In this document: piece after piece, positions 1 through 64,000 of the stretch
Numbering within the stretch: position 1 is the stretch's first letter
Layout: every line of letters begins with the position of its first letter
Assembly: GCF_027625995.1 (NCBI RefSeq)
Contig: NZ_CP115396.1
Coordinates: forward strand, 4,340,501-4,404,500
Direction: 5' to 3'
DNA from: Hymenobacter yonginensis
Lineage (GTDB): Bacteria; Bacteroidota; Bacteroidia; Cytophagales; Hymenobacteraceae
DNA length: 64,000 nt
Notes under the pieces: model-generated
Told to the model about the DNA's origin: nothing
What the model saw: the letters and a program-made list of their open reading frames with translations, nothing else
Database searches by the model: none
Made by a program: the position numbers and the translations under genes

Positions 1-227
1 TAGATGCGTGGCCTGTGCCCGCTCACCACGAACTGCACGTAAGCTTGGATGTGGCTGCCCACCCACAATCCATAAGGCTTATAGACTCTATGGGGCGTAT
101 AGTCTACAAACAGCCAGCACACCAAGCGCAGCTAACGCTTGATATTCGCCACTTGCCTGTTGGTATCTACTTGCTACGTGTCGACTATGCCGCTGGCCCC
201 GTGACGCGCCGCGTGGTGCTGGAGTAG
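1..227 (+). CDS. C-terminal end of a type IX secretion cargo protein (T9SS sorting domain), 5'-truncated
   Basis: The reading frame is open from the left window edge and ends at a TAG, so only about the last 75 residues are seen. They look like a T9SS type A C-terminal sorting domain: a PxP-x-HHELHVSL strand resembling the usual NPxxDxLxV motif, then a GRIVY strand, and a final VGIYLLRV...RRVVLE pair resembling GxYxxRV...xxKxxxx. In this family the domain directs a periplasmic protein through the outer membrane and is normally removed. What the cargo does cannot be told from this fragment. The GTG at base 15 is an internal Val, not a start. The gldKLMN genes needed for export lie at 52.8-57.3 kb. 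Confidence 0.75.
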   Translation, partial: DAWPVPAHHELHVSLDVAAHPQSIRLIDSMGRIVYKQPAHQAQLTLDIRHLPVGIYLLRVDYAAGPVTRRVVLE

Positions 228-247
228 CTTAAGAGGAAAGTAGGAGT

Positions 248-877
248 ATGAAATACTTATTCATTATGCTCGGCGTGACTGTGCCTTCCAACATTGCCCT
301 TGCCCAAGTCACTTCCCCGCACCCTAAAGAAGCAGAGCACGCCCGCCAAGTAGCGGCCTTTCAGCAGGAGCTCAACACGGAGTTCCGCGACTCAACCCGC
401 ACGCCGCTGCCCCGCCCGGCCCGCGCCACGTTTGCTGGGCTGCCGTTTTACCCGGTCCGCTACGCCGCCTGCGTGGTAGCTCGTTTCGTAGCTGATTCGC
501 TCTCGGCCCCGTTCCCGATGCAAACCAGCACCCTGCGGCGGCCACTCTACCGCAAGTACGGCGTGCTGGAGTTCGTCCTCGACGGCCAGCCCCAGCGGCT
601 CACCGTGTACCAGAGCCTGGACCTGCTGAAAACCGCCGAGTACCGCGACTACCTGTTCGTGCCTTTCACCGACCGCACCAATGGCCACGGCAGCTACGGC
701 GGCGGCCGTTATATCGACCTGCGCCGGGGCCAGATCCGCGGCGGCCAGGTGCTGCTTGACTTCAACCGGGCCTACAACCCGTACTGCGCGTATCAGACCG
801 GCTACTCCTGCCCCGTGCCCCCGCCCGAGAACCGCCTAGCTGTGGAGGTGCAGGCCGGGGTGATGAGCGCGCACTGA
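248..877 (+). CDS. DUF1684 family exported protein
   Basis: A 209-residue protein with a short N-terminal signal peptide ending near ALAQ. The C-terminal half carries the hallmark of DUF1684 proteins: a GGRYIDL segment, then LLDFNRAYNPYCAY and a Cys-Pro-rich CPVPPPENRLAVEV end. The biochemical function of DUF1684 is not established. A purine-rich stretch (GAGGAAAGTAGGAG) lies directly before the ATG and supports this start. The gene begins 20 bases after the T9SS cargo gene on the same strand, so the two may be co-transcribed. It ends before a strong hairpin shared with the convergent block that follows. Confidence 0.8.
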   Translation: MKYLFIMLGVTVPSNIALAQVTSPHPKEAEHARQVAAFQQELNTEFRDSTRTPLPRPARATFAGLPFYPVRYAACVVARFVADSLSAPFPMQTSTLRRPLYRKYGVLEFVLDGQPQRLTVYQSLDLLKTAEYRDYLFVPFTDRTNGHGSYGGGRYIDLRRGQIRGGQVLLDFNRAYNPYCAYQTGYSCPVPPPENRLAVEVQAGVMSAH

Positions 878-910
878 GCCGCCTGAACATCGGTCTGAAC
901 TCATAATACC

Positions 911-943
911 AACGCCCGGTATCTGCGTCAGATACCGGGCGTT
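911..943. terminator. bidirectional hairpin terminator
   Basis: A perfect 15-base stem (AACGCCCGGTATCTG and its complement) with a 3-base loop lies between two convergent stop codons. The T-tract is weak on both sides, so termination may be partly structural. Confidence 0.7.
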
Positions 944-969
944 TACCTTGTAAAAGGCCAGGAAGTGCT

Positions 970-3381
970 TTACAGCGCGCCCTTCACTTCCAGTACGAAG
1001 CTGGTGCTGCCCGCCTGCCCGGTGGAGGCCAAGCCCTGCACGACCACCAGGTAGCGGCCTGGCTGGTCGCCGGTGAAGAAATCCACAGTGCTGGCGGTGG
1101 GCCCGGTGGTGGTGATGGCTGGGTTCCAGTACAGCAGGTTGCGCAGGTCGGGTAGGCGGCTTTGCCAGGCTTCGGCGGTTTCGTAGCGGGGGGCGTAGAA
1201 CTCGCGCTGTGCCTGCAGGCCCTCGTACTGCTGCACCAGCACCCGCGGGTCGAGCTTGAATCCTTCCAGATCACCCTTGTAAGTGGAGAAGCTCACTACC
1301 CCGTCGTAAATGGCGGAACCGTGGAAGTAGCGCGCATCAATGACATCCAGCTTGCGAATGCTGAGCGGGTTCATCGCCATGATTTTGTTGATGTTGAACA
1401 CGGGTACACCGTCCAGCAGCACCATCGGGTTTTCATCCAATACGGTCTGGTTTACCTTGTCTATGACCAGGAAATGAAAGCCGTCTTTCCGGATCCTGAC
1501 GATGACGCCCGGTACGTACTCCCGCATCACCTCTTCCATCACCTTGAAGCGCGTGTACTTGTCCAGCAGGTAGGTCTCGTCGGGCGAGCCGTAGAAGGCG
1601 GCGCTGTCGGGCCGAAGTGGGGTATACCGGTTGCGGTATTTCCCGAAATACTGGGTTTGCAGCTGCGCCTGCAGGTGGCGCGCGGCATAGCTGGGCTGCA
1701 GCCGGAGGGCGGGTGCGGCTGCCATGGGGAAGGCGGGGGTGTACTGGCTGGCAAAAGCCGGCAGAATTTCCAGGCGGCAGGTGCTGTCCTGGGCCGGGTT
1801 GGTTTGCATGATCAAGTCACGCGGCCCGTATAGGTCGTTCATCTCAAACCGTACCCGGCCCTTGGCGTCGCTGACGGCATTGTTGAGCCGTACGATGAGG
1901 CTCGGCGACGACAGATACGTGGTGATGCCTGCCACGGGCTGGCCGCTGACCGGGTGCAGCACCCGGCCCTCCACAACCGGGCCGTGCAGCTCCGGCAGGT
2001 ACGTGAAAACCGGTGGGATAGCGGCCAGCGCCTGCTCCCATTTGAAGCGGCTCCAGCCCTGCGTCAGCATCAGGTTGTCGGTAGCTTCCGGCAGGTCCGG
2101 GGCCGTGGACTGCAGGTAGTACTCCGGGTGTTCCACCCTGCCTCGCAGGTCGGCGGTGAGCTGCAGGTAGCTGTGGATGTCCGGCCCCGTTTTGGCGCTC
2201 AGAGAATCCAGCCGATACACCGCCATCGATAGGTTGGCCCGGGAATCTGTGGCGCCGGGGGTGGCTACGGCAATGCGCACGTTGCCGCGGGTAGGGTAGG
2301 CCTGCTGATCAGCAACCGCCGTAATGGCCAGGGGCGGCGGCGGTGGTTGGAAGAACAGCCGTTCGCACAGCGGCTGCTGGTTAGCCCCAAACACAGTAAA
2401 GTGCGACACGCCGGGGAGCAGCTGTTGTGCATCGACGGTGAAAGTAGCCTGCCCATTGATAAGCTGGCTCTGCGCCGCCACTACCACCTGCTGGCGTGCG
2501 TGCGCCAGCAGAAACACGGCTTCCGGTTGCTTCTGCGTCGATTGCACGGCAATGGTGAGCTGCCGCGAGGCAGTGCGCTCCAGGCGCATCACCACGCCCT
2601 GCGGAAAGGCCCGCGGTAAGTCCCGGCTGATGGTTGGCCCGTTGCGCACCGTCACGATGGCCTTGTAGGTGGCGCCTGCTTCGGGCGTTAACATAAAGCT
2701 GCCCATGCCGTGGCGCAGCGTCCGGAAGGTAGCCACGGGCTTGTTCTGCTGGTTGAGCACGCGGCCCTCAACTACCACGCCCTGGCCCGCGGCATTCACG
2801 GCCTTAAAAGCCACCTTGCTGCTGAGGCCCGCTACCAGGTTGCCGCCCTCCGGATAAAACTGCACGTCGTAGGCTACGGAATCCTTGGCCGCTTGGGCGC
2901 CTGCCGTCGTGAACGTATTGACTACCGTCACGGCCTGTTGATAGAAGGACTCCGCCCCAAAATTCTTCATCCAGCTGGTGTAGGCCCGCACTTGGTAGGT
3001 GCCCGACGGCATACTGGCGGGTAGCAGGAACGAGCCGTACCCGGTCGCCTGGGCCAGCGCAATCTTGGTTTGCAGCACGGGCGTATTGCGGGCGTCCAAC
3101 ACTTCCACGTAGGCCACGCTGCTCATGGCCAGCGGGCGGTTGTGGGTGCCATCCACGGTATAGGCCTTAAACCACATGGTTTCGCCGCTCAGGTATAGCG
3201 GCCGGTCGAGGTGCAGAAACAGCTTTTCCGGTACGGCCTTCTGCTGATAGCTGGAAAACTGGCGGGCAAGTGAGCTGAAGTCAGTTGTCTGACCGTAGGC
3301 GCTGGCCCCTGCAAACAACCCCACGAGTAGCAGGAACAGCAGCCGACAACTGCGGCGCAATCGAGAAAAAGGAATAGCCAT
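970..3381 (-). CDS. MG2 (alpha-2-macroglobulin-like) exported protein with a C-terminal TonB-plug-like module
   Basis: About 803 residues. The open frame runs to 3462 but overlaps the upstream gene, so I place the start at the Met preceding the signal peptide (MAIPFSRL...GASAYGQ); a Met two codons earlier is possible. After the signal, EKLFLHLDRPLYLSGETMWF is a clear MG2 motif (HLDRPxYxxGE, as in A2M-like proteins). Several beta-sandwich repeats follow. Near residues 650-740 the text resembles a TonB receptor plug (PMVLLDGVPVFNINKIMA, then IRKLDVIDARYFHG), yet no barrel follows. It is the third gene after a TonB receptor and a DUF4249 lipoprotein, a frequent Bacteroidota arrangement. The likely site is the periplasm or outer membrane; the substrate is unknown. 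Confidence 0.75.
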   Translation of the reverse strand: MAIPFSRLRRSCRLLFLLLVGLFAGASAYGQTTDFSSLARQFSSYQQKAVPEKLFLHLDRPLYLSGETMWFKAYTVDGTHNRPLAMSSVAYVEVLDARNTPVLQTKIALAQATGYGSFLLPASMPSGTYQVRAYTSWMKNFGAESFYQQAVTVVNTFTTAGAQAAKDSVAYDVQFYPEGGNLVAGLSSKVAFKAVNAAGQGVVVEGRVLNQQNKPVATFRTLRHGMGSFMLTPEAGATYKAIVTVRNGPTISRDLPRAFPQGVVMRLERTASRQLTIAVQSTQKQPEAVFLLAHARQQVVVAAQSQLINGQATFTVDAQQLLPGVSHFTVFGANQQPLCERLFFQPPPPPLAITAVADQQAYPTRGNVRIAVATPGATDSRANLSMAVYRLDSLSAKTGPDIHSYLQLTADLRGRVEHPEYYLQSTAPDLPEATDNLMLTQGWSRFKWEQALAAIPPVFTYLPELHGPVVEGRVLHPVSGQPVAGITTYLSSPSLIVRLNNAVSDAKGRVRFEMNDLYGPRDLIMQTNPAQDSTCRLEILPAFASQYTPAFPMAAAPALRLQPSYAARHLQAQLQTQYFGKYRNRYTPLRPDSAAFYGSPDETYLLDKYTRFKVMEEVMREYVPGVIVRIRKDGFHFLVIDKVNQTVLDENPMVLLDGVPVFNINKIMAMNPLSIRKLDVIDARYFHGSAIYDGVVSFSTYKGDLEGFKLDPRVLVQQYEGLQAQREFYAPRYETAEAWQSRLPDLRNLLYWNPAITTTGPTASTVDFFTGDQPGRYLVVVQGLASTGQAGSTSFVLEVKGAL

Positions 3382-3409
3382 TAGCATAAGGACATAATAA
3401 CAGCACTGC

Positions 3410-4558
3410 TTATTGCCAGAAGCTGGGCCGGACGGAAGTTCCCCGCAGCCGGCAGTCCACACAGTCTTTGGTGGCGGAAGTGTAGCCCCGCAATGCGCCG
3501 CCTGTCGTATACACAGCCCGCACGGGTACCACCTTGTTGCCCCCGAAGACGTTGTGGATAGCAGGCAGCTCCACGGTATCAGGCGGAATGCAGTCCTCGT
3601 AGCCGGTCAGGGGGCGCCAGGCCCGCGGCAGCTGGTCGCGGTCGATGAAGAGTCTTTGCTCACTGATGCCGTGCGCGCCTACGTATCCCAGGGCCAGTTC
3701 CTGGCCGTCGTTGAGGCACTTCACGTTGCCGGTAAGCTGCGACGGCAACGGGTCGAACAAGGTTCCGATGTTCTCGGTGTTCTTCTGGAGCTGCTCCCAG
3801 TACTGGTACTCCTGCGGCGTCTGGGCGTACTGCTTCACCAGAATGCTGTATTTGCGCAGCAGGCGCTGACTGGTAGTACTGATGGAAATAAGCGGATAAT
3901 CGGCCACCACATCCTGGGTGAGGGCCGTGGTTTTGCTGAGCCGGATAGGCGTCGACAGCTGGCTGGCCCAGCAAAGCTCCGGGTAAGGCGTTACTATCGG
4001 GCGCATCGAGCGGTTGATGTAGGCCACGGTGGGCACTAGCAGCGGCTTGATTTCCCAGGTCTCCTGGAACTCCCAGCGGTAGTACTGCGTGGCTCGGGTG
4101 TCGTCGTGGGCATTCACGTACACGGTCAGGCCGTCTGCGCTGGGGCGCCACGTCACGCTGTCGATGGGCGGGGTGGCTTTGGCCTGCACAAATTCTGAAG
4201 CGTACATGAGCCCGGCCGCGGTAGTGATATGCAGCCGGTACAGGTTGCCCGCTACCAGCGGCAGCGGTGCGGCCGTATACACGCCGTCCGCCCCTTCAGC
4301 CAAAGGATAGCGCTGGCCGTTTTCGGCTTCGATATACAGGGCGGCCCGCAGCTCGGCGGGCGGCTGGCCCCCGGCTTTCACGTCGTAGGTGCGCGACAGG
4401 CGGATGGTGGTTGGGCCGCTGAGGTTGATGAAGCCATCGACCACCAGAAAGCTGCGGGTCGAGCCGATATCTTCCGGTAGGTAGGGCTCGATGCAACTGC
4501 CGAGCAGCAGGCTCCACAACAACGATAAACGAGCAAGCAGGGGTAGGATAGCGCGCAT
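3410..4558 (-). CDS. DUF4249 lipoprotein
   Basis: A 382-residue protein with a lipoprotein signal (LLLGSC, Cys near residue 22) followed by IEPY, typical of DUF4249. The N-terminal beta domain contains SFLVVDGFINLSGPTTIRLSRT, matching the family. DUF4249 proteins are encoded next to TonB-dependent receptors in Bacteroidota and are thought to be surface or outer-membrane partners, by analogy with SusD. Its ATG directly abuts the stop codon of the receptor upstream (no intergenic base), which argues for translational coupling and a fixed stoichiometry. Confidence 0.85.
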   Translation of the reverse strand: MRAILPLLARLSLLWSLLLGSCIEPYLPEDIGSTRSFLVVDGFINLSGPTTIRLSRTYDVKAGGQPPAELRAALYIEAENGQRYPLAEGADGVYTAAPLPLVAGNLYRLHITTAAGLMYASEFVQAKATPPIDSVTWRPSADGLTVYVNAHDDTRATQYYRWEFQETWEIKPLLVPTVAYINRSMRPIVTPYPELCWASQLSTPIRLSKTTALTQDVVADYPLISISTTSQRLLRKYSILVKQYAQTPQEYQYWEQLQKNTENIGTLFDPLPSQLTGNVKCLNDGQELALGYVGAHGISEQRLFIDRDQLPRAWRPLTGYEDCIPPDTVELPAIHNVFGGNKVVPVRAVYTTGGALRGYTSATKDCVDCRLRGTSVRPSFWQ

Positions 4559-7342
4559 CTAGAATCGGAAGTTATAGGTGACAGTCGGAATCGGGCGGCC
4601 GAAAATCGACAGCTTGTAGCCATTGATTTTGCCTTCCTCGGCCTTGAAGTAGATGGAATACGGATTCTGGCGGCCGGTCAGGTTATACACCCCAACCGTC
4701 CAGGAGCTGTGGGCCAGCTTTTTCACCTTGTGGTTGCCCTCAATGTTCAGGGCCAGGTCGGCCCGGTAGTAGTCGGGCACGCGGTAGGCGTTGCGGTCAG
4801 AGTAGTACACGCGCAGGGAGTTGGCAACGTAGTACTTGGCCAGTGGCAGTGTAATGGGCCGGCCGGTACTGTAAGTGAAATTGAGCGAGGTGCTAAAGCG
4901 GCGGCTGAACCGGTAGTTGCCGATCATCGTCACGTCGTGCGGCTTGTCGAAGTTGCTGGGGTAGTAGCGGCCGCCGTTGATCATCTCGGCCGTGGTGCCC
5001 GCATTCACCTGCACCAGCGAGCGGGAGTACGTGTAGCTCACCCAACCATTGAGCTTGCCGGTGAGCTTCTTCACCATCAGCTCCACCCCATAGGCCTTGC
5101 CCAGTGCATTCACAATGTCGGTTTCAATGTGGTCGTTGAGCAGCAGCGTGGCCCCGCTTTTATAATCCACGAAGTCGCGCAACGACTTGTAGTAGGTTTC
5201 CACCGACGTCTCGATGGTGTTGGCTTTGAAGTTGCGGTAGTAGCCCACCGACACCTGGTCGCCGACCTGGGGCCGCACGTGCGAATCGCTCAGCTTCCAG
5301 ATGTCAGCCGGCGACACCGAGGCTGTGTTCGACAGTTGATGGATGTACTGGCGCGTGCGGTTGAAGCTGGCTTTCACGGAAGAATTCTCGGAAAGCGAGT
5401 AGCGGGCCGATACCCGGTATTCGGGGCCGTGGTACGTGGCCAGCACCTTGCCGGAGCCGTAGCGGGTGGTGTCGGCAATGGTGCTGGTGGACTTCGGCAG
5501 GCCAGGGTCGTACCCGTACACGTCGCGCGGACCCAGCGCCTGGAAGAGCGAGTAGCGCAGCCCCAGCGAGAGCGACAGGCGTTGCGTCAGATCAATCCGG
5601 TCGGAAATGTACAGGGCGCTTTCGAGCGCCTTTTCCCTGGGCAGAACCTTTCGGGCAATTAGCGAGCTTTCGCCGCGCGGCAACAGGCTGCCGGGCGAAA
5701 TGGTGTAAAACAGCGAGCTGACCCCAAAATCGATGGTGTGCTTGGCATTGGGAAAGTAGCTGAAGTCGGCCTGCAGGCTGTTCTGGTTGATGTCGTACTG
5801 CAGCCGCGACGCATTGACCGGGTTTTTCTCGCTGCTGATATCGTAGGCGTAGCCGCTGTAAGCGCCCGTAAGCACGCCGTACAGCTGGTTGCTGAAGTTG
5901 TGCTGCCATTTCAGGCTGGCCGTGCGGTTCTGGTACTGATAGGTGGTGTCGCTGGCCAGCCGGAACCGGTCGGAGCTCAGATACCCGGTGGCGTAGAGCG
6001 TGTTTTTCTCGTTGATCTGGTGGTTGACGTGCGCCGAAACATCCGAGAAGGCGGCGGCACTCTGCCGGAAGCTGCTGTTATCAAGCCGGCGCAGCAGCCA
6101 GTCGGAGTAGCTGGCCCGGCCACTGACGATAAAGGCGCTCTTGTCCTTCACAATGGGGCCTTCCAGCGTCAGGCGGCTGGTGAGCGGCCCAATGCCGCCG
6201 GAGCCTGCCAGCTTCTTTTTGTTGCCCTCACGCGTCTTAATTTCCAGCACCGACGACAACCGGCCGCCGTACTTGGCCGGAATACCGCTCTTGTACAGCT
6301 CCACTGTCTGCAGAATATCGGGGTTGAAGGCCGAGAAGAAGCCGAACAGGTGCGACGGATTGTAGATGGTCGTGCCGTTGAACAGAATCAGGTTCTGGTC
6401 GGTGCCGCCGCCGCGCACGTTGAGGCCGGTGCTGCCTTCCCCCACCGACTTCACGCCGGGCAGCGTAAGCACCACCCGCAGAATATCGGTTTCGCCGAAC
6501 GCCGTGGGCACCTGCCGCATCGTCTTGATGTCGAGCTTTTCCAGGCCCATCTGCATCCCCGACACGTTTTTGTCTTTCTCGGCCTCAATCACCACCTCTT
6601 TCAGCGGGGTGATGTCCTCCTCTACCTCAATTTCCAGCTTGCCGCTGGAGCGCAGCATCACCTGCCGCCGGGTGTTTTTGATGCCAATGCCCCGGATATT
6701 GAGCTCGTGGCGGCCCGTGGGCAGCGTGAGCGAGTAGTAGCCGAACTGGTCGGTGCTGGTGCCCACGCCGGTTGCGCCAACGTAAATGGTCGCCCCAATA
6801 GTGGGCTCCCCCGATTTCAGGTCCCGGATGTGCCCCGCCAGCGTCGCCCGCCCGCTGCCGGAACCCCCGGCGCCAATTTCGTAGAGCCGTACTTCGGCCT
6901 CACGCACGTAGCGCGCCCGGCCTGCTACCGTGGTAGCCGGCGGCGGCTCGTCAGAAGCAAGGTCAGCGGGGGCGCCGCTGGTACCGGGGCGGAAAAAGTC
7001 GGCCGGCAGCTCTGTGCTGATGCGCGGGCCGGCGGTGATAAATATGCGGTGCTCCTCGTCGGCCACCCACGAAAAGGCCGTGCCCTGCAGGGCCCGCGTT
7101 ACCACGGCTTCCACGGGTTCGTCGCGGGCCTCCAGCGTCACAAAAACACTATCGACGGCGGCTTCTTCAAAGAAAAAACGCGTAGGCACCTGGGTTTCCA
7201 GCTGCCGCACAAAATCGATGAACAGCGTATGGTCGAAGCGGCCGCTCACCCGGTCCAGCGGCCTTTGCTGGGCACTCACTCCGCGCCCTGCTCCGGTTAG
7301 GCATAGCAGCAATAGCAGTAACCGTCGATAGAAATGCATCAT
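4559..7342 (-). CDS. TonB-dependent receptor with N-terminal STN domain
   Basis: A 927-residue outer-membrane receptor. In order: signal peptide (ending GVSAQQ), a secretin/TonB short N-terminal (STN) domain at about residues 35-105 (FDHTLFIDFVRQLE...FSWVADEEHRIFIT), a carboxypeptidase-regulatory-like domain (LAGHIRDLKSGEPTIGATIY...), a plug (GETDILRVVLTLPGVKSVGE, LNVRGGGTDQNLILFNGT), and a beta-barrel ending in Phe (VTYNFRF). STN domains usually signal to a FecR-type anti-sigma factor; none is encoded in this window. The nearby DUF4249 and MG2-like genes probably form its operon. Substrate unknown. Confidence 0.9.
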   Translation of the reverse strand: MMHFYRRLLLLLLCLTGAGRGVSAQQRPLDRVSGRFDHTLFIDFVRQLETQVPTRFFFEEAAVDSVFVTLEARDEPVEAVVTRALQGTAFSWVADEEHRIFITAGPRISTELPADFFRPGTSGAPADLASDEPPPATTVAGRARYVREAEVRLYEIGAGGSGSGRATLAGHIRDLKSGEPTIGATIYVGATGVGTSTDQFGYYSLTLPTGRHELNIRGIGIKNTRRQVMLRSSGKLEIEVEEDITPLKEVVIEAEKDKNVSGMQMGLEKLDIKTMRQVPTAFGETDILRVVLTLPGVKSVGEGSTGLNVRGGGTDQNLILFNGTTIYNPSHLFGFFSAFNPDILQTVELYKSGIPAKYGGRLSSVLEIKTREGNKKKLAGSGGIGPLTSRLTLEGPIVKDKSAFIVSGRASYSDWLLRRLDNSSFRQSAAAFSDVSAHVNHQINEKNTLYATGYLSSDRFRLASDTTYQYQNRTASLKWQHNFSNQLYGVLTGAYSGYAYDISSEKNPVNASRLQYDINQNSLQADFSYFPNAKHTIDFGVSSLFYTISPGSLLPRGESSLIARKVLPREKALESALYISDRIDLTQRLSLSLGLRYSLFQALGPRDVYGYDPGLPKSTSTIADTTRYGSGKVLATYHGPEYRVSARYSLSENSSVKASFNRTRQYIHQLSNTASVSPADIWKLSDSHVRPQVGDQVSVGYYRNFKANTIETSVETYYKSLRDFVDYKSGATLLLNDHIETDIVNALGKAYGVELMVKKLTGKLNGWVSYTYSRSLVQVNAGTTAEMINGGRYYPSNFDKPHDVTMIGNYRFSRRFSTSLNFTYSTGRPITLPLAKYYVANSLRVYYSDRNAYRVPDYYRADLALNIEGNHKVKKLAHSSWTVGVYNLTGRQNPYSIYFKAEEGKINGYKLSIFGRPIPTVTYNFRF

Positions 7343-7377
7343 AACGAAAAAATCAGGTAGATAAATGAAAGCGTCGC

Positions 7378-8118
7378 TTATTGAGACAACTGTTCAAAAT
7401 AATTTACAGTACTTATAACGCTGGATTCTCTTCGCTTTATATCAAATTTAAGCTTATTGCTCTTGACATATTTTTTCAAATTATCTTCTTTGCTTCCTAT
7501 CGCCAGGATAAGGTTTTTCTTGCTGTTAATATCATAGAAAACGCCAGATTTTTCCAAGTATAAGCGGGTTTCAGGCGTGAATTCCAAGGTGATTTTCTGT
7601 TGATCTATTCTTTCCAGAGTGCCCTTCTTCCGTTGGGCAAAAATTCTGAAGCTTTTGTCTGATAACAATTCATAAAACCCTGTTCTGACTACTGTCTGCT
7701 TGCTGCTATCAGCTACTATGCGTTGAAAATAATGACCGTCGATAGTGAAATTCTGTATATTCCTATTAATGAGTTTCAGCGTAAATGGATTATTAGCATG
7801 TTGTACAACTACCTGGTTGCGTGCTATGTCGTAAGCTATTTTTATGTTTTCGAATAAATGATTGTCGTACGTGACGCTGCCGTTTAGCTTCTGGTCTGAT
7901 AAGAAAAACTGGTGCCCTTTGATGGCAGCATAAAGCTTGGTGTAATCAATATATTCAGATCCGTTATATAATTTAGTTAGGCCTATTTCATCTTTATAAT
8001 AGTCTTGTTTGATAGAGGCTGCCGGACTATAAGTCAGGGCAGTACTATCAGGCCGCTGCTGACAGAAGGATGGGCAAGCAGCCGCAAGCAAAGCAATGAG
8101 TAGTATGGTTCGAAGCAT
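7378..8118 (-). CDS. AT-rich exported protein of unknown function
   Basis: A 246-residue protein with a signal peptide (MLRTILLIALLAAACPSFCQQ). The remainder is predicted to be beta-rich and polar, with no motif I recognise. Base composition is much more AT-rich than the genes on both sides, and codons such as AAA, ATA and TTA are common, which suggests recent acquisition or rapid evolution. It ends 35 bases before the STN receptor on the same strand, so it is probably the first gene of that operon. The predicted Cys in the signal (AAAC) could be read as a lipobox, but the downstream FCQQ fits signal peptidase I equally well. Confidence 0.65.
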   Translation of the reverse strand: MLRTILLIALLAAACPSFCQQRPDSTALTYSPAASIKQDYYKDEIGLTKLYNGSEYIDYTKLYAAIKGHQFFLSDQKLNGSVTYDNHLFENIKIAYDIARNQVVVQHANNPFTLKLINRNIQNFTIDGHYFQRIVADSSKQTVVRTGFYELLSDKSFRIFAQRKKGTLERIDQQKITLEFTPETRLYLEKSGVFYDINSKKNLILAIGSKEDNLKKYVKSNKLKFDIKRRESSVISTVNYFEQLSQ

Positions 8119-8282
8119 AAGAAACTACGGGAGAATAATTTGCGAGATAGTACCTGTGCCTTGCAGGAGTATAGTGAAGGCAATGGCATGTGGTGATTTG
8201 TAAATATAGGTAGTTGAGATTGACTGATGAGTATAAAAGAAAGAAAATGAGCAGGGCATAAGGTGTTGCTTTTTATTGTGTT

Positions 8283-8388
8283 AGCTATATATATAGCTTG
8301 CTTACAGCATTCTGATCAATGTCAGTGCAGATTTACGGAGGCAGGCGGTATGGCTCTAACCAGCCGTATAGTATGCCGTAAGCAAGCT
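8283..8388. promoter_or_regulatory. palindromes in the 5' region of the exonuclease gene
   Basis: The 273-base gap between the divergent genes is AT-rich and holds no convincing ORF. It contains a perfect 16-base palindrome (AGCTATATATATAGCT, 8283-8298). There is also a perfect 11-base inverted pair, AGCTTGCTTAC (8295-8305) and GTAAGCAAGCT (8378-8388), whose right arm ends 3 bases before the ATG. If transcribed, the long-range stem would place the start codon at its base. Role inferred only. Confidence 0.35.
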
Positions 8389-8391
8389 CCT

Positions 8392-8991
8392 ATGCGCTAC
8401 ATCTCCCTTGACCTTGAAACCACCGGCGGCAACTCTGAACGTCACCAGATTCTGGAGTTGGCCGCCGTGGTGGAAAACACCCGGCACCTGCTGCCGCTAA
8501 ACGAACTGCCAGCGTTTCGCCGGGTGGTGCGGCATCCGGAGCTAACCGGTACGGCCGGGGCGCTGGCCCTCAATGCCGGATTGCTGCAGGAACTGGCCCG
8601 CAAAGAGCCCAACCCCGAGCTGTGCATCCCCGATGAGCTGCTGCCCCAACTGCGGGAGTTTCTGCTGGATCAGGGCTTCAAAACCGATAAAAAAGACTGC
8701 GTAGCCGTGACGATGGCCGGCAAAAACATTGCCTCCTTCGACCTAGGCTTTCTGCGCCAGCTGCCCGGCTACGGCCGCCTGGTGCGGGCCGAACCAGCCA
8801 TGCTCGATCCGGCCGCCTTTTACCTCAACTGGCGCAAAGACACCCGCCTGCCCACCATGCAGATCTGCAAGGCCCGTGCCGGCTTCGAAGACGACACAGT
8901 AGCCCACCAGGCCCTGGCCGACGCCCTGGACGTAGTGCAGCTGCTGCGCCCGTTCTACGAGCTGCCGGTCTACAAGGGAGTGACTGAGTAG
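8392..8991 (+). CDS. DEDDh 3'-5' exonuclease (DnaQ/oligoribonuclease-like)
   Basis: About 199 residues. The frame extends upstream but the first exonuclease motif begins right after MRYIS, so the internal ATG is chosen. Motif ExoI is DLETTG at the N-terminus, ExoII is NIASFDLGFL in the middle, and ExoIII is HQALADALD near the C-terminus; the His five residues before the Asp assigns it to the DEDDh class. These proteins remove nucleotides from 3' ends of DNA or RNA. No polymerase or helicase domain is attached. It stands alone between an AT-rich regulatory region and an inverted repeat, so a specific repair or RNA-turnover role cannot be assigned. Confidence 0.8.
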   Translation: MRYISLDLETTGGNSERHQILELAAVVENTRHLLPLNELPAFRRVVRHPELTGTAGALALNAGLLQELARKEPNPELCIPDELLPQLREFLLDQGFKTDKKDCVAVTMAGKNIASFDLGFLRQLPGYGRLVRAEPAMLDPAAFYLNWRKDTRLPTMQICKARAGFEDDTVAHQALADALDVVQLLRPFYELPVYKGVTE

Positions 8992-9083
8992 CTGAGTTGC
9001 TGATTAAAAAGGATATAAAGGAGTGGCGAAGTAGCTGGACATTCAGTTCGTAGAGGTGTAGCTGAGCCATAGGGCCACAAAAA

Positions 9084-9144
9084 AGTAGCTGAGTGGTTGT
9101 TCTGGTGCCCGCATAGTGCGCACCAGAACAACCACTCAGCTACT
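9084..9144. repeat. long inverted repeat, AGTAGCTGAG family
   Basis: Perfect 25-base arms (9084-9108 and 9120-9144) with an 11-base loop, lying between convergent genes. Partial copies of the same core (GTAGCTGAG, CTCAGCTAC) flank it at about 8983-8999 and 9151-9159, and another pair occurs near 45259-45285. Probable bidirectional terminator built from a repeated element. Confidence 0.8.
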
Positions 9145-9179
9145 CAATCACTCAGCTACTTTTTTGCTCAACTATTCGT

Positions 9180-10004
9180 CTACCAGTCGCCGGAGGCGCC
9201 GCCGCCGCCGGAGCTGCCGCCGCCGAATCCGCCGAATCCGCCGCCCCCACCACCGCCGAAGCCACCGCCGCCCCCGAAGGTGCCACGGCCGCCGCTGAAG
9301 TCGCCGAAGATGATGGGCGGAATCATGCCGCCCCCGAAGCCGCGGTTGCGCCCGTTACCGCCGCCACCGCCGCGGTTACGGAGCAGCATAAACAGCACCA
9401 GCGCCCCGATAATCAGCCAGAACAGCCAGCCGGAGCCGCTGCTGTCGTTGGCGCGGGTGCGGGCCGGAGCCTGAGTCTGGTCGGCCTTGTATTCACCTGC
9501 TGCCAACGCAATCAGCTGGTCTGCCGCTTTGTCAATGCCAACGTAATATTGCTTCTCGCGGAACGCTGGAACTATGGTATTAGTGATAATGCGCTTAGAC
9601 AATGCATCAGTAATAGCACCTTCCAGGCCATAGCCAGGCTGAATACGGGCCTTGCGTTCCTGCTCCGCAATCAGAATCAGGACGCCGTTGTTGTTGCCTT
9701 TCTGGCCAATGCCCCAGCTCTCGTAGAGCTGTTGCGCAAAGTTAGCAATGTCGTCGCCGCCCAGCGTGGGCACGGTCACAACGGCAATCTGCGAAGATGT
9801 GGAGTCGTTGTAAGCCACCAGCTTCTGCTCGAGCGCCTGCACCTCATCCGGCCGCAGCATGCCGGCCAGGTCATTGACGAGGCGCGGTGGGTTGGGGCGC
9901 GGGGGTAGCTGCTGGGCCACGCCGGCCCAGCAGACCGCCAGCAGCAGCGCTACCAGAAGCGGCCGCAGCCAGAGCGGCGGCCGTAATACGAGGGAGTGTG
10001 TCAT
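9180..10004 (-). CDS. TPM domain (YgcG-like) membrane protein with glycine-rich tail
   Basis: About 274 residues, starting at MTHSLVLR. It has an N-terminal signal/anchor, then a TPM domain (LVNDLAGMLRPDEVQALEQK, SSQIAVVTVP, GNNNGVLILIAEQERKARIQ, GYGLEGAITD), a transmembrane helix (WLFWLIIGALVLFMLL), and a C-terminal tail that is almost all Gly, Phe and Ser. The tail's GC-skewed repeats explain the low-complexity ORFs on the opposite strand. TPM proteins have been proposed to be phosphatases and to act with LemA and membrane-quality systems; the activity in Bacteroidota is unproven. The ATG overlaps the previous stop (ATGA), so the two TPM genes are translationally coupled. Confidence 0.85.
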   Translation of the reverse strand: MTHSLVLRPPLWLRPLLVALLLAVCWAGVAQQLPPRPNPPRLVNDLAGMLRPDEVQALEQKLVAYNDSTSSQIAVVTVPTLGGDDIANFAQQLYESWGIGQKGNNNGVLILIAEQERKARIQPGYGLEGAITDALSKRIITNTIVPAFREKQYYVGIDKAADQLIALAAGEYKADQTQAPARTRANDSSGSGWLFWLIIGALVLFMLLRNRGGGGGNGRNRGFGGGMIPPIIFGDFSGGRGTFGGGGGFGGGGGGGFGGFGGGSSGGGGASGDW

Positions 10005-10462
10005 TTGCGGGGAGGCTGGGGCGTGCCACCACCATAGGAAATGGAATCGTCGAGTTCGTTCTGGTCGGTGGCGGCGTCGTAGGGGAAATAGCGCTGGAGC
10101 TGCTCGCCCACCAGCCGGATGCCGTTTTCGAGCCCGCCCGCGTATTTCTCCTGCCGAAACAGCTGGAGCACGTTTTCCTTGGTGGTTTCCCAGAAGTCGT
10201 CGGGTACAGCCGCATTGATGCCAGCGTCGCCGATGACGGCGAACTGCCGGCTCTGCCAGGCTAGATAGAACAGCACGCCGTTGCGCTGCGCCGTCTTGTG
10301 CATGTTGAGCTCGGCAAACACCTGCGCCGCCCGGTCGAGCGGGTCGGGCGTGGGGCAATGGTCTTCCAGGTGCACCCGGATTTCGCCCGAGGTCAGGATT
10401 TCAGCCTGCCGGATGGCCTCTACCAAGGCCTTTTCCTGCTCTGCGGTGAGAGGGTTGTTCAT
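10001..10462 (-). CDS. soluble TPM domain protein
   Basis: A 153-residue TPM-domain protein without a signal peptide (MNNPLTAEQEKALVEAIRQA, then LTSGEIRVHLEDHCP, AQRNGVLFYLAWQSRQFAVI, GDAGINAAVPDDFW). It is shorter than its neighbour and lacks the membrane segment and glycine tail, so it probably works on the cytoplasmic side. It lies between LemA and the membrane-bound TPM protein, a conserved LemA-TPM-TPM operon in Bacteroidota. The exact biochemical role is unknown. Confidence 0.85.
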   Translation of the reverse strand: MNNPLTAEQEKALVEAIRQAEILTSGEIRVHLEDHCPTPDPLDRAAQVFAELNMHKTAQRNGVLFYLAWQSRQFAVIGDAGINAAVPDDFWETTKENVLQLFRQEKYAGGLENGIRLVGEQLQRYFPYDAATDQNELDDSISYGGGTPQPPRK

Positions 10463-10466
10463 GTTT

Positions 10467-10604
10467 TAGTGCTTGGTGCCTAGGGATTATTGCTTAGGGC
10501 TTAGAAACTGGTGGATAGTGCCCGGCAGCATAACGGTCAAAAAAGCCGACCCCTGGCTGCCAAGCCTTAAGCATCAGGCCCCAAGCCCTAGGCCCTAAGC
10601 ACTA
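10467..10604. repeat. imperfect long inverted repeat between lemA and the TPM genes
   Basis: Left arm 10467-10504 begins TAGTGCTTGGTGCCTAGGG; right arm 10562-10604 reads TAGTGCTTAGGGCCTAGGG on the other strand. The arms match imperfectly over about 40 bases. Because the flanking genes run the same way, it more likely tunes mRNA processing within the operon than ends it. Confidence 0.6.
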
Positions 10605-10606
10605 CA

Positions 10607-11185
10607 TTAGAACTGAACCGTAGGCGCCTTCTGCGCGGCAGCGTCGGCCTCGAAGTATGGTTTTTCGGCAAAGCCGAACATCCCCGCGAAAATGTTGTTC
10701 GGGAAGGACTTCACGAAGCCGTTGTAGTCGTTGGTGACGGTGTTGAGCTTGTTGCGCTCTACGTTGATGCGGTTCTCGGTGCCCTCAATCTGGGCCTGCA
10801 GCTCCTGGAAGTTGGCGTTAGCCTTCAACTCGGGGTAGTTTTCTGAAACGGCCAGCAGGCGGCCCAGGCCGGCACTCACCTGCGACTGGGCTTCCTGGAA
10901 CTGCTTCAGGTTTTCGGGCGTGAGGTTGTCGGCGTTCAGCTGCACGCTGGTGGCTTTGGCCCGGGCTTCAATCACCTCGGTCAGGGTCGACTTTTCGAAA
11001 TTGGCGGCGCCTTTCACGGTGTTCACCAGGTTCGGAATCAGGTCGGAGCGGCGCTGGTAGGCGCTCTGCACGTTGCCAACCTGCGATTTAACAGCCTGGT
11101 CGCGCTCAACCATGCCATTGTAGCCGCACGACGACTGGGAGAGTAGCAGCACTAGGCCGGCAAAGTAGAGAAGAAAGCGTTTCAT
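10607..11185 (-). CDS. lemA: LemA family lipoprotein
   Basis: 192 residues. The start is set at MKRFLLYF, which opens a lipoprotein signal (LLLSQSSC); the longer frame upstream has no signal. LemA hallmarks follow: YNGMVERDQAVKSQVGNVQ, AYQRRSDLIPNLVNTVKGAA, then a helical body with RLLAVSENYPELKANANF and GTENRINVERNKLNTVTNDYN. LemA proteins are membrane-anchored helical bundles of uncertain function, usually encoded with TPM proteins, as here. Confidence 0.9.
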   Translation of the reverse strand: MKRFLLYFAGLVLLLSQSSCGYNGMVERDQAVKSQVGNVQSAYQRRSDLIPNLVNTVKGAANFEKSTLTEVIEARAKATSVQLNADNLTPENLKQFQEAQSQVSAGLGRLLAVSENYPELKANANFQELQAQIEGTENRINVERNKLNTVTNDYNGFVKSFPNNIFAGMFGFAEKPYFEADAAAQKAPTVQF

Positions 11186-11378
11186 AAAGAGTAGGAAAGA
11201 AATGAAAGGGAGAGAAAACAGAGTAGGAAGAGGGTGGCCGGTGCCGGCAACAAGGCCGGGCACGCTGAAACAGGCGGCCTTCTGCCGGCAAAGTACGAAT
11301 TCGCGCCGCAGCGGTTGTGTTGCGCGCTGCTCCCGCCCCGATTCGCTATTTTGCGGACTTACGCCACGCCAGTAATTC

Positions 11379-12380
11379 ATGAAAGCCATTATTCCCGTCG
11401 CGGGCATTGGGTCGCGCCTGCGCCCGCACACGCACACGCAGCCCAAATCCCTGGTTCCGGTAGCCGGCAACACCATCCTGGGGCACATCATCGACCGGCT
11501 GAGCGTGGCCGGCGTTCAGGAGTTTGTCTTTATCATCGGCTACCTCGGCGAAAAGATTGAGAGCTACGTGCGCCGCCAGTATCCGCAGCTACGGTGCTCA
11601 TTTGTAGTGCAGGAGCCGCGCGAAGGCATTGCCCACGCCCTCTGGCTGGCGCGGGAGCAATTCCGCCACGAGCAGGACGGCATCCTGATTTTGCTCGGCG
11701 ACACCATCGTGGACATTGACCTGCCGCATATGATGGCCATGCCCGGCAACGTGCTGGCCGTGAAAGAAGTGAAGACTCCTTCGTTGTTTGGGCTGGTGGA
11801 AACTGGCGCCGGTGGCCGCGTGACGAAAGTGGTGGAGAAGCCGCGCATTCCGAAGTCCAACTACGCCATGGTGGGGCTGTACAAGATTGCCAACCCCGAC
11901 TGGCTGGCCTCGGCCCTGGAGCGCATCATCGACCAGGACCAGCGCACCCACGGCGAGTTTCAGCTCACGGATGCCCTCATGCTCATGATTCAGGACGGGG
12001 CCGAAATGACGACTACGTCGGTGGATAACTGGTTTGACTGCGGCCGGAAGGAGAGTCTTCTGGAAGCCAACGCCCGCCTGCTCAACCGCCCCGAGTTCCT
12101 GAAGCGCCGCGAGTACCCCGAGTTTCCGGATACCATCATCATCCCGCCCGTCAGTATCGGCCACGACTGCCAAATTTCGGGGTCCATCATCGGCCCCAAC
12201 GTGGCCATCGGCGACCGGACCATCGTCAAGAACACCATCCTGACCGACTCCATCATCGGCTCCTACTCCGAACTGCGCTCCGCTGTCATGCACGACTGTA
12301 TCGTGGGCTCCGACGCCCTGTTCCGCGGCACCCGCCACAGCCTCAACATCGGCGACAACACAGAAATCGACTACAGCTAG
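11379..12380 (+). CDS. NDP-sugar nucleotidyltransferase with left-handed beta-helix
   Basis: 333 residues, with no gap between start and domain. The N-terminal nucleotidyltransferase fold opens with MKAIIPVAGIGSRLRPHTHT, containing the nucleotide-binding GxGSRLRP loop and the TQPKSLVPV lysine motif; ILLGDTIVDID supplies the metal-binding Asp. From about residue 255, hexapeptide repeats (SIGHDCQISGSIIGPNVAIG) form a short beta-helix. It resembles glucose-1-phosphate thymidylyl/uridylyltransferases and the N-terminal part of GlmU, but lacks enough to assign the sugar or an acetyltransferase activity. It makes activated sugars for polysaccharide or cell-wall synthesis. A TATTTTG element about 25 bases before the ATG could be a -7 box. 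Confidence 0.8.
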   Translation: MKAIIPVAGIGSRLRPHTHTQPKSLVPVAGNTILGHIIDRLSVAGVQEFVFIIGYLGEKIESYVRRQYPQLRCSFVVQEPREGIAHALWLAREQFRHEQDGILILLGDTIVDIDLPHMMAMPGNVLAVKEVKTPSLFGLVETGAGGRVTKVVEKPRIPKSNYAMVGLYKIANPDWLASALERIIDQDQRTHGEFQLTDALMLMIQDGAEMTTTSVDNWFDCGRKESLLEANARLLNRPEFLKRREYPEFPDTIIIPPVSIGHDCQISGSIIGPNVAIGDRTIVKNTILTDSIIGSYSELRSAVMHDCIVGSDALFRGTRHSLNIGDNTEIDYS

Positions 12381-12381
12381 G

Positions 12382-12486
12382 CGGTGAAATGGTGAGGTGG
12401 TGAAATAGTGAGTTGGATGTTCTGACGGCGTTACCTACGCAAGCGGAACATCCAACTCACTATTTCACCACCTCACCATTTCACCG
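12382..12486. repeat. perfect 41-base inverted repeat upstream of the vWA/tubulin/actin/stator cluster
   Basis: Arms 12382-12422 and 12446-12486 are exact reverse complements over 41 bases, with a 23-base loop. The arm text (GGTGAAATGGTGAGG...) is built of near-repeats of GGTGA. It starts right after the stop of the sugar-nucleotide gene and ends 42 bases before the next ATG, so it may insulate the two transcription units. Confidence 0.9.
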
Positions 12487-12528
12487 TTCATGTATCCGCT
12501 GCGGGTAGATTGTCGTTACTTTAGCCCG

Positions 12529-13908
12529 ATGCGCTACCCGACCTCCTTTCCCCGCCTGCTGCCCGCCCTGGGCCTGACGCTGCTGCTGCTGCCCGGCTGC
12601 TACTCCCGCTCCGATATGAAATCGGAAGAAGGAGCGGCCACTACTGATGTCAAAACGGAGACTCCGGCTGCCTCTGCGCCGGTCGCTACGTCTGCACCCG
12701 ACGCTCCCGAAGAAGCTGCTGATGTGGTCAGTGGCGCCGCTGCCCAGCCGCTGCAGGCTGTGAACGTGTTTCTGGAAGTGTCGGGCTCGATGGAAGGCTT
12801 CATGCCCAAAACCGGGGCCAGCGGCGAGAATACCCAGTTTCAGCAACACGTGGCGCAGCTGCTTTCGGAAATCAACCGGACGCCGGCCGCCCGGAAAAAG
12901 GCGTTCTTCCGCATCAAGGAGAAGCCCTACGCCGATACGTACCAGGGCATTTCGGCAACGGTGCGCAGCGGCATTCAGCAGCCCGCCAAAAGTACTGAGC
13001 TGCCCGCCGTGCTCGATACGCTGATGACGCGCTACTACCAGCCCGGCACCGTGAGCGTGCTGATTTCGGACTTTATTTACTCCCCGAAAAACGCCGGAGC
13101 CATTCCCTACATCAAAACCGACATCACCGATGCCCTCCAGCGCAACGGCGCGCAGCCGGAAATGGCCGTGTCGGTGTACGGCTACACCTCGGATTTCCGG
13201 GGCACGTACTACCCGGCTTTGAAGGCGGCCGGCAAAAAAACTGCCTGCTGCGACACCGAAATACCCTACTACATCTGGGTGCTGGGGCCGGCGGCGGCCG
13301 TGCGGCAGTTTGATGCCGCCCTGCTGGAGCAGCAGCCCGCCAAGCAGGCCCACTTCGGCGTCACGTATCCGCGGCCGGCGTATTCGCTGCTGAGCAAGTT
13401 CCAGAACAAGGGGAGCTGGTACTACGGCGACGCCGGGGCCAGCAAGCGCACCGCCGACGCCTACCGCGTGGTGGCCGTATCGGAAGCCTCGGCGCAGCAG
13501 CCGGTGGAGTTTGTAGTGGGGCTGAACCTGGGCCAGCTGCCCGGCCAGTACCGCGACGTAGCCTACCTCAAGCAGAACCTGACCCTGCAGGGCGTGGACA
13601 CCGACGCCAAGCTGCTAGACCTGCAGGCCGCCTCGGCCCAGACCAAGGCCAGCAGCGGCCCGGAAAGCAAGTTCACGCACTTCGCCAAAATCCGCCTCAC
13701 GAAAGCGCCCAAAGCGGCCCGCCCGCTGGTGCTGCGCCTCCAGGACCAGCGCCCCGCCTGGGTAGCCCAGTGGACCACCCGCAACGACGGCACGCCCGCG
13801 CCCAAAACCTTCGCCCTCAGCTCCCTGCTCGACGGACTGGAGCCGCAGGCAGCCGGGGAGAAGCGCCCGGTGTTTGAGCTGCCCCTGACCGTGCAGCCCG
13901 CCGAGTAG
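12529..13908 (+). CDS. lipoprotein with a degenerate von Willebrand factor A (vWA)-like domain
   Basis: 459 residues from the chosen ATG, which immediately precedes a lipoprotein signal (LGLTLLLLPGC); an ATG at 12490 would add 13 residues before the signal. After a Thr/Ala/Pro-rich linker, the sequence VNVFLEVSGSMEGFM resembles the first vWA strand and metal-site loop, but the DxSxS Asp is Glu (E83, S85, S87). The VSVLISDFIYSPK strand places an Asp (D181) where vWA domains often have one. The C-terminal half is beta-rich and not recognised. Likely location: outer leaflet facing the periplasm. It heads the nine-gene cluster. Assignment to the vWA fold is by motif only. Confidence 0.6.
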   Translation: MRYPTSFPRLLPALGLTLLLLPGCYSRSDMKSEEGAATTDVKTETPAASAPVATSAPDAPEEAADVVSGAAAQPLQAVNVFLEVSGSMEGFMPKTGASGENTQFQQHVAQLLSEINRTPAARKKAFFRIKEKPYADTYQGISATVRSGIQQPAKSTELPAVLDTLMTRYYQPGTVSVLISDFIYSPKNAGAIPYIKTDITDALQRNGAQPEMAVSVYGYTSDFRGTYYPALKAAGKKTACCDTEIPYYIWVLGPAAAVRQFDAALLEQQPAKQAHFGVTYPRPAYSLLSKFQNKGSWYYGDAGASKRTADAYRVVAVSEASAQQPVEFVVGLNLGQLPGQYRDVAYLKQNLTLQGVDTDAKLLDLQAASAQTKASSGPESKFTHFAKIRLTKAPKAARPLVLRLQDQRPAWVAQWTTRNDGTPAPKTFALSSLLDGLEPQAAGEKRPVFELPLTVQPAE

Positions 13909-13917
13909 CAGCATAAG

Positions 13918-14032
13918 CAGTAGCGCGAAGCCTTTGCTTCGCGTATAGCCGCGTACAAACGCACACTGAGCGCCACATTACTTGGCACGATAGTCGTTCA
14001 ACACCGCGCAAAGCAAAAGCTTCGCACTACTG
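13918..14032. repeat. nested inverted repeat inside the cluster
   Basis: Left arm 13918-13943 (CAGTAGCGCGAAGC...) matches the complement of 14007-14032 at 23 of 26 bases. The left arm is itself a hairpin (CGCGAAGC-CTTT-GCTTCGCG, 13924-13943). A further GCGAAG/CTTCGC pair lies at 14068-14085. The whole 189-base spacer between the vWA and membrane-protein genes is taken up by this structure. Confidence 0.7.
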
Positions 14033-14097
14033 ACAATTTCGCCCCTCGTCGTATCGTTCCACCACTCGCGAAGGGGAACTTCGCGTTACTTCCTTTC

Positions 14098-14490
14098 ATG
14101 AAAGCACTCTTCCGCTTCCTCTACGAACTCATCGGCGCCCCCCAACCACCCGCCGACACCCCCGTGTACCGCGACGTTATCTTCCCCAACCTGGGGCTGC
14201 TGAACCTGGGCGTTTCGCTGGGGCTGGTGGTGGTGTTTTACCTGCTCATCAACCGGGCTATGGGCGTGGCTACCTTTAACAAGGGCCGGCACTGGGCGCT
14301 GTTTCTGGGGCTGAATGCGCTGATTGCCTTCTTCGTCACCATCTGGCAGACCAACGCCCAGCAGGTCACCGACCACAGCTACATCTACTGGCTGGCCACT
14401 TGGAACGCCATCCTGGGCTTGTTCTGGTTTTTCCTGTTCTCGGTACTGCTCAAGCGCGCCTCCACCAACGCCAGCACGACACCGTTTTAG
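14098..14490 (+). CDS. small three-helix membrane protein of the cluster
   Basis: 130 residues. A short amphipathic start (MKALFRFLYELIG) precedes three hydrophobic segments at about residues 38-52, 66-83 and 99-120 (GVSLGLVVVFYLLINRA, WALFLGLNALIAFFVTIW, LGLFWFFLFSVLLK). It has no motif I recognise. It is likely to be an inner-membrane component of the machine encoded around it. Its position between the vWA lipoprotein and the tubulin-like GTPase, on the same strand, is the only functional clue. Confidence 0.65.
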   Translation: MKALFRFLYELIGAPQPPADTPVYRDVIFPNLGLLNLGVSLGLVVVFYLLINRAMGVATFNKGRHWALFLGLNALIAFFVTIWQTNAQQVTDHSYIYWLATWNAILGLFWFFLFSVLLKRASTNASTTPF

Positions 14491-14497
14491 AACTAAA

Positions 14498-14658
14498 GCT
14501 AAAAGCTAGTTCCCCTCCTTGGAAAGGAGGGGCTAGGGGTGGTTGATAATCGTTGGACGATGCAGAGCGAAATCGTTCCATTAAACAACATCAGCAACGA
14601 GCCAGCCACCCCAGTTCAGCCTTGCGGCTGAACGTCCCCTCCTCAGCTGATGAGGGGA
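14498..14658. repeat. cluster spacer with three hairpins; shared module A
   Basis: 14498-14547 (GCTAAAAGCTAGTTCCCCTC...) is nearly identical to the left arm of the repeat at 23557-23618 (module A). It includes a perfect 9-base stem, CCCCTCCTT-GGA-AAGGAGGGG (14512-14532). Further hairpins are GTTCAGCC-TTGC-GGCTGAAC (14614-14633) and CCCCTC...GAGGGG (14637-14658). Unlike the later copy, module A has no full complementary arm here, only fragments. Confidence 0.7.
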
Positions 14659-14681
14659 GTTTCGTTCAACATCAGCAACTC

Positions 14682-16130
14682 ATGGCTAAACTCTTTTTAT
14701 TCGGCATTGGCGGCACGGGTTCCCGCGTGATTCGCTCGCTCACGATGCTGCTGGCGGCGGGCGTGGAGCTGCCCAACTGCGACCGGGTAGTGCCCATCAT
14801 CATCGACCCCGACGCGCACAACGGCGACATGAACCGTACGGTGCAGCTGCTGCAGAGCTACCAGCAGATCTACAAGCGCCTCGGTCCCCGCGAAGAAGGC
14901 TTCTTCAAGACCGATATCAGCACGCTGAGCGGCATTTCGCAAGACGTGAACGGCTCGGTGAAAGACACCTTCATCTTCGATTTCGGCGGCATCAACCAAA
15001 GCTTCCGGCAGTACCTGAGCTACGACGGTCTGAGCGTGGACTCGAAGGGGCTGGTGGATCTGCTGTTCACCCAGGACAACCTGGAAAGCCCGCTGACCAT
15101 TGGCTTCCGCGGCTCCCCGAACGTGGGCAGCATTGTGCTGAATAAGCTGGTGGAAAGCCCGGAAATGCGGTTTTTCGCCGATAACTTCCAGGATGGCGAC
15201 CGGGTATTCTTCGTGTCGAGCATCTTCGGCGGCACGGGCGCGGCGGGTTTCCCGCTGATGCTCAAGAACCTGAAGGACACGAACACCCGCCTCAGCAACG
15301 CCCGCTACCTGCGCGACGCGCCCACCGGCGCCGTGACGGTGATGCCCTACTTCGCCCTCCAGAGCGAGGACAACGCCGTTATCGACTCCAACAACTTCCT
15401 CACCAAAACCAAGGCGGCGCTCAGCTACTACGAGCACAACCTGCAGGGCCTCGACGCGCTGTACTACCTCGCCGACACGCCCGACACGCCCTACGAAAAC
15501 CAGCCCGGCGGCACCCAGCAGAAGAACAAGGCCCACGTAATTGAGCTGCTGGCAGCCCTGAGCATCGTGGATTTCATGCGCTACTCGCCCGCCGAGCTGC
15601 GCACCGGCGGTCCGCACTTCCACGAGTACGGTCTGCAGACCGACTCACCGGAAATCCAGTTCAGCCACCTGCCCGATGAGACGCGGGAAATCATGGCCAA
15701 GCAGCTCACGCAGTTCCTGTACTTCACGCGCTACCACAAGCAGCACCTGCCCACCGACAAAGCGCCCTACGCCGACAACCTGAAGCTGGACTACGCCATG
15801 CGCAACGAGCCCATCTTCCGGGAGCTGAACACCTTCCTGCACAGCCAGGACATGGGCGTGGATCAGTGGCTGCAAGAGCTGGCCCAGAACCGCCGCGCCT
15901 TCCGCCCCTTCGACCTCCAAACCGACGACTTTAACGCCATGATCCTGGGCAAGCCGGTGGAAAAGAAGTGGAACGACTTCTTCAACAAGGGCCTCAGCCA
16001 CAACTACCTGCTCGACAACCTCAACAAAACCGAGAAGTCCATCCAGGAACCCGACAACTTCCGCAAGCTGCTGGAGCTGTTCTATGATGTGACGGATAAG
16101 GCGTTTGAGGAGAAGGTGAAGGTGGTGTAA
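14682..16130 (+). CDS. tubulin-like GTPase (Tubulin_2-like)
   Basis: 482 residues, starting at the ATG directly before the first nucleotide loop rather than at the in-frame ATG 129 bases upstream, which lies in repeat DNA. The N-terminus KLFLFGIGGTGSRV (G8-S14) fits the first loop of the tubulin/FtsZ fold. IIIDPDAHNGDMN supplies the following acidic loop, and FVSSIFGGTGAAG (183-189) matches the tubulin signature GGGTG(T/S)G. This pattern is typical of the divergent bacterial tubulin-like proteins, not of FtsZ, and there is no FtsZ-type C-terminal peptide. It should bind GTP and may polymerise. Its stop overlaps the next ATG (TAATG), so the following small gene is translationally coupled. Confidence 0.75.
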   Translation: MAKLFLFGIGGTGSRVIRSLTMLLAAGVELPNCDRVVPIIIDPDAHNGDMNRTVQLLQSYQQIYKRLGPREEGFFKTDISTLSGISQDVNGSVKDTFIFDFGGINQSFRQYLSYDGLSVDSKGLVDLLFTQDNLESPLTIGFRGSPNVGSIVLNKLVESPEMRFFADNFQDGDRVFFVSSIFGGTGAAGFPLMLKNLKDTNTRLSNARYLRDAPTGAVTVMPYFALQSEDNAVIDSNNFLTKTKAALSYYEHNLQGLDALYYLADTPDTPYENQPGGTQQKNKAHVIELLAALSIVDFMRYSPAELRTGGPHFHEYGLQTDSPEIQFSHLPDETREIMAKQLTQFLYFTRYHKQHLPTDKAPYADNLKLDYAMRNEPIFRELNTFLHSQDMGVDQWLQELAQNRRAFRPFDLQTDDFNAMILGKPVEKKWNDFFNKGLSHNYLLDNLNKTEKSIQEPDNFRKLLELFYDVTDKAFEEKVKVV

Positions 16131-16564
16131 TGTCAAGTCCCAAGACCTTGCCTGCATATTTGGAAGTCACATACCAAGTGCTTAAAAGCAGCTGGGGTAT
16201 TTCGATATGTATGGGTGCTTGGGGAACAATCGTCAATGATGTGCTTCTCGATTCTGCAGATGTTGTAGTAGCCGAATCTGGTGTAAGTGTGAGGAATAAA
16301 TCAGGGATTGTTCTGACGGATAATGAGAATAGTTTTTTCATAAAAGCAGTAAACCGAATCGAGCCGATTGCCAGAGAAATTCTGGGTGACAAGCGTATCG
16401 TAATTGATATAACCAAGCTCGATTTCAGCCACTGCGACTATCAGGAAGAAGGTGTCTATGCGGTTTTTATTAAGTGGTTTACCCGATTTTTTGAATTACA
16501 GGAGATAGAAGTTCCTGCTACATATGATAGATGCAGCAACAGATATGTTTTTCAAATAGGATGA
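16130..16564 (+). CDS. AT-rich small protein coupled to the tubulin-like gene
   Basis: 144 residues, no signal peptide or membrane helix. Composition is alternating hydrophobic/polar, suggesting a compact alpha/beta fold (GISICMGAWGTIVNDVLL, DKRIVIDITKLDFSHCDY). No family is recognised. The DNA is clearly more AT-rich than the tubulin-like gene before it or the actin-like gene after it. The one-base stop/start overlap makes it part of the operon despite the foreign composition. It could be a regulator, an adaptor, or an immunity-like protein acquired later; the sequence does not decide. Confidence 0.7.
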   Translation: MSSPKTLPAYLEVTYQVLKSSWGISICMGAWGTIVNDVLLDSADVVVAESGVSVRNKSGIVLTDNENSFFIKAVNRIEPIAREILGDKRIVIDITKLDFSHCDYQEEGVYAVFIKWFTRFFELQEIEVPATYDRCSNRYVFQIG

Positions 16565-16588
16565 AGTCCTGCGCAAAAGTGAAATAGA

Positions 16589-19500
16589 ATGGCCAAAGTC
16601 CTTCGCTTACATAACAACGGCTCCCAGCAGGTGCAGGGCTGGCAGAAAACCGCCCCCGTTACCAGCACCGAAATCAATACCGTGACCGACCCCGCGGGCG
16701 GCAAGTCGCGCAACCTAGCCGTGAGTATCCCGACGCCGTTTGCGCGGATGCACCTGTTTGAAACGGCCTTCGACTTTCTGGCCCGGGAGGGGCAGCGCAA
16801 CCCCGGCTCGGTGTACCACGAGCTGACCACGCACTTCTGGGATTTGCTGGAGTTGCTCTACAACTACCACCTCTACACCCAGGCCGGCCGCAAAATCACG
16901 CTGCGCCGCTGGAATGCCGAGGCCGAAATCCGCCGGATGCGGCAGGACGAGGGTACGCGCCTGCTGGGCGAAACCCTGCAGCTATACATGCAGGACGAGC
17001 GGTTCCGCGACTTCTCGGATATGTATCTGGTGTACTATGAGTCGCCGGAACTGGCGGGAGGCACGCGCCTGCTGGGCGGTACCTCGCCGCTCACGATCCT
17101 GTTCACCGGCCCCGCCGTGAAGCCCCTGGACTTGGAGCGGCCCCAGGCCCGCGGCCACTACTTCGACCAGCAGACCGTGCTGCTCGAAGACCGCGACCCG
17201 CAGTTCCGGGAGTTCGTGTATGAGCTGTTTCTGGCCTATCCGCAGCTGCAGCGCCGCGAGTTTGCCGGCAGCGTGTACGCCGGCCTCGACCGCTCAAAAA
17301 TCAACCAGCTCCAGATGCAGGGCGACCGGAGCGCCCAGCAGTTTGCCGCCCGCTACCCGGCCTTGGCCGACGTGCAGGGCAACCTGGTGAGCGTGAAAGG
17401 CGTGCCCCTGCCCGGCCGCGCCGACCAGTCGGCCGTGACCAGCTCCGACCTGTTCATCCAGCCCACCCGCGAATCGACGACGGGCCGGCCGCGCCCCCTG
17501 GTGCTGCGCCCGAACCTGACGATGCCTGGCGCCAACTACCTCAATGGCCAGCCTTGGGACGACCGCACGCCGGTACCGTACTACGATGAAGTGGCGCTGG
17601 AAAGCCGCGTGCTGCCCGGCAAAGGCTTCAAGTACCCCTACCTCACGGTAGGCGACCTGCTGGAAGACTCCCTGGTGGAGCTGCCCTACGAGTTGAATAC
17701 CCAGCGCTTCCACACCGGCAAAGTCACCTTCCAGTATGGGGCTGATGGTCAGGGCCGGGCGCGATTTCCGTATCTGCTGCCGCTGAAACAGGCGTTTTTC
17801 GAGTATTTCACCGAGAACGAGCTGGCCGAGCTGCTCACCTTCACCATCGACCTGAGCCACGTGCGCGTGCAGCTGCGGGTGCCGGTGCAGGCAGGCCGCT
17901 TCATCACCTTCGAGCGCAGCTACTACCACAATCCGCAGAACCCCAAGGACGCCCAGGGCCGTGAGATTCTGGAGAAGGGCCGCATTGTGAAAGCCGCCGT
18001 GGGCGTGGGCGTGTTCCCGTTCTACAAGGTGCGTTACCAGCCCGAGTACAACGACCTCTACAAAGTGATGCTGGTGGATGCCGACAACGCGCCCACCATG
18101 CTCAACCGCCGCTACGACCTCACGTTCTTCGTGAACGGGGAGCGAATCACGGAGCAGGGAGCCGCCCGTCGCGCCACCCGCTATGAGCGCACCCAGAAGA
18201 GCATGGCCACCGCTGGCAGCACGTATTACGAAGTCACCGGCACCCATTTCGACTTGGCTGAGCTGACCTGCCCGCCCGCCACCATCGGGGCGGAGCCAGC
18301 CCGGGGCCTGCTGGTGCCACGCTGGCGCGAGCTGGACCGCGGCACCCGTCGCTTCACGTTTGCCGTCGACTTCGGCACCACCAACACCCACATTGCCTAC
18401 GCCGATTCGCCGAGTGCCCACCCGCGCCCCCTCACCATCGGCGAGGCCGATGTGCAGGTAGAATGGCTGCACGCGCCGGTAGCCGACCAGGGCCTTTCGG
18501 CCGCCCAGCGCTACCGCACCGGGGCCGGGCAGATCTGGGACAACATTGCCACCCTGCAGAACCGGGAGTTTGTGCCCTCGTTCGTGGGCGAAGGCGGCTC
18601 GGTGTATGAGTTTCCGATTCGGACGGCGGTGTGCGAAACCACGTCGTTCGCCAACGAGCCGGCCAAGGTGCTCAGCAACACCAACATCGGCTTTAGCATC
18701 AACACCGAAAACACGGCCGAGCTGCCCCAGAACCGGTTCGTGACCAACCTGAAATGGTCGGCTGAGCTGGACCCGCAGGGTGTGGCCCGTATCGAGGCGT
18801 TTTTCCGGGAAATTCTGCTGCTGCTGCGCCACAAGGCAGCTCTGCACGGCGGTATTCTGGAAGACACCCGCGTGGTGTGGTTTGCGCCGCTGAGTTTTGA
18901 TGGGTTCCTGCGCAACCAGTTCCAGCAGGTCTGGGATGAGTCGTTCCAGCAGGTGTTCAAGACGCGCCGCGCTACCATCTGCCTCACCGAGTCGGTGGCC
19001 CCGTACTACTACCTCACCGCCACCAACCAGGTAGTGCCCAACCGCGACGAAAACGTGGTCAACATCGATATAGGCGGCGGCACCACCGATTTGCTGCTCT
19101 TCGCCGACCAGAAGCCGGCCTACAGCACCTCGTTCCGCTTCGCCGGCGACGACCTGTGGGGCGACGGCTACGCCCGCGTGCAGGGCGCGCCTAAGCAGAA
19201 CGGTCTGCTACGCCTCGGCGTGGGCCACGTGGAAAGCCTGCCCGATTCCGAGCAAAACCAGGAATACAAAGGCTACCTGCGCGCCGCCCTCAGCAACACC
19301 GATTTCGGCTCCGCCGACGTGACCAGCCTGCTGTTCAAGTACGATGATGCCCTGCGTTTCACCCAGGCCTTGGGCCTCGGCAAAGGCCGGCAGTTGCGGG
19401 TGCTGTTCTACCTGCACTACACCAGCATCATCTACCACACGGCCCAGCTCACCAAGCACCTCGGCCTGAAAACGCCGCGCTACCTCTGCTTCTCGGGCAA

Positions 19501-20053
19501 AGGCAGCCTTTACCTGCGCCTGCTGGCCGGGGGCAGCTCCCTGGTGGCCATTGAGAAGATTACGAAGGCCATCTTCCAGGCCGTGACGGGCGTGGAGCCG
19601 CCCCACAACTTCCGCGTCATCCTGGCCGACAACCCCAAGGAAGCCACCACCAACGGCGGCGTGCTGTTCGAGGAGAAAACCACCACCGACTACGACAACA
19701 TCAAGCCCGTGAAGTACAGCGGCGCCGTGGAAGGCACCGAGCTCAACCAGCAGCGCCTGAAGCTGAACCAGGTAGATGCCGAGCTGAAAAACACGGTGCT
19801 CGACAACGTGCGCAACTACCTCACCCTGGTGCTGGAAGGCGACGACGTAGCGCCCTACCTGCGCGAAGTAGGCGTGGACGTGGACCGTCAGCGCGTAAAA
19901 GACATCCTGCTCCGCGAAATCGAGGACAGCCTGAGCCTGGGCCTGCACCAGTTCCAGCGCCAGCTTTCCTCCGACGAAACCCTGCCCGAAACCCTGTTCT
20001 TCCTGCCGCTGAAACAGGCCCTATACAACCTAAGCCGCGAATTGCAGGCGTAG
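16589..20053 (+). CDS. 1154-residue protein with actin/Hsp70-type ATPase domain
   Basis: The first ~585 residues are an unrecognised region, rich in polar and aromatic residues. From about 590 an ASKHA (actin, sugar kinase, Hsp70) ATPase is evident: phosphate loop 1 FAVDFGTTNTHIAY (D594), phosphate loop 2 VVNIDIGGGTTDLLLF (D827), and an adenosine-type glycine motif CFSGKGSLYL (968-975). The two loops are 233 residues apart, longer than in DnaK, so extra subdomains are inserted. No DnaK-type substrate-binding domain is apparent. It resembles the large actin-like SrfB class in overall plan, but I cannot confirm homology. Beside a tubulin-like GTPase and stator proteins, it is likely a cytoplasmic ATPase of the same machine. 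Confidence 0.75.
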   Translation: MAKVLRLHNNGSQQVQGWQKTAPVTSTEINTVTDPAGGKSRNLAVSIPTPFARMHLFETAFDFLAREGQRNPGSVYHELTTHFWDLLELLYNYHLYTQAGRKITLRRWNAEAEIRRMRQDEGTRLLGETLQLYMQDERFRDFSDMYLVYYESPELAGGTRLLGGTSPLTILFTGPAVKPLDLERPQARGHYFDQQTVLLEDRDPQFREFVYELFLAYPQLQRREFAGSVYAGLDRSKINQLQMQGDRSAQQFAARYPALADVQGNLVSVKGVPLPGRADQSAVTSSDLFIQPTRESTTGRPRPLVLRPNLTMPGANYLNGQPWDDRTPVPYYDEVALESRVLPGKGFKYPYLTVGDLLEDSLVELPYELNTQRFHTGKVTFQYGADGQGRARFPYLLPLKQAFFEYFTENELAELLTFTIDLSHVRVQLRVPVQAGRFITFERSYYHNPQNPKDAQGREILEKGRIVKAAVGVGVFPFYKVRYQPEYNDLYKVMLVDADNAPTMLNRRYDLTFFVNGERITEQGAARRATRYERTQKSMATAGSTYYEVTGTHFDLAELTCPPATIGAEPARGLLVPRWRELDRGTRRFTFAVDFGTTNTHIAYADSPSAHPRPLTIGEADVQVEWLHAPVADQGLSAAQRYRTGAGQIWDNIATLQNREFVPSFVGEGGSVYEFPIRTAVCETTSFANEPAKVLSNTNIGFSINTENTAELPQNRFVTNLKWSAELDPQGVARIEAFFREILLLLRHKAALHGGILEDTRVVWFAPLSFDGFLRNQFQQVWDESFQQVFKTRRATICLTESVAPYYYLTATNQVVPNRDENVVNIDIGGGTTDLLLFADQKPAYSTSFRFAGDDLWGDGYARVQGAPKQNGLLRLGVGHVESLPDSEQNQEYKGYLRAALSNTDFGSADVTSLLFKYDDALRFTQALGLGKGRQLRVLFYLHYTSIIYHTAQLTKHLGLKTPRYLCFSGKGSLYLRLLAGGSSLVAIEKITKAIFQAVTGVEPPHNFRVILADNPKEATTNGGVLFEEKTTTDYDNIKPVKYSGAVEGTELNQQRLKLNQVDAELKNTVLDNVRNYLTLVLEGDDVAPYLREVGVDVDRQRVKDILLREIEDSLSLGLHQFQRQLSSDETLPETLFFLPLKQALYNLSRELQA

Positions 20054-20057
20054 CTAA

Positions 20058-20456
20058 ATGGGTAAAAGATCAGTAAAGCAACTAGTATTTTTTACAGCCT
20101 TCGGGGTATTTGTGTACTTCATGCACTCCAGCGGAAAAGAAGGTGATATAAAAGTGTATGCAAAGAATATCAGGAGCGAATACAGGGGAGTAATAATTGA
20201 AAAGTACCGTCGAAAAACAGGCTACATCAAAATTCGTACGGAGGATTCAATTATCGATATTCCTTTGCTAAGCCCTACGCTCGAAGAGAATGCGCAAGTA
20301 GGAGATTCAATAAAAAAGATTGCCTTAAAGAATGAATGTGTACTCACGAAAAATGGGCAGGTTATGCACATGGAGTATGTCTTCATTTCAGAATCAATAA
20401 GGAATGATAGTCGTTGGCCCAAAGACTTGTCACATGTAGTTGCCTCTGACGAATAG
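20058..20456 (+). CDS. AT-rich small membrane-anchored protein
   Basis: 132 residues, beginning 4 bases after the actin-like gene's stop. One N-terminal hydrophobic segment (LVFFTAFGVFVYFMHS) precedes a soluble, charged, probably beta-rich domain (YRGVIIEKYRRKTGYIKIRT, then IPLLSPTL and VGDSIKKIALKN). The DNA is AT-rich like the other small gene upstream of the actin-like gene, so both flanks of that gene carry compositionally foreign reading frames. Similar small anchored beta proteins occur in Bacteroidota without known function. Topology suggests the domain faces the periplasm. Confidence 0.65.
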   Translation: MGKRSVKQLVFFTAFGVFVYFMHSSGKEGDIKVYAKNIRSEYRGVIIEKYRRKTGYIKIRTEDSIIDIPLLSPTLEENAQVGDSIKKIALKNECVLTKNGQVMHMEYVFISESIRNDSRWPKDLSHVVASDE

Positions 20457-20506
20457 TACATTCATTGATTCGAATAAAAAAAGCCCGCTTCCTACCCCAA
20501 CACCCT

Positions 20507-21943
20507 ATGACCCTTTCCCGCCGCGTTGCTTCTTTGCTTACCGGCCTGCTGCTGCTTGCGGCGGGCGGCCATGCCCAAACGCCCCTCGGCCAGCCCACGC
20601 TGGAGGAGCGCAAAGTGCAAATCTGGTGCGCTACGGCCAAGTTCGTGTATGAAGACACGGGCCACCCCGAGCTGAAAAGCCAGCTGAAATGCGGCGGCCC
20701 GCTGAAGGAGTTTGCCGGCAGCATCAAGGCCGATGAGCAGCGCGTGTACTCGGCGCTGTACCAGCCGCTGGAGGTGCAGGGCGTGATGTACAAGGGTCTG
20801 GGCTCGGATAACTCCCGCCTGCAGACGCTGGTGCGCGAAATCATCAACCGGCTGCGCACCTCGCCCGCCCGCAAGGGCAATACCGCCCGGCTGGCCGGCG
20901 TAACGAAGCTGGAAACGGCCCTGAAAAACTACCTCGACCAGGGCACGCCCATCGGCGACCTGCCCGCGGCCGAAGCGGCTGCCGAAACCGAAACCGTCGA
21001 TACCACCGCCACCACCGACGAGGCCACGGCTGCCGCCCCCGGCGACGCGGGCCTGGACGAGGCGGGCGTGGCTACTCCCACACCAGCCGCCGCATCCGGG
21101 GCCGGGGAAAGCCTGATGAACAAGTTTTTTGGCCCTCTGGGGCTGATTCTGGCCCTGCTGAGTCTGGTGCTGTACGCGCTGATGCGCAAGAGCCTCGGGG
21201 AATTTCAGAAGGAGCTGAGCGCCCGCATCGACAAGCGCCGCGACGAAATTCTGGCCCTGCAAACAACGCCCGGCAGCAGCGGTAAGCCCGCCGAGCGGTT
21301 CTCGCCGGCCCAGCTGCGCGAGCTGGAACAATTGATTCAGCAGCGCGTGGAGCAGGAACTGCAGAAGCGCCAGACCGCGCCGAAAGCCAACGTAGCTGCT
21401 GCCGCTCCGGCCCCGGCTCCGCAACCCGTAGCGCCTGCGCCGGCTCCGGTAGCACCGCCTGTGCCGGCGGCAGCGCCCGCGCCGGCTCCGGTGCCGCCCA
21501 CGGCTGCTCCGGCCGCCCCGGTAACCAGTCCCGCCGCCCCGCATGAGGAGTTCGACAGCCTGATACCGCCCGTGCAGCTGCCAACTGCGCCCGCCGCTGC
21601 CCCGGCCGTATCCGCCGCCGACCTGCCCCGCACGCGCTACGTGAAGGTGCCCGTAAACGGCGTGTTCAATGAGTACGACTTCTCCGACGAGCCCCAGCAC
21701 GACAGCATCTACGAGATTCACCTGGACCCCCAGTGGCCCGAGCTGGCCACGTTCAGCGTAACGCAGAACCCGGCCGTGCACGCCTACGCCATCCAGAGCG
21801 CCCAGTATTCCCTGCGCGAAGCCTGCAAGTACCAGCAGCCCGCCGGCCCGGTCACGCGCATCGTGACGGAGGAAGAAGGCGTGCTGCGCAAAGCCGCCGG
21901 CTCCTGGCAGATCGAGCAGAAAGCCGCCATCCGGTTTGAGTAG
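20507..21943 (+). CDS. membrane protein with signal peptide, one helix, coiled coil and Pro/Ala-rich linker
   Basis: 478 residues from the ATG that opens the signal peptide (LLTGLLLLAAGGHAQ). Order: a periplasmic helical region (about 25-160), an acidic Thr/Ala-rich linker (about 160-200), a transmembrane helix near 204-226 (FGPLGLILALLSLVLYALM), a charged coiled coil (EFQKELSARIDKRRDEI), a Pro/Ala-rich linker at about 298-365 made of PAPAP/VAPAP repeats, and a C-terminal globular domain of about 105 residues (RTRYVKVPVNGVFNEYDF...). With a cleaved signal the linker and last domain should be cytoplasmic. The layout suggests a tether between the periplasm and the cytoplasmic NTPases. No family recognised. 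Confidence 0.65.
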   Translation: MTLSRRVASLLTGLLLLAAGGHAQTPLGQPTLEERKVQIWCATAKFVYEDTGHPELKSQLKCGGPLKEFAGSIKADEQRVYSALYQPLEVQGVMYKGLGSDNSRLQTLVREIINRLRTSPARKGNTARLAGVTKLETALKNYLDQGTPIGDLPAAEAAAETETVDTTATTDEATAAAPGDAGLDEAGVATPTPAAASGAGESLMNKFFGPLGLILALLSLVLYALMRKSLGEFQKELSARIDKRRDEILALQTTPGSSGKPAERFSPAQLRELEQLIQQRVEQELQKRQTAPKANVAAAAPAPAPQPVAPAPAPVAPPVPAAAPAPAPVPPTAAPAAPVTSPAAPHEEFDSLIPPVQLPTAPAAAPAVSAADLPRTRYVKVPVNGVFNEYDFSDEPQHDSIYEIHLDPQWPELATFSVTQNPAVHAYAIQSAQYSLREACKYQQPAGPVTRIVTEEEGVLRKAAGSWQIEQKAAIRFE

Positions 21944-21946
21944 ATA

Positions 21947-22053
21947 ACGCCTGTCATCCTGAGCTTGCGAAGGACCTTTTTACGTTTGAGCGAACCTCGT
22001 AATACTGGCTTGTTCTCGCGTGATAAGGTCCTTCCTTCGTCAGGATGACAGCG
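21947..22053. repeat. inverted repeat, GTCATCCTGAG family
   Basis: Left arm (21947-21985) reads ACGCCTGTCATCCTGAGC...; the right arm (22017-22053) matches it imperfectly on the other strand, with small indels in the GCGAAGGACC part. It fills the spacer between the linker protein and the MotA-like gene. The same family occurs at 24422-24523, 25685-25794 and, collapsed, near 43155. Confidence 0.8.
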
Positions 22054-22078
22054 TGGGAATGCCGTACTTTACTGTTCT

Positions 22079-23539
22079 ATGCTTGAAATCATCCTCGAAG
22101 TTCTGGTGGTGACCGTGGTGGTGGGGCTGCAGATTCGCACGTTTCTGCGGACGCGGGCCAATGCCCGGCGACTGGCCGTGCTGTATCCGCCCAAGGAAAG
22201 CCTGCGCGTGGAGCACCGCATTGTGCTGCCCGACGGCCGCGACCTGCCCGAATACGCCGCCGACGCCCCGCCCGAGTCCTTCGCCTCCAACCTGCTGAAG
22301 GCCGAAAACGCCTCGCCCGAGTTCCAGGAAATCCTGCTCGATACCAATGACTACCTGCGCCACAACAAGGGCGCGGCGGCCGATTTCGGTATTCTGAAGG
22401 ACATTTCGGAGCGCCAGAGCGAGGTGCTGGACAATGCGGTGCAGGCCGAGGTGGCCACTCCCCTGTATCTGGGGCTGCTGGGCACGTTTCTGGGCGTGAT
22501 TCTGGGCCTCGTGGGCATTGCCCGCAACGGCGTATCCGATGAAAACGCGCTGACGCCCTTCCTCACCGGCGTGCTCATTGCCATGACGGGCTCCTTCGTG
22601 GGGCTGCTGCTCACGCTGCTCGGCAACGGCGTGTTGCGCCAGGCCCGCCACCAGCTCGACCGACTCCAGAACCAGTACTACACCTTCCTGCAGGCCCGCC
22701 TGCTGCCGGTGCTGCACGCCGATATGGCCAGCTCGCTCACCAACCTCAAGTCGGTGCTCGATGCGTTCAACCAGCAGTTTGTGGGCCAGGTGGAGCTGTT
22801 CAACCCGCTCATGGAGAAGGTCACGCAGAACATCCGGGTGCAGAGCGACTTCCTGGAGCGCCTCGATACCATCGGCTACGACAAGATGGCGGCGGCCAAT
22901 ATCCTGGTGTTTGAGAAGGTGCGCGAGTCGGCCGAAATGTTCAGCGCCTTTACCGGCTACCAGCAACGCCTCAACGAGATGCTGCAGAATGGCTACCACT
23001 CGGCCGAGGCCGTGAACAGCATCCTGGACCGACTGCGGGGCTTCGAGAAGGGTATCAACGACCTGGGCCAGTACATCGGCGGCAACAACAACTCGGTGCA
23101 GCTGATGCTGGATTTCTTCCAGAAGCACCAAGTGGAGCTGCGCAACCTCAAGGACCGCGCCGAGCAGCACATCGACCAGGCCGGCGTCGGCCTCGCCGAT
23201 GTGATGAACAAGCGCCTAGCCTATAACGAGCGGCAGGCCCAGCTGGCCTACGAGAAGTGGCAGCAGTATTTCGAGCAGCTCAACGCCGACAACGTCTTCG
23301 AAAAGCTGCTGAAACAGCTGGAGCCCTTCCAGAACCTTAACACCCAGCAAGCCGACCTCAGCCGCGACGTCACGGCCACCCAGCGCGAGTTGCTGCGCAA
23401 AGTGGAAGTCGATTCCCAGATTCAGGCCAAGCTGCTGGCGGAGTTGTCCAACCTGAACACCGTGCTGGTGAAAGCCACGTCCAAGAACCGTTTCCAGCGG
23501 TTTATGGACAAGCTGTTTGGCGGGGTGAAGCCGCAGTAG
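22079..23539 (+). CDS. MotA/TolQ/ExbB-like stator protein with long cytoplasmic tail (ZorA-like plan)
   Basis: 486 residues. One hydrophobic helix at the extreme N-terminus (residues 2-20), then a soluble stretch, then two helices typical of MotA/TolQ/ExbB: ATPLYLGLLGTFLGVILGLV (about 124-146) and LTPFLTGVLIAMTGSFVGLL (about 158-180). About 300 predicted helical residues follow in the cytoplasm (for example RLDTIGYDKMAAANILVFEK). Known family members form pentamers around two MotB-like subunits and conduct ions. The very long tail recalls ZorA of Zorya defence systems rather than TolQ or flagellar MotA. Its partner is the next gene. Confidence 0.8.
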   Translation: MLEIILEVLVVTVVVGLQIRTFLRTRANARRLAVLYPPKESLRVEHRIVLPDGRDLPEYAADAPPESFASNLLKAENASPEFQEILLDTNDYLRHNKGAAADFGILKDISERQSEVLDNAVQAEVATPLYLGLLGTFLGVILGLVGIARNGVSDENALTPFLTGVLIAMTGSFVGLLLTLLGNGVLRQARHQLDRLQNQYYTFLQARLLPVLHADMASSLTNLKSVLDAFNQQFVGQVELFNPLMEKVTQNIRVQSDFLERLDTIGYDKMAAANILVFEKVRESAEMFSAFTGYQQRLNEMLQNGYHSAEAVNSILDRLRGFEKGINDLGQYIGGNNNSVQLMLDFFQKHQVELRNLKDRAEQHIDQAGVGLADVMNKRLAYNERQAQLAYEKWQQYFEQLNADNVFEKLLKQLEPFQNLNTQQADLSRDVTATQRELLRKVEVDSQIQAKLLAELSNLNTVLVKATSKNRFQRFMDKLFGGVKPQ

Positions 23540-23556
23540 TGGCAGTGTCGACATGG

Positions 23557-23720
23557 ATTAGAGCTAAAAGCTAGAAGCTAGTTCCCCTCCTTGGAAAGGA
23601 GGGGCTAGGGGTGGTTGATTCGTTGAACGACCCGCTAGCTTTAGTAACCGTTCTAACGCGAGGTCAACCACCCCTAACCCCTCCTTTCCAAGGAGGGGAA
23701 CTAGCTCTCTAGCTCTAATT
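23557..23720. repeat. large inverted repeat with module A, between the two stator genes
   Basis: Left arm 23557-23618 and right arm 23664-23720. Over the GCTAGTTCCCCTCC... core (about 41 bases) the arms are complementary with one mismatch; the outer ATTAGAGCTA ends also pair. Each arm contains its own CCCCTCCTT/AAGGAGGGG hairpin, so alternative foldings are possible. The left arm duplicates 14498-14547. Confidence 0.85.
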
Positions 23721-23732
23721 ACTTTCCTCTCC

Positions 23733-24416
23733 ATGAACAACACCACCTCCAACAAACGCCAAAGCAACGACTTCTTCTGGCCCAGCTACGTGGACCTGAT
23801 GACATCCTTGTTCGTGGTGATGCTGGTGCTGTTCGTGTACAGCTTCAAACTGTTCAAGGACCGGGAAGGGGAGCTGAAGCAGGCCAACGGCGAGCTGAAA
23901 GCCAAGGCTATCGAGCTGGAGCAGATTACCCGCATCCGGGAGTCGCTGCGGCGGCTAGAGGGGCGCTACTTCCGCTACGACCCCCAGAACGAGCGGTACG
24001 AACTGAAGCTAAACGTGCAGTTCAAAGCCGGCCGCGACGAAATTCAGGATAGCTACAAGCCGGCACTGCTGCAGGCCGGCCAGCTGCTGCGGGAGCGGCT
24101 GCGCAGCCTTAGCGCCACCAACCAAGGCCAGAACGTGCGCTACTTGGTGATTGTGGAAGGCATGGCCGCCCGCTACCCCCAAGGCGACCCGCGCAACCAG
24201 CGCGAGGAGCAGGCCACCTACCAGCTCAGCTACCGCCGGGCCCTCAACCTGCTCAACCTCTGGAAGGAGAACAACCTCAACTTCAGCCAGGACCGCAGCA
24301 TTGAGCTCATCATCGGCGGCAGCGGCTTCTACGGCACCGGCCGCTACACCGGCCGCCGAGAAGGCGACAACAAACGCTTCTTGATTCAGGTGATTCCGAA
24401 GGTAGGGCGGATGTAG
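23733..24416 (+). CDS. MotB/OmpA-like stator partner (ZorB-like plan)
   Basis: 227 residues. FFWPSYVDLMTSLFVVMLVL at residues 14-33 is a typical MotB-type plug and helix with the essential ion-carrying Asp (D21). A coiled linker (GELKQANGELKAKAIELEQI) leads to an OmpA-like domain from about residue 85 (QFKAGRDEIQD, LLQAGQLLRERL, YLVIVEGMAA, LSYRRALNLLNLW). This domain should bind peptidoglycan, although the GHTDxxGxxxxN motif is changed to EGMAARYPQGDPRN. Together with the preceding MotA-like protein it should form a proton- or sodium-driven unit. It is the last gene of the cluster, before a perfect inverted repeat. Confidence 0.85.
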   Translation: MNNTTSNKRQSNDFFWPSYVDLMTSLFVVMLVLFVYSFKLFKDREGELKQANGELKAKAIELEQITRIRESLRRLEGRYFRYDPQNERYELKLNVQFKAGRDEIQDSYKPALLQAGQLLRERLRSLSATNQGQNVRYLVIVEGMAARYPQGDPRNQREEQATYQLSYRRALNLLNLWKENNLNFSQDRSIELIIGGSGFYGTGRYTGRREGDNKRFLIQVIPKVGRM

Positions 24417-24421
24417 AACAA

Positions 24422-24523
24422 CTGTCATCCTGAGCACAGCGAAGGACCTTATCACGCTAGAGCAAGTCGTTGTTACGGCTCGTGCTGATGTGATAAGGTC
24501 CTTCGCTGTGCTCAGGATGACAG
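24422..24523. repeat. perfect 34-base inverted repeat, GTCATCCTGAG family
   Basis: Arms 24422-24455 and 24490-24523 are exact reverse complements (CTGTCATCCTGAGCACAGCG...), with a 34-base loop. It sits between convergent stop codons and probably terminates both the stator cluster and the iron operon. Confidence 0.9.
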
Positions 24524-24530
24524 GGGAAAA

Positions 24531-25667
24531 TCACACCGCCTGCAGTCGCGGCTTCTTCTTGGTTTTGTTGCGGCGGCCCCACCAGATGATGGTGCCGGTG
24601 ACGGGCAGGCTGGCGCAGATCAAACTCACCAGAAACGCCACGAGCTTGCCGCCGAAACCCAGGATTTGGCCCACGTGCAGGTCGTAGTTCATGTCGGAGA
24701 GCTTGGTGCCGGCGCTTTTGGTGGCGTGGAAGCGGGTTTCCAGCAACTGGCCTGATACCGGGTGGAAGGCGTACTCGTCGCGGTGGTAGTAGTGCAGGGC
24801 TTTCTGGTAGGTCCAGCAGAACGCGGGGTCTTTGCCTGTGCCGGTGGGACCCAGTAGAATCATCTCGTGGTCGGGGGAGAGGTGGCGCGCCGTGCGATAC
24901 ACGATATCCGGCAGGGGCTGGGGCGCGGCGGTGGCAGTTTGCAGCGTATCGAGCTTGGTTTTCATGATTTCCTGCGGAGCCGGCCGGCCGCCATCCACGG
25001 CCAGTACCAGCGGCTCCAGAAGCCACGGATACAGCATAAACAGCCCCGACAGCGCCAGCACCAGCCCAATGCTGGCCGCGTAGAAGCCCAGCACGTTGTG
25101 CAAATCGTAGTTCACGCGCCGCCAGCGGGCTCCCCATTTGATGGTGAAGCGCTGCTTGCGTTCCTGCTTGCGCTTGGGCCACCACAGCACCAGGCCCGTG
25201 AGCAGCATCACCACAAACACGCTCACGCCGCCGCCTACTACCCACTTCGCCACGGCCTCGGGCAGTAGCAGGTGCATGTGAATTTCCTGCACAATGGTGA
25301 AGAAGTGCGTGCGCAAATCCTGCTCGTGCAGCACCCGGCCGGTGTAGGGGTTCAGGTACACCTGCGTGGGCGCGCCGCTTTTATCCGTAAAAAACACGGT
25401 AGCCGAGCGCTCCGGCCCGAAATACGTGACCCAGGTAGTGGCAGCATCCACGCCCGGGTGCCGGGCCAGCGCAGCCGCCTGCAGCCGGGAGGGGAGCACC
25501 AGCGCCGTAGTCTGGGCCTCCACCTTGCGCCAGGGCTCCGTCAGGTCCCGGATGTCGTCCTGAAACACGAAAATGGCCCCCGTCAAACTCACGATGAACA
25601 CAATCAGCCCCGAGGCCAGCCCCAGCCACAGGTGCAGCTTACCGACAGTTTTCTTGAGTGTGCTCAT
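24531..25667 (-). CDS. PepSY-associated transmembrane protein
   Basis: 378 residues, PepSY_TM type. The N-terminal helix (LHLWLGLASGLIVFIVSLTG) follows the family's HxWLGL pattern and continues with AIFVFQDDIRDLTEPWR. Three more helices follow (near 140-160, 192-214 and 340-362); a DLHVGQILGFGG segment resembles the family's His-containing helix. Such proteins are inner-membrane partners of siderophore receptors and are thought to help reduce or release iron. It lies 135 bases after the siderophore receptor gene on the same strand, separated by an inverted repeat that may lower its expression relative to the receptor. Confidence 0.85.
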   Translation of the reverse strand: MSTLKKTVGKLHLWLGLASGLIVFIVSLTGAIFVFQDDIRDLTEPWRKVEAQTTALVLPSRLQAAALARHPGVDAATTWVTYFGPERSATVFFTDKSGAPTQVYLNPYTGRVLHEQDLRTHFFTIVQEIHMHLLLPEAVAKWVVGGGVSVFVVMLLTGLVLWWPKRKQERKQRFTIKWGARWRRVNYDLHNVLGFYAASIGLVLALSGLFMLYPWLLEPLVLAVDGGRPAPQEIMKTKLDTLQTATAAPQPLPDIVYRTARHLSPDHEMILLGPTGTGKDPAFCWTYQKALHYYHRDEYAFHPVSGQLLETRFHATKSAGTKLSDMNYDLHVGQILGFGGKLVAFLVSLICASLPVTGTIIWWGRRNKTKKKPRLQAV

Positions 25668-25684
25668 AGGAGAAAGGAAGAAAC

Positions 25685-25794
25685 GGCGCTGTCATCCTGA
25701 GTTTGCGAAGGACCCTATCCCGATAGAACTAGCCGTTGGTACGAGAACAGTTCAAGGGTGAAAAGGTCCTTCGCAAGCTCAGGATGACAGCGCC
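25685..25794. repeat. inverted repeat, GTCATCCTGAG family, inside the iron operon
   Basis: Arms 25685-25714 and 25765-25794 pair at 29 of 30 bases (GGCGCTGTCATCCTGAG...). The element fills the spacer between two co-directional genes and probably stabilises or attenuates the receptor mRNA. Confidence 0.85.
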
Positions 25795-25801
25795 TGATAA
25801 G

Positions 25802-28276
25802 CTAGAATTTATACGCCACGCTGCCCACCACGCTGCGTACTTTCTGCGCGTTCATGGTGGAGTAGCCGATCCAGTACTGCTGGTTGGTGAGGTTGTCGAC
25901 CTTGGCCGAGATGCGGAACCGGGGCTGGTCGTAGAACACCGAGGCGTTGAGCACGGTGTAGCTGGGCAGCGTAAACACGTTGGTGCCGGTGTTCACGATT
26001 TTGTTGTCGCTGGCGTAGTTGCCACCGATGCCCAGGCCCAGGCCCTGCACCGGGCCGGCCGGCAGGCGGTAGCTCAGCCACAGGTTGGCCAGGTACGGCG
26101 AGCCGGCCGTGGCGGGGCGGCGGCCGTTCACGCCTTCCTCGGCGCGGGTCAGCTTGGAGTCGTTGTAGCTGAAGCCGGCCACGGCGTTGAAGCCCTCGAA
26201 TGGGTTGGCTACCACGTTCAGCTCCAGGCCCTGGCTGCGCTGGGTGCCGTCCTGAGTTTGGGCAAACTTGGCGGCGGCTTCCAGGCGCGGGTCGGTGCGC
26301 AGCAGGTTATCCACCCGGATAGCGTAGTAGCTCAGGGTGGTGGTCAGCTTGCCGGCGAAGGCATCCAGCTTCACGCCGCCTTCCCACTGGTTGGCCTGCT
26401 CCAGGCGGGCCGTGCGCAGCTCGGTGCTGTCGGGCAGCGCGGCCGTATTGTAGGCGCGGTAGGAGCCGGGGCTGCGGAAGCTGTTCTGGTAGTTGGCAAA
26501 CACCGAAACCTTGTCTTTCACCGGCTGATATACCACGCCAAACTTCGGCGACACGGCCGTTTGCTTGAACGGCTGCACCGCGCCGCCCACCAGACCGCCC
26601 TTGTTCTCAAACCGATCCACGCGCACGGCGGCCAGCACGCTCAGCTGCTCCGTGAGGTTGAGCACATCGGAAGCAAAGGCGCTGTAGGTTGTGAGCTGGG
26701 TGGTGATGGGGTACGTGAACTGCGGCGGGCCGGCCGCGTACTGCGCTGCCAGCGCCCGGCCGTTGAAATCGGTGTAGGCCTGGCTGCCCAGCCCCAGGGC
26801 CACCGGCGCCCCAAACGTGCTGCCGAAAAACGTCTGCTGGTTGTCCACGTTCAGGTAGTCGAGGCCCAGCACCACGCGGTTGCGCAGGCCCGCCACCTGA
26901 AAGTCGCCATTGAAGAGCTGCTGCACTTCCGTCGTGAAGGCCCGGCTGTCGCGCGTCGACTGGTCGGCGCGGCTCAGGAAGTTGGTGCTGCCCAGGCGTG
27001 TCGGGTCGCCGGAGCTGATGCTGTCGGCAATGGGCGTCACGTAGAAGTAGGCCCCGAAGCCTTCGGAAAAGCTGCGGCTGTGCGTGAAGTTGGTGGACGA
27101 CGTGAAGCCCGGCGCCAGCTGGTAGTTCACCTGCGCGAAGTAGTTAGAGCTGCGCGAGTCCAGACTCAGCCCGTTGCCCAGATACGACTGCCGGTAGTCC
27201 AGCCCCAGCTCCTTGGGCTGCGAGGCCTGCAGAGCGCTGGTCGGGAAGTAGAAGAAAATAAGCTGCTTACCCACGCCCTGGGTGCGGTACAGCTCGGCGT
27301 CCAGGTTGATGGTGAGGCGCTCGGTGGGCTTGTAGGTGAGGGTCGGGGCAATGGCCAAGCTCTTGTCGAAACCCTGGTAGCCGCGGTTCTGGAAATTGCG
27401 CTCGTACTGGCCGGCTGTGTTCAGGCGCAGCAGCACCTTTTTCTGCTTGTCGAGCGGCGTGTTCACGTCGGCGCTCAGGCGCTGCAGCCCGAAGCTGCCC
27501 GCCGAGTACGCCACCTCACCCCCAAACCGGTCGTAGGCTTTCTTCGTGACGCGGTTGATGAGGCCGCCGTAGGAGGTCAGGGCGCTGCCAAACAGCGTCG
27601 CCGAGGGGCCTTTGATGACCTCCAGCTTCTCCAGATTCGCCGCGTCGACGCTGCTGGTGACACCGCCGGCCACGCCGTTGCGCAGCTGGCTTTGGGTGAT
27701 GTAGCCGCGCAGGTTGTAGTAGCTGCCGCCGTCGCCGGCGCGGCCCGTGGCTTCCCACATGCGCTGCAAACCCGGCACGTTGCGGGTGGCGTCGTCGGCC
27801 GTGAACACCAGCTGCTCGGTCAGCAGCTCCTTGCCCACGGTGGCGTACACCTGCGGATTCTCCAGGTTGCTGAGCGGCATCTTGCTCACGTACTCCGACT
27901 GCTTGCGGGCAAACTTGTTGGTGCGGCTGCCGCTCACCACCACTTCCTGCAGCTGCTGGGCGCTTTCCGTCAGCGTGAAGTCGGCGCTGGTGGTCTGGCC
28001 GGCCGCTACCGTCACCGTCCGCTCATCGCCCTTCAGCCCGATGGCCGAAATCACCAGCGTGTACTGCCCTGGCCGCACCCGCTCCAGCACAAAGTCGCCT
28101 TGGCTGTTGGTGATGGTGCCCTGGCCGCGGCCCTTCAGTCCCACCGTTACGGCCTCGGCCGGGCGGCCGTCGGCGGTGGTAACGCGGCCCCGGATGGCGG
28201 CGGTTTGCTGGGCTTGCGCCACCAGGGCGCAGGTGGCGAGGGTAGAAGTAAGGCCCAGCAGGCGAAGATTCAGCAT
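25802..28276 (-). CDS. TonB-dependent siderophore receptor
   Basis: 824 residues. Signal peptide ending ALVAQAQQ, a carboxypeptidase-regulatory-like domain (IRGRVTTADGRPAEAVTVGL, residues 28-105), a plug of the siderophore-receptor type (VPGLQRMWEATGRAGDGGSY, then YNLRGY and LEKLEVIKGPSATLFGS), and a 22-strand-type barrel ending in VAYKF. It resembles FhuE/FpvA-class receptors. The next gene encodes a PepSY membrane protein, the common inner-membrane companion. The upstream 190-base region is AT-rich with overlapping TCTAAA/TTTAGA half-sites that could be an iron-responsive operator. Confidence 0.9.
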   Translation of the reverse strand: MLNLRLLGLTSTLATCALVAQAQQTAAIRGRVTTADGRPAEAVTVGLKGRGQGTITNSQGDFVLERVRPGQYTLVISAIGLKGDERTVTVAAGQTTSADFTLTESAQQLQEVVVSGSRTNKFARKQSEYVSKMPLSNLENPQVYATVGKELLTEQLVFTADDATRNVPGLQRMWEATGRAGDGGSYYNLRGYITQSQLRNGVAGGVTSSVDAANLEKLEVIKGPSATLFGSALTSYGGLINRVTKKAYDRFGGEVAYSAGSFGLQRLSADVNTPLDKQKKVLLRLNTAGQYERNFQNRGYQGFDKSLAIAPTLTYKPTERLTINLDAELYRTQGVGKQLIFFYFPTSALQASQPKELGLDYRQSYLGNGLSLDSRSSNYFAQVNYQLAPGFTSSTNFTHSRSFSEGFGAYFYVTPIADSISSGDPTRLGSTNFLSRADQSTRDSRAFTTEVQQLFNGDFQVAGLRNRVVLGLDYLNVDNQQTFFGSTFGAPVALGLGSQAYTDFNGRALAAQYAAGPPQFTYPITTQLTTYSAFASDVLNLTEQLSVLAAVRVDRFENKGGLVGGAVQPFKQTAVSPKFGVVYQPVKDKVSVFANYQNSFRSPGSYRAYNTAALPDSTELRTARLEQANQWEGGVKLDAFAGKLTTTLSYYAIRVDNLLRTDPRLEAAAKFAQTQDGTQRSQGLELNVVANPFEGFNAVAGFSYNDSKLTRAEEGVNGRRPATAGSPYLANLWLSYRLPAGPVQGLGLGIGGNYASDNKIVNTGTNVFTLPSYTVLNASVFYDQPRFRISAKVDNLTNQQYWIGYSTMNAQKVRSVVGSVAYKF

Positions 28277-28320
28277 GGTGTGTTTCTTTAGAATCAGTCC
28301 AGATTGCTACAAAGGAACAC

Positions 28321-28348
28321 TCTAAAATCTATTTAGAAAAATTCTTAA
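28321..28348. promoter_or_regulatory. candidate iron-responsive operator upstream of the siderophore receptor
   Basis: Within the divergent region, TCTAAA (28321-28326) and TTTAGA (28332-28337) form a perfect 6-5-6 inverted pair. TTTAGAA (28332-28338) and TTCTTAA (28342-28348) form a second, 7-3-7 pair with one mismatch. Overlapping half-sites of this kind fit Fur-type operators in layout; the sequence does not match the gamma-proteobacterial box. Assignment rests on position and symmetry. Confidence 0.35.
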
Positions 28349-28468
28349 TAAAAATATGTAGCTACAGACGAGCTTGCCGGATTGTTGGAATTTGAAAGAA
28401 TCTGCGGCTGCCGGCCAATCTGTAGCATCTGTGATTATCTTCGGCGCTTCTCCCGCTATTCCCATCCG

Positions 28469-30649
28469 ATGCAGAAATTTGTTCTTCCCGTAGTAGCCCT
28501 GGCGGCGCTGGCCTCGTGCCGCTCCACCCAGTCGAAGGCCCCCGGGGCCGGCGCTGCTACCGTTTCTACCACTACTTCCGCTCCCGTGCAATACCCCGAC
28601 ACCAAGAAAGTCGACCACAAGGACGACTACTTCGGTACTTCCGTGGCCGACCCCTACCGTTGGCTCGAAGACCTTGACTCGCCCGACACCAAGGCCTGGG
28701 TGACAGCCGAAAACAAGGTCACCTTCGGCTACCTGGAGCAGATTCCGTTCCGCGACAAAATCCGGGAGCGGCTCACCACGCTCTGGAACTACGAGAAATT
28801 CGGGATTCCGCAGCAGGAGGGCAGCCAGCTCTACTTCAGCAAAAACGACGGCCTGCAGAACCAGGCCGTGCTCTACACCCAGCAGGACGGCCAGCAGGGC
28901 CAGCCTGACGTGCTGCTCGACCCCAACAAGTTCTCGGCCGATGGCACCACCGCTTTGGCCGGCACCTACTTCTCCAACGACCACCGCTACATGGCCTACG
29001 CCACCAGCGGCGGCGGCTCCGACTGGCAGAAGCTGAAGGTACTCGACCTGAAAACCCGCCAGCCGCTCTCTGATGAGCTGCAGTGGGTGAAGGTATCGGG
29101 CGCGGCTTGGTACAAGGACGGCTTCTTCTACAGCCGCTACGGTGCGCCCAAAGCCGGCGAAAACCAGCTTTCCGGCAAAAACGAGTACCACAAGGTGTAC
29201 TACCACCAGCTCGGCAAGCCCCAGAGCTCCGACAAGCTGGTGTACGAAGACCCCAAAATGGCTTTGGGCTTCCGCACCGTGGGTACCACCGAGGACGAGC
29301 GGTTTCTGGTGCTCTACCTCACCGATGGCAAGGCCGACGGCAACCGCCTGCTGGTGCGCGACCTGACCGACCCCAAGCAGGCCAACAGCTTCATCACCAT
29401 CATCAACAGCTACGACGACAACAACTCGGTAGTGGGGAACGTGGGCGGGCAGCTGCTGGTGCAAACCAACTACAAGGCCCCCAACTACCGCGTGGTGCTC
29501 ATCGACCCCAAGAAGCCGCAGGAGGCCAACTGGAAAGAGGTGCTGCCCCAGACCGAGCAGAAGCTGGAAGGCGTCGACCACGTGGGCGGCTACCTGGTGG
29601 CCTCGTACCTGAAGGATGCCAGCAGCCTGATTAAGGTGTACTCCGAAACCGGCGAGTTCAAGCACGATGTGGCCCTGCCGGCCATCGGCACGGCCAGCGG
29701 CTTCGGCGGCAAGCGCGACTCGAAGTCGGTGTACTACGCCTTCACCTCGTTCACGTACCCGACCACCATCTATAAGTACGACCTCGCCTCGAACACCAGC
29801 ACCGTGTTCCGCGCCCCCACCGTGGACGTGAAGCCCCAGGACTACGTGACCACCCAAGTGTTCTACGCCAGCAAGGACGGCACCAAAATCCCGATGTTCA
29901 TCACCCACAAGAAAGGCGTGAAGCTCAACGGCCAGAACCCCACCTACCTGTACGCCTACGGCGGCTTCAACATCTCGCTCACGCCGGGCTTCTCGGTGGC
30001 GCGTATGCTGTGGCTGGAAAACGGTGGCATCCTGGCCATTCCGAACCTGCGCGGCGGTGGCGAGTACGGCGAAAAGTGGCACCAAGCCGGCATGACGCCC
30101 AACAAGCAGAACGTGTTCGACGACTTCATTGCGGCGGCCGAGTACCTGAAAGTGCAGGGCTACACCAGCACCGAGAAGCTGGCCATGGCTGGCGGCTCCA
30201 ACGGCGGCCTGCTGGTGGGCGCCACCATGACCCAGCGCCCCGACCTGTGCGGCGTGGCCTTCCCGGCCGTGGGCGTAATGGACATGCTGCGCTACCAGAA
30301 GTTCACCATCGGCTGGAACTGGGCTCCAGAATACGGCACCAGCGACAACTACGCGCAGTTCCAGAACCTCTACAAGTTCTCGCCCCTGCACACGCTGAAG
30401 GCCGGCACCACCTACCCCGCCACCATGATTACCACCGCCGACCACGACGACCGGGTGGTGCCCGCGCACTCCTTTAAGTTTGCCGCCGCCCTGCAGGCCG
30501 CCAACAGCGGCCCCAAGCCCCAACTCATCCGCGTGGACGTAAACGCCGGCCACGGCGCCGGCAAAAGCACTAAGCTCCAAATCGAAGAGTGGGCCGATGT
30601 GTGGTCCTTCGCCTTCTACAACATGGGCGTGAATCCGTACGGCAAGTAG
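28469..30649 (+). CDS. prolyl oligopeptidase (S9A) lipoprotein
   Basis: 726 residues from the ATG that opens a lipoprotein signal (VALAALASC). The beta-propeller starts at [27 protein letters not shown] and continues to about residue 480. The alpha/beta-hydrolase domain holds the catalytic triad: Ser in [10 protein letters not shown] (about 576), Asp in [12 protein letters not shown] (about 660) and His in NAGHGAGKS (about 694). The GYGGFN-like strand [14 protein letters not shown] fits S9A enzymes, which cut peptides after Pro. With the lipid anchor it should act at the periplasmic face or cell surface. It is monocistronic, ending before a near-perfect inverted repeat. A TATCTTCG box 25 bases before the ATG is a candidate -7. 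Confidence 0.9.
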
Positions 30650-30737
30650 AACGTCATGCAGAGCGAAGCGAAGCATCTCGCTAGTGTGGTACAATCACTA
30701 CACTAGCGAGATGCTTCGCTTCGCTCTGCATGACGTT
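30650..30737. repeat. inverted repeat, GTCATGCAGAGCGAAGCG family
   Basis: Perfect 37-base arms (30650-30686 and 30701-30737), extending to 41 with one G-T mismatch, around a 6-base loop. The text AACGTCATGCAGAGCG... recurs as a half copy at 38389-38424. It starts at the last base of the peptidase stop codon. Confidence 0.9.
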
Positions 30738-30741
30738 GTAT

Positions 30742-30776
30742 TTTGGTAATGCATCACAAACTGCTTCGTATCTTCG
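30742..30776 (+). promoter_or_regulatory. candidate promoter of the small lipoprotein gene
   Basis: TTTG (30742-30745) and TATCTTCG (30769-30776) resemble the Bacteroidota -33 and -7 boxes. Spacing is 23 bases, a little long, and the -7 has C for T. The ATG lies 43 bases downstream. Confidence 0.35.
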
Positions 30777-30819
30777 CGGCCGCAACGCTCGTAATTGCTT
30801 CTGACTTTCTGCTTTTTAT

Positions 30820-31041
30820 ATGAAAAAAACGCTCCTTTTCGGTCTGTTGGCCGGCTCGCTGATGCTGTCTGCCACGTCTTGCAGCAACCCCGATTACAAA
30901 ACTGACGAAAACGTGACCGTAAAGCCGCTCGAGTATCCGGCTCCGGCCGACACGACTGGTGGCAAAGTAGACCCCGCTACCCGCGAGATAAACGCCCTGA
31001 ACGCCACCGAGGATATCAAGAAGATGCAGCCGGTGATGTAA
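30820..31041 (+). CDS. small lipoprotein
   Basis: 73 residues with a lipoprotein signal (LLAGSLMLSATSC) and a short, hydrophilic, Pro/Thr-rich mature part (SNPDYKTDENVTVKPLEYPA...). No domain is recognised and the mature length of about 52 residues leaves little room for one. A candidate promoter precedes it and a strong terminator hairpin follows 26 bases after the stop, so it is probably transcribed on its own. Confidence 0.7.
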   Translation: MKKTLLFGLLAGSLMLSATSCSNPDYKTDENVTVKPLEYPAPADTTGGKVDPATREINALNATEDIKKMQPVM

Positions 31042-31067
31042 TTGCCGTGAGCAACGAATAGTGAGGA

Positions 31068-31096
31068 ATGAGCAACGGCCCCGGGCTGTTGCTCAT
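31068..31096 (+). terminator. rho-independent terminator
   Basis: ATGAGCAAC and GTTGCTCAT pair, extended by GGCC/GGCT bases, and are followed by TTTTTC. It ends the small lipoprotein transcript. Confidence 0.75.
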
Positions 31097-31142
31097 TTTT
31101 CTTTCCGGAAACGCGCAGCAGGCCTCACCAGCCCCCGTACCT

Positions 31143-31170
31143 TCACCACTCACCACTCACCACTCACCAC
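31143..31170 (+). repeat. four tandem TCACCAC heptamers before an ATG
   Basis: Exactly four TCACCAC units end one base before the ATG of the acetyltransferase gene. A change in copy number by slipped pairing would change the 5' leader in steps of 7 bases. The motif echoes the arms of the inverted repeat at 12382-12486. Confidence 0.75.
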
Positions 31171-31171
31171 C

Positions 31172-31678
31172 ATGAATATCCGCCGGGGCCGGGAGGCCGA
31201 TTTGCCGCAGGTGCTGGCCCTGATTCAGGAGCTGGCCGAATACGAGAAAGCGCCGCAGGAAGTCACCAACACGCTGGCCGATATGCAGCGCGACGGGTTC
31301 GGCCCGGAGCCGATTTTCAAGTTCTTCGTAGCCGAAGACGCGGCGGGCGTCATCATCGGCATTGCGCTGTATTACACGGCCTACTCCACCTGGAAGGGCC
31401 GCATGCTGTTTCTGGAAGACCTGGTAGTCACCGAAGCCCAGCGCGGCACCGGCCTGGGCCGCCAGCTGTTTGATGCCGTAGTAGCCGAAGCCCGGCAAAC
31501 GGGCGCCAACCGCATGAAGTGGCAGGTGCTGAAATGGAACGAGCCCGCCATCGGCTTCTACAAAAAGCTGGGCGCCAACCTTGACCCCGAGTGGGACAAC
31601 GGCAACCTCAGCCACGAGCAGCTCCACGCCTACGCCTGCCACCCGGCCGCGGAAGCTGCCGTGCAGCAAGGAGAGTAA
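31172..31678 (+). CDS. GNAT N-acetyltransferase, diamine (SSAT)-like
   Basis: 168 residues; the start is the first Met of the GNAT fold (MNIRRGREADLPQVLALIQE). LEDLVVTEAQRGTGLGRQLF holds the acetyl-CoA-binding Q/RxxGxG/A motif. A NEPAIGFYKKLGA segment is the usual final strand. The FKFFVAEDAAG and YYTAYSTWKGRMLFLED pattern resembles spermidine/spermine (diamine) acetyltransferases, so small amines are likely substrates. The upstream 38 codons of the open frame are repeat DNA and not part of the gene. Confidence 0.8.
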   Translation: MNIRRGREADLPQVLALIQELAEYEKAPQEVTNTLADMQRDGFGPEPIFKFFVAEDAAGVIIGIALYYTAYSTWKGRMLFLEDLVVTEAQRGTGLGRQLFDAVVAEARQTGANRMKWQVLKWNEPAIGFYKKLGANLDPEWDNGNLSHEQLHAYACHPAAEAAVQQGE

Positions 31679-31682
31679 ACGC

Positions 31683-31715
31683 AAAACGGCCATTCCGCGC
31701 AGGAATGGCCGTTTT
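31683..31715. terminator. bidirectional terminator
   Basis: Perfect 14-base stem AAAACGGCCATTCC/GGAATGGCCGTTTT with a 5-base loop, flanked by A and T tracts, between convergent genes. Confidence 0.85.
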
Positions 31716-31764
31716 TGGCGTTGTGAGTTGGCATGTGCGCCGGGCCGGAGCTATGGCGGCTAGG

Positions 31765-32067
31765 CTACCCCAGCACTTCCAGCATGGTGCGGAAGGAGGC
31801 GTAACGGCCACCGAAGTGCTTTTCCATCTCCTGGATCAGGCCGGGGGCGGCCAGCTGCTGGTATTCCTCCAGCTGCTCTAGGCTCACGCAGTAGTACTGC
31901 GAGGCATAGGTGATGCCGTTGTCTTCCTCATTGAGCAGCCGGCAGAGCTGGCTTTTTACGAAGAAGCCGGTAGCCATTACCTCCGGCATATGGGTCTGCT
32001 GCATATACGACACCCACTGATCTTCGATTTCCGGATCGAGGCTGGTCGTGACGTTGTATAGAATCAT
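31765..32067 (-). CDS. DUF4286 family protein
   Basis: 100 residues, starting at MILYNVTTSLDPEIEDQWV; the frame upstream of that Met is non-coding. The whole protein fits DUF4286, a small ferredoxin-like (dimeric alpha/beta barrel) fold common in Bacteroidota (HMPEVMATGFF, SQYYCVSLEQLEEYQ, FGGRYASFRTMLEVL). No catalytic function is known. It follows the DUF6526 gene on the same strand at a distance of 129 bases. Confidence 0.8.
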   Translation of the reverse strand: MILYNVTTSLDPEIEDQWVSYMQQTHMPEVMATGFFVKSQLCRLLNEEDNGITYASQYYCVSLEQLEEYQQLAAPGLIQEMEKHFGGRYASFRTMLEVLG

Positions 32068-32196
32068 GGTTTCTGGCTTCTTAGGTATGTGTGGGCTGGT
32101 TTGATTGCGGCCGGTGACGACACGCGAATAGGCGTAACGCAAAAGTCGGCCAAAAAATCCAAGACCCTAAGCCCGCAAGTCCCCAAACCTCTGACA

Positions 32197-32646
32197 TCAC
32201 ACCCGCAGATGGTCGAAGTGGAAGTCCTGGATGCGGGCCTGAATATCTTTGGAGCTGAGCTTTTCGCGGATGGCGGCCTGCGTGAGTTCGGCCAACTCGG
32301 CGTCGCCGGCGAAGCGCAGGGCCAGGATCTGGCTGAGCTGAAGCTGGCTTTCTAAGGGGCGCAGGCTCTGGCCCGTCACCTCGAAATAGCGCTGGCGCAC
32401 CTCCAGCCGAATCAGGCGGTCCTGGAGCTGTAGGGCGTAGTGCTGGCGGAGCATCACCAGCACGCCCAGGCCTACCACCGCCAAGGCCATTACGGTGAAC
32501 CACAGGCGCGACATCTCCGAGTCTTCGCCGGACACGCCCAGGTAGCGCCGGATGCCGTAACCGGCCAGAATGAGGGCAGCCGGCAGCAGCACGAAATGGT
32601 GCCAAGAGTAAAGCATGGGAGTGTTTTTGGTAGGTTGACTGGCCAT
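32197..32646 (-). CDS. DUF6526 family membrane protein
   Basis: 149 residues with two transmembrane helices: HHFVLLPAALILAGYGI (about 16-32) and LWFTVMALAVVGLGVLVML (about 48-66). The helical cytoplasmic part follows (QDRLIRLEVRQRYFEVTGQ). The layout and the HHFxLxP opening match DUF6526. An internal Met at residue 11 is an alternative start. Function unknown. Confidence 0.7.
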   Translation of the reverse strand: MASQPTKNTPMLYSWHHFVLLPAALILAGYGIRRYLGVSGEDSEMSRLWFTVMALAVVGLGVLVMLRQHYALQLQDRLIRLEVRQRYFEVTGQSLRPLESQLQLSQILALRFAGDAELAELTQAAIREKLSSKDIQARIQDFHFDHLRV

Positions 32647-32689
32647 AAAAGGGGCGTGTGGAAAGGTGATTCTGAAAGGGAAAACAAGA

Positions 32690-32718
32690 AAAAACTCCTG
32701 CCGGAAGCAGGAGTTTTT
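32690..32718 (-). terminator. terminator of the coiled-coil protein gene
   Basis: Perfect 12-base stem AAAAACTCCTGC/GCAGGAGTTTTT with a 5-base loop, followed on the minus strand by a T-rich run. Confidence 0.8.
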
Positions 32719-32743
32719 GAAAGGGATATGTTAGCGGCTACGC

Positions 32744-33124
32744 CTACATTTTGGCAGCTTTCTTGGCTTCGCGGGCTTTGCGCTTTTCGTCGCGGGCGGC
32801 CTGCTTGGCGGCCGATTCCTGGCGGCTGGCCTCCTTAGCGGTGTCGCGCTGACGCTTGAGCTCAATCTTCTGTTCCTTCATCTGGCGCTTCTGCTCGCGC
32901 ATGGCGTTTTCCTGGTCGCGGAGTTGAGCTTTAGTCTGGTCGACGTTGCTGCGGGTAGCGGCAGTTTCCTGCTTACGGGCATCCAGCGCGGCCTTGGCTT
33001 CGGCGGCGCGTTGCTGTTGCATCTGCAGGCGCATCTGCGTCGAGTCGGGGGCCGTTTGGGCCTGCGCGTGGGAGGCGGTGAGGGCGAGGCCGGCAACGGC
33101 CAGTAAGGCAACTATCTTTTTCAT
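32744..33124 (-). CDS. exported, highly charged coiled-coil protein
   Basis: 126 residues: signal peptide (IVALLAVAGLALTASHAQAQ) and then one long helix rich in Lys, Arg, Gln and Ala (for example REQKRQMKEQKIELKRQRDT). It should be a periplasmic extended helix or coiled coil; the basic C-terminus (DEKRKAREAKKAAKM) could bind acidic polymers. No family name is justified. It ends before a clear terminator. Confidence 0.7.
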   Translation of the reverse strand: MKKIVALLAVAGLALTASHAQAQTAPDSTQMRLQMQQQRAAEAKAALDARKQETAATRSNVDQTKAQLRDQENAMREQKRQMKEQKIELKRQRDTAKEASRQESAAKQAARDEKRKAREAKKAAKM

Positions 33125-33187
33125 AGGAAGGGGCGGAAGTCGAAATGAAATCCGCGCCTTGTACGCGCGCCGGTGGGCAAGGTTGAG

Positions 33188-34435
33188 CTATTCTTCCACG
33201 AAGTCCAGATCCTTGCCGAAGCTTTCGGGCAGGGTGCTCACGGCCCAAAACGCCACCACCAACGACACCAGCCCCAGCACGGCGGCGCTGCCCAGCAGCC
33301 CCAGCGGCCCCCGCAGCGCCTGAAACAGCGGCACAAGCACAATCACGGAGCCGCGGGCGAAGTTGGGGGCCGTGGTGGCCACGGTGGCGCGCAGGTTGGT
33401 GCCAAACTGCTCGGCGGCCACCGTTACGAACAACGCCCAGAAGCCCACCGAAATGCCCAGTACGAAGCAGGCCACGTAGAAAATGGTGGGTGTCGCGCCC
33501 TTCAACGCAAACAGGTACACGGCCACCATCAGGCCGCAGAACACCAGAAACAGCTGCAGCGCGCGGTTGCGGCTGCGCAGCACCTGGCTGAGCGTGCCGC
33601 TGGCGAAGTCGCCGAACACCAACCCGAAGTAGCACCAGAACACGCCCAGGCCGGCTGTTACGGGTCCCGTAATGCCCAGCTCTGCCCCAAACTCGGGAGC
33701 CAGCGTAATCAGAATGCCCACCACAAACCACAGCGGCACCCCAATCAGTAGGCACTTGGCGTAGCGCGCCAGCCGGGCCCGGTTGGTGAACAGGGCAAAG
33801 AAGTTGCCGCGCTCCACGTCACTCTTTTTGGTTTGCTCGAACATGCCCGACTCGTACACGCCCACCCGCAACGCTAGCAGTGCCAAACCCAGCCCGCCGC
33901 CCACGAAATAGGCGTTGCGCCAGCCAAATTTGGCGCCTACCCAGTAGGCCAGCATGGCGCCCGATACGCCCACCGTGGCCACAATCATGGTGCCGTAGCC
34001 GCGCTTTTCCTTGGGCAAGGTTTCCGATACCAGCGTGATGCCCGCGCCCAGTTCCCCGGCCAGCCCGATGCCGGCAATCAGCCGCAGCCAGGCGTATTGC
34101 TCCACGCTTTGCACGAAGCCATTGGCAATGTTGGCCAGCGAGTAAATCAGGATGGAGCCGAACAGCACCGAAAGGCGCCCCTTCTTGTCGCCCAGAATGC
34201 CCCACAGCACGCCGCCGAGCAGCATACCGCCCATCTGCATGTTGATGAGGTAGAGGCCTTGGTTGGTGACGGCCTCCTTGGCCGTAATGCCCAGCTCGTT
34301 GAGGCTCTCCACGCGCACGATGCTGAACAGAATCAGATCGTAGATGTCGACGAAGTAGCCCAAAGCGGCCACCACCACAATAGCGCTCAGCAGGCCGGTG
34401 GTTTTGGGGGGAGAGGAAGTAGGATGGGAATTCAT
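33188..34435 (-). CDS. major facilitator superfamily transporter
   Basis: 415 residues, about 12 hydrophobic helices. The loop between helices 2 and 3 has the MFS signature GILGDKKGRLSVLFG. The cytoplasmic loop and helix 4-5 region (RLIAGIGLAGELGAGITLVS, ETLPKEKRGYG) resembles metabolite:H+ symporters such as the ShiA/ProP group. The substrate cannot be read from sequence. A CGAAGATTTA stretch (minus-strand TAAATCTTCG) 30 bases before the ATG may be a -7 variant. It is flanked by unrelated genes. Confidence 0.85.
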   Translation of the reverse strand: MNSHPTSSPPKTTGLLSAIVVVAALGYFVDIYDLILFSIVRVESLNELGITAKEAVTNQGLYLINMQMGGMLLGGVLWGILGDKKGRLSVLFGSILIYSLANIANGFVQSVEQYAWLRLIAGIGLAGELGAGITLVSETLPKEKRGYGTMIVATVGVSGAMLAYWVGAKFGWRNAYFVGGGLGLALLALRVGVYESGMFEQTKKSDVERGNFFALFTNRARLARYAKCLLIGVPLWFVVGILITLAPEFGAELGITGPVTAGLGVFWCYFGLVFGDFASGTLSQVLRSRNRALQLFLVFCGLMVAVYLFALKGATPTIFYVACFVLGISVGFWALFVTVAAEQFGTNLRATVATTAPNFARGSVIVLVPLFQALRGPLGLLGSAAVLGLVSLVVAFWAVSTLPESFGKDLDFVEE

Positions 34436-34508
34436 GCGGGAAAGGGAATTAGGGCCCGCAGATTACGAAGATTTACCGTTATCCTGCGCGGAACGATGGC
34501 CCTGACAA

Positions 34509-34604
34509 TGTAGAGACACGTACTCGCGTTTAGCCGTCGAACGACCGGAACGGCACCACCTCAACAACATCCCCAACGACGAGACGCGAATACGCGTCTC
34601 TACA
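34509..34604. repeat. inverted repeat, TGTAGAGACGCG family
   Basis: Arms 34509-34529 and 34584-34604 pair at 19 of 21 bases. The right arm overlaps the stop codon of the CDF gene. Related to the repeat at 35609-35720, which shares GTAGAGACGC, so the CDF gene is bracketed by two members of one family. Confidence 0.8.
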
Positions 34605-35550
34605 CCATTTTAACTTCCGCTACTTGCTCGTCGCAGCAGCCGTGGGCGCCCATCAGCGGGAATTCGTCTTCCAGCTGCACGGTGCAGTGGCGGATGTTGA
34701 ACTCGTGGAGTAAATCGTGCTGCAGTTCGCGCAGGAACTGGTTGCCGTTGGTGGCACCGGGGCGCACGAGGTGCACGGTCAGGGCCGTGTCCTGGGTGCT
34801 GAGGGGCCAGATGTGCAGGTCGTGGAGGGCCGTGACGCCGGGGCGGGCCAGCAGGAACTGCCGCACTGCGGCCACCTCAATGCCGGCCGGGGCCGCTTGC
34901 AAACCTAGCTGTACGGTTTCACGCAGCAGCCCCCAAGAGCCGAAGCCAACCACCGCCAGAATCACGAAGCTGATGGCCGGATCGAGCCAGAGCCAGCCGG
35001 TGAAGTACACCAGCGCCCCGCCCACCACCACACCCACCGACACCAGCATATCCGTCAGCATGTGCAGATAAGCGCCGCGCACGTTCACGTCGCCCTTCTG
35101 CCCGCTCCGAAACAGCCAGGCCGTGAAGCCGTTGATGAGGATGCCCAGCCCGGCCAGCGCCATCACCACCGGCCCGTTCACCGGGGCCGGGTGGCGCAAA
35201 TGGTCAACGGTGTCCCACAGAATAAAGCCCAGGGCCAGGTACAGCAAGGCCGCGTTCAGCAAAGCGGCCTGAATGGTGGCGCCCTTGTAGCCGTAGGTGA
35301 ATCGCTCGGCGGCGCGCCGCCGGGCCAGCAGCGTGGCGCCCCAGGCCAGGGCCAGGCTCAGCACGTCGCTCAGGTTGTGGCCCGCGTCGGAAAGCAGGGC
35401 AGAGGAGTTGGCCCACAGCCCGCCGGCGGCCTCGCCAGCCACAAACAGCAGGTTCAAGACAATGCCCCAGCCAAACGCTTTGCTGAAATTACCATCGGCC
35501 GGCGGGCCATGGTGATGGGCGTGGTCGTGGGTGCTGTGGTCGTGGGCCAT
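34600..35550 (-). CDS. cation diffusion facilitator (CzcD/ZitB-like) metal exporter
   Basis: 316 residues, starting at a Met that opens a His-rich N-terminus (MAHDHSTHDHAHHHG); the 15 codons before it are not needed. Six helices, with the CDF metal-site motifs: SDAGHNLSDVLSLALAW in helix 2 (HxxxD) and HMLTDMLVSVGVVVGG in helix 5 (HxxTD). The cytoplasmic domain contains LHDLHIWPLSTQ, typical of Zn(2+)-exporting members. It exports Zn(2+), and possibly Co(2+) or Cd(2+), against protons. It lies beside two metal-type TonB receptors and a His-rich small protein. Confidence 0.9.
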   Translation of the reverse strand: MAHDHSTHDHAHHHGPPADGNFSKAFGWGIVLNLLFVAGEAAGGLWANSSALLSDAGHNLSDVLSLALAWGATLLARRRAAERFTYGYKGATIQAALLNAALLYLALGFILWDTVDHLRHPAPVNGPVVMALAGLGILINGFTAWLFRSGQKGDVNVRGAYLHMLTDMLVSVGVVVGGALVYFTGWLWLDPAISFVILAVVGFGSWGLLRETVQLGLQAAPAGIEVAAVRQFLLARPGVTALHDLHIWPLSTQDTALTVHLVRPGATNGNQFLRELQHDLLHEFNIRHCTVQLEDEFPLMGAHGCCDEQVAEVKMV

Positions 35551-35608
35551 AAGGTTGCGTGTGGTGGTGCACCGTAGACAGTAGCGAACTAACAATAGGT
35601 AGCAGGCT

Positions 35609-35720
35609 GAACGATGTAGAGACGCAATATTTTGCGTCTCGTCGTTGCTGACGTTGTTCAGCTAGCGTGGTTACGGTTGTGCAACGACGAGATGCAAAAT
35701 ATTGCGTCTCTACATCGTTC
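35609..35720. repeat. inverted repeat, GTAGAGACGCAATATTTTGCGTC family
   Basis: Arms 35609-35648 and 35681-35720 pair at 39 of 40 bases. Each arm is itself a short hairpin (GACGCAATATTTTGCGTC). It fills the spacer between the second TonB receptor and the CDF gene on the same strand. Confidence 0.9.
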
Positions 35721-35740
35721 GCTCTACTGCTCGTGCTAAC

Positions 35741-38191
35741 TTACTTAAATGACAACGGCACAATCAGTTTCACGCTTAGGTTGCGGCCCATGTTGAACAC
35801 GCCCTGCCGGCCGGTGGCGTAGTTGATGGCTGTGTATTTCAGGCGGCTAAGGTGGTTCTGGTACGCCACGTCGAACACGTTATTCAGTGTCAGATACACC
35901 GAAAACAGCGTTTTGTCTTTGGCGTTGGTCAGGTCGGAGCCCAGGCCCAGGTTCACGAGGGTGTAGCCCGGCGTGCGGGTTTCGGTGTCGAAGGCCGAGA
36001 AGATGCGGTTCTGCTGTAAGTTGTGCTCCACGGTGCCGCGGGCGTAGAGGTTGCGCAGCCGCGAGGTGCCCACCTTGCTGAAGTTCACCCGCAGCTCCGA
36101 CTGCAGCCGGTCGGCCGGAATGAAGGGCAGGTTCTGCTGGCCTTCAGGCTGGTCGAACTGCAGCGCCCGCACCATGGAGAAGCTGTTTTCGAAATGCAGC
36201 CAGTCGAGCGGGTGGGGGTGCAGGTCGAGGCTGACTTCACCGCCGGCCAGCCGCGCGTCGCCCTGCCCGTAGCGGAACACCCGGTCGCCGTCCACCGACA
36301 CCGAATCCTGGCCGGTGGGCGTGCTCAAAGCGCGCGGGAAGATGTAGTTGCTGATCTGGTTGCGGAATACATCGGCCGACAAGCTCACGTGGTCCGACAC
36401 GAAGCTCAGGCCGCCATCCACCTGCAGGCTGGTTTCGGCCCGCAGGTCTGGCTCCCCGATTTCGTAGCGCACGGTGCCCTCGTGGATGCCGTTGGAGCCC
36501 AGCTCGGCAATGTTGGGCGCCCGGAAGCCGCGGGCCACGTTGGCTTTCAGCAGCCACTTGTCGTTGAAATTGTAGGCCCCGCCCACGCTGCCGCTCACGT
36601 TGCGGAAGGTGCTCCGAAAGCCGGCAAACTTGGTTTCGCCCTGGCCGGCGGGTACCGGCTGCTCGTCGTCGTTGAGGTATAGCGCATCGGCCGTGATGCG
36701 GCGCGCATCGTAGCGCAGGCCGCCGCTGAGGTCGAGCTTGCCGAAGCTCTTTTTGGTGACGCCGAACAGGCCACCGTCGAGTAGGCGGTAGGCCGGAATC
36801 AGGAATTCCACACCCTTGTTCTGGTTTTCCTGCTGCATGCCGCTCACGCCCACGGTGGTGTTCCAGCCGTTCATTTCGGGCAGAAACCAGCGCAAAGCGT
36901 AGTCCACGGTGCGCAGCTGGAAGAACAGCGACTTCTCGTAGTAATCAGTGGGGTTGCCGAACTCGCGGCGCAGGTTCTGCTGCCAGCCCACGTTCAGCGT
37001 GAGGCGGTGCTGGCCCAGAATGAAGTTGTTGTCGGTGCCGATGCGCAGGTGGTTGATCTGCTGGCGCGGCACATCCAGGTTGAGCGTGCGCAGATCGTCG
37101 TCGTCGGTAATCACGCCGGCCAGGGCATCCCCGCCCAAACTCACGGTCTTCAGAAACCGGCCTGTGGTGCTGTCCCGTTCGCCCTCAATCAGCCCCAGAA
37201 TCTGGTTGAAGCTGCTGACGGTGAGGTGGGAGTAGCCCCAGCTCTTGTTGACGCCCACGTAGCCGCTGCCGTTTAGCTCCCGGAATCCGGAGTTATACAC
37301 GCGGCCGTCGTAGCGGTTCTGGTAGGCGCCGGCCACTTTGCCCGAGCCGCGCACCTGCCAGTTCAGGCCGTTGAGGTTGCCGGCGTTCCAGAGCGAGTAG
37401 CCCTGCTGGCGGTTGTTGGTCTGGTAGTTGGCCGCCACCGAGCCCACAATGCGGCCGTCCTCCACCGGGTCGGGCGCCAAAAAGTTGATGACGCCGGCCA
37501 GCCCGTCGGAGCCATATAATAAGGAGCCGGGCCCCTTGATGATTTCCACCCGGTCGATGCCGAACTCGTCGATTTCGATGCCGTGCTCGTCGCCCCATTG
37601 CTGGCCTTCCTGCTTAGCGCCGTTGTTGAGCGTAATCACGCGGTTGGCCCCCAACCCCCGGATAATGGGCTTGCTGATGGCGGCACCGGTGGTAATCTGG
37701 CTGAGGCCGGGCGTGTGCGCAATGGCATCCACGGCGTTGGTGGCCGAGGTCTGGCGCAGGCGCGTCTGGTCTACCACGCTGGTCGGGATGGCCGAGCGGC
37801 GCATCTCGGTGCTGGCCGAAACGCCCGTTACAATCACCTGCCCGATTTCGGTTTCGGCAGGCGTGAGGGCCACGTCGAGCGGCTGGCCGCTGCCGGTGTC
37901 TACGGTGCGCACCACCGGCGTGTAGCCCACAAAGCGCACCTGCACCAGAAACCGCCCTTTGGGCAGGTTGGCAAACCGGAAGTTGCCGGCCGCATCCGTA
38001 GACGTGGCCTGCTTGAGGTCGGAGAAGTACAGCGTGGCGCCGGGCAGGGCCTCACCGGTAGCCGCATCGGTGATGCGGCCGGTAACGGGCGTGGCCGGGG
38101 CCACCGTGCGGGCCGGGCGGGCGGGCGGCGTCTGGGCCAGCACGCTGCCAGCACCCAGCAGACAGCCGGCCGTGAGGAAAGAACGAAGCAT
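35741..38191 (-). CDS. TonB-dependent receptor, metal-type
   Basis: 816 residues from the Met that opens the signal peptide (TAGCLLGAGSVLAQ). A carboxypeptidase-regulatory-like domain (VTGRITDAATGEALPGATLY) is followed by a plug (IRGLGANRVITLNNGAKQEG, QQWGDEHGIEIDEF, VEIIKGPGSLLYGSDGLAGV) and a barrel ending LIVPLSFK. The EGQQWGxEHGxEID stretch is shared with the receptor at 39208-41616, so the two are paralogues. With a CDF exporter and a His/Cys-rich protein nearby, zinc or copper (or a metal chelate) is the likely substrate. Confidence 0.85.
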   Translation of the reverse strand: MLRSFLTAGCLLGAGSVLAQTPPARPARTVAPATPVTGRITDAATGEALPGATLYFSDLKQATSTDAAGNFRFANLPKGRFLVQVRFVGYTPVVRTVDTGSGQPLDVALTPAETEIGQVIVTGVSASTEMRRSAIPTSVVDQTRLRQTSATNAVDAIAHTPGLSQITTGAAISKPIIRGLGANRVITLNNGAKQEGQQWGDEHGIEIDEFGIDRVEIIKGPGSLLYGSDGLAGVINFLAPDPVEDGRIVGSVAANYQTNNRQQGYSLWNAGNLNGLNWQVRGSGKVAGAYQNRYDGRVYNSGFRELNGSGYVGVNKSWGYSHLTVSSFNQILGLIEGERDSTTGRFLKTVSLGGDALAGVITDDDDLRTLNLDVPRQQINHLRIGTDNNFILGQHRLTLNVGWQQNLRREFGNPTDYYEKSLFFQLRTVDYALRWFLPEMNGWNTTVGVSGMQQENQNKGVEFLIPAYRLLDGGLFGVTKKSFGKLDLSGGLRYDARRITADALYLNDDEQPVPAGQGETKFAGFRSTFRNVSGSVGGAYNFNDKWLLKANVARGFRAPNIAELGSNGIHEGTVRYEIGEPDLRAETSLQVDGGLSFVSDHVSLSADVFRNQISNYIFPRALSTPTGQDSVSVDGDRVFRYGQGDARLAGGEVSLDLHPHPLDWLHFENSFSMVRALQFDQPEGQQNLPFIPADRLQSELRVNFSKVGTSRLRNLYARGTVEHNLQQNRIFSAFDTETRTPGYTLVNLGLGSDLTNAKDKTLFSVYLTLNNVFDVAYQNHLSRLKYTAINYATGRQGVFNMGRNLSVKLIVPLSFK

Positions 38192-38587
38192 AAAAAGCAG
38201 GAGTAAGCGCAGGCGAATGAACGGCAAAAGAGCCCGCAGGATGCGTTGGCCCCAAATAAAAGAAGGCCCCGACCACCGGCCGGAGCTTTCCCGTTGTTCT
38301 CCACAACCAAACCAGGGAGAAAAGGCGCGGAGCCGTTTGCAGCCAGCCCCGCTATATTTTTTGGTGATGAGGTGACAGGTGATGAGGCTGAACGTCATGC
38401 AGAGGCGCAGCTGAAGCATCTCGCGTGGGCCTCACCCCCCGGCCCCCTCTCCCGTGGAGAGGGGGAGCCAGACGGATTTTTTCAGGTGATACAGTTTTGG
38501 GGAATTAGCCCGCTGGCGAGATTCCTCGCAAGCTCGGAATGACGTTCTTCCTTGTCACTTGTCACCTCATCACCAAAAGTCCCCAAC
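38192..38587. repeat. 396-base non-coding spacer with a nested mosaic inverted repeat (38361-38577)
   Basis: No credible ORF. The outer arms begin TTGGTGATGAGGTGACA (38361-38377) and pair perfectly for 17 bases with 38560-38576. Inside lie a half copy of the GTCATGCAGAG family (38389-38424), a perfect 10-base hairpin CCCCCTCTCC-CGT-GGAGAGGGGG (38443-38465) and a half copy of another family (complement GTCATTCCGAGCTTGCGAGG, 38523-38545). At 38253-38260 a CAAATAAA (minus TTTATTTG) may be a -7 box for the receptor 62 bases away. Confidence 0.75.
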
Positions 38588-39157
38588 TTACCGCACGGCC
38601 GTGGGGAAGGTCACTTCCACGTCGGTGTCGCCGGGGGTGGCGGAGCCGTCTTTGGTGCCGGGCTGGTGGCGCAGCGCGATTTTCAGCGAGCCGGTGGTGC
38701 CGGCCGTGTTGGCCGCGCCCGCCACGGCCCGCGTCGCCAGCCCAATTTCCAGGTTCTTGCTGTCACGGTCGGTGCGCGTGATGGTCAGGTTTACGCCGGA
38801 AGGCGTGAAGACCAGCAGGTGCTCGTCGGCTTCCTGCTGCACTTCGGCCGTGATGTTTTCGGCCGGCGTTTTGGTTTCGTCCAGCAGCGTTACGGCGCCA
38901 GTGTAGGTGGTGCCGGGGGCCAGCACCAGCGTGGCCGGCGAGATGGTTGCCGCCGCGCCGCCGTCGCCGTCCAGGTCGCGGTAGGTGATGGAAACCGGCG
39001 TGCCGCCGCCCTGCGGCGTGAGCGTGTAAGTCAGGGTCGTGATTTGCTCGTTGTCCTCGTCGGGCGTCGGGTCGTCGTCATCGTTGCTGCAGGCGCTGAA
39101 CAGGGGCGCCGCAATCAGCAGGGCCAGCAAGGATTTGGAAAGCAGGGGATTGTGCAT
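38588..39157 (-). CDS. lipoprotein of the metal block
   Basis: 189 residues with a lipoprotein signal (ALLIAAPLFSAC) followed by an acidic stretch (SNDDDDPTPDEDNEQ). A beta-sandwich-like body contains YRDLDGDGGAAATI, an EF-hand-like DxDxDG loop that could bind Ca(2+). It sits between two paralogous TonB receptors with short spacers and probably belongs to the same transcript. I do not recognise a family; it could be a periplasmic or surface metal-binding partner of one of the receptors. Confidence 0.65.
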   Translation of the reverse strand: MHNPLLSKSLLALLIAAPLFSACSNDDDDPTPDEDNEQITTLTYTLTPQGGGTPVSITYRDLDGDGGAAATISPATLVLAPGTTYTGAVTLLDETKTPAENITAEVQQEADEHLLVFTPSGVNLTITRTDRDSKNLEIGLATRAVAGAANTAGTTGSLKIALRHQPGTKDGSATPGDTDVEVTFPTAVR

Positions 39158-39207
39158 GTTGCTGAAAAATGAAGGTGGAAAATGAGTTGAAAAGACTGGC
39201 AGCAGCC

Positions 39208-41616
39208 CTAGCGGCGGCTGAATTCGAGTGGCACGCGCACGCGCAACGTCACGTTGCGGCCCATTTCGTCGGTGAAGTAGCGGTAGCGGTTGAGGTAGTC
39301 GCGGTAGCGGTGGTTGAGCAGGTTGGAGCCCGCCACGCTCAGCTCCAGCGGCAGGCGGCCCCAGTGCAGGGTGCCGCCCAGTTCCAGGTTCAGCAGGCCG
39401 TAGCCGGCGGGCGGAGTTAGCAGGTCGCGGGCCTCGTAGTTGCGGGGCACGCGGGTCTGGCGCGCCACGGCCACGCCGCCCAGCTGGGCGTAGGGGCTGC
39501 GCAGGCGCCCGGCCGGGCCAGTCGTGGGCCAGTCGTAGCGCACCGATACTTCGGCGCGGTCGGCGGGCATCAGAATCTGCCACTCGTTGGCGCGGGTGTC
39601 GCGGGTGCGCACCACCGAGCCTTTCAGACTCAGCAGCAGCTGCGGCGTGAGCAGGTAGGAGCTGCTCAGGTCCAGGCCCCGTAACGTGGCATCGGTCTGC
39701 AGAAACTGCCAGCTGATGTGTGCGCCCCGGATGGTCTGGACCAGCGGCAGCAGCGGCACCTGGTAGATGAAGCCCCGGATGCGGTTCTGGTACACGGTCA
39801 GCTCGCCGTTGAAGCGCGGGTTGTGGTGCAGCGTGGCCGTCAGGCCCACGTTGAGGGCCGTTTCGGGCGTGAGCGGGGCGTTGCCGGGCACCAGGTCGTT
39901 GCCCAGCTCATACATACCGTTGTGTACTCCGTCGCTGAACCGCTCGTTGGCGGCCGGCGCGCGGCGGGTGAGGCCGGCGTTCAGGCCCAGCGTGAGGTGA
40001 GCTGAGGCGTCGTAGGTGGCGCCCAACGAGGCGGCGGGCGTGGTGTACTGAAAGCGGGTGCGGTCTACGAAAAAGGCGCCCGTCGTGTCACGGTCGGCGC
40101 GGCGTACGGCCAGGTCGCGGCGGTCCAGGCGCAGGCCGCCTTCCAGCAGCCAGCGGCCCTGCTGCCACTTCTCAATCAAGAAGGCGCCGCCGGTCAGGTT
40201 GGTGTAGAACGGGATGAACTGCCGGCTGCCGGCGGCGTAGCGGTTGGCCTGGTACGTGCCCGACACGCCCACGCTGCCCGTGAAGCCGTGCCAGGGCCGG
40301 TGCTCCCACAGCAGCTCCCCGATGTTGGTGCGGTTGGTGTAGCTCAGCTCCGGCTTGCCGGCCGCGGCCCGCTCGTCGTTGCGCGGGCGGGACTTGTCGT
40401 ACTCGTCGCGGAAGTCGGTTTGGTGGCTGAGTGTGAGCTGCAGGCGGCCGGCGTTGCCGGTGCGCACAAAGCCGCTGAGCTTGGCCACGTCGTGGCGCAC
40501 CTGCTGATAGGCCCGGATGATGTCGTAGGAGAAGCCGGTGGTTTCCAGCGGCCGTTCCCGGCCCACAGCCAGCAGCAGGTCGGACTGGTTGCCGGCGTGG
40601 GCGGCCGGCAGAATGCCGATGCGGCTGTTGAACTGGCTATAGAAAGCCTCCACGCCGTACGCGTCTTTTTTCCAGCCCACGGCCCCGGAGAAGTTGCCTT
40701 CCTCAAAGCCCGAGTTCTTGAGATAATAGCCCGGCGCGCGCATGGTGCCGGCCTTGCGCAGCGTGCCCTGGGCGCGCCAGCTCAGGGCCGGCAGTTGGCG
40801 GAAATTGCCTTCCAGCGTGGCTGAGGTGGCCCCCAGCCCATTGTTGCTCATGCCCACCAGGTTCAGCTCGCCGCCCACGCCGGTCGAGTCGCGCAGCGGT
40901 TTGGGTTCCACCAGTACCACGCCGCCAATGGCATCGGAGCCGTAGCGGACGCTGGCCGCGCCCTTTACCACCGTCAGTCGGGAGGCAATAAACGGGTCGA
41001 TTTCCGGGCCGTGCTCCACGCCCCACTGCTGGCCTTCCTGGCGCACGCCGTTGTTAAGCAGCGTCACGCGGTTGGAGTGCAGCCCATGAATCATGGGCTT
41101 GAAGATGCCGGGGCCAGTCTGGATGGCCGTTACGCCGCTCACGCGCTGCAGCGCTTCGCCCAGGGCCTGGCCGCGGGTTTGCTGCAGTGCCTGACCGGTG
41201 AGGGCCGCCGTGGTCTGAGTAGTGGGCGCGTCCAGCCGCTCGCCCCGCACCACGGCCCCGCGCAGCAGCACGGCATCGGGGTGCAGCTGCACGTCGCGCA
41301 CGGCCGAGGCAGTGGTCAGGCGCAGGTCCAGCACCTCGGGTGCATAGCCCACAAAGCTGACCTGCACGCGGTAGGTGCCGGGGCACAGCTCCAGATGATA
41401 GTGGCCATCAACATCAGTCTGAGTGGCTTGCTGACTGCCCAGCACCACTAGGGTAGCGCCAGGCAGCGCCGCCCGCGACTCGTGGTCGGCCACGCGCCCA
41501 CTGACGGTCAGGGTGCACCCGGGCTGGGCGCTGGCCGCCTGTGCCACGCTCCACAGGAGCAGCAGCCACAGCCAGCGCCACGCCGCCCCCGGCGCAGCCG
41601 GAACACGGAAAAGCAT
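39208..41616 (-). CDS. TonB-dependent receptor, metal-type, paralogue
   Basis: 802 residues from MLFRVPAAP. Signal peptide (LLLWSVAQAASAQ), a carboxypeptidase-regulatory-like domain (SGRVADHESRAALPGATLVV), a plug with IHGLHSNRVTLLNNGVRQEG, QQWGVEHGPEIDPF and VVKGAASVRYGSDAIGGVVL, and a barrel ending VRVPLEFSRR. Same EGQQWG motif as the receptor at 35741-38191. The barrel differs enough to suggest another substrate or affinity. The His/Cys-rich gene upstream and the lipoprotein downstream are on the same strand. Confidence 0.85.
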   Translation of the reverse strand: MLFRVPAAPGAAWRWLWLLLLWSVAQAASAQPGCTLTVSGRVADHESRAALPGATLVVLGSQQATQTDVDGHYHLELCPGTYRVQVSFVGYAPEVLDLRLTTASAVRDVQLHPDAVLLRGAVVRGERLDAPTTQTTAALTGQALQQTRGQALGEALQRVSGVTAIQTGPGIFKPMIHGLHSNRVTLLNNGVRQEGQQWGVEHGPEIDPFIASRLTVVKGAASVRYGSDAIGGVVLVEPKPLRDSTGVGGELNLVGMSNNGLGATSATLEGNFRQLPALSWRAQGTLRKAGTMRAPGYYLKNSGFEEGNFSGAVGWKKDAYGVEAFYSQFNSRIGILPAAHAGNQSDLLLAVGRERPLETTGFSYDIIRAYQQVRHDVAKLSGFVRTGNAGRLQLTLSHQTDFRDEYDKSRPRNDERAAAGKPELSYTNRTNIGELLWEHRPWHGFTGSVGVSGTYQANRYAAGSRQFIPFYTNLTGGAFLIEKWQQGRWLLEGGLRLDRRDLAVRRADRDTTGAFFVDRTRFQYTTPAASLGATYDASAHLTLGLNAGLTRRAPAANERFSDGVHNGMYELGNDLVPGNAPLTPETALNVGLTATLHHNPRFNGELTVYQNRIRGFIYQVPLLPLVQTIRGAHISWQFLQTDATLRGLDLSSSYLLTPQLLLSLKGSVVRTRDTRANEWQILMPADRAEVSVRYDWPTTGPAGRLRSPYAQLGGVAVARQTRVPRNYEARDLLTPPAGYGLLNLELGGTLHWGRLPLELSVAGSNLLNHRYRDYLNRYRYFTDEMGRNVTLRVRVPLEFSRR

Positions 41617-41763
41617 AGGAAAAGGAATGGAGCCGGTGAGCAACTAAACCGGCCGCCGCCGTGCCCGGCCGTACGTCGGCGGGCAGGGGAGAGGGTCTGG
41701 GAAACCAGACGCGGGGCGCTTCGGCAGGCAACGCCGAAGCCGCCCAGGCGGCCACAAACGGGT

Positions 41764-42105
41764 TTAGCTCAGGCTGGGCGGGCCGCGCAAGTCGGCCGGG
41801 CGGCACAGATCAGCCCGCCAGACGGCTGTTACCGGGGTAGCAACGCTCCGCTGATACGCCCGGAAAACCTCGGGCAGCTGCACGGCCATGGCCGGCTGAA
41901 ACGGTACGTCGCAGAAATGGTCGACGGCGCAGTGCTGGTGCTTGGCGCTCAGCAGCGCCTTGCCTTTATCGGCTCCCGGCAGCTGCGTGGGCTCCTCGGT
42001 GGTGTGTTCGTGGGCGTGCAGGTTCAGCACCCACGCCTCCGGCAGCAGCACCCGCGTAAAGCAGAGCAGCAGCAGTATAGCCAGCCGGGAGCGAAGGGTT
42101 TGCAT
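41764..42105 (-). CDS. His/Cys-rich small exported protein (DUF2946-like)
   Basis: 113 residues, starting at MQTLRSRLAILLLL, which forms a signal peptide or anchor. Possible metal ligands are NLHAHEHTT, AKHQHCAVDHFCDVP and a C-terminal CRPADLRGPP. A final RGPP and a mid-protein HC...HxxC cluster recall DUF2946-type proteins linked to copper or zinc handling, but the match is by pattern only. It lies upstream of the metal-type receptors on the same strand and is preceded by a perfect TACATTTG -7 box 26 bases before the ATG, so it is probably the first gene of this operon. Confidence 0.65.
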   Translation of the reverse strand: MQTLRSRLAILLLLCFTRVLLPEAWVLNLHAHEHTTEEPTQLPGADKGKALLSAKHQHCAVDHFCDVPFQPAMAVQLPEVFRAYQRSVATPVTAVWRADLCRPADLRGPPSLS

Positions 42106-42130
42106 TATGCAACAATGTGTCGAACGAAGG

Positions 42131-42138
42131 CAAATGTA
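42131..42138 (-). promoter_or_regulatory. -7 promoter box of the metal operon
   Basis: TACATTTG on the minus strand matches TAnnTTTG exactly and equals the -7 box found before the PorP gene. No good -33 element is seen at the usual distance. Confidence 0.5.
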
Positions 42139-42284
42139 CACGGAAATTTCAAATCCAGCTTCTGCCCGGCGGGAAATGTGCGGTATCCCTGAGCCGTAGT
42201 TTACAAAAGCATAACTGCATGAAAACGTGCAGGCAACACCATAGCCAGACCTTTGCGCCAGGATTTGACCTGATGCCTGTACCT

Positions 42285-42386
42285 ATGAAAAAGCTGACTG
42301 CCCGCCTGATTATCCGCGTTGCCCAGGCCTTGCGCCCTTCGTTCCAGTTGCCCTCCGTCTCAACCCCCGAAGCGCTGTTTGTATGA
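42285..42386 (+). CDS. possible small ORF 1 (33 residues)
   Basis: Reads MKKLTARLIIRVAQALRPSF... to a TGA. GACCTTTG 30 bases upstream resembles a -7 box with two mismatches. Its stop overlaps the next ATG (ATGA), as expected of coupled genes. Highly basic and amphipathic. No homologue is known to me; it may be a leader peptide or chance. Confidence 0.3.
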   Translation: MKKLTARLIIRVAQALRPSFQLPSVSTPEALFV

Positions 42387-42547
42387 GCAAAACGCCGTTT
42401 TTCTACCGGCCGGCCCGGCAGGGCTACCGCCGGCCAGCCACGGTTTTTCGTGCCGCTCCGGCCCGGCCCGCGCCTGCCCTGGCCGCCTCAGCCGAACGCC
42501 CGGTAGCGGCCGCCAGCCCGCCGCTGCGCTGGGCACTGGCGGCTTAA
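42383..42547 (+). CDS. possible small ORF 2 (54 residues)
   Basis: Begins MSKTPFFYRPARQGYRRPAT and continues Arg/Pro/Ala-rich to TAA. It overlaps the preceding 33-residue ORF by ATGA. The Ala/Pro/Arg content could simply reflect high-GC DNA. The 130 bases that follow, up to the next gene, show nothing recognisable. Confidence 0.25.
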   Translation: MSKTPFFYRPARQGYRRPATVFRAAPARPAPALAASAERPVAAASPPLRWALAA

Positions 42548-42679
42548 ATAGTTCACCGGTAAAAGGCTGCTGTTGGACTGGTTACCAGGCAGAACAGCCG
42601 AAAAGGCCGGCGCCGCGCCGGGCCGGATTCTACATTCGTGCCATCCGAAAGCTGCCGGGTTAGGGCAGCGCGGGCGGCT

Positions 42680-43153
42680 ATGCTATATATCCACGATTCG
42701 CTGCTTCTTCAGCTACAAACCGACCTGCACCTACTGCGCTGGCAGTGGCGGGGCCCCATGCAGCTTCCGGCCTTTCAACTGGCCTTCAATCAGCTGATGA
42801 ACTACTCCCTCCGCTACGGCGTCACGCACATGCTGGCCGATACCAGCACCATGCCCCCGGTGGGCACCCGCGAGCAGGCGTGGCTGAGCGAGGCATGGCT
42901 GCCCCGCGCCCGGGCTATGCGGTTGCAGCACCTGGCGCTGGTATTGCCGGCCAGTTTACACAACCAGCTGGTGGTGGAGCATGTGGTGCAGGATGGCCGC
43001 TTCTACCTCGATACGCAGGTACACTTTTTCTCTGACGATTATTCGGCCCTGGACTGGCTGGCCAATGGCGAAGCCGTAGTGGCCGCTATGGAGCACGAAT
43101 GGCATAGCGGCCGCGCCAGAAGTCAGCCGGAAGGGCAGCTGGCCGGGCGCTGA
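42680..43153 (+). CDS. STAS/SEC14-like protein of unknown function
   Basis: 157 residues from MLYIHDSLLL; the frame before it is repeat-poor but has no signal or domain. The pattern (short strands DLHLLRWQWRG, THMLADTSTMPPV, an AWLSEAWLPRARAMRLQHLA helix, LALVLPASLHNQLVVEHVV, and a QVHFFSDDYSALDWL end) resembles the small STAS-like proteins that are abundant in Hymenobacter. Their role is unknown; signal-responsive binding is a guess from the fold. It stands alone before htpG. Confidence 0.55.
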   Translation: MLYIHDSLLLQLQTDLHLLRWQWRGPMQLPAFQLAFNQLMNYSLRYGVTHMLADTSTMPPVGTREQAWLSEAWLPRARAMRLQHLALVLPASLHNQLVVEHVVQDGRFYLDTQVHFFSDDYSALDWLANGEAVVAAMEHEWHSGRARSQPEGQLAGR

Positions 43154-43179
43154 ACGCTGTCAGGATGACAGCGCCCGGC
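43142..43179. repeat. collapsed copy of the GTCATCCTGAG repeat / terminator
   Basis: CGCTGTCA-GGA-TGACAGCG (43155-43173) is what remains if the middle of a GTCATCCTGAG-family repeat is deleted between its arms. An alternative 9-base stem, GCCGGGCGC/GCGCCCGGC (43142-43150 and 43171-43179), spans it. It overlaps the stop codon of the STAS-like gene. Confidence 0.6.
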
Positions 43180-43282
43180 AGGGTGGAATAGGATTTGAAC
43201 CGCACCGGCCAACGACGTCAGGGCTTTGGGTCACTGGCAGATCGTCCGGTTTTTACTTGTTCACCTCCATTTTTCACGCGCC

Positions 43283-45127
43283 ATGCAAGAGAAAGGCAGT
43301 ATCTCGATCCATACCGAGAATATTTTTCCGATCATCAAGAAGTTCCTGTATTCCGACCACGAGATTTTCCTGCGGGAGCTGGTCAGCAATGCAGTAGATG
43401 CCACCCAGAAACTCAAGAGCCTGGCCCAGCTGGGCGAGTTCAAAGGCGAGCTGGGTGAGCTGAAAGTGCGGGTGACCGTGGATAAGGAGGCCCGCAAAAT
43501 TACGATTTCGGACCGCGGCCTGGGCATGACGGCCGAGGAAATCAAGAAGTACATCAACCAGATTGCCTTCTCCGGCGCCACCGAGTTTGTGGAGCAGTAC
43601 AAAGAGAAGGACGCCGCTACCAAAGACCAGATCATCGGTCAGTTTGGCCTAGGCTTCTACTCGGCCTTCATGGTGGCCAAGGAAGTGGAAATCTGGTCGA
43701 AGTCGTACAAAGACGACACTCTCACGGCCCACTGGACCTGCGACGGCAGCACCGAATTCACCCTGGAGGAGCCTACCGGCGAGCACGCCAAGGCCGAGCG
43801 CGGCACCGATGTAGTGCTGCACGTAGCCGAAGACTCCGACGAGTTTCTGGAGCCGGCTCGTCTGAAGGGCATCCTCACCAAGTACTGCAAGTTCCTGCCC
43901 ATCGAAATCGAGTTTGAAGGCGAAACCATCAACCAGACGGCCCCCATCTGGACCAAGCAGCCTTCGGAGCTCACCGACGAGGACTACGTGAAGTTCTACC
44001 AGGAGCTGTATCCGTTTTCGGAGCCGCCGCTGTTCTGGATTCACCTCAACGTGGATTACCCGTTCAATCTGACCGGCATCCTGTACTTCCCAAAGGTGAA
44101 GGACGAGCTGCAGTTCCAGCGCAACAAAATCCAGCTCTACTCGCGCCAGGTATTCATCACCGACGAGGTGAAGGACGTGGTGCCCGAGTTTCTGATGCTG
44201 CTGCACGGCGTCATCGACTCGCCTGATATTCCGCTGAACGTGTCGCGCAGCTTCCTGCAGGCCGACGCAGCGGTGCGCAAAATCAACACCTACATCACCA
44301 AGAAGGTCGCTGATAAGCTCAGCAGCCTGTTCAAGCAGGACCGCGCCGGCTACGAGGCCAAGTGGTCGGATATCGGCCTGTTCGTGAAGTACGGCATGCT
44401 CTCTGACGAGAAGTTCTACGACAAGGCCAAGGACTTTGCGCTGGTGCAGAACGTGGCCGGCAAGCTATTCACGCTGCCCGAGTACCAGGAGTTCGTGCAG
44501 GCCAACCAGAAAGACAAGTCGGAGCAAACGGTAGTGCTCTACACCACCGACGCCGAAGCGCAGCACGGCTTCGTGCAGGCCGCCCAGGACCGTGGCTACG
44601 ACGTGCTGGAGCTCAACGGCCCGCTCGACTCGCACTTCATCGGGCAGCTGGAGCAGAAGCTGGAGAAAACCACTTTCAAGCGCGTGGATGCTGACACGGT
44701 GGGTAAGCTGATCGAGAAAGAGGAAACCACCGAGAGCGTCCTCAGCGACGACGACAAAACCAAGCTGCAGGAGCTGTTCAAAACGGCCATCAGCAACGAG
44801 CAGATGCACGTGCAGGTGGAGGCCCTCTCGCCGCAGGATGCGCCGGTTATCATCACGCTGCCCGAGTTCATGCGCCGCATGAAGGACATGCAGCGCTCCG
44901 GTGGTGGCGGCGGCATGCAGATGTTCGGCTCCCTGCCCGACAGCTATACCGTGAGCGTGAATGCCAACCACCCCGTGGCTCAGCGCGTGCTGCACGCCGA
45001 GGGCGAAGCCGGCCAGAAGCTGGCCCGCCAGGCCTTCGACCTGGCCCTGCTGGCCCAGAACATGCTGAAAGGTGAGGCGCTAACCGCGTTTGTGAAGCGT
45101 AGCGCCGATTTGCTGGCCGCCGAGTAG
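43283..45127 (+). CDS. htpG: HtpG, Hsp90-family chaperone
   Basis: 614 residues, starting at MQEKGSISIHTENIFP, directly at the ATPase domain. GHKL motifs: LVSNAVDATQKL (N-box), ISDRGLGMTAEEI and QFGLGFYSAFM (G1/G2). The middle domain (NKIQLYSRQVFITDEVKDV, LNVSRSFLQ) is complete. The C-terminal part has a Bacteroidota-type insert (around RSGGGGGMQMFGSLPD) and no eukaryotic MEEVD tail. It is an ATP-dependent cytoplasmic chaperone. A clear terminator follows; no heat-shock operator was recognised upstream. Confidence 0.95.
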   Translation: MQEKGSISIHTENIFPIIKKFLYSDHEIFLRELVSNAVDATQKLKSLAQLGEFKGELGELKVRVTVDKEARKITISDRGLGMTAEEIKKYINQIAFSGATEFVEQYKEKDAATKDQIIGQFGLGFYSAFMVAKEVEIWSKSYKDDTLTAHWTCDGSTEFTLEEPTGEHAKAERGTDVVLHVAEDSDEFLEPARLKGILTKYCKFLPIEIEFEGETINQTAPIWTKQPSELTDEDYVKFYQELYPFSEPPLFWIHLNVDYPFNLTGILYFPKVKDELQFQRNKIQLYSRQVFITDEVKDVVPEFLMLLHGVIDSPDIPLNVSRSFLQADAAVRKINTYITKKVADKLSSLFKQDRAGYEAKWSDIGLFVKYGMLSDEKFYDKAKDFALVQNVAGKLFTLPEYQEFVQANQKDKSEQTVVLYTTDAEAQHGFVQAAQDRGYDVLELNGPLDSHFIGQLEQKLEKTTFKRVDADTVGKLIEKEETTESVLSDDDKTKLQELFKTAISNEQMHVQVEALSPQDAPVIITLPEFMRRMKDMQRSGGGGGMQMFGSLPDSYTVSVNANHPVAQRVLHAEGEAGQKLARQAFDLALLAQNMLKGEALTAFVKRSADLLAAE

Positions 45128-45159
45128 CACAAAAAAGTATCAGTAGTTTTAAACGGTAT

Positions 45160-45194
45160 AAAAGCACCGGTTGCCTGTGGCGGCCGGTGCTTTT
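45160..45194 (+). terminator. terminator of htpG
   Basis: AAAAGCACCGG/CCGGTGCTTTT stem with a 13-base loop and a following TGTTTG run. Confidence 0.8.
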
Positions 45195-45258
45195 GTTTGA
45201 GTGGCACAACTGCGCATGAAGCCTGTGCCCTGCAACGGCGCCCACTTCTGGCAAGCTG

Positions 45259-45285
45259 CTCAGCTACTCCATTACTCAGCTACTC
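45259..45285. repeat. second pair of the CTCAGCTAC repeat
   Basis: Two direct copies of CTCAGCTACTC lie about 15 bases apart. This is the same core as in the inverted repeat at 9084-9144, but here without an opposing arm, so it may be a decayed element. Confidence 0.55.
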
Positions 45286-45311
45286 TGATGGGCACCAAAT
45301 CCCTTTATCTT

Positions 45312-45319
45312 TACGTTTG
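45312..45319 (+). promoter_or_regulatory. -7 promoter box of the YwqK-like lipoprotein gene
   Basis: TACGTTTG matches TAnnTTTG exactly. It ends right at an in-frame ATG (45320), so transcription would begin downstream of that ATG; this favours the second ATG at 45350 as the true start. Confidence 0.45.
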
Positions 45320-45349
45320 ATGCTGCGAAAACTGCCTGTATTTCTGCCA

Positions 45350-46315
45350 ATGCGCTTTCTCCGTCCCCATATTCTGTTGTTGCTGCTGACCGCCGCCGGT
45401 ATGCTGGAGGCCTGCTCCAAAAAGACGGTGTCCTTCAACAGCCGCCCCGACGCCGGCAGCACGGCCCTGGTAGCCGACACGCTCACCACCACCCGCGACA
45501 CCACCAACGCGCCGTCGTTGGAGGCCAAAAAGCTGGGCCTGACCAAGGAGCAGGAAAAAGCCGACAAGGAAAAGCAGAAGCTGGCCCAGCGCCAAAGCAA
45601 AAAGAAGAAGAAGAACATCTTCCTCGGCGAGCGAATCAAGAAGGGCTTCACCAAGTCGGGGCCGAAGGGCAAAAACCAGGTGCTGGAGGTATTTTACTAC
45701 CTCAAGGCGTTTCAGCAGCCCAATGCCTACGCCATTTCGGTGTACTACTTCAACCCCCGCAAGCGCAAGATCTTCAAGGCCAACACCGAGCTGAACCCGG
45801 CCACCGACAAGGTGTTGCACGGCCCCTACAAGAAGTACCAGGGCGGCAAGCTGGTGGAAACCGGCTTCTTCGCCATGGGCACCAAGCACCTGCGCTGGGA
45901 GAAGCTAACCAAGGACAACGTGCTGGTAAACAAGCAGCACTACGAAATGGGCTTCCCGCGCGACGCCAACGTGACCTACTACGACGCCGCCAATAAGCTG
46001 CTGAAAGAGGTGGTGCCCTACGTGAACGGCAAGCTGGAAGGCGACTACGTGAAGTTCACCGAGACCGGCAAACGGGAGTGGGAAGGGCAGTTTGAGAACG
46101 GTAAGAAAGTAGGGGAGTGGACCCGGTACTGGGGCTTCCGCAACACCAAGGACCGCCGCCACTACGTGTACGCCTACGGCGAGTCGGGCTACGATCCGGA
46201 AGTAACCGAGCCAGTGCTGGTGAAAGAGTACAACCGCAACGGCGTGATGGTCTACGAGAAAGACAAGTTCGACAAGCGCGACGCCGTAACGGACCGCCCC
46301 GGCAGTAAGCGGTAA
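45350..46315 (+). CDS. YwqK/MORN-type lipoprotein
   Basis: 321 residues from MRFLRPHIL, chosen because a -7 box overlaps the alternative ATG 30 bases earlier. Lipoprotein signal (LTAAGMLEAC), a Lys-rich helical segment (LGLTKEQEKADKEKQKLAQR), then MORN-like antiparallel repeats (LHGPYKKYQGGKLVETGFFA, GKLEGDYVKFTETGKREWEG, FENGKKVGEWTRY). This fold is annotated as the YwqK family, sometimes as toxin-antitoxin, but no toxin partner is present; a structural or envelope role is as likely. The poly-Lys run (KKKKKN) before the repeats is unusual. Confidence 0.75.
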   Translation: MRFLRPHILLLLLTAAGMLEACSKKTVSFNSRPDAGSTALVADTLTTTRDTTNAPSLEAKKLGLTKEQEKADKEKQKLAQRQSKKKKKNIFLGERIKKGFTKSGPKGKNQVLEVFYYLKAFQQPNAYAISVYYFNPRKRKIFKANTELNPATDKVLHGPYKKYQGGKLVETGFFAMGTKHLRWEKLTKDNVLVNKQHYEMGFPRDANVTYYDAANKLLKEVVPYVNGKLEGDYVKFTETGKREWEGQFENGKKVGEWTRYWGFRNTKDRRHYVYAYGESGYDPEVTEPVLVKEYNRNGVMVYEKDKFDKRDAVTDRPGSKR

Positions 46316-46321
46316 ATGGTC

Positions 46322-46392
46322 GAATTGCTGAATGGTTAGATGGATGGTTTTTGATAGGTCAATGCGTTGAACGGCCAACCATTAAGCAATTC
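46322..46392. repeat. short inverted repeat between convergent genes
   Basis: GAATTGCTGAATGGTT (46322-46337) pairs with 46377-46392 at 15 of 16 bases. The right arm overlaps the yraN stop codon. Likely a bidirectional terminator. Confidence 0.65.
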
Positions 46393-46750
46393 AATAAAAC
46401 GCGTCCTCGAAGTGCTCGATGCGGAAGCCGCCGGCTACGGGCGTCACGGCCAGGATGTCGAACCGGATGTCGCCGCGCCAGTCCAGGTCGTGCTGTAGCT
46501 GCTCGGCGGCCAGCCGGAACAGCTGCTTCTTTCGCTCCGACACGAAGGTTTCGGGGTAGCCGTACTGGCTGGAGGAGCGAGCTTTCACTTCCACGAACAC
46601 GAGCAGCTGCCGGCCTTGCCGGACCACTAGGTCCACTTCGGCGCGACCGTGACGGTAGCTGCGGTACAGCACCTCCAGACCCTGCTGCCCCAGATAATCG
46701 GCGGCGGCTTGCTCGCCGGCGTGGCCCAGGTCGTGCGCGGCAGTTGCCAT
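46391..46750 (-). CDS. YraN/UPF0102 family nuclease-like protein
   Basis: 119 residues, starting at MATAAHDLGHAGEQAAADYL. Restriction-endonuclease-like motifs are present: GRAEVDLVV and VFVEVKARSS (the D...ExK pair of the PD-(D/E)xK fold). It follows the UPF0102 pattern of a GxxGExxAxxxL helix first. Members are thought to be Holliday-junction or DNA-repair nucleases, unproven here. The 67 bases between its start and the lipB promoter form a divergent region; a minus-strand TCAATTTG 40 bases upstream is a near -7 match. Confidence 0.85.
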   Translation of the reverse strand: MATAAHDLGHAGEQAAADYLGQQGLEVLYRSYRHGRAEVDLVVRQGRQLLVFVEVKARSSSQYGYPETFVSERKKQLFRLAAEQLQHDLDWRGDIRFDILAVTPVAGGFRIEHFEDAFY

Positions 46751-46793
46751 TGGTGGTCTGAGTGGAAGGGCGTGCCGGCTGCTGACCAGCAAA

Positions 46794-46823
46794 TTGAGTT
46801 TGGCTTCGAATCTAGTAACTTTG
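46794..46823 (+). promoter_or_regulatory. consensus promoter of lipB
   Basis: TTG (46794-46796), 19 bases, TAACTTTG (46816-46823): an exact Bacteroidota -33/-7 pair. The lipB ATG is about 95 bases downstream. Confidence 0.65.
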
Positions 46824-46917
46824 TGCGTTTTCCGGGGAAGGCTTTCACTGACCTAGGCAGATTTCAGCTTCCTATCCGGCAAACGTGCGTGTTGTTCGTT
46901 GCCAAGTGCCCATTGCC

Positions 46918-47757
46918 ATGCCCGCAAATTCCCTTCCAGTAGCGTCTTCCGGCGTGGCTCCGGCCCCGGCCGAGGGTGCCTCGCCACCTGCTGCCAGCCG
47001 GCTGATCCGGGTAGAACAGCTGGGCCTGATGGGCTACGAGGCGGCCTGGGCGTATCAGGAGGAGCTGCTGGCCCACACGCTGCACGTGAAAACCCACAAC
47101 CGGCTGGCCACCGAAGCCGGCCAGGCCACGCAGCCCACGGCCAACTACCTGCTGTTGTGCGAGCATCCGCCGGTATATACGCTGGGTAAAAGCGGCAAGC
47201 CCGAGCACCTGCTGCTCGACGAGGCCGGCCTGGCCACCCACGGCGCCACCTTCCACCGCATCAACCGCGGCGGCGACATCACCTACCACGGCCCCGGCCA
47301 ACTGGTCGGCTACCCTATCCTCGACCTCGACAACTTCTTCACCGACATCCACCGCTACCTGCGGCTGCTGGAAGAGGCCATCATCCTGACGCTGGCCGAC
47401 TACGGCCTGCGCGCCGGCCGCATTGCCGGCCTCACCGGCGTGTGGTTCGATTTCGAGGAAGGAGCGCCAAATCCGCGCAAAATCTGCGCGATGGGCGTGA
47501 AATGCAGCCGCTGGGTAACCATGCACGGCTTCGCCCTCAACGTCAACACTGACCTGTCGTATTTCGGCCACATCGTGCCCTGCGGCATCACCGACAAAGC
47601 TGTAACGTCCATGGCGCAGGAGCTGGGCCGCGAGGTACCGCTGGCCGAAGTGTCGGCGCGCCTGCTGCCGCACTTGGAGCGCCTGTTCGAAGCCGAATTA
47701 CAGTTGGCCACCGGGCGTCCGGTGCTGCCAGCTCCTGCATCTGAAGTATCCGCATGA
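46918..47757 (+). CDS. lipB: octanoyl-[acyl-carrier-protein]-protein N-octanoyltransferase
   Basis: 279 residues from MPANSLPV; a GTG 33 bases earlier is possible. LipB motifs: LLCEHPPVYTLGKSG, INRGGDITYHGPGQLVGYPI, and KICAMGVKCSRWVTMHGFAL with the catalytic Lys, then HIVPCGI containing the catalytic Cys. It moves octanoate from acyl carrier protein to lipoyl domains, the first step of lipoate synthesis. The first 40 residues are a low-complexity Ala/Pro extension. Its stop overlaps the next ATG (ATGA), so the following gene is coupled. Confidence 0.95.
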   Translation: MPANSLPVASSGVAPAPAEGASPPAASRLIRVEQLGLMGYEAAWAYQEELLAHTLHVKTHNRLATEAGQATQPTANYLLLCEHPPVYTLGKSGKPEHLLLDEAGLATHGATFHRINRGGDITYHGPGQLVGYPILDLDNFFTDIHRYLRLLEEAIILTLADYGLRAGRIAGLTGVWFDFEEGAPNPRKICAMGVKCSRWVTMHGFALNVNTDLSYFGHIVPCGITDKAVTSMAQELGREVPLAEVSARLLPHLERLFEAELQLATGRPVLPAPASEVSA

Positions 47758-48170
47758 AAGAAGACATCAAATTCGACCCCGTAGAAGGAGTAACGGTAGC
47801 CGTAGTGCCCGAGGAAGCCGCGGCGACCGAGGAAGGCAAGCAGGGCTGGCTGGTTTATCTGATCAATCATAACGACTACGCCCTGCAGAACGTCATCGTC
47901 AACTCGCACGGCTACGGCACCCAACCCGATGGCGAAGCGGTGAAGACGTCCACGCTGCGCCACGTATTTGCCGAGGTGGAGGCCCGCAGCGCCGTCCCGG
48001 TCGAGCCCATCGACCCCGCGCTGTTCCACCTCAACAACCAGTATTGGGTGAGCTACTACCGCGACGCCCAGATTTTCGATAAGAAGTTCATCTTCGTACC
48101 CGATTCCATCGTACCCGCCAACCTGACGCCCATCACCCTGCTCGGCCGGGATGGTGTGCTGCACGTCTAG
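47754..48170 (+). CDS. conserved protein coupled to lipB
   Basis: 138 residues, no signal or membrane segment, beta-rich (EGVTVAVVPEE, GWLVYLINHNDYALQNVIVN, SYYRDAQIFDKKFIFVPDS). Such genes are often found beside lipB in Cytophagales; no function is known to me. The ATGA overlap with lipB indicates co-translation. The acidic N-terminal half and the absence of any catalytic motif suggest a binding or adaptor role, which is inference. Confidence 0.7.
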   Translation: MKEDIKFDPVEGVTVAVVPEEAAATEEGKQGWLVYLINHNDYALQNVIVNSHGYGTQPDGEAVKTSTLRHVFAEVEARSAVPVEPIDPALFHLNNQYWVSYYRDAQIFDKKFIFVPDSIVPANLTPITLLGRDGVLHV

Positions 48171-48227
48171 CTATCCTTTGCAGTTCACGGCGTCTGCCTT
48201 CACTGCTTCCTTTCAAGCTGCCTGCTT

Positions 48228-49295
48228 ATGACCCCCCTCGGAATACAATTAAGCTTGTCCTTTCTCTGGGCGTTTCTGGTGGCTCTGTTCGCCGTGCCGT
48301 CCATTATCTATATCGCCCACCTCAAAAACATGCTCGATACGCCCAACGTGCGTACCGTGCATGAGTCGCTGACGCCGCGGCTGGGCGGGGTGGCCGTGTT
48401 TGCCGGCTTCATGTCGGCCCTCACCATCTTCGCCGATCTGGGCAACGGCATCCAGCAGCTGCTGGCCGGTTGCATCGTGCTATTCTTCGTGGGCCTCAAG
48501 GATGATTTGGTGTCGATTTCGGTGTCCAAGAAGTTCGTAGGCCAGCTGCTGGCTACCGGCATCGTCATGATTATGGCCGATGTGCGCCTGACCAGCTTCC
48601 AGGGCATCCTCGGGATTCAGGAGCTGCCCATAGGCATCAGCTATGCCTTCACGTTCCTGGCCATCGTGGGCATCACCAACGCCATTAACCTCATCGACGG
48701 CCTCGACGGCCTCGCCGGTACCATTGTCCTGACCATCGTCAGCACGCTGGGCTACTATTTCGTGCGCTACGGCGGCCCAGGCTTCAGTAACTACGTGTTT
48801 GTGTCGGTGTGCCTGATGGGCGGCATCATCGGGTTCCTGCGCTACAACTTTCACCGGGCCACCATCTTCATGGGCGATACCGGGTCGCTGGTGTGCGGAT
48901 TTATCGTGTCGGTGCTCACCATTCAGTTCATTGAGATGGGCCTGAAAGTGGGCCAGCCGTTCGGGTCGTCGGCGCCGTCGGTAGCGGCTGGCATCCTATT
49001 CGTGCCTTTGTTCGATACGCTCCGTGTGTTCATCGTGCGCATGATGGCCGGCCGCTCGCCCTTTTCCCCCGATAAAAACCACGTCCACCACCGGATTCTG
49101 GCCATGGGTTTTCAGCAGATCAGCACCGTAGTACTGCTGGCGCTGCTCAACATTGTCGTGATTCTGTTCGTCATCAACTTCGCCTACCTCGGCAACACCA
49201 TTTTGATTGGCTGCCTGGTTGGCTTTTCTATCGTGCTGAGCGTGTTTCTGGGCGTGTATCGTAGCCGCAGCACCGAGCAGCGAGTTGCTTCCTGA
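48228..49295 (+). CDS. MraY/WecA-type polyprenyl-phosphate sugar-1-phosphate transferase
   Basis: 355 residues, about 11 hydrophobic helices. Family motifs appear in order: PRLGGVAVFAG, LKDDLVSISVSKKF (DD motif), NLIDGLDGLAGT, FMGDTGSLVCGF and the loop NHVHHRILAMG. It transfers N-acetylhexosamine phosphate from UDP-sugar to undecaprenyl phosphate, starting an O-antigen-like or exopolysaccharide unit; the motifs are closer to WecA than to MraY. Located on the inner membrane. The next gene starts 17 bases after the stop. Confidence 0.9.
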   Translation: MTPLGIQLSLSFLWAFLVALFAVPSIIYIAHLKNMLDTPNVRTVHESLTPRLGGVAVFAGFMSALTIFADLGNGIQQLLAGCIVLFFVGLKDDLVSISVSKKFVGQLLATGIVMIMADVRLTSFQGILGIQELPIGISYAFTFLAIVGITNAINLIDGLDGLAGTIVLTIVSTLGYYFVRYGGPGFSNYVFVSVCLMGGIIGFLRYNFHRATIFMGDTGSLVCGFIVSVLTIQFIEMGLKVGQPFGSSAPSVAAGILFVPLFDTLRVFIVRMMAGRSPFSPDKNHVHHRILAMGFQQISTVVLLALLNIVVILFVINFAYLGNTILIGCLVGFSIVLSVFLGVYRSRSTEQRVAS

Positions 49296-49312
49296 AGCAG
49301 CCTACTTCACCG

Positions 49313-50515
49313 ATGAGTCGCCGGCACCGCAGCACCTGGGTATCAGCACAGCACTGGCTCCTGTGCCTGCTGTGCCTGCTGGCTGGCTACTCCGCCCCGG
49401 CCGCCGAGTACCGGCCGCTGCCCCCCGCCTTGCGCAGTGGCCTCTCGCCCGACTGGCTCATCCACGATGAGGGTCGCAACCGGCTCGTACTCTACCTGCC
49501 CGATTATCATGCCCCGGCGCACGCCTATTACCAGTGGCTGACGTTGCGGCCTCAGCGCCCCTTTATCGTGTCGTTCACGGCCCGCAGCGGGCAGAGCCTT
49601 TTTCTTGATAACCGGCTGGTATTCACGGCGCCGAAGGCTTCAGATTATACGCTGGACCTTGCCCGGCTGCTTCCGGCGGGCTCGGTGCCCGGGCCGCATC
49701 TGCTCTGTGTGTGGCACCCGCAGGTGGCCCCCAACCTCAGCTCCTTCGTAAACGTCCGTACGGCAGACCCCACGGCGCAGCCCGGGCTGGTAAAAACGCC
49801 CGCCGCCCAACTGCTGGCCCAGCCGCTGGCGCGCAGCCACCCCGGCGAAAATGTATTTCTGCTGTTTCTGCTCCTGATTGGGTTGCTCTACGGCAGCATT
49901 CGGGCCGTGTATCAGCCCGGGTTTGCGCGTATCTACCAGGTTGACAACGTGTGGAGCAAGTCCACCGCCGAGCAGGAATTTCTTGTCAAGCCTACCGTAA
50001 CCTGGCTCAATATCTTGCTAGTGCTGGTGTTCTCGCTGTCGTTTGCGTTGCTGCTGGTAGCCATTCACACCAACGTGCAGAACATTGCCGTGCTGCAGCG
50101 TCTGTTCGATGTGCCTGAATCTGCCTTGGTGCTGCGGATACTGCTCTACACTGCCACTATTGCGGCCTTCGTGATGGGTAAATACCTCTTCCTGGAGCTG
50201 ATGGGCTATATTTTCGACGTTGGTGAGCTGGTAGTCGTCCAATACCGGGAATTCATCCGGACGCTGCTTTTCCTGGGGCTCTGCCTGCCGCTGGTTATGC
50301 TGCTCTACCTGGGCCTCAACCAAACGCTGCCGGCGGCGGTGCTATGGGTATCCAACGGCGTGGTTTCCTTGCTGTTGGTAGGTACGGTTATTCGCGTAGC
50401 CCGCACAATTCATCGCAGATCCTCCCTGCTGAATCTGCATTTGTTTTCGTACCTTTGCGCCACAGAAGTGATTCCATTGGTCATTCTGCTCAAGTTGATC
50501 GTTTTCACCTACTAA
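49313..50515 (+). CDS. DUF4271 membrane protein
   Basis: 400 residues. Signal-like helix (LLCLLCLLAGYSAPAA), a periplasmic half of about 150 residues, then six helices from about residue 180 (FLLFLLLIGLLYGSIRAVY ... LILLKLIVFTY). The C-terminal half matches DUF4271, a Bacteroidota-specific family that is typically encoded beside hemD and the T9SS genes. Its job is unknown; linkage to secretion is by context only. The hemD gene begins 71 bases later on the same strand. Confidence 0.8.
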   Translation: MSRRHRSTWVSAQHWLLCLLCLLAGYSAPAAEYRPLPPALRSGLSPDWLIHDEGRNRLVLYLPDYHAPAHAYYQWLTLRPQRPFIVSFTARSGQSLFLDNRLVFTAPKASDYTLDLARLLPAGSVPGPHLLCVWHPQVAPNLSSFVNVRTADPTAQPGLVKTPAAQLLAQPLARSHPGENVFLLFLLLIGLLYGSIRAVYQPGFARIYQVDNVWSKSTAEQEFLVKPTVTWLNILLVLVFSLSFALLLVAIHTNVQNIAVLQRLFDVPESALVLRILLYTATIAAFVMGKYLFLELMGYIFDVGELVVVQYREFIRTLLFLGLCLPLVMLLYLGLNQTLPAAVLWVSNGVVSLLLVGTVIRVARTIHRRSSLLNLHLFSYLCATEVIPLVILLKLIVFTY

Positions 50516-50586
50516 GGCTTTGGTGCTCAAGTCCCAGGCTGCCATCATCTTTCTTATTGCCCTAGACTTACCCTTTTCTTTACAAT

Positions 50587-51417
50587 ATGGCCGAGAGCAA
50601 AGACAAACCGGGTACGGGCCGTCATGCTAACCGAATCAGCAGCATTCTTGTCACCCAGCCTAAGCCCACCAATGATGTGTCGCCTTATTTCTCCATTGCG
50701 GAGAAGTACGGTATCAAAGTGGATTTCCGGGAATTTATTGACGTTCAGCCGGTTTCGTATAAAGATTTTCGTAAGGAAAAAGTAAATATTCTGGAACACA
50801 CGGCGGTGATTTTCACCAGCCGCAATGCCGTCGACCACTTCTTCCGCATCTGCCAGGAAGCCAAGCTGGAGATGCCGGCCGAGATGAAGTATTTCTGCAT
50901 CTCCGAGCAGACTGCTAACTACCTGCAGAAGTATATCGTGCTGCGCAAGCGCAAGCTGTTTGTTGGCCAGCGTACCGCAGTCGACCTGTTCGAGGTGATC
51001 AAGAAGCATAAGACGGAGAAGTTCCTGTATCCGTGCTCCGACATCCGTAAGGACGATATTCCAGAGTTCATGCGGGCCAACGGCTTCAAGTTCACGGAAG
51101 CCGTCATCTACCGCACCGTCGCCAGCGACCTGTCGGATCTGTCGGATGTGAAGTACGACTGCATCGCCTTCTTCAGCCCTTCCGGCATCAGCTCGCTGTT
51201 CATCAATTTCCCTGATTTCGAACAGAATGGCACGCGTATCGCCGCTTTCGGCCCCACCACTGCCAAAGCCGTGATAGACGCCGGGCTAGAACTGGATATC
51301 GAAGCGCCCCATCCCAATGCGCCGTCCATGACCGGTGCCATCGAGGCGTACATCCGCCACCACCACAGCCCGGACGTAGGCAAGGAGAAAAATAAGTCGG
51401 GCAAGCAAAGCGCTTAG
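50587..51417 (+). CDS. hemD: uroporphyrinogen-III synthase (HemD)
   Basis: 276 residues, two alpha/beta lobes joined by a linker. SSILVTQPKPTNDVSPYF opens lobe 1, VIFTSRNAVDHFFRI and YFCISEQTANYLQ follow, and lobe 2 has FLYPCSDIRKDDI, AVIYRTV, DCIAFFSPSGISSLF and RIAAFGPTTAKAV. These are HemD hallmarks. It cyclises hydroxymethylbilane to uroporphyrinogen III in tetrapyrrole synthesis. In Cytophagales it often precedes the PorP/GldK genes; the strong terminator after it argues that it is not co-transcribed with them here. Confidence 0.85.
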   Translation: MAESKDKPGTGRHANRISSILVTQPKPTNDVSPYFSIAEKYGIKVDFREFIDVQPVSYKDFRKEKVNILEHTAVIFTSRNAVDHFFRICQEAKLEMPAEMKYFCISEQTANYLQKYIVLRKRKLFVGQRTAVDLFEVIKKHKTEKFLYPCSDIRKDDIPEFMRANGFKFTEAVIYRTVASDLSDLSDVKYDCIAFFSPSGISSLFINFPDFEQNGTRIAAFGPTTAKAVIDAGLELDIEAPHPNAPSMTGAIEAYIRHHHSPDVGKEKNKSGKQSA

Positions 51418-51425
51418 CCAAAATG

Positions 51426-51457
51426 AAAGAGGAAGCCGTTAATTCTGCTTCCTCTTT
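51426..51457 (+). terminator. terminator of hemD
   Basis: AAAGAGGAAGC/GCTTCCTCTTT 11-base stem with a 10-base loop, followed by TTTGTTTTTT. Confidence 0.85.
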
Positions 51458-51474
51458 TTGTTTTTTGCTCAGGA

Positions 51475-51505
51475 TTTGTTGCACAGGGTTTTTTCCATAC
51501 ATTTG
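51475..51505 (+). promoter_or_regulatory. consensus promoter of the PorP-like gene
   Basis: TTTG (51475-51478), 19 bases, TACATTTG (51498-51505): the best -33/-7 match in the window. The ATG is 56 bases downstream. Confidence 0.75.
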
Positions 51506-51561
51506 GAAACACCTTACGTTACCTTACCCTTCTTGTAACGAACCCAAAATCAAGACTTTCT

Positions 51562-52551
51562 ATGAAAGGAACTCTACTTTCTTTGCTATTTCTGACTGCG
51601 GCTGCAGGTACCGCTTTTGGCCAGCAGCAACCCCAGTTTACGCACTATGGCTTCAATGGTATGTACCTCAATCCTGCTTACGCAGGCATTAAAGGGCAAG
51701 GAGAGATAACTACAATCGGGCGTTACCAATACCTGGGGTACAATGCGTCATTCGACGATGGTGGCTCCCCCCAAACCGGCCTTCTCACCGCTTCGCTGCC
51801 GGTTCGGGCTATTGGTGGGGGCCTTGGGCTGAGCGTGAGCTACGATAAATTCGCCGTAATGAAAATGGTGAATGCGCAGCTTTCGTATTCCAAGCACATA
51901 AAAGTAGGCGAAGGGACGCTGGGCTTGGGTATCCAAGGGTTGTTCAACAACCTGAGCAGCGGTAAGCACCGCTTTATCGACCCCAATGATCCGAGTGTGC
52001 CATTGGAAGGCTCTGATAATAAGTTTGATGTAGGCGCTGGCCTGTGGTACGAGTCGCCTACGCTTTACGCTGGTCTGAGCGCCAACAACCTGCTGCGCTC
52101 CAAATACAGATTCAGGAGCGAAGCTGGCGACAACACCGCCCAGTTCATTGCTGAAAACCATTCGTACCTGACTGCCGGCTACAATATCGAAGCGTCTTCT
52201 TCCGTTGTGGTAACACCCTCTGTATTAGTGAAGATGGTGATGCCCGGTAAGTTTGGCGACAGCGGCAAGTTTACGTTCAAAAACAACTCATACGAGGCAA
52301 ACGTCCGGGCGACGTTCAACGACAAGTTCTGGGGTGGCCTCGGCTACCGCTACCAGGAATCCTTCACGGGCATGGCTGGCCTGGCGCTGGCCAAGGATAA
52401 CGCACTGCGAATCGGTTATGCGTTTGATTTTGTTGCATTTAACCAAGATGCTCGTGCACTCAGCTCGCACGAGATTATGCTGTCCTACCGTCTGCCCAAG
52501 CCTGGTATGCTCATCCGGCCGGCCATCCGTACGCCACGGTATAGTTTCTAG
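51562..52551 (+). CDS. PorP/SprF family outer-membrane protein
   Basis: 329 residues. Signal peptide (LLFLTAAAGTAFG), then the family start QQPQFTHYGFNGMYLNPAYA, a beta-barrel-like body (GLGLSVSYDKFAVMKMVN, VGAGLWYESPTLYAGLS) and an aromatic end (RTPRYSF). PorP/SprF proteins help attach T9SS cargo or form the outer-membrane side of the machine. Here it directly precedes gldK, as in the porPKLMN operons of Porphyromonas. A 236-base spacer, GC-poor and with a candidate promoter, separates it from gldK, so the two may be transcribed separately. Confidence 0.9.
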   Translation: MKGTLLSLLFLTAAAGTAFGQQQPQFTHYGFNGMYLNPAYAGIKGQGEITTIGRYQYLGYNASFDDGGSPQTGLLTASLPVRAIGGGLGLSVSYDKFAVMKMVNAQLSYSKHIKVGEGTLGLGIQGLFNNLSSGKHRFIDPNDPSVPLEGSDNKFDVGAGLWYESPTLYAGLSANNLLRSKYRFRSEAGDNTAQFIAENHSYLTAGYNIEASSSVVVTPSVLVKMVMPGKFGDSGKFTFKNNSYEANVRATFNDKFWGGLGYRYQESFTGMAGLALAKDNALRIGYAFDFVAFNQDARALSSHEIMLSYRLPKPGMLIRPAIRTPRYSF

Positions 52552-52787
52552 ACTTTTTGGCTGTAGTGGACCGTTTCGGTGCCCTGATTATGTGGAGAAA
52601 GGATTTCTGAGCCGCGCGCACTAACTCATTGCCCGTCATCGTTTAACTGGCATTACCGTCAGTTCGTAGACAAACGGCCGGCATTGAGCGATAGGCTTGC
52701 GCACGAACGTAAGTTTCGCTAGATTTGCCAGCTCACAAAATTGTAATCTTCGGATATCGCCGGCTCAACAGTCATTTTCTTCCTAAC

Positions 52788-53807
52788 ATGAACAAGTTTC
52801 TCTTATTGCCTCTCGTTGCCATTTCGGCTCTGATTTTGGGAGGCTGTGGTTTTGGCAAGGGCCCGCAGGGTGACCTCGTCGGAGCAGAGGACCGTCCCGA
52901 GTTCAATCCTCAGGAAGTTCCTTTCGGCATGGTTCCCTGCCCCGGTGGTACGTTCCACATGGGCCAGACCGACCAGGATATATCAGCATCTATGGTGAAC
53001 ATGAACAAGCAGGTAACTATTGCCGGCTTCTACATGGACGAGACTGAAATTACCAACAACGAATACCGTCAGTTCATGAATGCCATCCGGCAGGACTCAA
53101 TTGACGTGTTGGGCGAGGAATATGTGATGACTGAGCTGTACCCCGACACTACGGTGTGGGTGCGCGACTTCACCTACCACATGGGTGACCCGCTGATGGA
53201 GTACTACTACACCCACCCGGCTTTCGATGACTATCCCGTAGTGGGGGTTGACTGGTTTGCTGCCAAGTACTTCTGCAACTGGCGCACCAAAAACAAAAAC
53301 GCCGCCAACGAAGAAGCCGGTCTGGCCCCAACGCCAAACTTCCGCCTGCCTTCGGAAGCTGAGTGGGAATACGCCGCCCGCGGTGGCCGCGACCTGGCTA
53401 CGTACCCATGGGGTGGCCCATACCTGCGCAACTCCAAGGGTTGCATGCTGGCCAACTTCAAGCCCGGCCGTGGCGACTACGCTTCGGATGGCTACGCTTA
53501 CACCTCGCCGGTAGGCTCGTTCTTCCCGAACGACTTCGGCCTGTACGATATGTCGGGCAACGTATCGGAGTGGTGCGATGATGCTTACATGGAAGCCTCG
53601 GTGCCGGTAGTATGGGACATGAACCCCACCAACCCGGACGACAACGAGCCCCGCAAAGTAGTGCGCGGCGGTTCGTGGAAAGACATTGCGTACTTCCTCG
53701 AAACCGGCACTCGTAACTTCGAATACCAGGATTCTTCGCGCTCCTTTATTGGTTTCCGCACGGCCATGATTCAGATCGGCATGGGAACCAACAACAGCCT
53801 CAACTAA
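52788..53807 (+). CDS. gldK: T9SS ring lipoprotein GldK/PorK
   Basis: 339 residues from the ATG that opens the lipoprotein signal (ISALILGGC); the longer frame begins in the promoter region. An FGE-sulfatase (SUMF1-like) fold follows: GFYMDETEITNNEYRQFM, VVGVDWFAAKYFCNW, FRLPSEAEWEYAARGG, GLYDMSGNVSEW, KVVRGGSWKD and FIGFRTAM. In gliding Bacteroidota this protein, without the formylglycine activity, forms the periplasmic ring with GldN. The upstream TTTG...TAATCTTCG is a possible promoter with short spacing. gldL follows after 87 bases. Confidence 0.93.
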   Translation: MNKFLLLPLVAISALILGGCGFGKGPQGDLVGAEDRPEFNPQEVPFGMVPCPGGTFHMGQTDQDISASMVNMNKQVTIAGFYMDETEITNNEYRQFMNAIRQDSIDVLGEEYVMTELYPDTTVWVRDFTYHMGDPLMEYYYTHPAFDDYPVVGVDWFAAKYFCNWRTKNKNAANEEAGLAPTPNFRLPSEAEWEYAARGGRDLATYPWGGPYLRNSKGCMLANFKPGRGDYASDGYAYTSPVGSFFPNDFGLYDMSGNVSEWCDDAYMEASVPVVWDMNPTNPDDNEPRKVVRGGSWKDIAYFLETGTRNFEYQDSSRSFIGFRTAMIQIGMGTNNSLN

Positions 53808-53894
53808 GAACCGCTCTGCTTTCGCAGCAAATTCCCTACCCCGAGTTTTTCGCGTTTTCAACCAACCATCACTTCTTTCCAACAATCAATTCAC

Positions 53895-54704
53895 ATGGCA
53901 GCTAAAGGCGGTAACTTCCTCTATGATGTACTTATGCCCAAGATTTATGGCATCGGGGCCGCAGTCGTAATCATCGGGGCACTATTCAAGATTCAGCACT
54001 GGAAAGGAGCTGACATTATGCTAATCGTAGGCCTCGGTACCGAAGCCGTTATTTTCTTTCTGAGCGCTTTCCAGCCACAGGCTAAAGAGCACGACTGGTC
54101 TTTGGTATATCCAGAGCTGTCGGAAGGCTATGACCCTTCGACCAACAGCAACAACCGTTTCGTAGAAGAGAATAACAGCAAAGGTCTCACGCGCAAGCTG
54201 GACGACATGCTGAAAGATGCTAACGTGACTCCAGAGGCTATTTCCTCGCTGGGCCAGGGCCTGAACCGCCTGAGCACCACCACGCAGCAGCTCTCGACCC
54301 TCGGCGACGCTACCAGCGCTACCGACGAGTACACCGCCAAAGTTCGCTCGGCTGCTACGTCGCTGGAGCGCATCAACGAAGCCTACTCCAACACGGCTCA
54401 GGCCATGGGCGCTATGGCCGATGCCACCAAGGATGCCAAGGAGTACCACGTACAGGTGCAGAACGTAACCAAGAATCTGGGCGCTCTGAACGCAGTGTAC
54501 GAAATGGAACTGCAGGATGCCAACACGCACCTTAAGTCCATGAACCAGTTCTATGGCACGCTCAGCCAGGCCATGCAGAACATGACCGAAGCCGGCAAAG
54601 ACACCGAGAAATTCAAAGACGAAGTGGCGGCCCTCACCGGCAACCTGAACTCGCTCAACCGGGTGTACGGCAACATGCTGAACGCCATGCGTGCCACCAG
54701 CTAA
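53895..54704 (+). CDS. gldL: T9SS inner-membrane motor protein GldL/PorL
   Basis: 269 residues. Two N-terminal helices: IYGIGAAVVIIGALFKIQHW and MLIVGLGTEAVIFFLSAF, the second with the conserved membrane Glu (E50) proposed to carry protons. A long helical, Asn/Thr-rich cytoplasmic tail follows, with repeats of the type LNRLSTTTQQLSTLGDA and NKLGALNAVY-like segments. With GldM it forms the proton-driven motor that powers secretion and gliding. gldM begins 59 bases later. No hairpin separates them, unlike most gene pairs in this window. Confidence 0.95.
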   Translation: MAAKGGNFLYDVLMPKIYGIGAAVVIIGALFKIQHWKGADIMLIVGLGTEAVIFFLSAFQPQAKEHDWSLVYPELSEGYDPSTNSNNRFVEENNSKGLTRKLDDMLKDANVTPEAISSLGQGLNRLSTTTQQLSTLGDATSATDEYTAKVRSAATSLERINEAYSNTAQAMGAMADATKDAKEYHVQVQNVTKNLGALNAVYEMELQDANTHLKSMNQFYGTLSQAMQNMTEAGKDTEKFKDEVAALTGNLNSLNRVYGNMLNAMRATS

Positions 54705-54763
54705 GGCTGGCGCAACGCGAGGAAAATTTCGGTCCCACCCTTACATATAGATAGGCAGACACG

Positions 54764-56350
54764 ATGGCGGGAGGTAAAGAAACTCCACGGCAGAAGATGA
54801 TTGGCATGATGTACCTGGTACTGACTGCACTTCTGGCCCTTCAAGTAAACTCAGCAATTCTGCTCAAGTTCAAATTTTTGGATGACAGCCTTTTCGGCAT
54901 CAACGAAAAGGTATCGAAATCCAATGATGGCACGGTTAAAGGCATTGCAGCCCAGGTTGAAAAAAACCGCAATACTGCCGCCGACGTTGCCGTTCTGAAG
55001 CAGAGCGAAGAAATTCGGGAGCGTACCAAGCAGATGATTGATTATCTGCGCGGTGTACGCGACAAACTCGTAACGGCCACGGAAAACACCAAAGGCAAGA
55101 ACGAGTACAAAAACATGAGCGCCGAAGACAAGGTGGCCATCACCATGCTCGGCGGCAAAAAAGACGGTGCAGCCTATGAGATGAAGAACAAACTCAACGA
55201 GTATTCTTCTTACATCAAGACGTTTGTACCCGGTGCCGAGCCGCTGGCTCTCGATGCCAAGGACGACAAGATGGTGACTGATCCGGAGCAGCGCTCCAAG
55301 AACTTCGCCGAGTTGAACTTCGAGAACACGCCGCTGGTAGCTGCTTTGGCTACGTTGTCGCAGAAAGAAACCGAAGTATTGAAGTACGAGTCGGATGCTC
55401 TGGCTGCACAATCGGCTAAAGTAGGTGGCAACATCATCGTATTCGACAAAGTAGGCGCTTTCGCCTCCGCTGAGTCGAACACGGTAGCTGCTGGCACTAA
55501 GTACAAGGCAGAACTGTTCCTGACGGCTTCGGCTACGGGCTTGCGTCCTACCATGACCCTGAACGGCTCGCCTCTTTCGGTTGATGCTTCTACCGGCAAA
55601 GGCAAAGTGGAATTCACGGCTCGTCCGGGTTCTTTTGACGCCGCTGGCAACGCCAAGGCGCAGTGGACCGGTACTATCCGCTTTAAGCAGAACGGCCGCG
55701 ACACCACGTTTAAAGTGACGGTTCCTTACACCGTAACCAAGCCTGTAATGCAGATCCAGTCGGCTTCGGTGCAGGCGCTGTATTTCAAGTGCGGCAACAA
55801 GCTGAGCGTACAGGTTCCTGCCCTGGGTGCCCAGTACGATCCAAGCTTCTCGGCTTCGGGTGCTTCTACCATCAAAGGTTCGGCTAAGGGCGAAGTAACG
55901 CTGGTGCCAAACTCGCGCGAAGTAACCCTGAGCGTAAGCAGCGGCGGCAACCCAATCGGCTCGCAGACTTTCCAAGTTCGCCCGATTCCAAAGCCGGAGA
56001 TTAAGTGCATCGTTGGTGGCCGCGAGGCAAACGAAAAGCAAGGCACGCCTATCACGGCTGTGCGCAACATGAGCCTGAAGGCCGTTCCGGATGCTGGTTT
56101 CGCTACGTTCCTGCCCGAAGATGCTCGTTACCGGGTAACGCGCTACGAAGTAACGCTGGTACGTGGTAAGCGTCCGGCTATGCCGACGCGCACGGTCAAC
56201 GGTCCTGACGTTAGCCTGAACGACGTAGTAAACTCGGCCCGCGAAGGCGACCGTCTGTACATCGAAGTGAAAGAAGTTCAGCGCATGAACTTCCAGGGCA
56301 ACACCGAGCAGGTAAACGTGTCGAAGCAGTTCAACGTGCCGTTGCTGTAA
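54764..56350 (+). CDS. gldM: T9SS motor/periplasmic shaft protein GldM/PorM
   Basis: 528 residues. MAGGKETPRQKMIGMMYLVL starts the single helix (about 14-34), preceded by the conserved PRQKMI segment. The periplasmic part begins with a helical domain (FGINEKVSKSNDGTVKGIA) and continues with immunoglobulin-like beta domains (about 220-510), ending VSKQFNVPLL. It spans the periplasm from the GldL motor to the GldKN ring. Codon use here and in gldL is more relaxed (GCT, GTA) than in the flanking housekeeping genes. Confidence 0.95.
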   Translation: MAGGKETPRQKMIGMMYLVLTALLALQVNSAILLKFKFLDDSLFGINEKVSKSNDGTVKGIAAQVEKNRNTAADVAVLKQSEEIRERTKQMIDYLRGVRDKLVTATENTKGKNEYKNMSAEDKVAITMLGGKKDGAAYEMKNKLNEYSSYIKTFVPGAEPLALDAKDDKMVTDPEQRSKNFAELNFENTPLVAALATLSQKETEVLKYESDALAAQSAKVGGNIIVFDKVGAFASAESNTVAAGTKYKAELFLTASATGLRPTMTLNGSPLSVDASTGKGKVEFTARPGSFDAAGNAKAQWTGTIRFKQNGRDTTFKVTVPYTVTKPVMQIQSASVQALYFKCGNKLSVQVPALGAQYDPSFSASGASTIKGSAKGEVTLVPNSREVTLSVSSGGNPIGSQTFQVRPIPKPEIKCIVGGREANEKQGTPITAVRNMSLKAVPDAGFATFLPEDARYRVTRYEVTLVRGKRPAMPTRTVNGPDVSLNDVVNSAREGDRLYIEVKEVQRMNFQGNTEQVNVSKQFNVPLL

Positions 56351-56395
56351 GCTGTAGTTGGTGAACTAAAAAGGGGCGATTCGCTTTCACGCATT

Positions 56396-57271
56396 ATGAA
56401 CAAGGTTCTCTCTTTCGCTGTCTTGGCTGCCGGCCTCACCCTTTCGGGGGCGGCTTCGGCTCAGGAACAAGCCACCACCGCGAGCAGCAATGGCTCGTAC
56501 CGTCCGATCCCGAACTCGGATATCATGTTCCGCAAGACCATCTGGCGGGCCGTGGATCTGCGCGAGAAGCAGAACAAGCCCATGTTCTCGGAGGGTAAAG
56601 AAATCAGCCGGGTTATCATCGAAGCCGTGAAGCGCGGTGAGCTGGTAGCCTATCGCAACGATTCGCTGACCACGACCTTCACCGGCAACGAGGTAACGTC
56701 GAATATGTCGTATGCCGAATCGAATGCTGGCCTGAGCGACGAAGAACGCGCTGCTGGCTTCTCTGAGGATACGGGTGACGACTGGGGCGCTGCACCGAAG
56801 AAAAAGGGCGCAAAGCCTGTTGCCAAGAAGCCTGTTGCGCCGCCAAGCTACGAGTACCGCTATAAGGACTTGTATCAGATGGAACTGAAGGAGGATATGA
56901 TCTTCGACAAGAAACGGTCGCGGATGTATCACGATATCAAGACCATCACGCTGCTGGTGCCTTCCACGCTGAGCTCCAATGCCTCGGGCATTGAAAAGCC
57001 CATCGGTACGTTCAAGTACAGCGACCTGGTGAAGGTGTTCCGCAATAATCCGGACAAAGCCATCTGGTTTAACTCGCAGAACGATGCCCAGCACAAGAAC
57101 CTCGCTGATGCATTTGAGCTGTGGCTGTTCAACTCGTACATCGTGAAGGTGTCCAACCCGAATGATGCTCGTCTGGACGAAATCTATGGCGGTCAGCAAC
57201 AGGGTATCCTTGCTTCGCAGCAGGCGGCTTCCGACCTCATCGAGTACGAGTACAACCTGTGGTCTTTCTAA
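56396..57271 (+). CDS. gldN: T9SS ring protein GldN/PorN
   Basis: 291 residues. Signal peptide (VLAAGLTLSGAASAQEQ), then RPIPNSDIMFRKTIWRAVDL, the family's conserved opening, and a C-terminal part with YHDIKTITLLVPST, DLVKVFRNNPDKAIWFNSQN and SYIVKVSNPNDARLDEIY. It forms the periplasmic ring with GldK. A low-complexity Lys/Pro insert (KKKGAKPVAKKPVAPPS, about residues 141-157) lies between the two halves. The operon ends here, at degenerate repeats and a strong terminator. Confidence 0.93.
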   Translation: MNKVLSFAVLAAGLTLSGAASAQEQATTASSNGSYRPIPNSDIMFRKTIWRAVDLREKQNKPMFSEGKEISRVIIEAVKRGELVAYRNDSLTTTFTGNEVTSNMSYAESNAGLSDEERAAGFSEDTGDDWGAAPKKKGAKPVAKKPVAPPSYEYRYKDLYQMELKEDMIFDKKRSRMYHDIKTITLLVPSTLSSNASGIEKPIGTFKYSDLVKVFRNNPDKAIWFNSQNDAQHKNLADAFELWLFNSYIVKVSNPNDARLDEIYGGQQQGILASQQAASDLIEYEYNLWSF

Positions 57272-57274
57272 ATC

Positions 57275-57312
57275 ACGGATTTAGCCGGATTTATCGGATT
57301 ACACAGATTTTG
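57275..57312. repeat. degenerate GGATT repeats
   Basis: AATCACGGATTTAGCCGGATTTATCGGATT consists of spaced (C/T)GGATT units; a related stretch lies at 59222-59268 (GCTGATT units) and its complement at 59396-59432. The three flank gldN and uvrC. Confidence 0.5.
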
Positions 57313-57333
57313 TAGTCGATTCGCTTTGTACAG

Positions 57334-57367
57334 AAAAGCCCCAACCAGTTTGCTGGTTGGGGCTTTT
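57334..57367. terminator. bidirectional terminator between gldN and uvrC
   Basis: Perfect 15-base stem AAAAGCCCCAACCAG/CTGGTTGGGGCTTTT with loop TTTG, flanked by A and T runs. Confidence 0.9.
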
Positions 57368-57397
57368 TCGTTGATTGTTGCGCTTCGTGAAACCGAG

Positions 57398-59221
57398 CTA
57401 TTCGGCGGCGGGGGTTGGCGTTTCCTGCTCGCTGAAGTACATGAGCAGGATGCGGGTTTTGGCTTTGCCTACTTCCTCAACTAGCTGCGCTTCTGTTAGC
57501 TCCTTGATTTTCTTTACGGACTTGAACTTGGTCAGCAGCTTATCTGCCGTGACGGGGCCGAGGCCTTTCACGTCGGTCAGCTCGGTTTTGAGCGTGGCGG
57601 CGTCGCGGCGGCTGCGGTGGAACGTGATACCGAAGCGGTGCACTTCGTCGCGCATGCGCTGGAACAGGCGCAGGGACTCGCTCTTCTTATCGATGTAAAG
57701 CGGGAGCGGGTCGTTGGGGACGTAGATTTCCTCGAGGCGCTTGGCGATGCCAATGACGGCCATTTGGCCCCAGAGGTTCAGGTCTTTCAGGGCCTTTACG
57801 GCCATGCTGAGCTGCCCTTTGCCACCGTCTACGATAACCAGCTGCGGCAGGCTGGCGCCTTCATCCACGAGGCGGCGGTAGCGGCGCGACACCACTTCGT
57901 ACATGGAGTCGAAGTCGTTGGGGCCCACCACGGTTTTGATGTGGTAGTGGCGGTAGTCTTTCTTGCTGGGCTTGGCGTTGCGGAAACACACCATGGCGGC
58001 CACCGGGTTGTCGCCCTGGAAGTTGGAGTTGTCGAAGCATTCGATGTGCTTGGGCAGCTCCGTAAGGCGCAAATCCTTGCGGATGGTTTCCATGATGCGC
58101 ACCTCGTTGAGGTCTTTGCTCCGGTCGTTCATGCTTTCCTTCTCCTTGCGCAGGTACAGTACGTTCTTGATGCTGAGCTCCAGGAGCTTGCGTTTGTCGC
58201 CGATTTGGGGCTGGGCAATGACGACGCCCGGCAACGGCAATGCGGGTATGGCTACGTTAGTCAGAATTTCCTTGCTCTGGCTCTCAAACTCCTCCCGCAT
58301 CTGCATAATCATGGGGGCTAGGATTTCGTCGTCGGGCTCATCGAGCTTCTTGTGCACCTCCACCGACTGAGTCAGGATGATGGAGCCATTCATCACCTTG
58401 AGGTAGTTGATGAAGGCCAGCTTCTCTGTGGAGGCTATGCTGAACACGTCGATGTTGGACAGAGAGGCGTTGACGATAGTACTTTTGCTTTGGAATTCGT
58501 CGAGGCGGTCAAGCTTGATTTTGAACTGGTGGGCCAGCTCGTACTGCATTTCCTGCGCCGCCTGGGTCATTTTATCGCGGAAGTACTGCTTGGGCAGGCG
58601 CAGGTCGCCGTTGAGGATCTGGCGGATCTGCTGGATGTAGCCGTTGTAGGTTTCCTCGTCTTCCTTGGCCACGCAGGGCGCTTTACAGTTGCCGAGGTGA
58701 AACTCCAAGCAGGGCTTGAATTTGCCGGCCTCCACGTTTTCGGGCGAGAGGTTGTAGGTGCAGGTGCGCAGCGGATACAGCGCCCTGATCAGCTCCAGCA
58801 GCAGGTTCATGCCCGTCACGTTGGCGTAGGGGCCGTAGTAGCGGCCGTCGCCGGGGCGCTTGTTGCGGGTCGGAATCAGGCGCGGAAACCGCTCGTTGGT
58901 CAGCAGCAGGTACGGATACGTCTTGCCGTCTTTGAGCAGGATGTTGTACTTGGGCTGGTGCTGCTTGATGAGGTTGTTTTCCAGCAAAAACGCGTCGGAC
59001 TCAGAATCCACGATGGTGAATTCGATGCGCTTGATGTTCTTGACCAGCTGCTGGGTCTTCTTGTTGTGGTCCTGCTTGGTGAAGTAGCTGCTGACACGCT
59101 TGCGCAGGTCAATGGCCTTACCCACGTAGATAATGGTATCCTCGTCGCCGAAATACTTGTACACGCCCGGGCGGTGCGGGAGCTGGCGGATCTGTTCCTG
59201 TAGATGTTCTTTGGCAGCCAT
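57398..59221 (-). CDS. uvrC: UvrABC system protein C
   Basis: 607 residues. GIY-YIG nuclease domain at the N-terminus (RPGVYKYFGDEDTIIYVGKA), a UvrB-interacting UVR segment around residues 205-240, the C-terminal RNase H-like nuclease (HIECFDNSNFQGDNPVAAM, LPQLVIVDGGKGQLSMA) and a helix-hairpin-helix pair (VKGLGPVTADKLLTKF). A Cys cluster (CTYNLSPENVEAGKFKPCLE, then GNCKAPC) matches the UvrC metal-binding site. It makes both incisions in nucleotide excision repair. Monocistronic. Confidence 0.95.
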   Translation of the reverse strand: MAAKEHLQEQIRQLPHRPGVYKYFGDEDTIIYVGKAIDLRKRVSSYFTKQDHNKKTQQLVKNIKRIEFTIVDSESDAFLLENNLIKQHQPKYNILLKDGKTYPYLLLTNERFPRLIPTRNKRPGDGRYYGPYANVTGMNLLLELIRALYPLRTCTYNLSPENVEAGKFKPCLEFHLGNCKAPCVAKEDEETYNGYIQQIRQILNGDLRLPKQYFRDKMTQAAQEMQYELAHQFKIKLDRLDEFQSKSTIVNASLSNIDVFSIASTEKLAFINYLKVMNGSIILTQSVEVHKKLDEPDDEILAPMIMQMREEFESQSKEILTNVAIPALPLPGVVIAQPQIGDKRKLLELSIKNVLYLRKEKESMNDRSKDLNEVRIMETIRKDLRLTELPKHIECFDNSNFQGDNPVAAMVCFRNAKPSKKDYRHYHIKTVVGPNDFDSMYEVVSRRYRRLVDEGASLPQLVIVDGGKGQLSMAVKALKDLNLWGQMAVIGIAKRLEEIYVPNDPLPLYIDKKSESLRLFQRMRDEVHRFGITFHRSRRDAATLKTELTDVKGLGPVTADKLLTKFKSVKKIKELTEAQLVEEVGKAKTRILLMYFSEQETPTPAAE

Positions 59222-59315
59222 GAATCGCTGATTTGCGCTGATTGACGTGATTTCGCTGATTTCTGTGCTCGGTCAGCAGGGGCGGTATACGTACGGAAAC
59301 ATACGGCAGCAAGGC

Positions 59316-59347
59316 AATGCGCTGCATCCTGCAAGTAGCAGCGCATT
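59316..59347. repeat. hairpin upstream of uvrC
   Basis: AATGCGCTGC/GCAGCGCATT, a perfect 10-base stem with a 12-base loop, between the uvrC start and the PBP terminator. Confidence 0.6.
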
Positions 59348-59359
59348 AAACACAACAAA

Positions 59360-59388
59360 AAACCTGACCGGTTTATCCGGTCAGGTTT
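59360..59388 (-). terminator. terminator of the PBP gene
   Basis: Perfect 12-base stem AAACCTGACCGG/CCGGTCAGGTTT with a 5-base loop, followed on the minus strand by a TTTTTTG run. Confidence 0.85.
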
Positions 59389-59431
59389 GTGAAAAATCTG
59401 CGTAATCAACCTAAGCTGCAATATCTGTGAT

Positions 59432-61774
59432 TTAGATATCCTCCTCGCTCAAGTCGCCGAGCTCTACCTGGTTGAGCTTCTGGTCGTAGGGGATAGTGTC
59501 GCGCTGAGTAGCGCCGTTGTAGTAGCGCGAGCAGTCGATTTCGACGTCCAGCGGCTTGCTGGGCTTGGGGAACGGGCCGGTGTTGATGCCGATGCTTTTG
59601 TCGGCGTACACCTTCTTCATGAACGTGCCGTAGAGCGGCAGCGCCAGGCGTGAGCCCTGCCCGTAGGCCCCGGTGCGGAAGTGAATGCTGCGGTCTTCGC
59701 CGCCCACCCACATGCCGCATACCAAGTCGGGCGTGAGGCCCATAAACCAGCCATCGGAGTAGTTGGAGGTGGTGCCGGTTTTGGCGCCCATCTCGTACGG
59801 AAACTTGAAGCCGCCCTTCAAAATGATGCTGGTGCCGCCCTGTTCCTCGGTGGCGCCGCGCAGCATGTAGGTCATCAGATAGGCAGTTTGCTCCGTGAGG
59901 GCTTCGCGGGTCTGAGCCACGAACTCGCGCAGCACGTTGCCGTTTTTGTCTTCGATGCGCGTCACCATGATGGGCGCGGTCCAGACGCCCTTGTTCACGA
60001 AGGTGCTGTAGGCGCCGGTCAGCTCGTAGATGCTCACGTCAGAGGAGCCGAAGCCAATGGCCGGCACGGCATCAATAGGGGAGGTGATGCCCATGCGCTT
60101 GGCATAGCTGGCCACCACGTCGGGGCCCAGCTTCTGCACCAGCCACGCCGTGATGGAGTTCATGGAGCGGGCCAGTGCCTGCCGCAGCGTGAAGGTGCGG
60201 CCCGAGAACGAGCCCTCGAAGTTGCGGGGCGTGTAGGCGGGCCGGCCGCGTTCGGCCGGGAAGGTGGTAGCCACGTCGGGGCGCTGGTAGCAGGGCGAGT
60301 AGCCCTGGTCGATAGCGGCCACGTACACGAACGGCTTGAACGTGGAGCCCGGCTGGCGCTTGCCCTGCTTCACGTGGTCGTATTTGATGTACTTGTAGTT
60401 GATGCCGCCCACCCAGGCCTTAATCTGGCCGTTGAGTGGGTTCATGGCCATAAACCCGGCGTGCAGCAGGCGCTTGTAGTAAGCCAGCGAGTCCATCGGC
60501 GACATATTCACTTCCTTCTCGCCGCCCTGCCAAGTGAACACCTTCATCTTGTACTTCTTGTTGAGATAGTACTTGATGGAATCCTTGTTGCCCTCGAAGC
60601 GGGCGTTGAGCGACTGGTAACGGGCCGTGCGCTTGATGGACGAGCTCAGGAAGTTGGGAATCAGGCGGCCGTTTTCGTCGCGCCAGGGCTGCTGGCCTTT
60701 CCAGTGCTGGTCGAACCACTTCTGCTGCAGCTTCATGTGCTCGGCCACGGCTGACTCGGCGTACTTCTGCATCCGCGAGTCAATCGTGGTGTAGATTTTC
60801 AGGCCGTCGGAGTACAGGTCGTGGTCGGTTTCCTTGGCCCAGTCGCGCAGGGTTTTGCTGAGCTCGGTACGGAAGTAGGGCGCAATGCCCTCGTTCTGGT
60901 TTTCCACCTTGTAGTCCAGCTTGATGGGCTTCTGGATGGTGGCGGCGTACGTCGGCTCGTCGATGTACTGGTACTTGCTCATCTGGCTCAGCACCCAGTC
61001 GCGGCGCTTTTTGGAGCGTTCCGGGTTACGCACCGGGTTGAACCACGACGGCCCGTTCACCAGCCCCACCAGCAGCGCCGACTCTTCGAGCGTCAGCACC
61101 CGCGGCTTTTTGTTGAAGAAGGTTTTGGCCGCTACGTTGATGCCGAAAGCATTGGAGCCAAAATCGGCCGTGTTAAGGTACATGCGCAGGATTTCGCGCT
61201 TGGTGTAGTTGCGCTCCAGGCGCACAGCCAGAATCCACTCCTTGGTTTTGGTGATGACCATGCCCAGCAGCGGCGCTTCGTTGAGGCGGCCGTTGTTGAG
61301 GTCTTCGCGGGTGCGGAACAACATCTTGGCCAGCTGCTGGCTGAGCGTGGAGCCGCCGCCGTTCTTGCCGCCGCGCACGACGCCAGATGCCACGCGCGCC
61401 AGGGCTTTGGGGTCGATGCCGGAGTGTTCCTCGAAGCGGGCATCCTCGGTGGCAATCAGGGCATCAATCGTGGTCTGGGCCAGCTCTTCGTAGGCCACTG
61501 GCGTGCGGTTTTCGCGGAAATACTTGCCCATCAGCACGCCATCGGCCGAGTACACTTCTGAGGCCAGCTCACTGCGGGGGCTCTCCAGCGTCTTCAGGTT
61601 GGGCATCTGCCCAAACAGGTTCAGAAAGTTGATGCTGACGGCAAATACGAACAGCAGCATGCCCACTACGCCGGCGCCAAATAGCAGCCACATGGTGCGG
61701 GCCAGGCCCGTGAACCGGCCCGGGTGTTGGGGTTTGCGGGAGGTAGTTTTGGTCTTGGTGGCGGGGTAAGCCAT
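59432..61774 (-). CDS. class A penicillin-binding protein (PBP1A-type)
   Basis: 780 residues. One N-terminal helix (MWLLFGAGVVGMLLFVFAVS), a GT51 glycosyltransferase (EDARFEEHSGIDPKALAR and KNGGGSTLSQQLAKMLF) at about residues 75-260, and a transpeptidase with the Ser of GSTFKPF (about 477), the SMN motif in ARSMNSITAWL (about 530) and KTGTTSNYSDGWFMG (about 665). It polymerises and cross-links peptidoglycan at the periplasmic face. Acidic end (LGDLSEEDI). It is followed on the same strand by its own terminator and uvrC. Confidence 0.93.
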   Translation of the reverse strand: MAYPATKTKTTSRKPQHPGRFTGLARTMWLLFGAGVVGMLLFVFAVSINFLNLFGQMPNLKTLESPRSELASEVYSADGVLMGKYFRENRTPVAYEELAQTTIDALIATEDARFEEHSGIDPKALARVASGVVRGGKNGGGSTLSQQLAKMLFRTREDLNNGRLNEAPLLGMVITKTKEWILAVRLERNYTKREILRMYLNTADFGSNAFGINVAAKTFFNKKPRVLTLEESALLVGLVNGPSWFNPVRNPERSKKRRDWVLSQMSKYQYIDEPTYAATIQKPIKLDYKVENQNEGIAPYFRTELSKTLRDWAKETDHDLYSDGLKIYTTIDSRMQKYAESAVAEHMKLQQKWFDQHWKGQQPWRDENGRLIPNFLSSSIKRTARYQSLNARFEGNKDSIKYYLNKKYKMKVFTWQGGEKEVNMSPMDSLAYYKRLLHAGFMAMNPLNGQIKAWVGGINYKYIKYDHVKQGKRQPGSTFKPFVYVAAIDQGYSPCYQRPDVATTFPAERGRPAYTPRNFEGSFSGRTFTLRQALARSMNSITAWLVQKLGPDVVASYAKRMGITSPIDAVPAIGFGSSDVSIYELTGAYSTFVNKGVWTAPIMVTRIEDKNGNVLREFVAQTREALTEQTAYLMTYMLRGATEEQGGTSIILKGGFKFPYEMGAKTGTTSNYSDGWFMGLTPDLVCGMWVGGEDRSIHFRTGAYGQGSRLALPLYGTFMKKVYADKSIGINTGPFPKPSKPLDVEIDCSRYYNGATQRDTIPYDQKLNQVELGDLSEEDI

Positions 61775-61788
61775 TTTTCTTAATTAGT

Positions 61789-61893
61789 AATTAAGGATTA
61801 GTAATGAGGAATTGGCAACTGACTCACTGGCTGCATTGCGTATTTCTGCAGCTCGTAAGGCAATTACCAATTCCTCATTTCTAATTCTTAATT
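61789..61893. repeat. AT-rich inverted repeat between PBP and PorW genes
   Basis: Arms 61789-61815 and 61867-61893 pair at 25 of 27 bases (AATTAAGGATTAGTAATGAGG...). The left flank has a further TTAATTAGTAATTAA palindrome. Unlike the other families it is AT-rich. It lies between two co-directional genes. Confidence 0.85.
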
Positions 61894-61897
61894 CATG

Positions 61898-64000
61898 TTA
61901 ACGGTACGTCTGCTGGTAGAAGCGCTGATATTCTTCTACGTCGCGGCGCTGGAGCAGCAGCGGCAGATTATCAATACCAATGATGAGGGTTTGGTAACCC
62001 GCGCCGCGCAGCTTGCTGAGCGGCGACTGGGGGCCGCGCAGCTTCAGGCCGTAGCTCTGGGCCACTTTGGCGCCCACCAGGCCTTGCACCACCACCAGCT
62101 CCAGCGAGTCGCCGAGGGGCTGCTGCTGCACCTGTAGGTTGTTGGCGCGGTAGAAGCGGCCGTTGTAAGTGCTGAGCTGCGTCTGCAGGTCTTTCAGAGC
62201 AGCGGCCCCTTTCGGGAAAACGAGCACTACGGCATGGCCGGCTACAGCATTGGCAGTATACGGCGAAGCAGGGGCCGCCGGAGCTGGCGCTGCCGGCGCC
62301 GGGGTAGCAGGCGCTGGCGCAGTTGAAGTGGCCGGAGTGGTAGAAGCAGGCGCCGGGGAAGCCGGATTGCTGGTAGCAGGTGCTGCCGGAGTAGGAGAGG
62401 GGGCCGTAGCCGGCGTTGTGGTAGCCGGGGCAGCTTTCGGTACTTTCTTGCCGCGGGCCCGCGCCTGCGCCGCCGCCATGCGTGCCGCCTTGGCCGGGTC
62501 CATGGCCGGCGCTGCCGGTTTGGCGGCCGCCGCCGAATCCGTGGCTGGCGTTGGCGTGGCTGGAGTAGTGGCCGGAGCCGCCGGAGTGGTGGCCGGAGCC
62601 GTAGCTGCGGGAGAAGTGCTGGTGGTTGGTGCCGTTTTAGGGCTGGAATCCGTCGGGGCGGGCTGCTTGGTGGCTGGTGCGGGCGCTGGGCGGGGCGCCG
62701 GGGTTTCGTTTTCGCCGTACAGGATCCGCATGCGGTTGTTTACCTCGCCGGGCCGGAACATAGACACATCGGGCTTCTGCGTGGAAGCCAGTGCCCCCAC
62801 GATTTCGCCAGCCTCATACTTTTTGTAGGAGCCTAGCAGCGTGCGGGCCTCGGTGGCCAGCGGCGAGGAGGCGTAGTCGGTGGCGAACTTCTCCAGCGTG
62901 GCCCGGGCCACCAGCGGCGGCTGGGTGCGTAGCGCAATCAGGGCGCGCAGGTAGGCTATCCGGTCGTTGAGGTCGGACTCCGGAAACTGCTTGGTGGTGC
63001 GCGCCAGCACCGCCGACGACTTCTTGAACTCCTGTTCCTTGTAGAGCGCAAACGCCGAATCCACCTTCACCACCACCTGCGCATTTACCAGCGAGGTGCG
63101 GCGCAGATACTCGGGGTCGGCGGCCAGCCGGGCGTAGGCCGAGGTCGGAAACTCCTGGCGGAGCCGCTGGGCGTACACTTCAGCTTTGGCTAGCTCGTTT
63201 TGCTCCTTGTAAATCAGGTACAGGCTGTAATAGGTTTCCGGCAGGTGCTTGCTGGCCGTGTAGCGCTCCAGCAGCTTCTCGTAGGTCTGGGCGGCCGGCA
63301 CGGGCTCCCGTAGCTGCTGGTTGTAGATGCCGCCCAGCGCAAACAGGGCTTCTTCCACCTGGCTGTTTGAGGTCTTCAGCTGCTCACTCGTGAGCGGAAT
63401 GTTTTGCCGGTACTGGGCCACCAGCGCCCGTTGCTGCGCTTCCGGGTCGTCGGCCACCTTGCCCAGCGCCGTGGTGGCGCCGGCCGTGACGTTGGTGCTG
63501 CCGGCCCCCACCGTATTCACGGGCGCCCCACCGTTGCGCGCCGCCACCGGCGACGAGCTGGCCACGCTCACGAAGCGCCAGTTGTCCTGCAGCGGCCGGT
63601 CGCCCCACTTCCGGATAAAGTCGGCGCGGGCCGTGCTCAGGGCCGTCGGGTTGTCGAAGTACCACTTCGCGCCCGTGCTGCCCTCAATGAAGTCGGCCGG
63701 GTCGAGGCCGGTCTGCAGGTCGCGGGAGGAGCTGGGGCCGGTGGCCGTCTGGCGGCGGCTGGCCAGCTCCTGCCGGGCCGCGGCGGCTTCGGCGGCCTTG
63801 CGGCGGGTGGTTAGCTCGGCATCGGCGTAGGCCACAAGGCGGGTGCGCAGGGCGCTGGTGTCCAGCCGGGCTAGCGCCTGCAGGCTGTCCTGGGTTTCAA
63901 TGATGGTGTACTGCGTGGCAAAGTCCTTCAGGATGGCCGCCCGCTCGGCCGTGGCCGCGTAGCCGATGGCCTCTTTGGGCAGGTTCTGCACTGTGCTGTC
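61898..64000 (-). CDS. PorW/SprE-like T9SS lipoprotein, 5'-truncated at the window edge
   Basis: About 700 residues are visible; the frame runs on beyond the right edge and the GTG at 63991 is internal. Tetratricopeptide-type helical repeats fill the first half (for example EALFALGGIYNQQL, AQTYEKLLERYTASKHLPET, YYSLYLIYKEQNELAKAEVY). A long Pro/Ala/Thr-rich linker of PAT/APA repeats lies at about 62240-62700, followed by a C-terminal domain of about 115 residues (AVVLVFPKGAAALKDLQTQL...QRRDVEEYQRFYQQTYR). This arrangement fits SprE/PorW, an accessory protein linked to the T9SS core. The linker is longer and more repetitive than I would expect. Confidence 0.75.
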   Translation of the reverse strand, partial: DSTVQNLPKEAIGYAATAERAAILKDFATQYTIIETQDSLQALARLDTSALRTRLVAYADAELTTRRKAAEAAAARQELASRRQTATGPSSSRDLQTGLDPADFIEGSTGAKWYFDNPTALSTARADFIRKWGDRPLQDNWRFVSVASSSPVAARNGGAPVNTVGAGSTNVTAGATTALGKVADDPEAQQRALVAQYRQNIPLTSEQLKTSNSQVEEALFALGGIYNQQLREPVPAAQTYEKLLERYTASKHLPETYYSLYLIYKEQNELAKAEVYAQRLRQEFPTSAYARLAADPEYLRRTSLVNAQVVVKVDSAFALYKEQEFKKSSAVLARTTKQFPESDLNDRIAYLRALIALRTQPPLVARATLEKFATDYASSPLATEARTLLGSYKKYEAGEIVGALASTQKPDVSMFRPGEVNNRMRILYGENETPAPRPAPAPATKQPAPTDSSPKTAPTTSTSPAATAPATTPAAPATTPATPTPATDSAAAAKPAAPAMDPAKAARMAAAQARARGKKVPKAAPATTTPATAPSPTPAAPATSNPASPAPASTTPATSTAPAPATPAPAAPAPAAPASPYTANAVAGHAVVLVFPKGAAALKDLQTQLSTYNGRFYRANNLQVQQQPLGDSLELVVVQGLVGAKVAQSYGLKLRGPQSPLSKLRGAGYQTLIIGIDNLPLLLQRRDVEEYQRFYQQTYR

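Follow-up and report, generated by a model that had tools for sequence, protein, structure and literature searches.

A conserved tubulin- and actin/Hsp70-type gene core of Hymenobacter, with an optional ZorAB-like stator, looks like an overlooked membrane cytoskeleton

In Synechocystis, three consecutively numbered genes encode a tubulin-like protein of the Tubulin_2 type (Sll0445), an FtsA-like (actin-type) protein (Sll0446) and a DivIC-type coiled-coil protein (Sll0447). According to excerpts of the report describing them, the three proteins co-fractionate with proteins of pilus assembly, and phototaxis is impaired in mutants of any one of them (PMC9880817). In these mutants photosystem II electron transport is changed too, and the co-fractionation of the proteins extends to the photosystems (PMC9880817); consequently, the motility defect may be indirect. 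The FtsZl1 systems described by Makarova and Koonin (2010; PMC2875224), whose FtsZ-like group is equated with the Tubulin_2 model in PMC9871819, gather an FtsZ-like protein, vWA and OmpA-type proteins and several membrane proteins, together with a P-loop GTPase, often kinases, and mostly a coiled coil and helical C-terminus. The terms Hsp70 and MotA are absent from the main text of PMC2875224, and none of its excerpted passages on actin names a partner. The GAP1-N2 GTPase-centric systems (Kaur et al. 2020; PMC7159879) contain tubulin-domain, HSP70 and vWA components near the membrane. Finally, the ZorAB motor of the Zorya anti-phage systems combines a 5:2-type signature, a transmembrane (TM) Asp, a wall-binding B subunit and an A subunit with an extended cytoplasmic tail (PMC11890865).

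Here we describe a cluster found in a 64,000-nucleotide stretch of Hymenobacter yonginensis DNA (hereafter the window), in which nine open reading frames (ORFs) lie on the + strand between positions 12529 and 24416 (Table 1), bearing out the co-directional arrangement and the gene order of an earlier note on this DNA. The motifs then listed are also present, namely MAKLFLFGIGGTGSR...FGGTGAAG in the tubulin-type protein (TUB) and DFGTTNTH...DIGGGTTD in the actin/Hsp70-like protein (ASKHA), as is a protein of the MotA/TolQ type whose tail is long and helical. Start codons of the collected ORFs were assigned by rule and some are approximate; the start of M492 is better placed at ATG 20507, as judged by homologues. 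Elsewhere in the window, gldM lies at 54.8-56.3 kb, and a link to gliding was considered.

Table 1. Open reading frames of the cluster, in window coordinates.
Feature	Position	Strand	Remarks
vWA-like lipoprotein	12529..13908	+	459 aa; lipobox LPGC; MIDAS-like 'EVSGSM' and 'VLISDF'
TM130, small multi-span membrane protein	14098..14490	+	130 aa; about 3 TM helices by eye
TUB, tubulin/FtsZ superfamily, Tubulin_2 type (predicted)	14682..16130	+	482 aa
144 aa ORF, local insertion outside the conserved set	16130..16564	+	
ASKHA, actin/Hsp70-like (predicted)	16589..20053	+	1154 aa; N-terminal ~575 aa without match, then nucleotide-binding domain
132 aa ORF, not conserved	20058..20456	+	N-terminal TM by eye
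M492	20507..21943	+	topology read by eye: signal peptide, a periplasmic segment, a single TM, a coiled region rich in Ala/Pro; C-terminal domain conserved
MotA/ZorA-type stator subunit	22079..23539	+	486 aa; helical tail of ~300 aa
MotB/ZorB-type stator subunit	23733..24416	+	227 aa; TM Asp21; OmpA-like C-terminal domain by motif

The conserved cluster consists of seven genes coding for the vWA-like lipoprotein, TM130, TUB, ASKHA, M492 and the ZorAB-like stator pair. Relatives of the lipoprotein, TM130, M492, the MotA-type and the MotB-type proteins were found in 90, 89, 84, 66 and 63, respectively, of 101 sequences, i.e., the window and 100 loci; 40 of these are Hymenobacter loci found through TUB, which are uninformative on genomes lacking it, and 60 are further loci chosen from phylum and order matches to spread over identity rather than at random. 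The 144 aa ORF has no relative in either sample (0/40 and 0/60) and the 132 aa ORF has a single one in each (1/40 and 1/60). The exact nine-gene set of the earlier note thus reduces to a set of seven accompanied by two hitchhikers.

The order vWA-TM130-TUB-ASKHA-M492, with all five genes on one strand, is found in 45 of the 60 sampled loci of other genomes, and a check of gene order over the sampled loci flagged zero departures; the cluster therefore exceeds what chance would assemble, and its genes adjoin in related genomes and beyond, as anticipated. TUB is present in 120/120 genomes of the genus, taken to be Hymenobacter from the TUB of G001 (99%) and the share of window sequence. These include 113 genomes with one match, six with two adjacent pieces, putatively an assembly error, and one (G739) with three partial contig pieces. 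Within the order, TUB occurs in 90 of 291 genomes, all 90 of which also encode ASKHA according to a comparison of the two match lists; ASKHA alone was found only in G395, a genome 72% complete. The core is sparse in the phylum (15/395 genomes, phylum and order tallies overlapping), and Prevotella is among its carriers. In three other genomes (G408, G216 and G271), TUB and ASKHA occupy one open frame. Co-occurrence in the sampled order, neighbouring genes and single-frame fusions show TUB and ASKHA to be a linked pair, with which the vWA-like lipoprotein and the two membrane proteins travel.

The core can also be replaced in place: a divergent version has taken its position next to the same NTase/LemA genes, where an A-type M492 remains, and at one locus (L089) each of the seven genes has the divergent form. 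Trees cover 29 of 30 genomes, G528 being left out as its TUB sequence is absent from the set, and their branches are printed without support values. The same core, TUB preceding ASKHA, is found on cyanobacterial plasmids. TerD genes lie beside one distant cluster and an OmpA-domain protein is encoded in another, while variable insertions occupy many spacers of the loci; the TerD genes and the insertions would be compatible with a role in stress or conflict. A phage origin was rejected, as none of 50,697 phage records had a match. Five loci were found in IMG/VR, on putatively viral contigs, two of them with vWA-TM130-TUB-ASKHA-MOTA-MOTB.

Taken singly, the window TUB (PF00091, E=0.0036), ASKHA (FtsA of Pfam, E=0.0049) and MotA-type protein (PF01618, E=2e-4) score under the Pfam cut-offs. 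At the family level, with E<=0.01 as the limit, PF13809 is matched by 21 of 30 TUB members (best 3e-9) and PF00091 likewise by 21 of 30 (best 5.5e-7), and those of Gloeothece (40.8 bits) and of locus L111 (27.8 bits) exceed the PF13809 cut-off of 27 bits. A T1-like motif is present in 101 and FGGTG in 100 of 102 TUB ORFs; the best PDB match of the TUB profile is a tubulin/FtsZ GTPase (E=0.019), but hhalign gave a probability of only 11.5% against FtsZ. The ASKHA profile matches the actin family (6e-7), MreB (6e-7) and Hsc70 (5e-5) in the PDB as well as the MreB profile in hhalign (P=3e-7, controls 0.29-0.30), L182 (FtsZ) and L203 (MreB) having been left out of the hhalign profiles. Phosphate-1 and phosphate-2 patterns each occur in 84 of 93 ASKHA ORFs. 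Models computed from Hymenobacter-only alignments reached a pLDDT of 41 for TUB and 36.7 for ASKHA, too low to judge the folds; with the low-confidence TUB model, Foldseek returned no match at E<=0.001 and weak matches to FtsZ/tubulin and to malate dehydrogenase. Based on the profile matches, TUB is assigned to the Tubulin_2 group of the FtsZ/tubulin superfamily and ASKHA to the actin/Hsp70 superfamily, so that both earlier assignments survive at the family level. A search of TUB for the T7 catalytic loop found none, hence GTP hydrolysis by TUB is only putative. The vWA label is likewise putative and motif-based: a MIDAS-like pattern was found in 79 of 90 lipoprotein ORFs, 75 of them with Glu in place of Asp and four with Asp itself, and the lipoprotein gave no vWA match against Pfam and PDB profiles.

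The MotB-like protein carries its Asp in the sequence 'WPSYVDLMT', and this residue is kept in 63/63 MotB-family ORFs collected. It was previously taken for a plug Asp, but it sits within the TM segment and corresponds to the ion-binding position of MotB/ZorB. Given T136, S172 and T179 of the MotA-type protein, invariant in 20 alignment rows, the pair bears the signature of a 5:2 ion-driven stator (TM Asp in B, conserved Thr/Ser in A), with a putative stoichiometry. PADLOC matched MotB to ZorB1 (E=5e-13) and MotA to ZorA2 (2e-4); in the PDB, the MotB profile matched 8vvn_B (E=4e-11), whereas coiled-coil proteins rank first for the MotA profile, ahead of ZorA. Among solved motors, ZorAB is the nearest to the pair, in agreement with the resemblance noted earlier. 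Membership in Zorya was rejected, since the pair, although similar to ZorA and ZorB, scores 14.8 and 25.9 bits where the NCBIfam cut-offs are 500 and 400, and since PADLOC matched none of the other seven proteins at E<=1, which includes the effectors ZorC, ZorD, ZorE and ZorF/ZorG.

The stator is an optional module. Both of its genes are present in 25 of the 45 full-core loci; 20 do not have the two together and 18 have neither. Consequently, ion power cannot define the core, and of the envelope-spanning, ion-powered machine proposed in the earlier note, the conserved neighbourhood stands while ion power as its defining feature does not.

Claiming that no described system has this gene set was too strong in view of the FtsZl1 systems (PMC2875224), the tubulin/HSP70/vWA systems (PMC7159879) and the Synechocystis trio (PMC9880817), at least as far as the excerpted reports describe them. 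The cluster has precedents of a little-studied kind, of which the TUB-ASKHA core with a stator is a variant. The likeness to the trio, compared by Pfam domain and gene order, extends to TUB-ASKHA relatives on plasmids of two other cyanobacteria, which match Tubulin_2 and FtsA of Pfam; the trio is however cyanobacterial, and a stator is not mentioned in the excerpted text (PMC9880817). Unlike the FtsZl1 systems with their P-loop GTPase and frequent kinases, and unlike the GAP1-N2 systems, centred on TRAFAC GTPases, none of the nine proteins has a Pfam match to a P-loop GTPase, a TRAFAC GTPase or a protein kinase. Moreover, the tubulin and HSP70 themes of GAP1-N2 systems are non-overlapping in the excerpts of PMC7159879, whereas here they stand together, sometimes in one frame. 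Compared with Zorya, the partners of the stator are TUB and ASKHA and the cluster is genus-wide.

The reading that we favour, with a probability of about one half, is that the cluster specifies a single cytoskeletal assembly, driven by nucleotides and anchored in the inner membrane, that is devoted to motility or envelope upkeep rather than mainly to anti-phage activity. TUB, with GTP, and ASKHA, with ATP, would come together in the cytosol on the part of M492 that lies there, and TM130 and M492 would anchor this assembly while the vWA-like lipoprotein would sense the envelope, or dock to it, from the periplasmic side. Where present, a MotA5MotB2 stator would be attached to peptidoglycan through its OmpA-like domain and may pass ion-driven torque or a conformational signal to the assembly via the long MotA tail. 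The most likely role would be a standing cell function, namely to build, position or power an apparatus at the surface or across the envelope. Prevotella, which carries the core, is not known to glide or to move by pili, and this counts against a role in motility. More tentatively, and we consider this rather unlikely, the tubulin and actin/Hsp70 homologues could form one composite cytoskeleton driven directly by a proton or sodium rotary stator, thereby joining nucleotide hydrolysis and an ion gradient.

A role in defence or conflict, raised as a possibility in the earlier note, appears doubtful. The stator would sense envelope damage at phage entry as in Zorya, and a switchable TUB/ASKHA assembly would trigger an effector, as in GTPase-centric systems (Kaur et al. 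2020). The PADLOC matches and the proximity to ZorAB point this way, as do the tubulin, HSP70 and vWA components of predicted conflict systems, the plasmid-borne cores, the sparse distribution in the phylum, the divergent replacements and the TerD neighbours of a distant relative. However, Zorya subtypes are distributed differentially among strains, a pattern typical of anti-phage systems according to the excerpts of PMC11890865, whereas the core is carried by all 120 genomes of the genus that were searched; this genus-wide presence, together with replacement in place, disfavours defence. Furthermore, the seven proteins devoid of a defence-model match leave no recognizable effector, and the phage records yielded no match.

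We are also doubtful that the cluster is a general envelope-stress or membrane-remodelling machine of the FtsZl1 kind, in which a tubulin polymer would reshape the inner membrane and the stator/OmpA protein would tie the polymer to the wall. The Tubulin_2 family, the vWA-like and OmpA-type partners, the several membrane proteins and the OmpA-domain and TerD genes of two distant clusters are consistent with it, but the P-loop GTPase and kinase are missing from the Pfam matches, and none of the members examined gave direct evidence of membrane reshaping. This explanation also overlaps with the cytoskeletal assembly that we favour. It is improbable that a TUB-ASKHA-M492 complex and a ZorAB-like stator are independent modules merely adjacent at one locus: the uneven presence of the stator, the variable spacer insertions and the absence of this MotB family from anywhere in the 16 stator-less genomes searched (of 18, G348 and G367 being left out) would suit such independence, but the sole MotB-family copy lies inside the cluster in 4/4 control genomes, stator-like genes are found beside the G216 and G271 fusions (weak evidence) and in the distant G589 cluster, and the L089 genes are divergent all together.

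The core therefore looks more like a membrane cytoskeleton that has been overlooked than like a system directed chiefly against phages. Tubulin relatives, actin relatives and rotary stators are normally studied as three separate systems, and one conserved locus here joins tubulin-type, actin-type and, in many species, stator genes. The single-frame fusions argue for joint action of the tubulin and actin parts, and the stator-bearing versions of Bacteroidota would tell whether a cytoskeleton can run on an ion motor. If the homology holds, the Synechocystis mutants (PMC9880817) would open the core to tests in a laboratory organism.

Positions 12529 to 24416 of the window are filled by nine ORFs in one direction, described in the earlier note as a nine-gene cluster combining a tubulin-like protein (TUB), an actin/Hsp70-like protein (ASKHA) and a MotA/MotB-type stator (MOTA, MOTB). 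Iterative profile searches of 100 loci selected via TUB, together with the window, recovered relatives of seven of them, including a vWA-like lipoprotein (vWA), a small membrane protein (TM130) and a transmembrane protein (M492). The same searches found no relative outside the window for the 144-aa ORF at 16130 and placed the 132-aa ORF at 20058 in 3 of 101 loci; both are local insertions. The nine genes thus reduce to a system of seven, consisting of a five-gene core and an optional stator.

Conserved genes of the cluster and occurrence of relatives among 101 loci (100 loci plus the window)
Gene	Coordinates	Loci with relatives
vWA	12529-13908	90/101
TM130	14098-14490	89/101
TUB	14682-16130	101/101
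ASKHA	16589-20053	92/101
M492	20507-21943	84/101
MOTA	22079-23539	66/101
MOTB	23733-24416	63/101

Small varied ORFs are also frequent in the cluster spacers of the 40 Hymenobacter loci retrieved via TUB (L001-L040; TUB identity 84-99%), often between TUB and ASKHA; examples, named by eye, are a Y1-transposase-like ORF in 8 loci and a DUF559-like one in 2.

The cluster is real, conserved and beyond chance. Among 60 loci picked to span diversity, 45 carry the five core genes on the same strand, with no departure flagged by the order check, which confirms that these genes are neighbours elsewhere. Both stator genes occur in 25 of these 45 loci, neither in 18, and MOTA only in two, one at a contig end (L088) and one with 1.2 kb left (L079). 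The MotB family was absent genome-wide from all 16 genomes searched of the 18 with neither stator gene; in 4/4 control genomes its sole copy lies inside the cluster. In some lineages the stator position is taken by a retropepsin-like and a WG-repeat protein (locus L092) or, in L111, by a trypsin-like protease. The lipoprotein (on the opposite strand in Gloeothece), a small TM protein recognized by position, TUB and ASKHA are also present on plasmids of Gloeothece and Picosynechococcus; in Picosynechococcus they are joined by an M492-like gene (E=1e-7). A Prevotella replicon of 1.77 Mb, catalogued with plasmids, encodes the entire core. None of 50,697 phage records matched. In distant relatives (TUB 22-24% identical to that of the window), an OmpA-domain protein (L125) or TerD (L126) accompanies the TUB-ASKHA pair. 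In L126 (286-3363, minus strand) the TerD gene (PF02342) is joined, by eye, by similar further ORFs, and L140 (17682-18863), a mobile element by its look, has ORFs resembling an L125 ORF without Pfam match, likewise by eye; a link of these distant clusters to Ter stress systems is possible. The protein directly after ASKHA (L125 5474-6877, L126 3480-4928, L140 14980-17622) had no Pfam match in L125 and L126 and weak TPR matches in L140.

The tubulin-type assignment holds at the family level. The window TUB alone is weakly matched (PF00091, E=0.0036), and Tubulin_2 and Tubulin are each matched by 21 of 30 diverse members (best 3e-9 and 5.5e-7, respectively), a Gloeothece relative lying clearly and L111 narrowly above the Tubulin_2 cut-off. 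The T1 motif is retained in 101/102 ORFs and FGGTG in 100/102; a search for a T7 loop in TUB identified none. Against the PDB, the TUB profile reached at best a tubulin/FtsZ GTPase (E=0.019), and in profile comparison with Bacteroidota FtsZ the T1 loops aligned (P=0.0026 at a probability of 11.5%), against 0.16-0.68 in the remaining comparisons with TUB. Foldseek with the low-confidence predicted structure (pLDDT 41) returned nothing at E<=0.001. The actin/Hsp70-type assignment was likewise upheld, a 27-row ASKHA profile matching PDB chains of the actin family (6e-7), MreB (6e-7) and Hsc70 (5e-5), and the C-terminal half aligning with MreB in hhalign at 3e-7 (controls, 0.29-0.30). The N-terminal 575 aa gave no family match in Pfam or profile comparison, and the predicted structure is of low confidence (pLDDT 37).

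Comparison of two lists for 291 genomes of the order placed TUB in 90 and ASKHA in 91; all 90 TUB genomes carry ASKHA, and the one ASKHA-only genome (G395) is 72% complete. Co-presence holds across separate contigs in G297, G343 and G368, and a single open frame encodes both proteins in G408, G216 and G271. The G408 frame (1630 aa; TUB 8-484, ASKHA 500-1630) reaches the contig end. The joint frames of G216 (1615 aa) and G271 (1681 aa) each contain CGGTGAHV, a VGGTG loop, AVDFGTSHS or AIDFGTSHS, and DLGGGTLD; their ASKHA part is recognized partly from motifs because its profile match is modest in G216 (4e-5) and detected in G271 only with filters off. Both have vWA-like, MotA-like and MotB-like neighbours ('WPAIADLMT'), the last two named from architecture and motif since neither MotA-like protein matches MotA_ExbB, their similarity to ZorA falls largely within the helical tail, and ZorB is matched by the MotB-like protein of G271 (0.007) and not by that of G216. 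Stator evidence is clearer in G589, from another family, whose cluster encodes an OmpA-domain MotB (PF00691, 1e-16; ZorB3, 3e-27) and a MotA-like protein just under cut-off (PF01618, 1e-4).

In the window, the resemblance of the stator pair to ZorAB was borne out: ZorA and ZorB are the nearest defence profiles and PDB motors, with scores under the NCBIfam cut-offs. The best PDB match of MOTB is type I ZorB (4e-11); those of MOTA are coiled-coil proteins, the best motor being ZorA (0.003). The lipoprotein shows a MIDAS-like pattern in 79/90 ORFs, with Glu replacing Asp in 75, and its Picosynechococcus relative reads DGSGSM by eye; no profile searched in Pfam or the PDB confirmed a vWA identity, and the term vWA-like accordingly refers to the pattern.

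TUB is present in all 120 genomes searched of the genus of the nearest genome (G001), taken to be Hymenobacter: as a single, sometimes partial match in 113, two adjacent pieces in 6, and three partial pieces in one fragmented genome (G739). The two-piece frames are split at differing places (G374, G679, G689, G711, G728, G736) and are probably assembly frame errors. Upstream, NTase and LemA genes are retained in 40/40 closest loci. TUB occurs in two divergent forms, 84-99% and about 44-54% identical to that of the window. In an RpoB tree read without support values, G413 and G509 fall among first-form species (95.7-95.8% to G001) yet carry second-form TUB, and G561, which has the first form, is placed with species of the second. 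The clusters of G413 and G509 (L089, L131) are inverted and again adjoin the NTase/LemA pair; an A-type M492 (49-51% identity) remains on their far side. All seven genes are closer to the second form in L089 and as distant from the window in L131. The whole cluster was therefore replaced in place by a divergent version. Such replacement, with absence from no searched genome of the genus, is the behaviour of a wanted standing function. The defence role envisaged in the earlier note, which pointed to the ZorAB likeness, is possible; with the cluster in 120/120 genomes, the likelier reading is a standing function at the envelope or cell surface. Outside the genus, occurrence is sparse (15/395 genomes in a phylum sample; 8/296 using a single sequence).

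The kind of system is already known and little studied, and this seven-gene variant is new. FtsZl1 systems (PMC2875224) likewise combine an FtsZ-like protein with an OmpA partner, and their vWA partner has a possible counterpart in the lipoprotein, vWA-like by motif; their GTPase and kinases were not found in the window cluster; the main text of that paper has no match for Hsp70 or MotA. In the accessible text of each source, Kaur et al. (PMC7159879) treat tubulin or HSP70 as separate themes of GTPase-centred conflict systems, a 2023 survey (PMC9871819) sets Tubulin_2 proteins apart as divergent, and a study of MotAB relatives (PMC12505986) has no match for tubulin. The earlier claim that no system with this exact gene set is described must be qualified by the related FtsZl1, GTPase-centred and Synechocystis systems, and stands in that searches of open-licence papers, in their main texts, found no unit with a paired or fused ASKHA protein and a ZorAB-like stator. 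In Synechocystis, Sll0445 (Tubulin_2), Sll0446 (FtsA-like) and Sll0447 (DivIC) co-fractionate with pilus assembly proteins and with photosystems, and each mutant has a phototaxis defect along with altered photosystem II electron transport (PMC9880817). The motility defect may thus be indirect. By domain content, this trio can be likened to TUB and ASKHA of other cyanobacteria. The long MOTA tail resembles in type that of ZorA, which is important for Zorya (PMC11890865).

The window also holds a GldM gene (54764-56350; four GldM domains in Pfam), of the gliding/T9SS-type ion-driven motor, about 30 kb from the cluster. The genes around it on its strand span roughly 52.7-57.3 kb.

We read the core as a membrane-anchored scaffold of tubulin/actin type that would support an envelope or surface apparatus, its localisation, polymerisation and coupling being predicted from the genes. 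In stator-bearing loci, the long MOTA tail would couple ion flow to this scaffold.
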